Shown: positions 1 through 34,749 of the stretch, piece by piece
How positions within the stretch are numbered: position 1 is the first letter of the stretch
Layout: the number at the start of each line of letters is the position of its first letter
Origin: Anaerolineae bacterium
GTDB lineage: Bacteria; Chloroflexota; Anaerolineae; UBA4142; SHND01
Direction: 5' to 3'
Assembly (NCBI GenBank): GCA_021463195.1
Contig: JAJTXZ010000051.1
Location: forward strand, 1 to 34,749
Length of the DNA: 34,749 nt
Made by a program: the position numbers and the translations under genes
Notes under the pieces: generated by a model
The model's input: the letters and a program-made list of their open reading frames with translations, nothing else
Database searches by the model: none
Told to the model about the DNA's origin: nothing

Positions 1-47
1 GTGTGTTTGGCAACCCCTATTCTACCAAGTAGGAATATTCAAATGCG

Positions 48-100
48 CTCTAAGGGTTTTCGAAAACCCTTAGGGTCTGGAAATCCGGGCAATCACCAGA
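48..100 (+). repeat. Dispersed palindromic repeat, family I copy 1
   Basis: A perfect 24-nt palindrome spans 50-73, centred on GGGTTTTCGAAAACCC, and extends by one wobble and one G-C pair to 48-75. It is followed by CTGGAA and, at 91-100, AATCACCAGA. The same arrangement (palindrome, CTGGAA, AATCACCAGA) occurs at 28910-28971 in the same orientation. It looks like a REP- or MITE-like intergenic element; no coding capacity. Confidence 0.8.
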
Positions 101-171
101 CGCGTGGGCGTGCGGGCGTGCGTGTGCGTCACGCTTTTGGGCGAATCGAATTCGCGCGCAACAAATACACA

Positions 172-191
172 AAACGTCCCTGCGGACGTTT
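172..191 (-). terminator. Hairpin 3' of namZ, possible terminator
   Basis: Perfect 8-bp stem AAACGTCC/GGACGTTT with a 4-nt loop, 71 nt past the namZ stop. Read on the minus strand it is followed by a T-rich stretch (TTTTGTGTATTTGTT). It lies in a block (172-245) that is repeated 3' of zwf, where the hairpin is also followed by T residues. The T-run is not uninterrupted, so termination is an inference. Confidence 0.4.
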
Positions 192-245
192 CCGCGCCGC
201 AGACTTGCGTTGTAGCGATGAACTCGATCGCACGCGTTTTCCAAG
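172..245 (-). repeat. Conserved 3'-flank repeat block, copy 1
   Basis: On the minus strand this block reads CTTGGAAAACGCGTGCGATC at its 5' end (245 downwards), then CAAGTCTGC, then AACGTCCGCAGGGACGTTT. The plus-strand block at 28777-28836 has the same three pieces in the same order, with one extra G, a 15-16 nt gap and few substitutions. Both copies lie downstream of a gene in the gene's own orientation (namZ here, zwf there). Confidence 0.7.
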
Positions 246-261
246 CGCGCAGCCCAAGCTG

Positions 262-1416
262 TCAAGCATATAATAACGCGGACGCGCGCGCGGCGCGATA
301 TTCGTCCATCGTCGTTTCCCAGTCGAATACGAGATCGTCAATCGGTTCGCCCGCGCTCAAACCTTTGCGCGCACGCGCGGTCCCGACGAGCAAATCGAGG
401 TGCGGCGACGCGCCTTCCCAACTCGTCGCGAGAAATTCAAACCGTTCAGGGTTTTGCGCGCGACACGCGGCGAGAATATGCAGCCCGACATACACTGGAC
501 GCAGCGCGTTGCGGTCAGTCACGTGAATTTGAACGCCATCGCATTTGATATCGCGATATTTGAAAGCGACGGGCGTGAACGCGTGCGCGCGAAAACGCGC
601 GCCGGGCAACTCGAGACGATTGAGTTGCCGCGCGAGCGCGTAACCGTCCAACCAGGGCGCGCCGCAAATTTCAAACGGCAGCGCTGTGCCGCGCCCTTCC
701 GATACGTTCGTGCCTTCGAGCAAGCACATGCCCGGATACACGATCGTCGTTTCAAAACGCGGCATACCCGGTGACAAGGGAATCCACGGCAGACCCGTTT
801 CATCGAACCACATGGCGCGCCGCCAATTTTGCATCCGAATAATTTGCGGTTCGACTTGATAGCGCGTCGCGGCAAGCCAACGCGCCAGCTCGCCCATCGT
901 CAAACCATGCCGAATCGGCACGGGGAGATGGCTGATGAACGATTGTAGCCCCGCGTCCACCAACGGACCTTCGATTTGGATTCCATTGATGGGATTGGGG
1001 CGGTCAAGCACAATCACGGCTTTGGCGAATTTTTCCGCCGCGCGCAAAACGTAATCAAGCGTGCTGATAAAAGTGTAAAAACGCGCGCCGACATCTTGCA
1101 TGTCAAACACCAACGCATCCACCGCTTGCAACATTTCCGCGTTAGGTTCTTGCGTTACGCCGTACAAACTATAGATGGGCAAGCCCGTACGCGCATCCGT
1201 CGCATCCGCCATCGCCATCGCATCCGCGCCCGCGCCATCCCAGCCGTGTTCGGGTCCAAACAAGGCGGTGATAGGCACGCCGCTTTGGCGCAGCGCATCT
1301 ACATTCGAGCTAAAATCGCGCGTAACGGCGGCGGCGTGCGTGACCAATCCGACGCGCTGCCCGCGCAAAATATTTTTGTGTTCGCGTAAAAAAATTTCCA
1401 ATCCGCTTTCTATCAT
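262..1416 (-). CDS. namZ: Exo-beta-N-acetylmuramidase NamZ-like (DUF1343)
   Basis: Known members of the DUF1343/NamZ family remove terminal non-reducing MurNAc from peptidoglycan fragments. This 384-residue protein carries the family blocks in order: GPEHGW at 54-59, with the glutamate of the likely active-site motif; FDMQDVGARFYT at 104-115; DRPNPI at 138-143; RHGLTMGE at 169-176; and further on a WRR..WF.ETGLPW segment and LLEGTNVSEGRGT. The N-terminus begins directly with the fold (MIESGLEIFL) and shows no signal peptide, so the enzyme is probably cytoplasmic, unlike the secreted Bacillus enzyme. It is divergent from murQ and a sugar kinase, with 86 bp between start codons, which fits a MurNAc salvage role: release, phosphorylation, ether cleavage. 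An AAAGGA lies about 10 nt before the ATG. Family assignment is firm; substrate specificity is by homology. Confidence 0.9.
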   Translation of the reverse strand: MIESGLEIFLREHKNILRGQRVGLVTHAAAVTRDFSSNVDALRQSGVPITALFGPEHGWDGAGADAMAMADATDARTGLPIYSLYGVTQEPNAEMLQAVDALVFDMQDVGARFYTFISTLDYVLRAAEKFAKAVIVLDRPNPINGIQIEGPLVDAGLQSFISHLPVPIRHGLTMGELARWLAATRYQVEPQIIRMQNWRRAMWFDETGLPWIPLSPGMPRFETTIVYPGMCLLEGTNVSEGRGTALPFEICGAPWLDGYALARQLNRLELPGARFRAHAFTPVAFKYRDIKCDGVQIHVTDRNALRPVYVGLHILAACRAQNPERFEFLATSWEGASPHLDLLVGTARARKGLSAGEPIDDLVFDWETTMDEYRAARASALLYA

Positions 1417-1430
1417 CTTGGCATTTGTCC

Positions 1431-1467
1431 TTTGGCGCGGCGCGTACGCATAAAAGCTTGCGCCAAA
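1431..1467. promoter_or_regulatory. 8-bp inverted repeat between divergent namZ and murQ
   Basis: TTTGGCGC at 1431-1438 and GCGCCAAA at 1460-1467 form perfect 8-bp arms around a 21-nt spacer, in the 86-bp gap between the two divergent genes of MurNAc metabolism. Its position suits an operator shared by both promoters. The high local GC content makes such a repeat less surprising than it would be elsewhere, and no clear -35/-10 pair was seen. Confidence 0.3.
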
Positions 1468-1502
1468 TTATCGCGGCGCGACGGTACCTGAGGTTATAAC
1501 GC

Positions 1503-2405
1503 ATGTCAAATCCCCCCCCCTTGCCGCTGACCGAGCTGAATAATCCATTGTCAGCCCAGATTGACCAAATGACCACGCGCGAAATTTTGGGGCTTATCAA
1601 CGCGCAAGACCAACAAGTGATCGACGCGGTGCGCGCGGAATTGGATCATATCACCGCCGCCGCCGACGCGATTTACGCGCGCCTGACGCAAGGCGGACGT
1701 TTAATTTACGCGGGCGCGGGCACTTCGGGACGGCTGGGCGTGGTGGACGCGAGCGAAATGCCGCCGACGTACAATGTATCACCCGATCGAGTGATTGGTT
1801 TGATTGCGGGCGGCGAAACAGCGTTGATTCGTTCGGTAGAAGGCGCCGAAGACCGCGTTGAATTGGGCAGCGCGGACATGACGCGCTTGAATGTTAACGC
1901 GCGCGATGCGGTGGTTGGAATTGCCGCAAGCGGGCGCACGCCGTACGTCATCGGCGCGCTGCAGCAAGCGAAAACGCGCGGCGCGCTCGCGATTAGCTTT
2001 GCCTGCACCTATCCCGCGCCAATTCATGCGGTCGCCGATTTGTATATCGCGCCCTTGACCGGGCCCGAAGTCGTGGAAGGTTCGACGCGCATGAAAGCGG
2101 GCACCGCGACAAAATTAGTTTTGAATATGCTCAGCACGACAGTCATGATCAAGCTTGGCAAAACGTACGGCAACTTGATGGTGGACTTGCAGCCGACGAA
2201 TCAAAAACTGCGCGAACGCGCGCGGCGCATCGTCGAACGCGCTACTGGGTTGGACGCCGCGCGCGCGCAGCATTTGCTCGACGAATGCGGCGATACCAAA
2301 ACCGCGCTGGTGGCGCAGCTGGCGCGCGTCTCGCCAACAGCGGCACGCGCGCGTCTAAGCCGCGCGCAAGGTTCCGTGCGCCGCGCGCTGGAGCAGCCAG
2401 AATGA
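1503..2405 (+). CDS. murQ: N-acetylmuramic acid 6-phosphate etherase MurQ
   Basis: Cleaves the D-lactyl ether of MurNAc 6-phosphate to give GlcNAc 6-phosphate and D-lactate, in cytosolic cell-wall recycling. It is 300 residues, the normal family length. The SIS-domain signature GAGTSGRLGVVDASE is at 71-85 and includes the conserved glutamate of DASE; EGAED at 113-117 supplies the second conserved acidic cluster. A substrate-binding STRMKAGTATK segment follows, and the C-terminus has the helical tail typical of MurQ. The ATG sits 11 nt after a GAGG-like site. The stop codon overlaps the next gene's start by four bases (ATGA, 2402-2405), implying coupled translation with the kinase. A run of nine C (1512-1520) in codons 4-6 encodes three prolines and could be slippage-prone. 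Identification is very secure. Confidence 0.95.
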   Translation: MSNPPPLPLTELNNPLSAQIDQMTTREILGLINAQDQQVIDAVRAELDHITAAADAIYARLTQGGRLIYAGAGTSGRLGVVDASEMPPTYNVSPDRVIGLIAGGETALIRSVEGAEDRVELGSADMTRLNVNARDAVVGIAASGRTPYVIGALQQAKTRGALAISFACTYPAPIHAVADLYIAPLTGPEVVEGSTRMKAGTATKLVLNMLSTTVMIKLGKTYGNLMVDLQPTNQKLRERARRIVERATGLDAARAQHLLDECGDTKTALVAQLARVSPTAARARLSRAQGSVRRALEQPE

Positions 2406-3310
2406 TTATCGGCATTGATGGCGGCGGAACGCGCACGCGCGCGGCGCTCGCGGCGGATGACGGAAAAATATTGGGCATGGGCGAAGCGGGCGCGTCGAAT
2501 CCATTGACGCAAGGCGCATCCGCCGCGCAGCGCGAATTAGAGACGGCGATTGCGCGCGCGTTTGCGCAAGCGGGACAGCCGCGCGTGCGCGTCGCGGCAT
2601 TGTGCATGGGTTTGGGCGGCGCGGGACAGGCGCGCGCGCAGCAAGAGTTGGTCGCGTGGGCGCGCGCGGTTTTGGCGGAACGCGTCGAGGTCGTGCATGA
2701 CGGACAAATCGCGCTGGCGGCAGGCACATCAGAAAATTGGGGCGTCGCGGTGATTGCCGGCACCGGAGCGCTGCAATGGGGGCGCAATCGCGTGGGCGAA
2801 ACAGCGCGCGCGAGCGGCTGGGGTTATCTCATGGGTGACGAAGGCAGCGCGTTCGATTTGGCGCGGCAGGCGTTGCGCGCGGCAACGCAAAGCGCGGACG
2901 GGCGCGGCGAAAAAACCAACCTGCTCGACGCGATTTTACATTTTTGGAAATTGACCGCGCCGCGCGATTTAATCCCCCACGTCTATCGCGCCGGCTTGGG
3001 CCATCAAGACCTCGCGCGTCTCGCGCCGGTGGTGACACAATGCGCGGAACAGGGCGATGTCATCGCGCGCCAACTGCTCGACGACGCGGCAGACGCATTG
3101 GCGCGCGGCGTCGCGGCGGTGAGTCAAACGCTGCAGCTGCGCGCGGAAACTTTTCCGCTGGCGGCGACCGGCGGATTGCTTTTGGGCGCGCGCGTATATC
3201 GCGAACTTTTTTTGCGCGCGTTGATTCGACATGAATGCGTCTGCGCGCCGATTGAATGGGTGGATGCTCCGGTGCGCGGCGCGGCGCGATTAGCGCGCGC
3301 GCTGCTTTGA
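2402..3310 (+). CDS. BadF/BadG/BcrA/BcrD-type ATPase: amino-sugar (MurNAc/GlcNAc) kinase
   Basis: Sugar kinase of the actin/hexokinase fold, 302 residues. The phosphate-1 motif DGGGTRTR is at 6-13. The central IAGTGA and GDEGSAFDLARQAL segments and the C-terminal ATGGLLLG adenosine motif are those of the BadF/BcrA family, which includes the bacterial MurNAc/GlcNAc kinase MurK and eukaryotic GlcNAc kinase. Placement directly after murQ with a 4-bp overlap, and opposite namZ, argues that it phosphorylates MurNAc (and perhaps GlcNAc) freed by NamZ to feed MurQ. The start is the ATG inside the overlap, because the family begins immediately with the phosphate-binding strand (MIIGIDGGG). An in-frame upstream extension would lie wholly inside murQ and is rejected. 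The exact sugar is inferred from context. Confidence 0.85.
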   Translation: MIIGIDGGGTRTRAALAADDGKILGMGEAGASNPLTQGASAAQRELETAIARAFAQAGQPRVRVAALCMGLGGAGQARAQQELVAWARAVLAERVEVVHDGQIALAAGTSENWGVAVIAGTGALQWGRNRVGETARASGWGYLMGDEGSAFDLARQALRAATQSADGRGEKTNLLDAILHFWKLTAPRDLIPHVYRAGLGHQDLARLAPVVTQCAEQGDVIARQLLDDAADALARGVAAVSQTLQLRAETFPLAATGGLLLGARVYRELFLRALIRHECVCAPIEWVDAPVRGAARLARALL

Positions 3311-3318
3311 TGCGCGAC

Positions 3319-4545
3319 TCATTCATCACGCAACCATTCAGCCGCGCCCAAACCCGCCGCGCGCCCGGTGGCAAAACACGCGGTGAGCAAATAGCCGCCC
3401 GTCGGCGCTTCCCAGTCTATCATTTCACCCGCGCAAAAAACGCCGGGTAAATTTCGCAGCATCAATTTTTCATCCAGCGCGTCAAACATCACGCCGCCCG
3501 CGCTGCTGATCGCGCGCTCGATGGACGCGGTTGCGACGAGCGGCACGCGCAACTGTTTGATTTGCGCGGCGAGCTTTTGCGCGTCGTCAAAAGCCGCGCG
3601 CGGCGCCAATTCGCGCAGCAAACCCATTTTGACGCCGCGTATGCCAACTGTTTTTTCGAGCTGCGTCGCGAGCGAACGTTTGCCGCGCGGCGTTTCCAAT
3701 TTTCGCGCGAGCCAAGTTTGTGAACGGTCGGGCGCCAAGTCAAGCGCAATCGTCGCGCTGTCGCGTTCGAGCGCCTCGCGCAGCCGCGCCGATGCCGCAT
3801 AAATCAAATTGCCTTCGATGCCCGCGCGGGTAATGACAAATTCGCCGCGCTGCGTAAAATCTTGAAACGTCAACGCGACGGTTTTAACCGGCGCGCCTTC
3901 AAAGCGCTGTCGAAACGCGTCGCTCCACGCGACGATAAAGCCGCAATTCGCGGGACGCAGCGGCTGAATCGGAATGCCGCATTCTTGCAGCGCGGCAGTC
4001 CATGCGCCATCGGAACCAAGTCTCGCCCAACTGCCGCCGCCGAGCGCAAGAATGACCGCGCGCGCGTGAATGATTTTTTCGCCGTTTGGCGTATCGAAAA
4101 CAAGCGCGCGCGTTTTTTCATTCGCGTTTTGCCGCGCCAAGCCGCGCCACTTGTGGCGCATATAAAATACGACGCCCGCGTCATTCAAACGTTTCAACCA
4201 TGCGCGCAGCAGCGGACTTGCTTTCAGGGCGCGCGGAAAAACGCGATTCGAAGTGCCGACAAAAGTATTCGCGCCCAACGCGTCCGCCCACGCGCGCGCG
4301 TCGTCCGGTCCGAATTGTCGCAAATACGGCGCGAGCCGCGCGCTTGATTCGCCATAGCGCGTCACGAATTTTTCAAACGGTTCGCTGTGTGTGAGATTCA
4401 AACCGCCGCGCCCCGCCATCAAAAATTTGCGCGCGGGCGAAGGCATCGCGTCGAAAATTTCCGCGCGCAAGTTTTTTTCCGCCAGCGCTTGCGCCGTCAT
4501 CAAACCCGCGGGGCCCGCGCCGATGACGACAATCGGTTCAGTCAC
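3319..4545 (-). CDS. FAD-dependent oxidoreductase, BaiN/HI0933 (YhiN) family
   Basis: A 408-residue flavoprotein of the HI0933-like/BaiN group. The dinucleotide-binding GAGPAG is at 9-14, followed by the family block AGRGGLNLTHSE, and the C-terminus carries the FAD-closing motif CAGEMIDWEAPTGGY. Family members are cytosolic flavoenzymes, some implicated in reduction of unsaturated or steroid-like substrates; the physiological substrate here cannot be told. Its 3' end meets the kinase gene convergently with only 8 bp between stops. The start is GTG at 4545, with family-like sequence directly after it. A TATAAT box on the minus strand ends six bases before this GTG, so the message may be leaderless; no Shine-Dalgarno sequence is possible in that arrangement. 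No link to neighbouring pathways is evident. Confidence 0.85.
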   Translation of the reverse strand: MTEPIVVIGAGPAGLMTAQALAEKNLRAEIFDAMPSPARKFLMAGRGGLNLTHSEPFEKFVTRYGESSARLAPYLRQFGPDDARAWADALGANTFVGTSNRVFPRALKASPLLRAWLKRLNDAGVVFYMRHKWRGLARQNANEKTRALVFDTPNGEKIIHARAVILALGGGSWARLGSDGAWTAALQECGIPIQPLRPANCGFIVAWSDAFRQRFEGAPVKTVALTFQDFTQRGEFVITRAGIEGNLIYAASARLREALERDSATIALDLAPDRSQTWLARKLETPRGKRSLATQLEKTVGIRGVKMGLLRELAPRAAFDDAQKLAAQIKQLRVPLVATASIERAISSAGGVMFDALDEKLMLRNLPGVFCAGEMIDWEAPTGGYLLTACFATGRAAGLGAAEWLRDE

Positions 4546-4551
4546 GACCCT

Positions 4552-4557
4552 ATTATA
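4552..4557 (-). promoter_or_regulatory. -10 box positioned for a leaderless GTG start
   Basis: The minus strand reads TATAAT followed by six bases and then the GTG start of the BaiN-family gene (4545). A transcription start about seven bases after the -10 box would fall on the G of the start codon. The -35 region is poor, which is common for leaderless promoters. Confidence 0.4.
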
Positions 4558-4587
4558 CGCGGATACGGCACGGCGTTAGCTTGCGTT

Positions 4588-4656
4588 TATAATTCACGCA
4601 TGATTTTTTGTTTCCAAGAATTAGCAAGCGCTAAAAGGCTTGGGAGCTAAAAGGAG
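4588..4656 (+). promoter_or_regulatory. Putative -10 box and Shine-Dalgarno for the MttB-like gene
   Basis: TATAAT at 4588-4593 points towards the MttB-like gene and gives a leader of about 60 nt. AAGGAG at 4651-4656, six bases before the ATG at 4663, is a good ribosome binding site. The leader contains two GCTAAAAGG direct repeats (from about 4630 and 4646) and a CCAAG/CTTGG inverted repeat. No good -35 box was found, so the promoter is tentative; the ribosome binding site is clear. Confidence 0.4.
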
Positions 4657-4662
4657 TTTCGT

Positions 4663-6126
4663 ATGTTCCGTCCACGAATTGAAATGGTCGCGCCTGAATT
4701 GATTCCGCAAATTCTCGACGAAGCGTTTGCCATTCTCGAAAATCCCGGTGTTATTTTTCAATGGACGCCCGCGCTGGACCTGCTCGCCGATTTTGGCGCG
4801 CAGGTGAATTTTGAAACGTTGACGGCGCGCCTTTCGCGCGACTTGATCGAGCGCGCGTTGCGCTCCGCGCCGCGCGAATTTTTTTTGCGCGATGCGTCAG
4901 GCAATCCTACCGTCCAGTACGGCGGCGACGCGATTCATTTCGACCCTGGCTCGTCGGCGCTATGGATGTATGACAGCGTAACGCACGATTATCGCGCGCC
5001 AAATACGCGCGACTTTTGTCGCTACGCGCGCCTTGCCGACGCGCTGCCCGCGTTCGACGCGTTAAGCACCGCGTTTATTCCGCAAGACGTGCCGGGCGAC
5101 ATGGCGGATTTGTATCGCTTATATTTATGTTTGCGTTGTTCGGACAAACCGGTGGTGACGGGCGCGTTCGCGGTGGATACGATGCAGGTGATGCGTGAAT
5201 TGTTGAGCGTGACGCGCGGCGGCGATGACGCGCTGCGTCATAAACCGCGCGCTGTCTTTGACGTATGCCCCACCCCCCCCTTGCAATGGAGCGACAACAC
5301 GAGCGCGAATATCATCGAAGGGGCGCGCCATTTTATTCCGATACAATTTGTGGCGGTGCCGCTCGCGGGCGCGGCGGCGCCGATTACGCTGATTGGTTCG
5401 CTCACGCAGCACATTGCGGAAAATTTGAGCGGCATCGTTTTGCATCAGTGCGCGCAAGCGGGCGCGCCATTAGTCTTTGGCGGCGCGCCCGCGATTTTTG
5501 ATATGCGAATGGGCGTGACGCCACTGGGCGCGTTAGAGAGCTCGATGTTATCGTGCGCGGCGGCGCAAATCGCGAAATATTTGGGTTTGCCTACGCACGG
5601 CTATTTGGGTCTGTCCGACACCAAAGTCGCGGATATGCAAGCGGGTTGGGAGACGGGCATGAGCGCGCTGATGGGCGCGCTCGCGGGCGTGAACATGATG
5701 AGCGGCGCGGGTTTGCTCGACAGCGCGGCGGCGTTCAGCATTGAAAAAATGATTGCGGACGCCGAAATAATTGCGATGGCGCGCAAAACGGTGGAAGGAA
5801 TTGGACGGGTGGAGGATGGCGCTTTCGCGTTGGACGCATTGCGCGCGATTGGTCCCGGCGGCACGTTTCTCGATTCCGCGCAAACGTTTGAGCGTTTTCG
5901 GCTCGACCAAATTCAACATTCGTCCGTCGTAGACCGCGTGACACGGCGGACATGGCTCGCGGCAGGCAAGCAAGACACCATCACCCGCGCCCGCGCGCAA
6001 ACCGAAAAATTGGAGCGCGAATTAACGCCGCGTCAAATGGATGCAGACCTCGCGCGCGCGTTAGAGGAAATCGTCGCGCGCGAAGCGAAACGTTTGGGAA
6101 TGGAAACATTACCCGCGCTGGAATGA
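4663..6126 (+). CDS. MttB-superfamily methyltransferase (non-pyrrolysine)
   Basis: A 487-residue member of the trimethylamine methyltransferase (MttB) superfamily, TIM-barrel enzymes that pass a methyl group from a quaternary amine to a corrinoid protein. The N-terminal IFQWTPALDLLADFGAQVN segment, the central cluster and the SDTKVADMQAGWE block at 318-330 followed by NMMSGAGLLD are typical. The reading frame has no internal stop and ends in TGA, so it does not encode the amber-specified pyrrolysine of archaeal MttB; such homologues act on glycine betaine, carnitine and related quaternary amines. No corrinoid protein, second methyltransferase or RamA-type activator is nearby, so the substrate is open. 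A strong ribosome binding site (AAGGAG, 4651) fixes the start. An intrinsic terminator follows. An eight-C run is present at 5273-5280. Confidence 0.88.
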   Translation: MFRPRIEMVAPELIPQILDEAFAILENPGVIFQWTPALDLLADFGAQVNFETLTARLSRDLIERALRSAPREFFLRDASGNPTVQYGGDAIHFDPGSSALWMYDSVTHDYRAPNTRDFCRYARLADALPAFDALSTAFIPQDVPGDMADLYRLYLCLRCSDKPVVTGAFAVDTMQVMRELLSVTRGGDDALRHKPRAVFDVCPTPPLQWSDNTSANIIEGARHFIPIQFVAVPLAGAAAPITLIGSLTQHIAENLSGIVLHQCAQAGAPLVFGGAPAIFDMRMGVTPLGALESSMLSCAAAQIAKYLGLPTHGYLGLSDTKVADMQAGWETGMSALMGALAGVNMMSGAGLLDSAAAFSIEKMIADAEIIAMARKTVEGIGRVEDGAFALDALRAIGPGGTFLDSAQTFERFRLDQIQHSSVVDRVTRRTWLAAGKQDTITRARAQTEKLERELTPRQMDADLARALEEIVAREAKRLGMETLPALE

Positions 6127-6132
6127 TCTGAT

Positions 6133-6165
6133 AACGTCGCGCCATTTGGACGCGGCGTTTTTTTT
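6133..6165 (+). terminator. Intrinsic terminator after the MttB-like gene
   Basis: Nine-pair stem AACGTCGCG (6133-6141) and CGCGGCGTT (6151-6159) with one G-T wobble, a nine-base loop, and eight T residues (6158-6165). It lies 7 nt after the TGA stop. There is no T-run on the minus strand, so it acts only on plus-strand transcription. Confidence 0.85.
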
Positions 6166-6187
6166 GCGCCCAAACGCGTTTTGAAAT

Positions 6188-6514
6188 TTACGCCGCGCAA
6201 TTTGTCAACGCGTTCGCCCAGACACATTCATCATCCCGCGCGTTTGTGGAATACCACACGCGCATCGGTTTTGCGAACGCGCGCAAATAATCAATGTGCC
6301 ACCGCAATTTTTTATGCGCGCGCTGATGCCGCGCCACGCGCGCATACAGGCCGTCCGCGCCGCGCGCGCTGCCGACATAGACGTAATAGCCGCGCGGAAA
6401 ATCGAACGCGTCCAGCTTGCCGATTTGAATGCGCGTCGCGCGCGGCAGAGCGAGTTCGAGCGCGTACGTGCCGCGCTGCGCGGGCAGTTGCGATGGCAAA
6501 TTCTTGGCGGGCAT
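6188..6514 (-). CDS. GIY-YIG-like nuclease, DUF123/Uri family, short at C-terminus
   Basis: Small 108-residue protein of the DUF123 (COG1833, Uri-type) GIY-YIG superfamily. It shows the family lead-in RGTYALELALP, the core GYYVYVGSA at 42-50 (in place of GIY-YIG), LYARVARH with the catalytic-type arginine at 59, WHIDYL at 72-77 and an acidic DDE ending at 96. Usual members continue with a cysteine/histidine-containing tail (GFG.SDC...SHLF); here the frame stops after NALTNCAA, and neither other frame downstream restores that tail. It may be a shortened or decaying copy. The start lies 4 bp after the stop of the upstream beta-helix gene, suggesting co-transcription, though no Shine-Dalgarno sequence is visible. 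DNA-related activity is by family only. Confidence 0.7.
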   Translation of the reverse strand: MPAKNLPSQLPAQRGTYALELALPRATRIQIGKLDAFDFPRGYYVYVGSARGADGLYARVARHQRAHKKLRWHIDYLRAFAKPMRVWYSTNARDDECVWANALTNCAA

Positions 6515-6518
6515 GAAT

Positions 6519-8462
6519 TTAGGGGCGCGTGAACGAACGCCACGCTGATTTGGCGCAGCCGTACGAATTGCACGCGCGGATGCGCCAAAAATAAACGTGT
6601 CCGGCGACGAGTGGCGGCGTTTTAAAAGTTGTGTTGAGCGTCGTCGTTACGGGAAAAACGGGCGCGCCCTTTTTGGCATCGCGGCGCATTTGCACGCGAT
6701 AATTCTCGGCGCAAGCTGTCGTTTGCCACGTCAATTTAACGCGACGTTTGCCGATATGCGCGCCATCGGCGGGCAAAGTCAAAATTGGCGCGGACGGTTT
6801 GGCGATGCAGCTGCCGGGCAAAGTCGGGGTGGGCGTCGGTGTCGGCGAAGGCGCTGCGCCAGGCGTCATCGTAGGAGTCGGGGTTGGCTGCGCGTTGGCG
6901 AACGCGTACGCGCCGGGCGGCGCTGAATCTGCGCGCGCGCTGCCATCACGGTCAAGCGGCACCGCATTGCTCAGCGTGCCAATAGGCACGGCGGGCGTCG
7001 GCGGCGCGTCGCTCCAAACAAAATCGGGAATCGAGTACGTCGTCACGCCGAATAGATTGCTTCCGACAGTCGGATGAAAATTGCCGCCGTCGGGATTTAT
7101 CAACTGCGGCTGAATCGTGTTGATAGCATTATCCGCGCGCAGCTGCGCGGCATTGCACGTTGGATTCGATGGCTGGCAGCCCTCCGAAGCGTCTTCGATG
7201 CCGAGCGGATGGTCGGCGGAGCCATTCCAAATTACGTTGCCGCGAATTTTCAAGTTAGTATCCGTGCGCGCGGGCGAGGGAATATTTGTGCCGTTGGCGG
7301 GCGTGCGCGGGCCATAGATCGCGAAATGCTGCCATTGACTTGCAAAGCCCGCGGGATTATAGATAAGATTATTGTAGATAAATACATTGCGGTCAGGAAT
7401 CGGCTGCTCGCCATTTTGCGCGCTGCCCCAGCCGCCCGCGTTACGATTGGCGTTGCACTGGGGCGCGTTGCCGTCGCAGCCGCGCAAGCCAAAGACCACT
7501 TCGATGACGTGCGAACGCGCGCCGACGCGGTAACAGGTGTTGTACGCGAACAAACCATTGTACGCGCCGTTCGCGCCAAAGCAGGCGCCATCCGTATCGT
7601 GAACGACATTATTGACGAATTTCACGTCATACGATTCGTAATGCAGCCACGGTGAACGCATAAATTCAAAGCCCGTGCCTTGCCCCATCGTAAAGCCGCC
7701 TGTGCCGCAATCGTAAAGTTCATTGCCTTCGACGCGAAAATACGCGGAACCGCCTTTCAAGTACATGCACCAATCGCCGCTCGCGTGAATTTTATTGTTT
7801 GTCACCGCGCCGTATTGCACCGCGACAAAATCAATCGTATTGTCCCATGCCTCTGCCAACTCGCTGTCTTGAATGTAAACGTATTGCGATTGATTGACCT
7901 TGAGCGTTTCTTGCGCGTCCCGATTGCCGCCCGTCAACACGCTGTTACGAATCAAAAGATGGTCGCACAATTCGCAGTGAAATACGTCGCCCGCATTGGC
8001 GATGGTCACATTCAGCAAATAAAAATAACGCGTGTCGTACATATTGATATTGCCGAGCAAACGCGCGGAACGCGGCGCGTCGGCGGATTGCAAGATGATG
8101 GGAAAGTTGAATGTGCCATAACGCTGCTCCCAATAGGTCGGAAAATTCGATTCAGCGTAATCGCCCGCGACTAACAGGATGCGATAGCCGGTTGTGTTGA
8201 GCGTCGTCCCGCGCGGAATTTTACCCCACGCCGCGTTAATGGTGCGCAGCGCTTGCGCGCGCGTGGCGCCGCTGTTATTATCATTGCCGCCGACGGGGTT
8301 CACCCACAAATCGGTCAAGACGGGCGCGCCGATATCGTAATTCGCGAACGCCGCCGCGCCAAGCGGCAGATTGCGCGGATTGGCATCCGCCGCGCGCAGC
8401 CAACCCAAAAACAAAACGAATAACGCCAAGCAAAATGCGCCAAATGCGCGTTGAGATGACAT
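6519..8462 (-). CDS. Secreted right-handed beta-helix protein with C-terminal Ig/FN3-like domain
   Basis: A 647-residue exported protein. Residues 1-27 are a signal peptide: a basic start, a hydrophobic core FCLALFVLFLGWL and an ADA cleavage site. Residues about 45-500 begin with the DLWVNPVGGNDNNSG opening of parallel beta-helix/pectate-lyase-like proteins (DxxVxxxGxDxNxGT type) and continue with repeated short strands such as YFYLLNVTIANAG, LLIRNSVLTGG, YVYIQDSELAEA, VTNNKIHASG and VEGNELYDCG. A Pro-Thr linker occupies about 525-549. The last 98 residues form an Ig/fibronectin-like domain (APILTLPADGA, VKLTWQ, YFWRIRACNSYG). It probably binds or degrades a polysaccharide outside the cell; no catalytic residues can be assigned. 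GAGGAG six bases before the ATG supports the start. Confidence 0.8.
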   Translation of the reverse strand: MSSQRAFGAFCLALFVLFLGWLRAADANPRNLPLGAAAFANYDIGAPVLTDLWVNPVGGNDNNSGATRAQALRTINAAWGKIPRGTTLNTTGYRILLVAGDYAESNFPTYWEQRYGTFNFPIILQSADAPRSARLLGNINMYDTRYFYLLNVTIANAGDVFHCELCDHLLIRNSVLTGGNRDAQETLKVNQSQYVYIQDSELAEAWDNTIDFVAVQYGAVTNNKIHASGDWCMYLKGGSAYFRVEGNELYDCGTGGFTMGQGTGFEFMRSPWLHYESYDVKFVNNVVHDTDGACFGANGAYNGLFAYNTCYRVGARSHVIEVVFGLRGCDGNAPQCNANRNAGGWGSAQNGEQPIPDRNVFIYNNLIYNPAGFASQWQHFAIYGPRTPANGTNIPSPARTDTNLKIRGNVIWNGSADHPLGIEDASEGCQPSNPTCNAAQLRADNAINTIQPQLINPDGGNFHPTVGSNLFGVTTYSIPDFVWSDAPPTPAVPIGTLSNAVPLDRDGSARADSAPPGAYAFANAQPTPTPTMTPGAAPSPTPTPTPTLPGSCIAKPSAPILTLPADGAHIGKRRVKLTWQTTACAENYRVQMRRDAKKGAPVFPVTTTLNTTFKTPPLVAGHVYFWRIRACNSYGCAKSAWRSFTRP

Positions 8463-8497
8463 TCGATACTCCTCGAAAATTTGACAGTTGTTTTACA

Positions 8498-8530
8498 TTG
8501 ACGACACTGCGTTAACAGTGTAATCATAAT
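8498..8530 (+). promoter_or_regulatory. Inverted repeat and promoter-like boxes upstream of the FGGY kinase
   Basis: ACACTG (8504-8509) and CAGTGT (8516-8521) are perfect 6-bp arms around CGTTAA, between the divergent beta-helix and kinase genes. The repeat lies between a TTGACG (8498-8503) and a CATAAT (8525-8530) on the plus strand. Their spacing (21 nt) is longer than ideal, so the promoter is uncertain. The palindrome could be a repressor site for the kinase/lyase pair. Confidence 0.3.
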
Positions 8531-8581
8531 CGGTTTGATTGAACATACCCCAAAATTCCCATACTCGTCAAGGAAACGCTC

Positions 8582-10150
8582 GTGTCACAACCAATCATTC
8601 TTGCGATTGATTTAGGAACGTCCGCGCTCAAAGTCGCGCTCGTAACCGCGCGCGGCGAAATTCTCGCGTGCGAACAAGAAACGCAAAATGTGATTTTGCT
8701 GCCCAATGGCGGCGCGGAACAAAATCCCGACGATTGGTGGGACGCGATTGCGCGCGCGACAAAACGCTTGCTCGCGCAAAATCGCGCGCGCGCGCAAGAC
8801 ATCGCCGCGCTCGCTTGCACGACGCAATGGTCAGGGACCGTGCCGGTTGACCGCGCGGGCAACGCCATTCACAACGCCATTATTTGGATGGACGCGCGCG
8901 GCGCGCCGTACATCAAACAGGTCGCGGGCGGCGGCATCGCAATCGAAGGTTACAACGCGCGGCGTCTCATGGCGTGGCTGCGTAAAACGGGCGGCGTCCC
9001 CACGCGTTCGGGCAAAGATTCCATCGCGCATATTCTATGGCTTAAAAACGAACGACCTGAAATTTACAACGCCGCGCACAAATTTCTCGAACCGAAAGAT
9101 TATCTCAATTTGAGATTCACGGGCAAATTCGCGGCGGGTTACGATTCCATCATTTTGCATTGGGTGACGGACAATCGGAATATCGCGCGCGTGGATTACG
9201 ACGCGCGGTTATTGAATTTCGTCGGCGTGGCGCGCGAAAAAATGCCGGACCTGCAAGCGCCGCATACGCTGTTGGGAACGATTACGCCCGCCATCGCCCG
9301 CGAATTTGGTTTGCGCGCGGATGTGCGCGTCGTGATGGGAACGCCCGATATTCAATCCGCCGCCATCGGTTCGGGCGCGACGCGCGACTTTGACGCGCAT
9401 TTGTACATTGGCACCTCGGCGTGGCTGTGCTGTCATGTGCCGTTCAAAAAAACCGATTTGGCGCACAACATGGCGTCGCTGCCTTCCGCGCTGCCAAACC
9501 GTTATTTGCTCACGAACGAACAAGAGACGGCGGGCGCGTGTCTGACGTATTTGCGCGATAATTTATTTTATCCCGACGATGCATTAAAGACGCCCAAGCC
9601 GGAAGGCGCGTATCGCGCGTTCGACGCGCTGGCGGCGCGCGTGTCAGCCGGCAGCGACAAATTGATTTTCACGCCGTGGCTGTACGGCGAACGCACGCCC
9701 GTCGAAAATCACAGCGTGCGCGGCGGCTTTTTCAATCAATCGCTGCAAACGACGCGGGCGCATTTGATTCGCGCGGTGATGGAAGGCGTGGCATACAACG
9801 CGCGCTGGTTGCGCGACGCGGTGGAAAAATTTTGCGCGCGCAAAATCGAATATTTGAATTTTATCGGCGGCGGCGCGAATTCGGACGTATGGTGTCAAAT
9901 TTTCGCGGACGTGTTGAATTGCGAAATTCGCCAAGTCCGCGAGCCGGTGCAGGCGAACGCGCGCGGCGTTGCATTGCTCGCGGCGCTGTCGTTAGGTTGG
10001 CTCCAAATTGACGAAATTCCCGCGCAGGTGGCGCTCCAAAACAGGTTTGCGCCGAACCCCGCGCATCGCAAAATATACGATGAATTGTTCGCGGAATTTT
10101 TGAATTTATACGCGGCGAATCAAAAAATCTATCGGCGGTTGAATGGATAG
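8582..10150 (+). CDS. FGGY-family carbohydrate kinase (xylulokinase-like)
   Basis: Cytosolic ATP-dependent sugar kinase of 522 residues, close to the usual FGGY length. The N-terminal phosphate motif DLGTSALK is at 10-17, the substrate-side block [13 protein letters not shown] follows, the second-lobe motif is [13 protein letters not shown], and the ATP-binding GGGANSDVW begins near 429. FGGY kinases phosphorylate pentuloses, polyols and related sugars; overall layout is closest to xylulokinase, but substrate cannot be read from sequence. The start is GTG at 8582, supported by AAGGAAA 7-8 bases upstream. The next gene begins 37 bp downstream and encodes an S1P-lyase-like enzyme; the two probably form one transcript. 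The pairing raises the possibility of a substrate other than xylulose. Confidence 0.85.
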
Positions 10151-10187
10151 ACGCCGCCGCGCCGAATCATGCGATAAAAATATAAAC

Positions 10188-11702
10188 ATGCTGAACAAAT
10201 TATTTCAATGGTTGAACCGCGCCCATCCGCGCGTAATGCAGAAGGCGGAAAAAACTCTCAAAACGCTGCCCGGCGTAGACGCGCGGATGGAACAAGAATT
10301 CGCGAGTATGTTGCGCGAATTAGAGCCGGCGCTGAAACCGTACGCGCGCGAATTTCCCGCGTACGCCGAGTTGCCCGCGCGCGGCGTGGACCGCGAATTG
10401 CTTTTGGACGAGCTGGAACAACTGAACGCGCGCGAGCGCGGCAAATGGCAAGAAGGTTTTGTCTCGGGCGCGGTGTATCACGGCGACACGACGTACATTG
10501 ATTTTCTCAATCGCGTGTACGCGCTCAATTCGCAAAGCAATCCGCTGCACGCCGACGTATTTCCGTCCACCTCCAAGTTCGAAGCCGAAATCGTTTCCAT
10601 GACCGCGCGTTTGTTGGGCGCCGGCGCGACGCCGCAAAACGACGCGAACGAAATCGTCGGCACGGTCACATCGGGCGGAACCGAAAGTATTTTGCTGGCG
10701 ATGAAAACGTACCGCGATTTCGCGCGCGAGAAAAAGGGCATCACCGCGCCTGAAATCATCGCGCCCGTCAGCGCGCATGCCGCATTCGATAAAGCCGCGC
10801 AATATTTCAATCTCAAACTCATTCACATTCCTTTGCGCGACGACATGCGCGCGGATGTGGACGCGGCGCGACGCGCCATTACCAAGAACACAATCGCGCT
10901 CATCGGCAGCGCGCCCTGTTTTCCATACGGCACGATAGATCCGCTGGAAGAATTGTCCGAACTCGCGCGCGCGCACGAGTTCGGTTTTCATACCGACGCG
11001 TGTTTGGGTGGATTCGTTCTGCCCTTTGCGGAAAAATTGGGGTATCCCGTGCCGCCGTTCGATTTTCGATTGCGCGGCGTGACTTCGATGTCGGCGGACA
11101 CGCACAAATACGGTTATGCCGCCAAAGGCACATCGGTCGTTTTATATCGCGGGCGCGCGCTGCGGCATTATCAATATTACACGGCGGCGGATTGGAGCGG
11201 CGGACTTTATTTTTCGCCGACGTTCGCGGGCAGTCGTCCGGGCGCATTGAGCGCGACGGCGTGGGCGGCGATGGTCTCGATTGGCGCGCAAGGTTATCTG
11301 GACGCCACCCGCGTGATTTTGGAAACCGCGACGAAAATCAAAAACGGACTGCGCGCCATTCCCGAATTAAAAATTTTGGGCGAACCGTTATGGGTGATTG
11401 CGTTCGCGTCGGACAAATTGAATATTTATCAAGTGATGGATGCGATGACAAAACGCGGCTGGAGTTTGAATGGCTTGCACAAACCGGCGGCAGCGCATAT
11501 CGCGTTGACGCAGCGGCACACGCTGCCGGGCGTCGCGGAACGGTTTAACAATGATTTGCGCGACGCGGTGGCGTACGTCAAAGCGCATCCAGAGGACAAG
11601 GGCGAAATGGCGCCGGTGTACGGTCTCGCCGCGAATTTGCCGCTGCGCGGCGTCGTGAGCGATTTATTGAAACGCTACATGGATGTGTTGTACAAAGTTT
11701 AG
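10188..11702 (+). CDS. PLP-dependent lyase of the sphingosine-1-phosphate lyase family
   Basis: A 504-residue group II PLP enzyme very like bacterial sphingosine-1-phosphate lyases (for example that of Symbiobacterium, of similar length). That reaction splits long-chain base phosphates into a fatty aldehyde and phosphoethanolamine. Visible motifs are GAVYHGD at 94-100, [10 protein letters not shown] at 118-127, the PLP phosphate-binding TSGGTES at 161-167, HTDACLGG at 268-275 and [12 protein letters not shown] at 303-314, where Lys307 is the Schiff-base lysine and Lys313 the second conserved lysine. Tyr97 and His121 sit where the active-site Tyr and His are expected. The N-terminus lacks the transmembrane helix of eukaryotic SPL, so it should be soluble. 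I chose ATG 10188; an in-frame ATG at 10143 would overlap the kinase and add a basic, unconserved stretch. A related amino-acid decarboxylase activity is the main alternative. Confidence 0.85.
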
Positions 11703-11718
11703 CGCGCAAAAAACGCGC

Positions 11719-11747
11719 ATGACAAATTCGTGAATTTGGTTTAGACT
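11719..11747 (+). promoter_or_regulatory. Putative promoter of the DUF4332 gene
   Basis: ATGACA (11719-11724) and TAGACT (11742-11747) are separated by exactly 17 nt, with 5/6 and 4/6 matches to the -35 and -10 consensus. This would give a leader of about 130 nt, which contains a GCGAAC...GTTCGC inverted repeat (about 11816-11860) before the ribosome binding site AGGAGA. Confidence 0.4.
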
Positions 11748-11884
11748 AGCGTTCAAGCAACATAAAATCGCGTAGACGCATTCTTCAAAGCGGCGTTATC
11801 AAGTAGAGTTCACTTGCGAACGCTTTTCTACGCAGACGACCTCGCTAGGCGGGTTCGCAAAAAAATCTTATAGGAGACGAGAGC

Positions 11885-12286
11885 ATGGACATTATTGACA
11901 TCGAAGGCATTGGACCGGTTTACAAAGAAAAACTAAATGCGGCAGGCATTGCGACCGCCGAAGATTTGCTCGCCAAAGGCGCCAAACCCAAAGGGCGCGC
12001 CGAGTTGGAAGCGGCGACCGGCATCAGCGGCACATTGCTTTTGAATTGGGTCAATATGGCGGACCTGGCGCGCATCAAGGGCGTCGGCGAAGAATATTCC
12101 GAACTCTTGCACCAAGCTGGCGTGGATACCGTGGTGGAATTAGCCAAGCGCGTGCCGGCGAATTTACACGCGAAATTGACCGAGACCGCGAACCAAAAGA
12201 ATTTGGTGCGCGCCGTGCCATCGCTTTCGCAAGTGGAAAAGTGGGTCGCCGAAGCCAAAACGCTGCCGCGCGTCATCGAACATTGA
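11885..12286 (+). CDS. DUF4332 helix-hairpin-helix protein
   Basis: Small cytosolic protein of 133 residues with two helix-hairpin-helix units. The first is IEGIGPVYKEKLNAAGI at 6-22 and the second is LARIKGVGEEYSELLHQAGV at 61-80; the G-(I/V)-G turns are the usual backbone contacts to DNA phosphate in such folds. A third, weaker helical repeat covers 95-125. This matches the DUF4332 family, whose members have been suggested to bind nucleic acid; the role is unknown. AGGAGA eight bases before the ATG fixes the start. It appears to be a single-gene transcription unit, with a promoter-like pair near 11719 and a strong terminator at 12312-12350. Confidence 0.85.
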   Translation: MDIIDIEGIGPVYKEKLNAAGIATAEDLLAKGAKPKGRAELEAATGISGTLLLNWVNMADLARIKGVGEEYSELLHQAGVDTVVELAKRVPANLHAKLTETANQKNLVRAVPSLSQVEKWVAEAKTLPRVIEH

Positions 12287-12311
12287 TTATTTGAACGCGC
12301 GCGAATATTTC

Positions 12312-12350
12312 GGGCATACAGTCATGCGCTGACGTATGCCCATTTTTTTT
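12312..12350 (+). terminator. Intrinsic terminator after the DUF4332 gene
   Basis: GGGCATAC (12312-12319) pairs with GTATGCCC (12334-12341). Inside it GTCA pairs with TGAC after a single-base bulge, leaving a five-base loop. Eight T residues follow at 12343-12350. There is no T-run in the opposite direction, so it does not serve the convergent CoA-transferase gene. Confidence 0.9.
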
Positions 12351-12372
12351 GGCGCGCGGCGTCCGCGCTGAT

Positions 12373-13488
12373 TCATGCCTCAGCCGCGCCAATAATTTCA
12401 GCCGTTTGCAATGCCTGCAGCTCGGATTCAGTATAACCGGCGCGACGCAAAATTTCGCGCGTATGCTGTCCCAAACGCGGCGCGTTCCGTTCCTCTTGGA
12501 TCAACGCGCGCGCTAGCGTTTGGGGCAGCGCGTACGTTTCGTCCACATCGAGCAGCGGTTCAAGACAACAATCTATTTGTTCCGCCAGCGCAACCCATTC
12601 CGCGCGCGTGCGCTGTTTAAAAAGTTCCGCGACGCGCGCGCGGGCGTCCGCGTCAAACTGCAGCTCCAACAAATCCGCGCGCGCAACCCCATCGCAAAAC
12701 GCGCGCCAAAATTTGGGTTCTAGCGCGGCAAGCGCCATAAATTCGCCATCCGCCGTTTCATAAATGTTGTAACACGGATACGCGCCCGTGAGCGGCGTCG
12801 CGCCGCGCGTCGGATTTTCGTCGGTGGCGCGATAACACGCGCCCAGAATGGTTTGACTCCAATCCACCGCCGCGTCGAATAACGCGATGTCGAGAAATTT
12901 CCCCGCGCCACTGCGTTCGCGTTCCACCAACGCGGCGACAATTCGCAACGCCGCCTGCATTCCGCCCGCGAGGTCCGCGACTTGGACGGGCAAGGGAATG
13001 GGCGCGGAATTTGGCGCGCCGTTCATTTTCAAAATTCCCGCCAACGCGAGATAATTCAAATCGTGGCCCGCGCGGTCGCGGTATGGCCCGTTTTGCCCAT
13101 AGCCGCTGAGCGAACAGTAAATTAAACGCGGATTGCGCGCGCGCACGCTGGCGTAATCCAAACCGCGCTGCGCCATCACACCGGGGCGAAACGATTCAAG
13201 CAGCACATCGGCGCGTTCGCACAACCTTAAGAGAATCTCGCGTCCGGACGCGGCAAAGAAATCGAGCGCGACGCTTTTTTTGCCGCGATTATTGCGCCAA
13301 AAAATCGCGCCTTCCGAATGTTCGGCGTCGCGCGCGTAATACGGCGGCATCCCGCGCGCGTAATCGCCTTCGGGCGGACGTTCCACTTTGATGACCTCTG
13401 CGCCCAAATCCGCCAACCACTGGGTGGCGTACGGTCCGGGCAAGAGTCGCGATAAATCAAGAATCTGAATCTCGTCGAGAGCAGGCAT
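12373..13488 (-). CDS. CoA-transferase family III protein, alpha-methylacyl-CoA racemase-like
   Basis: A 371-residue CaiB/BaiF-type protein. The N-terminal LDLSRLLPGPYATQWLADLGAE and KVERPPEGD segments are general to family III CoA transferases. GHDLNYLALAG at 141-151 is the hallmark of alpha-methylacyl-CoA racemases; His142, Asp172 (in QVADLAGG) and Glu257 (in LEPKFW) correspond to the catalytic His, Asp and Glu of the mycobacterial enzyme. It would epimerise the alpha-carbon of 2-methyl-branched acyl-CoAs in the cytosol. The start at 13488 is chosen because AAGGAAAA lies about four bases before it; an upstream in-frame start at 13530 would add 14 unconserved residues. It is divergent from a radical SAM gene, 73 bp apart. 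A true CoA transferase remains possible but is less likely given all three residues. Confidence 0.85.
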   Translation of the reverse strand: MPALDEIQILDLSRLLPGPYATQWLADLGAEVIKVERPPEGDYARGMPPYYARDAEHSEGAIFWRNNRGKKSVALDFFAASGREILLRLCERADVLLESFRPGVMAQRGLDYASVRARNPRLIYCSLSGYGQNGPYRDRAGHDLNYLALAGILKMNGAPNSAPIPLPVQVADLAGGMQAALRIVAALVERERSGAGKFLDIALFDAAVDWSQTILGACYRATDENPTRGATPLTGAYPCYNIYETADGEFMALAALEPKFWRAFCDGVARADLLELQFDADARARVAELFKQRTRAEWVALAEQIDCCLEPLLDVDETYALPQTLARALIQEERNAPRLGQHTREILRRAGYTESELQALQTAEIIGAAEA

Positions 13489-13561
13489 ACGCTTTTCCTT
13501 TACGCAAGCAAAGAATTGGGTTTGATGCAAACAAAAAATATCGCGTTAACGAATTAAAGCA

Positions 13562-14818
13562 ATGAGCATTTTAAAACGCGTCACGCGGGATGGACAGCGC
13601 ATCATTTTTAATGCGCGGAATGAATCCAGCGCGCTGATGCAAAACGAAAACGAATCGTACACTTTTGACGCGGCGGGACGTTTGGTCGGCGTATTTTACG
13701 ACGAGAAAAATTATCGCCGTTCGCTCGACAATCAAATCTTGGAAAAGGCGCGCGGCGCGGCGCATACGCTGCGCAGTCGCCAACGGCGCATGTTGACGAC
13801 AGACGAAATTCAAGCGCTTGAAACGCGCGCGTATGAATTCGCGCGCGCGCTGCCCGCGCGCTTGGCGGAACCGCTGCCGCCAGAATTCGCGGATGCGCTC
13901 GCGCGCATCGGAACGTATTCGTTTGCGCGGTTGCAAGCCGAGCGCGCCGCGTTCCGTAAATTGTATCATCCTGTTTCGATTTTGCCGCCCGACCAATATC
14001 TCGCGTTGTATTTGCAAGCGACGGAAGGATGCTCGTACAACGAATGCGCGTTTTGCGGTTTGTACCGCGACCGTCGTTTTCACGCGAAAACCATCGCCGA
14101 ATTTCGGAAACATCTCGCGGGCGTGCGCGCTTTTTTCGGCGCGGGCATAACGCTGCGACGCAGCATTTTTCTCGGCGACGCGAACGCGTTGATTTTACCG
14201 CAACCCCAGTTAATCGAAATGTTTGACGCGGTGAACGCGGAATTTGAAATCATGCCGCGCGGTTTGACGAGCGCGGCGCGCCGCGAATGGCAAGCCGCGC
14301 GTTCGGTCTGGTTCGATGGCATTTATTCGTTCATTGACGCATTCACGACCAAACGCAAAACGACGCAAACGTTTGCCGCGCTGGCGGAACGAGGGCTGCG
14401 GCGCGTGTATATCGGTTTGGAAAGCGGCGCTGCGTCGTTGTTGAAATTCTTGGGCAAGCCGAGCCAGCCGGAAGATGTACGCGCATTGACGACGCAACTC
14501 AAAAAAGGCGGCGTCGCGGTCGGTATTATCATTTTGATTGGCGCGGGCGGCAAAGAATATGACGCGAGCCATGTGCGCGAAACGATTCGGTTGGTCAACG
14601 CGCTGTCGCTCAGCCAAGACGACTTGATTTATTTTTCGGAATTGGTGGATTACCCCGACTCGACCTACACCGCGTTGGCGCAAAATGCGGGCATTCACGC
14701 GCTCACTCCCGCGGACATGGAACGTCAGCAACAGGAAATGCGCGCGGGGTTTCAATTTGCCGCCGCGCCAAACGCGCCGAAAATTTCGCATTATGACGTG
14801 CGCGAATTTTTGTATTGA
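13562..14818 (+). CDS. Radical SAM protein with CX4CX2C cluster motif
   Basis: A 418-residue radical SAM enzyme of the group related to oxygen-independent coproporphyrinogen oxidase-like and Elp3-like proteins. LQATEGCSYNECAFCGLYRD places the cluster cysteines at 157, 162 and 165, spaced CX4CX2C rather than the classical CX3CX2C; this spacing is known in a group of uncharacterised bacterial radical SAM proteins. The barrel follows (SIFLGDANALIL, RVYIGLESGAASLLKFLGKP, GVAVGIIILIGAGG). About 140 residues precede the barrel and show no motif I know. The protein is probably cytosolic and oxygen-sensitive; its substrate is unknown. The start ATG has only a weak upstream site. It stands alone between a divergent CoA-transferase-like gene and a 390-bp gap. 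Confidence 0.85.
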   Translation: MSILKRVTRDGQRIIFNARNESSALMQNENESYTFDAAGRLVGVFYDEKNYRRSLDNQILEKARGAAHTLRSRQRRMLTTDEIQALETRAYEFARALPARLAEPLPPEFADALARIGTYSFARLQAERAAFRKLYHPVSILPPDQYLALYLQATEGCSYNECAFCGLYRDRRFHAKTIAEFRKHLAGVRAFFGAGITLRRSIFLGDANALILPQPQLIEMFDAVNAEFEIMPRGLTSAARREWQAARSVWFDGIYSFIDAFTTKRKTTQTFAALAERGLRRVYIGLESGAASLLKFLGKPSQPEDVRALTTQLKKGGVAVGIIILIGAGGKEYDASHVRETIRLVNALSLSQDDLIYFSELVDYPDSTYTALAQNAGIHALTPADMERQQQEMRAGFQFAAAPNAPKISHYDVREFLY

Positions 14819-15069
14819 GCGCGCGGCGTAACGCGCGTTCAAGTCCTCGCCGCGCGCTATTTCCGCGCGATTCTTGCGCGCGCGCAACGGTTTTTTGACC
14901 TCATTGCAACGCAAATCAATACACACGCGACGAAAATAAATGTATTCTGCGCTCCGCGCCGATGTCATTCTGCCACAGTCCTTGGGGCATCTGTCCCTGT
15001 CGTCGCGCGTCATTCCCGCGCATAATATAAACGTCAAGAAAATGAATTAGAGATTCCGCGTTGACTTGT

Positions 15070-15150
15070 GGGCAGCCCTTTCGGGTTTCCAAAAATCCGA
15101 AAGAGCTTGGGTCCGCAAACAAATTAGGAATTCGCTCTGGGGCGAATTTC
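15070..15150 (+). repeat. Dispersed palindromic repeat, family II copy 1
   Basis: The hairpin arms CTTTCGGGTTT (15078-15088) and AAATCCGAAAG (15093-15103) pair with one wobble around CCAA. They are followed by CTTGGGTCC, AAACA and GGAATTCGCTC. The copy at 33070-33140 has the same order: hairpin with CCAA loop, CTTGGACC, AAACA, GGAATTTGTTC. A second small inverted repeat, AATTCGC/GCGAATT, ends the element near 15148. Confidence 0.65.
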
Positions 15151-15153
15151 ACA

Positions 15154-15204
15154 TTGATTTGAGTTGCCATATTCCATTAAATTAATGTTTGCGCTTGGAG
15201 GAAT
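15154..15204 (+). promoter_or_regulatory. Putative promoter and ribosome binding site of nifJ
   Basis: TTGATT (15154-15159) and TTAAAT (15177-15182) are 17 nt apart, each matching 4/6 of consensus. GGAGGAA at about 15197-15203, seven bases before the ATG at 15210, is a strong Shine-Dalgarno sequence and decides the start over an upstream in-frame TTG. The -35/-10 call is tentative. Confidence 0.4.
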
Positions 15205-15209
15205 TTGAA

Positions 15210-18200
15210 ATGTCACGAAGCATGGTCACACTCGATGCTAATGAAGCTGCCGCGTATATTGCGCATCATGTATCCGAAGTCATCGCGATTTATCCGATTA
15301 CCCCGTCGTCGGCGATGGGTGAATGGGCGGACCAATGGTCTGCCGAAAACAAGAAAAATATTTGGGACACCACGCCGCTCGTCGTCGAAATGCAAAGCGA
15401 AGGCGGCGCGGCGGGCGCCGTGCATGGCGCGCTGCAAACCGGTTCGCTGACCACGACATTTACCGCGAGTCAAGGCCTGCTCTTGATGCTGCCCAATATG
15501 TATAAAATCGCGGGCGAGCTCACGCCAACCGTGTTTCACATTGCCGCGCGCGCGTTGGCGGCGCAAGCGCTTTCAATTTTTGGCGACCATCAAGATGTGA
15601 TGGCGGCGCGCGCGACGGGCTGGGCGCTGCTCTGTTCCAACAGCGTGCAAGAAACGATGGACCTCGCGCTCATCGCGCACGCGGCGACCTTAAAAGCGCG
15701 CGTGCCGATTTTGCATTTCTTTGACGGTTTTCGCACCTCGTCCGAAGTGATGAAAATCGAACAGCTCGACGCGGACGACATGCGTCACATGATTGACGAC
15801 GAATGCGTGCGCGCGCATCGCGCGCGCGCGTTATCGCCCGATAATCCGTTCATGCGCGGCGCGGCGCAAAATCCCGATGTTTATTTTCAAGCGCGCGAAA
15901 CGGTGAACCCATTTTACGCGCGGTTGCCGCAAATTATTCAAGACACGATGGACCAATTCGCCGCGCGCGTCGGACGCCAATATCATTTGTTTGATTATGT
16001 CGGCGCGCCCGACGCGGAACGCGTAATCGTGATTATGGGGTCAGGCGCCGAAGTCGCGCAAGAAACGGTGGAATATCTGAACGCGCGCGGCGAAAAAGTC
16101 GGCGTATTAAAAACGCATCTCTTTCGTCCATTCAGCGTTTCGCATTTTCTAAAAGCGTTGCCCGTTAGCGTGAAACGGCTCGCGGTGTTGGACCGCACCA
16201 AAGAACCGGGCAGCGCGGGCGAACCGTTGTATCAAGATGTTGTGACCGCGTTAATGGAAAGCGCGGATGGCACGCGCCCGCTGCCGCGCGTGATTGGCGG
16301 TCGTTACGGTTTGGCGTCCAAAGAATTTACGCCCGCGATGGTCAAAGGCATTTTTGACGAATTAAACAAACCGAATTCCAAAAATCATTTCACTATCGGC
16401 ATCCACGATGATGTATCGCATACCTCGCTCGACTTTGATCCGAACTTTTCGACGGAAGACCCCGCGACGACGCGCGCGATTTTTTACGGCCTCGGCGCGG
16501 ACGGCACGGTGGGCGCCAACAAAAATTCCATCAAAATCATCGGCGACGAAACCGCGTTGTACGCGCAAGGTTATTTTGTGTACGATTCCAAAAAATCGGG
16601 TTCGACCACGACGTCGCATTTGCGCTTTGGCCCCAAACCGATTCATTCATCCTATCTGATTCGTTCCGCGAATTTTGTCGCGTGTCACCAGTTCAATTTT
16701 CTCGAACGCTTTGAAATGCTGCATGTCGCGGAACCGGGCGCGACCTTTTTGCTCAATAGTCCATTCGGACCGGACCAAGTGTGGGAACGTTTGCCACGCA
16801 GCGCGCAGCAAACGATTTTAGCCAAACAACTCAAATTTTATGTGATTGACGCGTACAAGGTCGCGCGCGAGACGGGGATGGGCGGGCGCATCAATACGGT
16901 GATGCAAACCTGTTTTTTTGCCATCAGCGGCGTCTTGCCGCGCGCCGAAGCGTTGGCGGCGATTAAACATTCGATTGAAAAAACATACGGCAAGCGCGGT
17001 AAAGTCGTCGTCGAGAAAAATTTCGCGGCGGTGGACGCGACGCTGGCGCAGTTGTACGAGGTCGCGCTGCCGACGCGCGTGACCAGCGCGTTCGATTTGC
17101 GGCCGCCGGTCGCGGCGGGCGCGCCCGCGTTCGTTCAAAATGTGACCGCCGAAATTATCGCGGGGCGCGGCGATATGTTGCCCGTGAGCGCGCTGCCGGT
17201 GGATGGCACGTATCCGAGCGGCACCGCGCAATGGGAAAAACGCAATATCGCGCTCGAAATTCCGGTCTGGGACGAAAAAATTTGCATTCAATGCGGCAAA
17301 TGCGTTTTCGTTTGTCCGCACGCGGTCATTCGCGCCAAAGTTTATGACCCCAAACAGTTGGAAGGCGCGCCCGCCGCTTTTAAGCATGTCCCCGCGCGTT
17401 GGAAAGAATTTGAAGGTTTACAATACACGCTTCAGGTGTCGCCCGAAGATTGCACGGGCTGCACTTTGTGCGTCGAAGTATGTCCCGTCAAGAACAAGAG
17501 CGAGACGCGTTTGAAAGCGCTTAATATGAAGCCGCAGCCGCCGCTGCGCGAACAAGAAAACGCGAATTGGGATTTCTTTATGCAGCTGCCCGAGATGGAC
17601 CGCGCGCAGGTGAATACGCATCTCGTCAAAGACCATCAACTCTTGCAGCCGCTGTTTGAATTTTCTGGCGCGTGCTCGGGCTGCGGCGAAACGCCGTATT
17701 TGAAACTCATCACGCAGTTGTTTGGCGATCGCGCGTATGTGGCGAACGCGACGGGCTGCTCTTCGATTTACGGCGGCAACTTGCCGACAACGCCGTGGAC
17801 GTATAACGCGGAAGGGCGCGGACCCGCGTGGTCCAATTCATTATTCGAAGATAACGCGGAATTCGGTCTCGGTTTTCGACTCACGCTCGACAAGCGCCTC
17901 GAATTCGCGCGCGAACTTTTGCCGCAATTCGCATCCATCGTTGGCGCGACCTTGGTGGACGGCTTGATGAACGCAGCGCAAACTAACGAGGCGGAGCTTC
18001 TCCAACAGCGCGGGCGCGCGCAAGCGCTCAAGGAAAAACTGGACGCGTTCATCGCTCAAGCGCCCAACGATCCGCTAAGCGAACGCGCGCGGCATCTCTT
18101 GTCCATCGCCGATATCTTTGTCAAAAAATCGGTGTGGATTGTCGGCGGCGACGGTTGGGCGTACGATATTGGGTACGGCGGCCTCGATCATGTGTTGGCA

Positions 18201-18791
18201 TCGGGACGCAATGTGAATGTGATTGTATTGGACACCGAAGTCTATTCCAATACCGGCGGACAAATGTCCAAAGCCACGCCGCGCGGCGCGGTCGCCAAAT
18301 TCGCGGCGGGCGGCAAACCGACGGCGAAAAAAGATTTGGCAATGTTGGCGATGACGTACGGCTCGATTTACGTCGCGCGCGTGGCAATGGGCGCGAGCGA
18401 CGCGCAAACGGTCAAAGCGATTCTCGAAGCGGAAGCGTATGACGGGCCATCGCTCATCATTGCCTATTCACACTGCATCGCGCACGGCTATGATTTGGCG
18501 CACGGTCTCGACCAACAAAAAGCCGCCGTCGCGTCGGGTTATTGGCCCCTCTTTCGCTACGACCCGCGTCTGGCGGACCAGGAAAAAAATCCGTTGCAGT
18601 TGGATTCCAAAGCGCCATCGCTGCCGTTGGAAGATTATGTGTACAATGAAACGCGCTATACGATGTTGAAACAGAGCAATGAACTCGCGGCGGAAAAATT
18701 ACTCGCGCTCGGCAAACAGGATGTGGCAAAACGTTGGGCATTGTACGAACAGCTGGCATACGCGAATGGAAAGGATATAGGTAAAAAGTAA
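15210..18791 (+). CDS. nifJ: Pyruvate:ferredoxin (flavodoxin) oxidoreductase
   Basis: Single-chain homodimer-type PFOR, 1193 residues, the normal length. It oxidatively decarboxylates pyruvate with CoA to acetyl-CoA and CO2 and reduces ferredoxin or flavodoxin in the cytosol. Domains in order: the N-terminal pyrimidine-binding fold with YPITPSSAMGEWAD and EGGAAGAVHGAL; the transketolase-C-like domain (GSGAEVAQETVEYL, LKTHLFRPF); the PFOR-specific domain; two 4Fe-4S motifs, CIQCGKCVFVCP near 692-703 and CTGCTLCVEVCP near 748-759; the GACSGCGETPY and NATGCSSIYGG cluster-binding segments; and the thiamine-diphosphate motif GDGWAYDIGYGGLDH near 978 with VYSNTGGQ. GGAGG upstream fixes the ATG at 15210. 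It is followed by a DHOD-like gene, a recurrent pairing in anaerobes. It indicates fermentative or anaerobic pyruvate metabolism. Confidence 0.97.
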   Translation: MSRSMVTLDANEAAAYIAHHVSEVIAIYPITPSSAMGEWADQWSAENKKNIWDTTPLVVEMQSEGGAAGAVHGALQTGSLTTTFTASQGLLLMLPNMYKIAGELTPTVFHIAARALAAQALSIFGDHQDVMAARATGWALLCSNSVQETMDLALIAHAATLKARVPILHFFDGFRTSSEVMKIEQLDADDMRHMIDDECVRAHRARALSPDNPFMRGAAQNPDVYFQARETVNPFYARLPQIIQDTMDQFAARVGRQYHLFDYVGAPDAERVIVIMGSGAEVAQETVEYLNARGEKVGVLKTHLFRPFSVSHFLKALPVSVKRLAVLDRTKEPGSAGEPLYQDVVTALMESADGTRPLPRVIGGRYGLASKEFTPAMVKGIFDELNKPNSKNHFTIGIHDDVSHTSLDFDPNFSTEDPATTRAIFYGLGADGTVGANKNSIKIIGDETALYAQGYFVYDSKKSGSTTTSHLRFGPKPIHSSYLIRSANFVACHQFNFLERFEMLHVAEPGATFLLNSPFGPDQVWERLPRSAQQTILAKQLKFYVIDAYKVARETGMGGRINTVMQTCFFAISGVLPRAEALAAIKHSIEKTYGKRGKVVVEKNFAAVDATLAQLYEVALPTRVTSAFDLRPPVAAGAPAFVQNVTAEIIAGRGDMLPVSALPVDGTYPSGTAQWEKRNIALEIPVWDEKICIQCGKCVFVCPHAVIRAKVYDPKQLEGAPAAFKHVPARWKEFEGLQYTLQVSPEDCTGCTLCVEVCPVKNKSETRLKALNMKPQPPLREQENANWDFFMQLPEMDRAQVNTHLVKDHQLLQPLFEFSGACSGCGETPYLKLITQLFGDRAYVANATGCSSIYGGNLPTTPWTYNAEGRGPAWSNSLFEDNAEFGLGFRLTLDKRLEFARELLPQFASIVGATLVDGLMNAAQTNEAELLQQRGRAQALKEKLDAFIAQAPNDPLSERARHLLSIADIFVKKSVWIVGGDGWAYDIGYGGLDHVLASGRNVNVIVLDTEVYSNTGGQMSKATPRGAVAKFAAGGKPTAKKDLAMLAMTYGSIYVARVAMGASDAQTVKAILEAEAYDGPSLIIAYSHCIAHGYDLAHGLDQQKAAVASGYWPLFRYDPRLADQEKNPLQLDSKAPSLPLEDYVYNETRYTMLKQSNELAAEKLLALGKQDVAKRWALYEQLAYANGKDIGKK

Positions 18792-18845
18792 AAAGCCCGC
18801 GCTAAAAGCGTTCGGAATACAAAGGGCTTTTAGCTTGCGGCTTTT
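18791..18845 (+). other. Long stem-loop between nifJ and the DHOD-like gene
   Basis: Just after the nifJ stop, AAAAGCC (18791-18797) pairs with GGCTTTT (18839-18845), and GCTAAAAGC (18801-18809) pairs with GCTTTTAGC (18826-18834). A small internal loop separates the two stems and a 16-nt loop closes them. The total of 16 pairs is well above chance. It could be an attenuating or mRNA-stabilising hairpin, or a processed site, between the two genes. The DHOD-like start codon follows 20 nt later. Confidence 0.6.
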
Positions 18846-18865
18846 AACTTGGAACTTTTCTAGCC

Positions 18866-19879
18866 ATGCTTGACCTAACAACGACGTATCTGGGGCTTGC
18901 CCTCAAAAATCCACTGGTGCCTTCGTCGTCGCCGTTGACACAAAAAGTGGACAATATCAAACGCATGGAAGACGCGGGCGCGGCGGCGGTCGTGCTGCAT
19001 TCGCTGTTTGAAGAACAAATCGCGCGCGAGAGTCACGCGCTCGACCATTATCTCAATTACGGCAGCGAAAGTTTCGTTGAAGCCATTTCGTATTTTCCCG
19101 AAATGCTTGGCTATAATCGCGGCGCGGAAGGTTATCTCGAACATCTCGTCAAAGTCAAGCAAGCGGTGAGCATCCCCATCATCGGCTCATTGAACGGGTT
19201 CTCTACCGGCGGCTGGATTGAATACGCGCGCGAAATTCAACAAGCGGGCGCGGACGCGTTAGAGCTGAATGTGTATTACGTTGCCGCTGACCCCACGCAA
19301 TCCAGCCAAGAGCTCGAGCAGATGTATCTTGATTTGGTGCGCGAAGTGGTAAAGAGCGTGACGATTCCGGTCGCCGTCAAACTGCCGCACTTTTTTACCG
19401 CGTTCGCGAATATGGCGCAGCGCATCGCTTGGGCGGGCGCGGACGGTCTAGTTTTATTCAATCGCTTTTATCAACCCGATTTCGATTTGGAAGCGCTCCA
19501 AGTCGTGCCATCGCTCACGCTGTCGCATTCCAATGAATTACGTTTGCGCTTGCAGTGGGTGGCGATGGTGTACGGACGCATCGAAACCGACCTCGCGGTC
19601 ACGGGCGGCGTGCATACCGCCGAAGATGTTTTGAAATGCATGATGGCGGGCGCGAACGTCGCGATGATGACTTCGGCGCTGCTGGAACGCGGCATCAATT
19701 ATTTGAGCGCGCTGCGCGCCAGTCTGGAATTATGGATGCAAGACCACGAATACGATTCGATTCAACAGATGCGCGGCAGCATGAGTTACAAAAATGTCGC
19801 GCAGCCCGCGGCGTACGAGCGCGCTAATTACATGCGCGTCTTGCAAGCGTACGAGCCGCGTTGGGAACGCCGGCCTTGA
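18866..19879 (+). CDS. Dihydroorotate dehydrogenase-like flavoprotein
   Basis: A 337-residue TIM-barrel FMN protein of the DHOD-like group. It starts [23 protein letters not shown], as in class 1 DHODs, and has [11 protein letters not shown] near 109 where the FMN/orotate site lies, [19 protein letters not shown] with the conserved lysine, and [29 protein letters not shown] for the FMN phosphate. Several residues around the active site differ from true PyrD, and the group is often found next to nifJ/por genes, so a role other than pyrimidine synthesis is likely. It follows nifJ by 74 bp with a stem-loop in between and is closed by an intrinsic terminator. Its natural substrate and electron acceptor are unknown. 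Confidence 0.8.
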
Positions 19880-19904
19880 CTTGCAAGCCAAGCGAAAGAC
19901 CACA

Positions 19905-19933
19905 AACCGCGCAGCGAACTGCGCGGTTTTTTT
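19905..19933 (+). terminator. Intrinsic terminator after the DHOD-like gene
   Basis: Perfect 10-bp stem AACCGCGCAG (19905-19914) and CTGCGCGGTT (19919-19928) with a CGAA tetraloop and seven T residues (19927-19933). It lies 25 nt past the stop codon. Confidence 0.92.
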
Positions 19934-19967
19934 ATTTCATAAATTGACAGCTTGCAATGCCCCGGCA

Positions 19968-19993
19968 AACGTATGGCAAATTTGAAATTTGTC
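19968..19993 (+). repeat. Short palindromic repeat, family III copy 1
   Basis: AACGTATGGCAAATTTG at 19968-19984 continues into AAATTTGTC. Its core GGCAAATTTGAAATTTGTC is palindromic apart from one wobble. The second copy, 150 bp downstream, differs at few positions. Confidence 0.7.
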
Positions 19994-20117
19994 GCGCGTT
20001 TAGCGGAGGGATTGAACTATTGCGCGTGAATTATTCAGCGCGCGCGCGTTTGAACGAATGCCTTGATTCATGTATTATTTACTCACGTTACGCATATGCG
20101 CTAAAAAATAGCGCGCG

Positions 20118-20147
20118 AACGTACGGCAAATTTCAAATTTGCCCTAC
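20118..20147 (+). repeat. Short palindromic repeat, family III copy 2
   Basis: AACGTACGGCAAATTTC continues into AAATTTGCCCTAC. GGCAAATTT and AAATTTGCC are perfect arms, with GTA/TAC ends further out. It is in the same orientation as the copy at 19968. Confidence 0.7.
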
Positions 20148-20289
20148 CACTGCGTAACATCAGTTATTTATTTTGAAACTATTTCTTTGCGCCAGCGCTT
20201 TTTTCAGCCGGAGCCGATGTGAATAATCACCACAGCAAATTTCATTCGATGGGTTCCGACAAAGGTTAGAATGTCAAGGAGAGATTGAA

Positions 20290-21306
20290 ATGCAATTAGG
20301 AATGATTGGCTTGGGACGCATGGGATCAAACATGACGCGGCGTTTGTTGCGCGGCGGACATGAATGCGTGGTGTACGACCGCGACTCCGCCGCCGTTCAA
20401 GCGTTGGCGGACGAAGGCGCGCTGGGCGCGACCACGCTGGATGAATTCATTGACAAATTGCGCACGCCCAAAGTGGTTTGGATGATGCTGCCCGCCGCCG
20501 TTGTAGATTCCACCTTGCAAGCGTTGAGCGCGCGTTTGAACGCGGGCGATATTGTTATTGACGGCGGCAACTCGTACTATATTGACGATATACGCCGCGC
20601 GCAAACATTGGCGGCAAAGGGAATTTATTATCTGGATGTCGGCACGAGCGGCGGCGTATGGGGCTTGGAACGCGGCTATTGCATGATGATTGGCGGACCA
20701 GCGGACGCGGCGCAATATCTTGACTCGCTTTTCAAAACGCTCGCGCCCGGTCGCGGCCAGCTTGAACGCACGCCGGGGCGCGATAAACTGGGCGGCACAG
20801 CGGAAGAAGGTTACTTGCATGTCGGGCCGAACGGCGCGGGACACTTTGTCAAAATGACGCACAATGGCATCGAATACGGCATCATGGCGTCGTACGCCGA
20901 AGGGCTGAATATTCTCAAAAATGCCGCCATCGGCAAAACGGGCCAAACGACGAGCGCGGAAATAACGCCCTTGCGCCATCCCGAAGATTATCAATTCGAA
21001 TTAAATCTCGCCGACATTGCCGAAGTATGGCGGCGCGGCAGCGTCATCGCGTCATGGCTGCTCGATCTCACGGCGATCGCGCTGACCCAAGACGCGGAAC
21101 TGAACGAATTCGCGGGGCGCGTCTCGGATTCGGGCGAAGGACGCTGGACAATTCGCGCGGCGATTGACGAAGGCGTGCCGACGCCGGTCCTGACGACGGC
21201 ATTGTACGAAAGATTTTCGTCGCGCGGCGACGCGGATTTCGCGGACCGGCTCCTTTCCGCGATGCGTTTTCAATTTGGCGGACATCACGAATTGCCAAGC
21301 AAATAA
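20290..21306 (+). CDS. gnd: 6-phosphogluconate dehydrogenase, decarboxylating, short (YqeC/GndA) type
   Basis: Oxidatively decarboxylates 6-phosphogluconate to ribulose 5-phosphate. At 338 residues it is the short form, lacking the extra C-terminal domain of the 470-residue enzyme. The nucleotide-binding GLGRMGSNM is at 7-15, DGGNSYY at 91-97, the substrate motif [19 protein letters not shown] at 118-136, and the catalytic [21 protein letters not shown] segment at 177-197 with Lys188 and Asn192. Asp30 at the end of the second beta-strand, where NADP-specific enzymes have a basic or neutral residue, suggests NAD preference, as reported for short-form relatives. AAGGAGA before the ATG supports the start. 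It is the first gene of the pentose-phosphate cluster; 74 bp separate it from pgi. Confidence 0.95.
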
Positions 21307-21380
21307 TTTTTCACGCCGCGCCTAAAACGAACGCGCGCTCAAACAAACGCGCGGCGTCCTATACGCGGTGCATCTTTCAA

Positions 21381-23036
21381 ATGACTGAATCAACTCTTGT
21401 TCAAACCTCTGCCTGGCGCGCGCTCGTCGCGCATTATCAAGCTAACCGCGCGATTCACCTGCGCGATTTATTCGCGCAAGACGCGATGCGCGGCAAACAG
21501 CTGACTGCCCAAGCGGCAGGATTGTATCTCGATTATTCCAAACAGCGCGTCACGGCTGAAACGCTGCGCCTGCTTGCGCAGCTCGCGCGCGAGCGCGGTT
21601 TGCGCGCCAAAATCGACGCGATGTTTCGCGGCGACAAAATCAATGCGACCGAAAATCGCGCGGTTTTGCACATCGCGCTGCGCGCGCCGCGCGCTGAAAA
21701 AATATTTGTGGACGGCGTGAATGTCGTCGCCCAAGTCCACGCCGTATTGGACAAAATGGCGGCTTTTGCGGAACGCGTGCGCGACGGCGAATGGACAGGT
21801 TACACGGGCAAACGCATTCGCAACGTTCTCAACATCGGCATCGGCGGCAGCGACCTCGGTCCGGTGATGGCGTACGAAGCGTTAAAATATTACAGCGCGC
21901 GCGACCTGACCTTTCGTTTCATCTCTAATGTGGACGGCGCCGATTTCATCGAGGCAACGCGCGACCTCGCCGCCGATGAAACGCTCTTTATCATTTCATC
22001 CAAAACATTCACCACTCTCGAGACAATGACCAACGCGCGCACCGCGCGCGCTTGGTTCCTCGCGCGCGCGCGCGACGAAAACGCGATCGCGAAACATTTC
22101 GTCGCCGTCTCGACCAATACGGACGCCGTGCGCCAATTCGGCATTGACCCCGCGCACATGTTCGAGTTTTGGGATTGGGTTGGCGGACGTTATTCGATGG
22201 ATTCCGCCATCGGCTTATCCACCATGCTCGCTATCGGGCCCGAAAATTTTCGCGCGCTGCTCGCGGGTTTTCACGCGCTGGACGAACATTTTCGGACCGC
22301 GCCATTCGAACAAAATTTGCCCGTGCTGATGGGCTTGCTCGGCGTTTGGAACAATAATTTTCTCGACGCGCAGACCGTCGCGGTTCTGCCCTACGCGCAA
22401 TATCTCAAACGCTTTCCCGCGTATTTGCAACAGTTGACAATGGAATCGAACGGCAAGCATGTGACACTGGCTGGAGAATCTATCTCGACCTATCAAACTG
22501 GGCCCATTTATTGGGGCGAACCCGGCACGAACGGACAACATTCGTTTTATCAACTGATTCATCAAGGCACCAAACTCATTCCGTGCGATTTCATCGGTTT
22601 CGCCAATCCCCTCGATTCGCTCGGCGACCACCACGATATTTTAATGTCCAATATTTTCGCGCAGGCGGAAGCGTTGGCATTCGGCAAAACGATAGCCCAA
22701 GTCGAGGCGGAAGGCGTCCCCGCTTGGCTCGCGCCGCATCGCGCTTTTATGGGCAATCGCCCGAGCAGCGTCATTCTCGCGGACAAACTCACGCCCACGA
22801 CATTGGGCGCGCTCATTGCGTTGTACGAACATTCTGTCTTTACGCAAGGCGCGCTTTGGGACATTGATTCGTTCGACCAATGGGGCGTCGAGTTGGGCAA
22901 AGTATTGGCGAAAAAAATCATTCCGGAATTGGAAAGCGTCGCCGCGCCCGCGTTGCGACACGACAGCTCCACCAACGCCTTGATTCAACGTTATCGCCAA
23001 ATGCGCGGCCGCGCCGATACCGATTCGGACGAATGA
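21381..23036 (+). CDS. pgi: Glucose-6-phosphate isomerase
   Basis: Interconverts glucose 6-phosphate and fructose 6-phosphate in the cytosol. It has 551 residues, the long form typical of the E. coli/eukaryote type. The SIS-domain motif GIGGSDLGP is near 152-160, the family signature [13 protein letters not shown] near 265-277, ESNGKHV with catalytic residues near 354-360, and the C-terminal signature [14 protein letters not shown] near 500-513. It follows gnd by 74 bp; the gap holds a 9-bp inverted repeat (ACGCCGCGC and GCGCGGCGT). No good ribosome binding site is visible before ATG 21381, but the protein aligns with the family from its start. In this cluster it lets fructose 6-phosphate return to the oxidative pathway. 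Confidence 0.97.
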
Positions 23037-23083
23037 CAGCTCGTCCGGCGGAATAAAAGGTTTACGCTTTAACAATCCGAAAT

Positions 23084-23818
23084 ATGTCTCAATTACACGT
23101 CTTGGGCGACCATTCAAGTTTTGTCAACGGCGCGGCGGATTTTATCGCGGACGCGGCGGCGCGCGCGCAGGCAGCACGCGGACGATTCACGCTCGCCTTG
23201 TCGGGCGGCAGCACGCCGCAGCCCATCTATGCGCGCCTCGCCGCGGCGGAATATCGCGCGCGGCTGGATTGGTCGCGCACGTATATTTTTTTCGGCGACG
23301 AGCGCTGCGTGCCGCCGGACGACGCGCAAAGCAATTATCGCATGGCGCGCCAAGCGCTGCTCGACCAAGCGCCGCTGCCGCGCGAAAATATTTATCGCCT
23401 GCGCGGCGAAGATGACCCTGCGCGCGCGGCGCTGCAATACGAGCAAACGCTGCAAGCGTTTTTTCGCTGCGCGCCGCCGCCCGCGTTCGATTTGATTTTG
23501 CTGGGCTTGGGCGATAACGGACACACCGCGTCGCTGTTTCCCGGAACCGCCGCGCTGCGCGAACGCGAACGATGGGTCGTGCCGCAATATGTCGAAACGC
23601 TGCGCGCGTGGCGCGTCACCTTTACCGCGCCGCTCATCAATGCCGCGCGCGACATTGCGTTTTTGATTCAAGGCGCGGACAAAGCGCAAATCTTGTGGAA
23701 CGTTTTACGCGGTCCGTACCAGCCCGATGTTTTACCCGCGCAGCTAGTTCAACCGATGCAAGGCGAACTGCATTGGCTCACCGACGCGACGGCGGCGGCG
23801 AAAATCACGACAGCTTGA
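23084..23818 (+). CDS. pgl: 6-phosphogluconolactonase (DevB/SOL type)
   Basis: Hydrolyses 6-phosphogluconolactone, the product of Zwf, to 6-phosphogluconate, the substrate of Gnd. It has 244 residues, the usual length. LSGGSTPQPIY at 39-49, FFGDERCVPPDDAQSNYRMA at 69-88 and LGDNGHTASLFPGT at 142-155 are the three family signatures, shared with glucosamine-6-phosphate deaminases; the DAQSN and DNGHTASLFPG forms favour the lactonase. Starts 47 bp after pgi; no strong Shine-Dalgarno sequence is visible. Co-localised with zwf and gnd, so all three oxidative-branch enzymes are present in the cluster. Confidence 0.95.
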   Translation: MSQLHVLGDHSSFVNGAADFIADAAARAQAARGRFTLALSGGSTPQPIYARLAAAEYRARLDWSRTYIFFGDERCVPPDDAQSNYRMARQALLDQAPLPRENIYRLRGEDDPARAALQYEQTLQAFFRCAPPPAFDLILLGLGDNGHTASLFPGTAALRERERWVVPQYVETLRAWRVTFTAPLINAARDIAFLIQGADKAQILWNVLRGPYQPDVLPAQLVQPMQGELHWLTDATAAAKITTA

Positions 23819-23897
23819 ATCTAGCTTGGACGCGCCTTTGCCGCACACGCGATTTTTTTCGCGTTTTACGGCGTTCAACCGCGTTCGCGTTAAACCA

Positions 23898-24602
23898 ATG
23901 AATTCCGAACCAACTATACTTCAAAATACATACAAACAAGCGGCGGCGCAGCGCGCGGTGGATTTTATCCAATCGGGCATGAAGGTTGGCCTCGGCACCG
24001 GCAGCACCGCGCTTTTCGCGACGCGCCGTCTCGCGGAATTATTGCGCGCGGGCCAAGTGCGCGACCTTGCGGCGTTTGCGACCTCCAAAACGACGGACGC
24101 CATTGCGCGGCAGCTCGGCATTCCGATGTTGTCCGATGATTTGGCGGTGACTTTGGACCTCACGATTGACGGCGCGGACGAAGTGGACCCGCAGTGGAAT
24201 CTCATCAAAGGCGGCGGCGGCGCGTTATTGCGCGAAAAAATCGTGGCGCAAGCGAGCGCGCGCGAAATCATTGTCGTGGATGAAACGAAACTTTCGCCGC
24301 GTCTCGGCACGCGCTTTGCCGTCCCCGTCGAAGTCCTGCCTTTCGGCTGGCGTTCGCAAGCGCGCTTTCTCGAAACACTCGGCGCGACGTACACCATTCG
24401 GCAAAATCCGGACGGCGCGCGGTTCATCACCGATTCGGGCAATCTAATTTTGGATTGTCATTTTGGCCCGCTCGCGGACGCGCGCGCGTTGGCGGACGCG
24501 TTAGCCGCGCGCGCGGGCATTGTCGAACATGGTTTATTCATCGGACTCGTCACCGATTTAATCGTGGCGGGCGCGGATGGTGTACATTGGCAGACGCGAT
24601 GA
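23898..24602 (+). CDS. rpiA: Ribose-5-phosphate isomerase A
   Basis: Interconverts ribulose 5-phosphate (product of Gnd) and ribose 5-phosphate. It has 234 residues. GLGTGSTA at 31-38 binds the phosphate; DGADEVD at 91-97 and KGGGGALLREK at 104-114 contain the catalytic Asp, Glu and Lys. ATG 23898 is chosen because it gives the standard family length and start; an in-frame TTG at 23826 would add 24 residues without similarity. Its stop overlaps the start of the glucosidase gene (ATGA, 24599-24602), which indicates translational coupling. It completes the oxidative branch to ribose 5-phosphate in this cluster. Confidence 0.95.
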   Translation: MNSEPTILQNTYKQAAAQRAVDFIQSGMKVGLGTGSTALFATRRLAELLRAGQVRDLAAFATSKTTDAIARQLGIPMLSDDLAVTLDLTIDGADEVDPQWNLIKGGGGALLREKIVAQASAREIIVVDETKLSPRLGTRFAVPVEVLPFGWRSQARFLETLGATYTIRQNPDGARFITDSGNLILDCHFGPLADARALADALAARAGIVEHGLFIGLVTDLIVAGADGVHWQTR

Positions 24603-27340
24603 CCACGCAGCGAAATGGAAACGCGGAAATAGCGCGGCTGGCGGAAGCGGACGCGGGGCGCGCGGCGTGGCGTTTCTGGGGCCCTTATGTCAGCGAACGC
24701 GCGTGGGGCGCCGTGCGCGAAGATTATTCCGCGAATGGCGACGCGTGGAATTATTTGCCGCACGACCACGCGCGTTCGCGCGCGTATCGGTGGAGCGAAG
24801 ACGGCCTCGCGGGCATTTGCGACGAACATCAACGCATCTGTTTCGCGCTCGCGTTGTGGAACGGGCGCGATCCGATTCTCAAAGAGCGCGCCTTTGGCTT
24901 GACCAACGCCGAAGGCAATCACGGCGAAGATGTCAAAGAATATTATTACTATCTCGATTCCACGCCCACGCATTCGTACATGAAATATTTGTACAAATAT
25001 CCGCACGCGGAATATCCGTACACGCAGCTGCTCGCCGAAAATCGGCGGCGCGGCAAAACGGAATCCGAGTACGAATTGCTTGACACGGGCGTGTTTGATG
25101 AATCGCGCTATTTTGATATTTTTGTCGAATACGCCAAAGCGACGCCCGACGACCTGCTCATTGAAATCACCGCGTGCAATCGCGGCGCGGATGCCGCGCG
25201 GCTCGATCTCCTGCCAACAATTTGGTTTCGCAATCTGTGGGCGTGGGATAACGCCGCGGCGAAAGGCGATATTTTTCTCGTCCGCGATCCTGCGCCGTAT
25301 ATCGAATTGCGCCATCCCGAACGCGGCACGCGCTATTTATATTTTGACGCGACGCCGGACGTTTTGTTTACCGAGAACGAAACAAATACAGAACGTTTAT
25401 ATGGCACGCCGAACGCGTCGCCGTACGTCAAAGACGCGTTTCACGATTATATTACGCGCGGCAAAACGGCGGCGGTGAATCCCGCGCAGCATGGCACCAA
25501 AGCCGCGCCGCGCTATGCTTTGAAAATCAACGGCGGCGAATCCGCGCGCATCCGTTTGCGTTTTACGAATAACGCGCGCGCGGACGCGCTCGGCAAAGAT
25601 TTTGACGCGACGCTCGCCGCGCGCAAACAAGAGGCGGACGATTTTTACGCGACGGTCATTCCCGCGACGCTGAGCGCTGACGAAAAACTGGTGATGCGTC
25701 AAGCGCTCGCCGGCATGTTATGGTCAAAACAATATTATCATTACAACGTGCGCCGTTGGCTGCAAGGCGACCCTACGCAACCGCCGCCGCCCGCGACGCG
25801 TTGGGATGGGCGCAACAGCGCTTGGCAGCACTTGGACGCCGCCGACGTGATTTCTATGCCCGACAAATGGGAATTTTGTTGGTTCGCGTCATGGGACCTC
25901 GCATTCCATTGCGTCGCGCTGGCGTTGGTGGATTTGAATTTCGCCAAAAGCCAACTCTTGTTGATGTTGCGCGAATGGTACATGAATCCGAACGGACAGA
26001 TTCCCGCCTACGAGTGGGATTTCAATGATGTGAATCCGCCAGTGCACGCTTGGGCGGCGCAGCGTATCTTTGAGCATGAATTTCTCGTCACCGGCAAGGG
26101 CGACCACGAATGGTTAGAGATGGTTTTTCAGAAACTGCTGCTCAATTTCACCTGGTGGGTCAATCGTCAAGACGCCGAAGCAAACAATCTTTTTCAAGGC
26201 GGCTTTCTCGGTTTGGATAATATCGGTCTCTTTGACCGCAATATGAAATTGCCAACCGGATTCGTGTTGGAACAATCGGATGGCACAAGTTGGATGGCGA
26301 CTTTTTGTTTTCGAATGTTGACGATTGCATTGAACTTGGCGCGCGAGGATGCGGTCTATCAAGCGATGGCGACCAAATTCGTCGAACACGCGTTATTGAT
26401 TGCCGACGCCATGAACAATCGGACGGAGGCGCGCCTCTGGGATGACGCGGACGGATTTTTCTATGACCATTTGCGACGCCCGGACGGTCAACATATTCCG
26501 ATTCGGACGCGCACGATGGTGGGTTTGATTCCGCTGATTGCGGTCGTCACCGCGCCCATCCAAACGCTGCGTCATTTTCCCGAATTTCTCGCGCATTTAC
26601 AATGGTTTCGCGAACATCGCCCCGACCTAACAGATAAAATCGCAATCCTCTCGCTGGCAGAAGAGCAGGCGGCGCGGCGGCACATGTTGATTGCGGTGAT
26701 GCAGCCAGAGCAGCTGCGTCGTTTGCTTGAATATATGCTCGCCGAAAATGAATTTCTCGCGCCCTTTGGACTGCGCAGCGTTTCCAAAATTTATACGCAG
26801 CCGTTGATGGTAGACCTGGCGGGCTATCAATGGGAATTGGATTACGAGCCGGGCGAATCCACCACCAATTTATTTGGCGGCAATTCAAATTGGCGCGGGC
26901 CAATTTGGCTGTCGCTCAACTATCTCATTATCGAAAGTCTGCAGGTGTATCACCGCCACTTTGGCGATACCTTTCAAGTGGAATGTCCAACCGGTTCAGG
27001 GCATCTGTTGAATCTCGGCGCGGTCGCGCAAGAGCTGTCCGAACGGCTCGCGCGCATTTTTACGCGCGACGAAAACGGACGCCGCGCCGTCTTTGGTCAT
27101 TATGAAATTATGCAAAACGACCCGCACTGGCGCGACTATCTTTTGTTTCACGAATATTTTCACGGCGATGACGGTTCAGGGCGCGGCGCCAGTCATCAAA
27201 CCGGCTGGAGCGGCTTGATCGCCAAAATTTTGGAACAGCTCGGCGACGCGCGCGCGGGCGGAGTCGGGGCGAACAAGTTAATGTATGAAATTTTTGGACT
27301 CGCTCAAGAAACATTAAAAGGAGCAAACCATTATGGATAA
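24599..27340 (+). CDS. GH63-type glucosidase (MGH1-like (alpha/alpha)6 domain)
   Basis: A 913-residue cytosolic glycoside hydrolase with no signal peptide, of the large bacterial glucosidase group in or near GH63. An N-terminal beta-rich domain (about 20-330) is followed by the (alpha/alpha)6 barrel, with [35 protein letters not shown] near 470-487, [15 protein letters not shown] and [20 protein letters not shown]. The acidic residues of EWDFND and a glutamate near LFHEYFHG are candidates for the catalytic pair; I cannot assign them firmly. Such enzymes act on alpha-glucosides or on mannosyl/glucosylglycerate; the substrate is not readable. The start is ATG 24599 overlapping rpiA by four bases; an open extension back to 24455 lies within rpiA and is rejected. 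It overlaps zwf by eight bases, so it is locked between two pentose-phosphate genes. Confidence 0.85.
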
Positions 27341-28697
27341 TGTCCAAGCTTCGGACGCGCTCGTTTTTTTTGGCGCGACCGGCGACCTTGCATATAAAAA
27401 AATTTTTCCGTCATTATTGAATCTATTGCGCGCGGGCAAACTCGCGCTGCCGGTCATTGGCGTCGCGAAATCAGGTTGGACGCGTGACCAACTCATCGCG
27501 CGCGCGCATGACAGTTTGCAAGCGCATGGCGGCGTCAGCGCCGCCGATTTTGCCGCGCTCGCGCAGCGTTTGGATTATGTGGATGGCGATTATCAAAATG
27601 ACGCGACCTTTGCGCGCCTCAAACAAAAGCTCGGCGACGCGCAACGTCCGACGCATTATCTCGCCATTCCACCAGCGCTATTTGGCGTCACGATGCAGCA
27701 GCTCGGGCGCGCGGGTTTGGCGCGCGGCGGTAGAGTGGTTGTCGAAAAACCCTTTGGGCATGATCGCGCCTCTGCGCGCGCGTTGAACGAAATCGCGCTA
27801 GCCGTTTTTCCCGAAGACGCGATTTTTCGCATTGACCATTTTCTCGGCAAAGAAGCGGTCGAAAATTTGATGGTGTTTCGTTTCACCAACACCTTTCTCG
27901 AACCAATCTGGAATCGGCAATACGTGGATAATGTGGTCATTACGATGGCGGAAAATTTTGGCATTCAAGGACGCGGCAAATTTTATGACGCGAACGGCGC
28001 AATCCGCGATGTGATCGAGAATCATTTATTTCAGGTTGTCTCGCTCTTGGCGATGGAACCGCCCGTAACGACCGACGCGTCGTCGCTGCACGATGAACAA
28101 TACAAAGTCTTTAAAGCCATGTCATCGCTCGAACCCGCGAATATCGTGCGCGGGCAATACAAGGGCTATCGCAGCGAACCGGATATCGCGCCCGCTTCGC
28201 AGGTGGAAACGTATGCGGCGGTGCGTTTTGAAATTGACTCGTGGCGTTGGTACGGCGTGCCGTGGGTCATTCGCGCTGGCAAAAAACTTCCCGTGACGAT
28301 GAACGAAACGTATACGACGCTCAAACGGCCGCCATTCGTGCGCTTGGATGAAAAACGCAATTACGTGCGCTTTCGTCTTGGACCGGAAATCTCGATTACG
28401 CTCGGCACGCAGGCAAAACGCCCCGGGCGCGGCAGAGACATTATGCCGATGGAATTGGTGGGCGTCGAGCCAGGCAGCCAAGACGAATTGGACGCGTATG
28501 CGCGCTTGTTGGGCGACGCGATGGAAGGCGACCACACGCTCTTTGTGCGCAGCGATACGGTGGATGAACAATGGCGCATCGTCGAACCGATTTTAAACAA
28601 CGTTACGCCCCTCTATGAATACGAACCGGGCAGCTGGGGTCCCGCCGAAGCGGACCGGCTCGTCGCGGATTTAGGCGGCTGGCGCAATCCGCAATAA
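27333..28697 (+). CDS. zwf: Glucose-6-phosphate 1-dehydrogenase
   Basis: Oxidises glucose 6-phosphate to 6-phosphogluconolactone with NAD(P). It has 454 residues, somewhat shorter than the common 480-510. The coenzyme-binding [15 protein letters not shown] is at 14-28, VEKPFGHD near 139 and the catalytic/substrate signature [14 protein letters not shown] near 166-179. AAAGGAG about ten bases before ATG 27333 is a good ribosome binding site located inside the end of the glucosidase gene, and the two frames overlap by eight bases. It is the last gene of the pentose-phosphate cluster; a repeat-borne hairpin 117 nt downstream may end the transcript. Together with pgl and gnd it forms the whole oxidative branch. 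Confidence 0.96.
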
Positions 28698-28776
28698 GCG
28701 CGCGCGCGCCCCTACAGCTGTCGCTCAAGCCCTTGACAGACCAATCGAATTCATCGCGCCGCGAATTGGACAAACG

Positions 28777-28836
28777 CTTGGAAAAGCGCGTGCGATCGCA
28801 AGTCCGCCGCACGCGCGAACGTCCGCAGAGACGTTT
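28777..28836 (+). repeat. Conserved 3'-flank repeat block, copy 2
   Basis: CTTGGAAAAGCGCGTGCGAT from 28777, then CAAGTCCGC, then AACGTCCGCAGAGACGTTT (28818-28836). It matches the minus-strand sequence of 245-172 in the same order, with 18 of 19 bases identical in the last piece. It stands 3' of zwf in zwf orientation, as copy 1 does relative to namZ. Confidence 0.7.
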
Positions 28837-28845
28837 CGCGTTTTG
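28814..28845 (+). terminator. Hairpin with T-rich tail downstream of zwf
   Basis: CGCGAACGTC (28814-28823) pairs with GACGTTTCGCG (28830-28840) with one bulged base and a six-base loop, followed by TTTTGATT. It sits 117 nt past the zwf stop within a repeated block. The T-run is only four bases, so efficiency is doubtful. Confidence 0.4.
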
Positions 28846-28909
28846 ATTGGCGCGCCTTGAATTCATCCGCAAAGCTCCTGATGCTTGGCCCAATTTTCAG
28901 ACCTTACAG

Positions 28910-28971
28910 AGTTCCAGGCCCCAAGGGTTTTCGAAAACCCTTGGGGCCTGGAACTTTGGATAATCACCAGA
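28910..28971 (+). repeat. Dispersed palindromic repeat, family I copy 2 (46-bp perfect palindrome)
   Basis: Positions 28910-28955 are a perfect 46-bp palindrome centred on GGGTTTTCGAAAACCC, with arms AGTTCCAGGCCCCAAGG and its complement. It continues to AATCACCAGA at 28962-28971. Copy 1 at 48-100 shares the core, the CTGGAA and the AATCACCAGA tail in the same orientation, but its arms are shorter. It would form a very stable hairpin or cruciform. Confidence 0.85.
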
Positions 28972-28980
28972 AATCCCCGC

Positions 28981-29008
28981 TTGACAAGTCCGCAGACGGG
29001 TATATAAT
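28981..29008 (+). promoter_or_regulatory. Consensus sigma-70 promoter of padR
   Basis: TTGACA (28981-28986) and TATAAT (29003-29008) are both perfect consensus hexamers, separated by 16 nt. This is the strongest promoter match in the window. The expected transcription start, near 29015, falls inside the left arm of the inverted repeat that follows, as expected for a promoter held down by a repressor. Confidence 0.85.
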
Positions 29009-29044
29009 CCTCCTTGAATAGTCAGACTTGACTATTCAAGGAGG
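29009..29044 (+). promoter_or_regulatory. Inverted-repeat operator of padR, including its Shine-Dalgarno
   Basis: Arms of 16 bp, CCTCCTTGAATAGTCA (29009-29024) and TGACTATTCAAGGAGG (29029-29044), match perfectly around GACT. The repeat starts directly after the -10 box and ends four bases before the padR ATG; the AAGGAGG at its right end (29038-29044) is the ribosome binding site. With a start near 29015 the RNA could still pair 10 bp, leaving most of the Shine-Dalgarno free, so a DNA operator for PadR autoregulation is the simpler reading. Confidence 0.8.
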
Positions 29045-29048
29045 ATGA

Positions 29049-29654
29049 ATGGATCACGAACTATTGGCGCTGGGCTTGTTAAAGCTTCAGAAAATGCACG
29101 GTTATCAGTTGAGCGATGTGGTGGACAAACGCCTCAGCCATTTGACCGACCTAAAAAAAGCGACGCTCTATAATATTCTCGCGCGCGCGGAAGCGCAAGG
29201 ATTCGTGACCAAGACCGTCTCGCGCGCGGGCAATCGGCCCGAACGCTTTATCTTTCAACTGACGCCGCACGGTCAAGCGCGCTTTCAAGAGCTGCTGCGC
29301 GCGAACCTGCAGCGCGCGCACGCCGCGTACTTTGCCGACGATATCGGCTTGTTATTTCTCAGCGAACTGCCCGCCGCGCAAGCGCGCGCCTTGCTCGCCG
29401 AAAAGCGCGCGAGCGTCGCGCGAACAATCGCCGAACTGGAGCGCGCGGTCGCGCGACACGAACCGAACACGCCCGCGTATTACACGCTGCGGCATCATCT
29501 GCTGCATTTACGCACCGAACGCGCGTGGCTCGCTGAATTGATGCGCAGCTTGAAACAGCGTTCGGTGCGCCAAGATATCTTGGCGTGCCTCGACGCCGCC
29601 GATGCAAACGCCGCCGCGTCGCAAAAAAACCGAAAGCCAAGTCCAAAAACATAA
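29049..29654 (+). CDS. PadR-family transcriptional regulator
   Basis: A 201-residue repressor-type protein. Residues about 1-85 are the PadR winged helix: MDHELLALGLLKLQKMHGYQL, a recognition segment with LKKATLYNILARAEAQGFV, and the wing RPERFIFQLTPHG. The C-terminal part (about 90-180) is helical and charged (LLAEKRASVARTIAELERAV, YYTLRHHLLHLRTERAWLAEL) and should form the dimer. PadR proteins usually repress their own operon and a transporter gene and respond to small toxic or phenolic ligands; an MFS transporter lies two genes on. AAGGAGG stands four bases before the chosen ATG. An overlapping ATG four bases earlier is out of frame. The operator-like repeat upstream argues for autoregulation. 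Confidence 0.9.
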   Translation: MDHELLALGLLKLQKMHGYQLSDVVDKRLSHLTDLKKATLYNILARAEAQGFVTKTVSRAGNRPERFIFQLTPHGQARFQELLRANLQRAHAAYFADDIGLLFLSELPAAQARALLAEKRASVARTIAELERAVARHEPNTPAYYTLRHHLLHLRTERAWLAELMRSLKQRSVRQDILACLDAADANAAASQKNRKPSPKT

Positions 29655-29683
29655 ATCATAAATTTCAATCACGGAGGTTTCTT

Positions 29684-30076
29684 GTGGGTATTGTATTGAT
29701 GCTTCATTCCTTATGGCGCTGGGTTGTGCTCGCGCTCGCGGTCATCGCGCTGCTTAAATTCGCGCTCGGTTGGCTGCAAAAGAAAAATCCCGATACGCTC
29801 GACCGACGCCTGCTGCTGGCGTTCACCGCCTCGCTTGACCTTCAAGTCTTGCTCGGCATCATTCTCATCGTCAATTTATTTCTCACCGGCGCGTCGAATC
29901 GGACGGCGTTGGAACACACTATCGTCATGCTCGTCGCCGCCGTCGTCGCGCATACCAGCGCGATCTGGCGCAAACGCGCGGACAATCTCTTTTTACGCAA
30001 CAACGCGGCGATTGTGTTGGTGACGCTCCTGCTCATCATCGTCGGCGTTTCATCCGTAAACGGATGGCATTTCTAA
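29684..30076 (+). CDS. Small four-helix integral membrane protein
   Basis: A 130-residue membrane protein with four predicted transmembrane helices: about 8-30, 41-66, 75-92 and 105-126. Conserved-looking features are the opening LHSLWRWVVL, DRRLLLAFTASLDLQVLLG in helix 2 and EHTIVMLVAAVVAHTSAIW in helix 3, whose Glu-His and Ala-His pairs recall a family of small uncharacterised membrane proteins in Bacteroidota and Chloroflexota that are sometimes loosely called cytochrome b-like. I see no proof of haem binding. The start is GTG 29684, because GGAGG lies six bases before it; an earlier in-frame start would lie inside padR and add a very basic tail. Located 29 bp after padR, it is probably co-transcribed and controlled by it. 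Confidence 0.75.
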   Translation: MGIVLMLHSLWRWVVLALAVIALLKFALGWLQKKNPDTLDRRLLLAFTASLDLQVLLGIILIVNLFLTGASNRTALEHTIVMLVAAVVAHTSAIWRKRADNLFLRNNAAIVLVTLLLIIVGVSSVNGWHF

Positions 30077-30081
30077 AATAA

Positions 30082-30107
30082 CGCGCGGTATCCTTTCATA
30101 CCGCGCG
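30082..30107 (+). other. Hairpin between the membrane protein and MFS genes
   Basis: CGCGCGGTAT (30082-30091) and ATACCGCGCG (30098-30107) pair perfectly around a six-base loop. There is no T-run after it, so it is not a standard terminator. It may attenuate or stabilise the message between the two genes. Confidence 0.5.
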
Positions 30108-30124
30108 CGTATTCCTCAAAAAAT

Positions 30125-31507
30125 ATGCGGTCAAACCAAAGCGCGGATGCGTCGCCCGACAAATTGAATTTTAAACGCATCTTGCCGATTCTGATCATTG
30201 TGCTGATTGATTTGCTCGGCATGACCATTATCATTCCTTTGCTGCCGTTGTACGCGACCACGTTCGGCGCGGACGCAATGGTGATTGGATTATTGGGCGC
30301 GACCTATCCGGCGTTTCAATTTCTCGGCGCGCCGCTGCTCGGTCGTTTATCGGACCAGTACGGACGCAAACCGATTTTGCTCATCAGTCAACTCGGCACG
30401 CTCATCGGCTTTCTCACGCTCGGTTTCGCGGGCGCCTTATGGATACTGTTTCTATCGCGTCTCATTGACGGAATATCGGGCGCGAATATCGCCACCGCGC
30501 AAGCGGCGATTGCGGACAGCACAACCGAAAAAACGCGCACGCAAGGTTTAGGTTTGATTGGCGCGGCGTTCGGCCTCGGCTTTATTATCGGACCCATTAT
30601 CGCGTTCGCTGCGCTCGCGTTAACTCACAACGATTATCGCGCGCCCGCGTTCGTCGCCGCGTTCTGTTCGCTACTTTCGATTCTGCTCACCGCATTCTGG
30701 TTTCATGAAACGCGCAATCCCGCGCAAATCATGCCGCCAAATGGCAAAACGGCATTTTCCTTTGGCGCCATGTTCAAAGCGTTGGCGCATCCCGCGGTCG
30801 GCGCGCTGTTGATTTTGCTGTTCGCGCAGCAGTTGGCATTCGGCGGTTTTGAACAGCTGTTATCATTGTTTACGTTGAATCGGCTCGGCTTGAACGCGTC
30901 GGGCAATGCGGCGATTTTTGTTTTCGCCGGAATCATTATGGTGGCGGTGCAAGGCGGTTTCGTCGGCAAATGGAGCCGCCGCTATGGCGACCGCAAATTG
31001 GTCTTTGCCGGCTTGGCGCTCTTGGCGCTGGGTTTGGCGCTTATGGCGCTGACTCCACTGCTGCCGCCGCCGTGGTACAACCAAGCCGCGCTCGCCGCCG
31101 AATTGCGCGGCAGCCAAAATCCAGCCGTCGCGCCAAATCTCGCGATTGCGCTGCCGCCAGATGTCAACACAGGTTGGTTCGGTCTCGTGTGGCTGCTGGG
31201 CGCGATGATTCCGACCGCGATTGGCGGCGCGATGTTGCAGCCGACCTTGAACTCGTTGATTACCAAGCGCGTCGAACCGACCCAAGTCGGCGGCATTTTG
31301 GGCGTCAGCGTCGCCATGTTGAGCGCGGCGAATGCGCTGGCGCCAATTCTCGGCGGCGCGCTTTTCCAAGTCGCAGGCGCCAGCGCGCCGTTTTGGGCGT
31401 GGGCGGCGGCGCTCGGCATTTTGTTTGTGTTCGCTCTTGCGACCATCAAACCGGGGCGCGAAGAAAGCGCGCCAAAAGGATTGGCGCGCGCGCGCGCGAG
31501 TCATTAA
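30125..31507 (+). CDS. MFS transporter, DHA1/TetA-like
   Basis: A 460-residue inner-membrane transporter of the major facilitator superfamily with about 12 hydrophobic helices. The cytoplasmic motif A GRLSDQYGRKP is at 73-83. FLSRLIDGISGANIATAQAAIAD resembles the RxxxG-type motif B helix of drug:H+ antiporters. GAAFGLGFIIGPIIA matches the antiporter motif C (GxxxGPxxG-like). The order and lengths fit the TetA/DHA1 export group, so a proton-driven efflux role is likely; substrate unknown. It follows the PadR/four-helix pair, a common genetic setting in which PadR controls an exporter. A longer loop near 330-350 (PPPWYNQAALAAELRGSQNP) between helices 9 and 10 is somewhat unusual. Confidence 0.88.
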   Translation: MRSNQSADASPDKLNFKRILPILIIVLIDLLGMTIIIPLLPLYATTFGADAMVIGLLGATYPAFQFLGAPLLGRLSDQYGRKPILLISQLGTLIGFLTLGFAGALWILFLSRLIDGISGANIATAQAAIADSTTEKTRTQGLGLIGAAFGLGFIIGPIIAFAALALTHNDYRAPAFVAAFCSLLSILLTAFWFHETRNPAQIMPPNGKTAFSFGAMFKALAHPAVGALLILLFAQQLAFGGFEQLLSLFTLNRLGLNASGNAAIFVFAGIIMVAVQGGFVGKWSRRYGDRKLVFAGLALLALGLALMALTPLLPPPWYNQAALAAELRGSQNPAVAPNLAIALPPDVNTGWFGLVWLLGAMIPTAIGGAMLQPTLNSLITKRVEPTQVGGILGVSVAMLSAANALAPILGGALFQVAGASAPFWAWAAALGILFVFALATIKPGREESAPKGLARARASH

Positions 31508-31533
31508 CCGCAATCAAGCATTGAAAGCTAAAT

Positions 31534-32973
31534 ATGCAAAATGATTTTTCAGCGCCGACCGCTTTTTTACGCGCGCAATTCGGCGCATTAAATATTGGCG
31601 AACCCTTGCGCGCGTATGAGACTTTTTGGCGCGACCAAGGGCAATTCATTTCGCGCGCGGTGGACCGCGCCGGCACGCCGCCGTTGAAAATGTTCGATCG
31701 TTTTGGCGCGCGCATTGACGAAATCGAATTCGCGCCCGAATATTGGACTGTATTGAAACGCGGTTATCGCGACGGCGTCATCTGGCGCATTTTCGACGAA
31801 TACGCGTTATTGTCGTCGTATCAGCTCGGCTATGTCACCTGCTTTTTTGATCCCGGCATGTATTGTCCATACACCGTTTCCATGTCCACCGCCGTGCCGT
31901 TATCCAAGTATGGCGCGGCTGAGACGCGCGAAAAATTTTTGCCGCCGCTGCTGCGCCGCGACGATGCCGTGTGGCAAGGCGCGACCTGGATGACCGAAGC
32001 GCGCGGCGGCAGCGATCTCGGCGCAAACGTGGATACGCGCGCGCGTTTGGTGGATGGACAATGGCGTTTGAGCGGCGATAAATTTTTCGCGAGCAACGCG
32101 GGCGCGGAACTCGCCGTGGTCGCGGCGCGTTTGGAAAACGCGCCGCAGAACGTCAGAGGTCTCGCGCTATTTCTTGTCCCGAAATTTCGCGCCGACGGAA
32201 CGCGCAATTATTTTGTGCGGCGGATGAAATCCAAAATCGCCACGCGTTCGGTTCCGACAGGCGAAGTGGAATTGCGCGACAGCGAAGCGTATTTATTGGG
32301 CAAAGCGGAATGGGGCATCTATCTAATTCTCGAAGTTTTGAATTTATCGCGCGTCGCCAACAGCATCGGCAGCGTCGCGGTCGCGCAGCGCGCGTTGGCA
32401 GAGGCGCTCTATTTCGCGCAGAATCGCAGCGCGTTCGGCAAACCGTTGAGCGAACAACCATTGATGCGCGCGCAAATCGAGGAACGCGCGCGCGGTTTGC
32501 GAGACGCGTCCGCGTTGGCGTGGTACGCGGCGCGTTTGTTGAATGAGGTGTGGCGCGAGACGCCGCCGTATTCCGAACGCTATCATTTATTCCGCCTCGT
32601 CGCGCATCTGGCAAAATATCACACCGCCGAATTCGCGGCGCAGACCGCGAAATGGGCGATGGAGGTTCACGGCAGCGCGGGAGTATTGGACGAATTTCCG
32701 GTGGAGCGTCTTTTGCGCGAGAGCATGATTTTGGCGATTTGGGAGGGCGCGCCGCATCGCCAGATTCTGGACGGTTTGGAAGTGATGAAACGCAAGAACG
32801 CGCACGAACTCTTGTTTCACGAACTCGCGCCGCGCGCCGACCCGCACGCGTTAGAAGAAATTGCCGCGCGGGCGCAAGAATTGCTCGCGCTGCCACAGGA
32901 CGCGATGGAAGCGCAGAGCGAAACGACTTTTGCGGCTTTGGCGCGATTCGCCGCCGCGACTAGTCCGCGCTGA
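31534..32973 (+). CDS. Acyl-CoA dehydrogenase family protein, AidB-like
   Basis: A 479-residue flavoprotein of the acyl-CoA dehydrogenase superfamily. The N-terminal helical domain is followed by the beta domain with WMTEARGGSDLGAN (FAD-facing) and RRMKSKIATRSVPTGEVELRDSEAYLLG, a form typical of the AidB/isovaleryl-CoA dehydrogenase-like branch rather than of classical short-chain enzymes. The C-terminal helices contain QNRSAFGKPLSEQP, MEVHGSAGVLDEFPVERLLRE and ILAIWEGAPHRQILDGLEVM, where the glutamate of WEG is in the usual catalytic or gating place. It may dehydrogenate a branched acyl-CoA; AidB itself has a DNA-repair-linked role, so function is open. It starts 26 bp after the MFS gene and probably ends the padR transcript. 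Confidence 0.85.
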   Translation: MQNDFSAPTAFLRAQFGALNIGEPLRAYETFWRDQGQFISRAVDRAGTPPLKMFDRFGARIDEIEFAPEYWTVLKRGYRDGVIWRIFDEYALLSSYQLGYVTCFFDPGMYCPYTVSMSTAVPLSKYGAAETREKFLPPLLRRDDAVWQGATWMTEARGGSDLGANVDTRARLVDGQWRLSGDKFFASNAGAELAVVAARLENAPQNVRGLALFLVPKFRADGTRNYFVRRMKSKIATRSVPTGEVELRDSEAYLLGKAEWGIYLILEVLNLSRVANSIGSVAVAQRALAEALYFAQNRSAFGKPLSEQPLMRAQIEERARGLRDASALAWYAARLLNEVWRETPPYSERYHLFRLVAHLAKYHTAEFAAQTAKWAMEVHGSAGVLDEFPVERLLRESMILAIWEGAPHRQILDGLEVMKRKNAHELLFHELAPRADPHALEEIAARAQELLALPQDAMEAQSETTFAALARFAAATSPR

Positions 32974-33069
32974 CCGCGCGCGTATGAGCGAATGGCGCAG
33001 ACGCGCTGGTGAAAATTTTTTACGCGCGTTTGAATGTTGCGACGCTAGATCGGTTTCCGATTTGATTTA

Positions 33070-33140
33070 GGGGACAGACTCTTTGGGTTTCCAAAAACTC
33101 AAAGGGTCTTTTATCTTGGACCAAACAGGAATTTGTTCTA
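33070..33140 (+). repeat. Dispersed palindromic repeat, family II copy 2; likely terminator
   Basis: AGACTCTTTGGGTTT (33076-33090) and AAACTCAAAGGGTCT (33095-33109) pair along 15 positions, with wobbles, around CCAA. They are followed by TTTATCTTGGACC, AAACA and GGAATTTGTTC. The order matches the copy at 15070-15150. It lies about 100 nt after the acyl-CoA dehydrogenase stop, and the T-rich sequence after the stem makes it a plausible terminator on the plus strand. Its end overlaps the stop codon of the convergent SDR gene. Confidence 0.7.
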
Positions 33141-33929
33141 AAAAATCTGATGCGTCATCACGCCGCCATCCACCGTCAAGCTCGCGCCCGTAATCCAACG
33201 CGCGGCGGGCGAAGCTAAAAACAAACATGCGTCCGCCACATCTTCGGGCATACCCAAGCGCGCGAGCGGCGCGGCGCGTTGAAACCGCGCGACGCCATCG
33301 GGCCAAGTTTGCGCGAGGTCTTGGCGCCAAATCAAACCGGGCGCGATCGCGTTGACGCGAATCTTGTGCGCGCCCAATTCAAACGCGCTCGCGCGCGTCA
33401 ACGCCAATAAACCGCCTTTCGCGGCATTGTAATGCGCGTGCAGCGGCGCGGGATTCTCCGCTTCGATGCTCGTGATGTTGACGATTGCGCCCCCATCGCC
33501 TTGCGCAATCATTTGTTTTGCCGCCGCTTGCGCGCACAAAAACGCGCCGCGCAAATTCGCGTTGATCACCGCGTCCCACTGCGCGGGCGTAATTTCCAAA
33601 AACGGCGTCAACGGATAAATACCCGCGTTGTTGACGAGAATGTCTATACGTCCGAACGCGTTCACAGTCTCGGCAACCAAGCGCGCGACCTCGTCGGGGT
33701 TGGTTACGTCGGCTTGGAGCGCTAGCGCTTGGCTGCCGCGCGCGCGAATTTCCTCTGCGACGCGTTGCGCGCCGTCTGCGCTGCGAAAATAATTGACGAC
33801 GACACGCGCGCCCGCTTCGCCAAAACGACGCGCAATACCTTGCCCCAAACCGCTGCCGCTGCCCGTCACAAGCGCGACGCAGCCAGAAAAATCAAAAGAC
33901 GCCGAGGGCGTTGAAATTGAAATGTTCAT
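33138..33929 (-). CDS. SDR-family NAD(P)-dependent oxidoreductase (FabG-like)
   Basis: Classical short-chain dehydrogenase of 263 residues. The cofactor motif TGSGSGLGQG is at 22-31, NNAG at 100-103, and the catalytic tetrad is Asn124, Ser154, Tyr167 and Lys171 (YNAAK). The C-terminus has the usual GMPEDVADACLFLASPAARWITGASLTVDGG. It is of the 3-oxoacyl-ACP reductase/glucose-dehydrogenase-like type; the substrate cannot be set from sequence. After the second strand it has NYFRSADGAQ, a form often linked to NADP use. An in-frame TAG two codons upstream forces the start at 33929 or later; a GGAGGAA lies 24 bases upstream, too far for ordinary use. Follows the cupin gene by 36 bp. Confidence 0.88.
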   Translation of the reverse strand: MNISISTPSASFDFSGCVALVTGSGSGLGQGIARRFGEAGARVVVNYFRSADGAQRVAEEIRARGSQALALQADVTNPDEVARLVAETVNAFGRIDILVNNAGIYPLTPFLEITPAQWDAVINANLRGAFLCAQAAAKQMIAQGDGGAIVNITSIEAENPAPLHAHYNAAKGGLLALTRASAFELGAHKIRVNAIAPGLIWRQDLAQTWPDGVARFQRAAPLARLGMPEDVADACLFLASPAARWITGASLTVDGGVMTHQIF

Positions 33930-33965
33930 AGTCTAACGAATGAACGCGCGCGGTTCCTCCAAAAG

Positions 33966-34532
33966 TTATTTTTGCAGGCGAATCACGTTTGCCTTTTGCG
34001 GATTGGTCGCCAGCAGCGTTGACGTATCGTCGGGGGTCAAACGCCGAATCAGCGCCGCCGCGTCGGGATATTGCGCGCACAATAATTCGCGTGCGCCCAA
34101 TTCAAAATCATCGTCATCGTACGCGGGCGCTAACGTACAGCCGAGCAAAGCCCACTGACCGTCGTCATTCAAAAACGAACCTTGCCACACATTGCGCGGC
34201 GCCACCAAAAATGGCGTCTGACCTTGAGCGTACGCTTGGCCCAGCGTCGGCGTTTCAAAATGGCCGTCGGGATACAAGAGCAGCAGCGTCACCGGATCGC
34301 CGCTATAAAAATGATACAACTCGTCCGTGTTCAAGCGGTGCAGCAGCGAACAGGTATGTGGTTGATGCAAATAGACAATCGCGCTGCTCGTCGCCTTGGC
34401 GTGCGTATAACGCGACGGCAGCGCGGCGACGGGGATTTGTTCCGCGCTGCGATAATGCGCGCGAAACATTCCGCCTTCGATGGCGAGCGGTTCGAGTTGA
34501 AAATGTTGGATAAGAAATTCGGGAGACATCAT
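33966..34532 (-). CDS. Cupin, DUF985 family
   Basis: A 188-residue single-domain cupin of the DUF985 type. The family blocks are EGGMFRAHYRS at 19-29, SSAIVYL at 49-55, LLHRLNTDELYHFYSGDPV at 63-81 and the C-terminal ALLGCTLAPAYDDDDFELG. His65, Glu71 and His74 are candidate metal ligands. Family members are small cytosolic beta-barrel proteins, some thought to bind sugar-like or nucleotide-sugar ligands; no reaction is established. Three closely spaced start codons occur (34536, 34532 and 34529); 34532 and 34529 are in frame. No Shine-Dalgarno sequence is visible. It heads a likely two-gene unit with the SDR gene. Confidence 0.85.
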   Translation of the reverse strand: MMSPEFLIQHFQLEPLAIEGGMFRAHYRSAEQIPVAALPSRYTHAKATSSAIVYLHQPHTCSLLHRLNTDELYHFYSGDPVTLLLLYPDGHFETPTLGQAYAQGQTPFLVAPRNVWQGSFLNDDGQWALLGCTLAPAYDDDDFELGARELLCAQYPDAAALIRRLTPDDTSTLLATNPQKANVIRLQK

Positions 34533-34607
34533 TCATTCGCTTGCGCCAAGCTCTGAAACATAGTCGCGCGCGGGCGCGGCGGATTGCCTATCAGAACTGA
34601 CGGTTAA

Positions 34608-34749
34608 AAGCGCCAAGGCGCTTGGATTTTACGCTGCGCTCATTCTCTTGTAGGACTTTCGCTTGTCATTTCGAACCCCTCAATCCTTCGGGGTGAACTC
34701 TGTGAGAAATCTCGCGCTTTCCCATTGAGATTTCTCGCAAAACATGTCC
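34608..34749. repeat. Intergenic dispersed-repeat-like sequence at the window end
   Basis: Contains AAGCGCC-AA-GGCGCTT (34608-34623), then TTGTCATTTCGAAC with a CCCC...GGGG hairpin, then GAGAAATCTC (34704-34713) and GAGATTTCTC (34727-34736) as perfect 10-bp inverted arms. The GTCATTTCGA...GAGAAATCT arrangement is a well-known kind of intergenic repeat in environmental bacterial genomes. No second copy lies in this window, so the call is based on its form. The stretch 34533-34607 shows nothing notable. Confidence 0.45.

Follow-up and report, generated by a model that had tools for sequence, protein, structure and literature searches.

The padR gene lies in a 34,749-nucleotide stretch of Anaerolineae DNA (hereafter the window) behind a consensus promoter that runs into a perfect inverted repeat, and the question raised by this locus is whether the repeat acts on DNA, as the binding site of a repressor, or in RNA, where its two arms would pair with each other and hide the translation signal of padR. 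The repeat is very probably the cognate operator of the downstream PadR, through which PadR would autorepress a probably drug-inducible efflux operon. This reading is based on sequence, conservation, gene order and co-occurrence, from which we infer binding, repression, co-transcription and an inducer. The features of the control region are as follows.

28981–28986, plus strand: −35 hexamer TTGACA of the padR promoter (12/12 match over 28981–29008)
29003–29008, plus strand: −10 hexamer TATAAT, part of the same 12/12 match and aligned with the −10 sequences of orthologues
29007–29046, no strand: perfect inverted repeat of 18+18 bp with the loop GACT, read from the sequence
29009–29015, plus strand: CCTCCTT, outer left arm, complementary to the Shine-Dalgarno (SD) sequence; predicted to be untranscribed and not seen in the closest orthologues
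29016–29037, no strand: operator core GAATAGTCA-GACT-TGACTATTC, predicted PadR dimer site (TAGT-8N-ACTA), from orthologue conservation, uniqueness and co-occurrence
29038–29044, plus strand: SD sequence AAGGAGG of padR, in the right arm of the repeat
29049–29654, plus strand: padR, 201 aa, PadR-s1-type regulator (winged HTH and Vir_act_alpha_C), from Pfam and orthologues

The −35 and −10 hexamers are separated by 16 nt, and the full consensus match of the original prediction was borne out: among 11 promoter-like sites found between 27000 and 32000 (2.1 in all from shuffled sequences), this is the sole 12/12 match. Perfect 16-bp arms starting at the next base had also been described. The repeat is indeed perfect and has the loop GACT (29025–29028), but its 100% complementary arms, ATCCTCCTTGAATAGTCA (29007–29024) and TGACTATTCAAGGAGGAT (29029–29046), are 18 bp long and overlap the final AT of TATAAT; the 16-bp version alone starts at the next base. 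The right arm carries AAGGAGG for the padR start, with the ATG at 29049, as had been stated. By simple arithmetic, chance would yield about 10^-5 pairs of perfect 18-bp arms around a short loop in 34.7 kb, and a chance origin of the repeat is negligible. It is the only 100% complementary pair of at least 14 bp among the window pairs listed. A longer pair at 28907–28958 is 96% complementary and is part of a dispersed palindromic repeat of about 62 nt (TTCCAGRCCCCAAGGGTTTTCGAAAACCCTTGGGGYCTGGAA, then TAATCACCAG) at 28907–28974, which ends shortly before the padR −35 sequence. This dispersed repeat, REP- or MITE-like, has some 35–40 matching places in the genome and could keep transcripts of the glucose-6-phosphate dehydrogenase (G6PD) gene upstream from reading through.

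Orthologues of padR were searched for in 396 genomes of the class, which gave 69 matches, the best 52 having E values up to 1.5e-49; in a search of the contigs for PadR relatives, a single-protein query returned none and an alignment query returned 30. The region upstream of each padR was scored over the 18 consensus positions of the core, with 6900 dinucleotide shuffles as the control. The core, GAATAGTCA-N4-TGACTATTC, which is the inner 22 bp of the repeat, preceded 49 of the 52 closest orthologues with a score of at least 15 out of 18; the exceptions were L065, which apparently has a 5-nt centre, L133 and L135. The original prediction had named the absence or displacement of the repeat in orthologous loci as the finding that would count against it, and this is not what was seen. 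Over all 69 matches, scores of at least 15 and at least 16 were reached by 53 and 49 regions, respectively; the shuffled regions reached 15 in 6 cases and 16 in none of 6900, figures that overstate significance given the kinship among the genomes. The core was present in just 4 of the 17 weaker matches beyond the best 52, as would be the case if most of them belonged to other PadR clades, and the scores at 19 more distant, non-orthologous PadR genes of relatives were 9–14, which is the shuffle range, the operator being absent there. The presence of the core at orthologues and its absence at distant PadR genes indicate that the repeat belongs to this PadR clade. The limit of the motif-bearing clade is not sharp, and several lower-scoring PadR relatives are without the motif.

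The core, as [GA]A[AT]TAGTCA-N4-TGACTATTC or a close variant, lies upstream of padR in the window and in all nine of its best relatives, seven of which could be aligned to the window promoter and start codon. TTGACA was invariant across the alignment of eight orthologues. The orthologues come from further genomes, genera and families within the class, and named records place the PadR group in Chloroflexota, mostly in Anaerolineae. Promoters of near-equal quality adjoin the core in most orthologues; the distance from the −10 sequence to the core is 7–8 nt in many of them (7 nt in the closest) and 2–3 nt in another group. Class-wide conservation, together with the perfect 18-bp arms, in practice refutes the idea of a chance palindrome without function, whose probability is practically nil. 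The proposal that PadR regulates its own gene by binding the repeat as a repressor is supported by the same data, because the core accompanies the orthologues, mostly beside a good promoter, and is absent at non-orthologous padR genes.

The conservation also bears on whether the repeat works in RNA only, as a 5′-terminal stabilising hairpin or the remnant of an intrinsic terminator. A 9-bp stem would indeed stand at the extreme 5′ end of the predicted mRNA. However, no T-run follows the repeat in the window, and the letters themselves are conserved rather than just their pairing: TAGTCA/TGACTA and the core spacing are nearly fixed, and variants such as GGACT or GAACT break pairs. In addition, the same letters occur at the promoters of other genes. 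An RNA-only function is accordingly very improbable, and the operator reading is preferred.

Outside the core, excess left-right complementarity was observed over 53 sites at offsets 2, 4, 6 and 8 and was lacking at odd offsets; at offsets 2 and 4 the excess had p of about 0.0005 or less by shuffling. This alternating complementarity may reflect extended recognition or shared ancestry. The nine extra perfect pairs outside the window core are rare among orthologues, and the 18-bp perfection of the window is, from sequence comparison, best described as a conserved 9+9 core that has been lengthened locally. Long outer arms were found in few other orthologues (12 bp in L121, 8 bp in L131 and 5 bp in L130), far from start codons. 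In L121, whose core stands 74 nt upstream of the start codon, a perfect inverted repeat of 21 bp encloses the core and leads into TTTTTT, resembling an intrinsic terminator placed right behind the predicted transcription start.

The −10 sequence ends at 29008, and the transcription start is therefore expected at about 29015–29016, where the conserved core begins. The original prediction had suggested that RNA pairing of the arms also controls translation. RNA from 29009 or earlier folds into a stem of 16 bp in which AAGGAGG is hidden (−28.2 kcal/mol, z −5.7), whereas RNA from 29016 folds as a 9-bp hairpin with AAGGAGG single-stranded. In order-level orthologues the SD sequence directly follows the core as in the window, but the anti-SD CCTCCTT is missing. 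Translational control by RNA pairing was thus not supported, since CCTCCTT, unconserved in the order-level orthologues, lies between the −10 sequence and the predicted +1, and the SD sequence stays free in RNA that begins there. The mark of an SD-sequestering translational switch, a conserved anti-SD inside the transcript, was not found: order-level orthologues lack it, and in the window it precedes the predicted start. Because CCTCCTT is predicted to be untranscribed and the core hairpin frees the SD sequence, masking could matter in read-through RNA only. It is conceivable, though unlikely, that in this lineage alone there is a two-level switch, in which PadR acts on the DNA and the CCTCCTT arm hides the padR SD sequence in an mRNA hairpin, silencing padR, for example, only on transcripts that run in from G6PD. 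The masking stem of longer RNAs and the nine additional perfect pairs speak for such dual control; against it stand the predicted start, the retention of core and SD sequence without the anti-SD in order-level orthologues, and L121 and L131, whose long outer arms surround cores that stand 66–74 nt upstream of the start codon, at a distance from the SD sequence. If true, the two-level switch would mean that padR is translated solely from own-promoter transcripts.

In the preferred reading, a PadR dimer would bind the 22-bp core and cover about +1 to +22, whereby RNA polymerase would be excluded or its escape blocked, as judged from the position of the site. Repression rather than activation is suggested because the site lies over +1. 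PadR would repress padR itself and, via co-transcription, the following two genes, which are as follows.

29684–30076, plus strand: second gene, GTG start, predicted membrane protein of about 130 aa, supported by the gene order in most orthologous loci
30125–31507, plus strand: third gene, MFS drug:H+ antiporter resembling the Tet(A) group (Pfam MFS_1, 4.4e-53)

The gap between padR and the membrane protein gene is 29 bp and that between the membrane protein gene and the MFS gene is 48 bp; the three genes are probably co-transcribed. In the second of these gaps, at 30081–30108, a strong hairpin (GCGCGCGGTAT/ATACCGCGCGT) is terminator-like on the minus strand only. The ~130-aa membrane protein had no match in Pfam or NCBIfam. 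The best NCBIfam match of the MFS protein was tet_MFS_A_B_C_D (2.8e-51), below its cut-off; as the protein does not reach the NCBIfam thresholds of the named tetracycline pumps, no substrate is claimed. In the orthologous loci inspected, padR had an MFS gene downstream of it, and the order padR, ~130-aa membrane protein, MFS was repeated in most of them; in L005 and L007 no recognisable small gene was present within the stretch read. Reading of the sequences assigned the pump to a Tet(A)-like DHA1 type in the window and L008–L011 and to an EmrB/DHA2-like type in L003–L007. The operator is kept where the pump type differs between lineages, which indicates that the regulator retained its site while the pump type changed. 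An operator at its own promoter and linked drug-efflux genes, the two marks of an LmrR-like autoregulatory efflux operon, were both found. A toxic small molecule exported by the pump would probably bind PadR and cause its release, by analogy with LmrR-like systems (PMC4534193). The self-control of PadR proposed originally has thus gained a conserved operator, and the conserved operon and drug-efflux context had been missing from that account.

Copies of the site elsewhere were examined. The 22-bp core occurs once in the 4.7 Mb genome that contains the window, and a search of this genome with up to 3 mismatches gave chance-level sites only: no second site was better than 3 mismatches, and a read-backwards control gave as many 3-mismatch sites. 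The padR operon is therefore the only clear target in this genome. The related Anaerolineae genomes tested had one or two copies, in most cases one at padR. When the promoter-plus-core pattern was searched for over 400 genomes of the phylum, seven genomes matched and control matches were 0. Four of the seven are from one genus outside the class, whose family appears to be that of the Chloroflexaceae/Oscillochloris records according to upstream-sequence matches to named loci (e.g. L097 with L174). The sites in these genomes precede DHA2-type MFS pumps, MacB/FtsX-like permeases and a small membrane protein; a pairwise test of the latter against that of the window gave 39% over 51 aa (E 1e-4), a likeness that is suggestive only.

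Among 41 Chloroflexaceae genomes, exact TAGTCA-N4-TGACTA was present in 16 of the 18 with a PadR orthologue (E below 1e-40) and in 0 of the 23 without one. The co-occurrence had Fisher values of 1.5e-9 by genome and 1.5e-3 by genus, both optimistic, and overstating significance, given kinship. The site follows PadR in trans in this family, which is further evidence that PadR itself, and not a mere neighbour, reads the site. A repressor of another family, TetR or MarR type, encoded elsewhere and having padR merely as a regulated gene, has also to be weighed, since such repeats are used by many dimeric repressors and motif searches alone cannot name the binding protein. However, the motif tracks the PadR orthologue across the families of the class and Chloroflexaceae, including genomes in which PadR is encoded away from its targets, and no other candidate regulator was seen beside the sites in the loci inspected, which were not exhaustive. 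A repressor other than PadR is accordingly quite unlikely. From sequence, this PadR and its operator probably govern separate genes for MFS pumps, ABC permeases and small membrane proteins in Chloroflexaceae as well, and the palindrome is best regarded as a conserved PadR autoregulatory operator, ordinary in kind, with a lineage-dependent regulon. At the Chloroflexaceae padR promoters (L088–L099) the self-operator is degenerate and overlaps the −10 box (TATACTCA-N4-TGATTATTC), whereas the remote targets keep perfect copies; apparently, autoregulation has been tuned or rewired relative to control of the regulon.

A PadR clade of Chloroflexota, known mostly from uncultured genomes, thereby gains a precise operator, TAGT-8N-ACTA within a 22-bp palindrome, as well as a conserved efflux operon and a probable small trans-regulon in Chloroflexaceae. 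A defined operator makes genome-wide target prediction possible, and a regulator-operator pair of this kind is a candidate small-molecule biosensor. No earlier report of a TAGTCA/TGACTA operator with PadR was found in the open-licence literature.

The PadR protein of the window gave 55.5 bits with Pfam PadR (PF03551; E 5.6e-15; curated cut-off 27) and narrowly passed for Vir_act_alpha_C (PF10400; E 1.2e-4; 23.1 bits against a cut-off of 22.4). With 201 aa and this C-terminal domain, it agrees with the PadR-s1 subfamily (about 180–200 aa). The closest solved chain by sequence is 8jxk, deposited as 'Conserved protein', with PadR similarity over nearly the whole length (E 5.8e-18), a likeness in sequence alone. 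According to PMC6457526, Y20 and Y42 of Bacillus subtilis PadR are the signature DNA-contacting tyrosines and Leu65 is a contacting wing residue. Y19 and Y41, invariant in 10 orthologues, align with these tyrosines, and an invariant Pro (P64) aligns with the wing Leu65 position; the shift in residue numbers relative to PMC6457526 is presumably due to a six-residue tag.

The canonical PadR box, as quoted in PMC5050560 and PMC3506622, is ATGT-8N-ACAT. The original statement that the repeat is not this classical box holds for its letters, which are TAGT-8N-ACTA in the window and most orthologues, but not for its layout, which has the same 16-bp span. The window PadR agrees with B. subtilis PadR and other PadR-s1 proteins in its domain type, in having both signature tyrosines and in the inverted 16-bp half-site layout (4 + 8N + 4). 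On the other hand, B. subtilis PadR has the ATGT-8N-ACAT box and Leu65 in the wing, whereas the window combines TAGT-8N-ACTA with P64. PadR half-site letters can thus change while the 16-bp layout stays, and the accompanying invariant Pro raises a testable question of specificity.

LmrR-lmrCD of Lactococcus, in which LmrR is drug-responsive, and bcPadR1-BC4207 of Bacillus cereus are PadR-s2 autorepressors of drug-resistance membrane proteins (PMC4534193, PMC3506622). They resemble the system predicted for the window in that a PadR at its own promoter controls resistance-associated membrane proteins. They differ from its longer, PadR-s1-type protein with Vir_act_alpha_C in subfamily and in operator letters, and LmrCD is an ABC pump, in contrast with the MFS pump and ~130-aa membrane protein of the window. 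cdPadR1 of Clostridioides difficile likewise regulates itself through an inverted repeat close to its ORF whose letters depart from the canonical ones (PMC5050560). However, cdPadR1 belongs to PadR-s2, and its TACT-(N11-12)-AGTA motif is loosely spaced with 200 predicted matches in the genome, whereas the operator described here has nearly fixed spacing and a single site.
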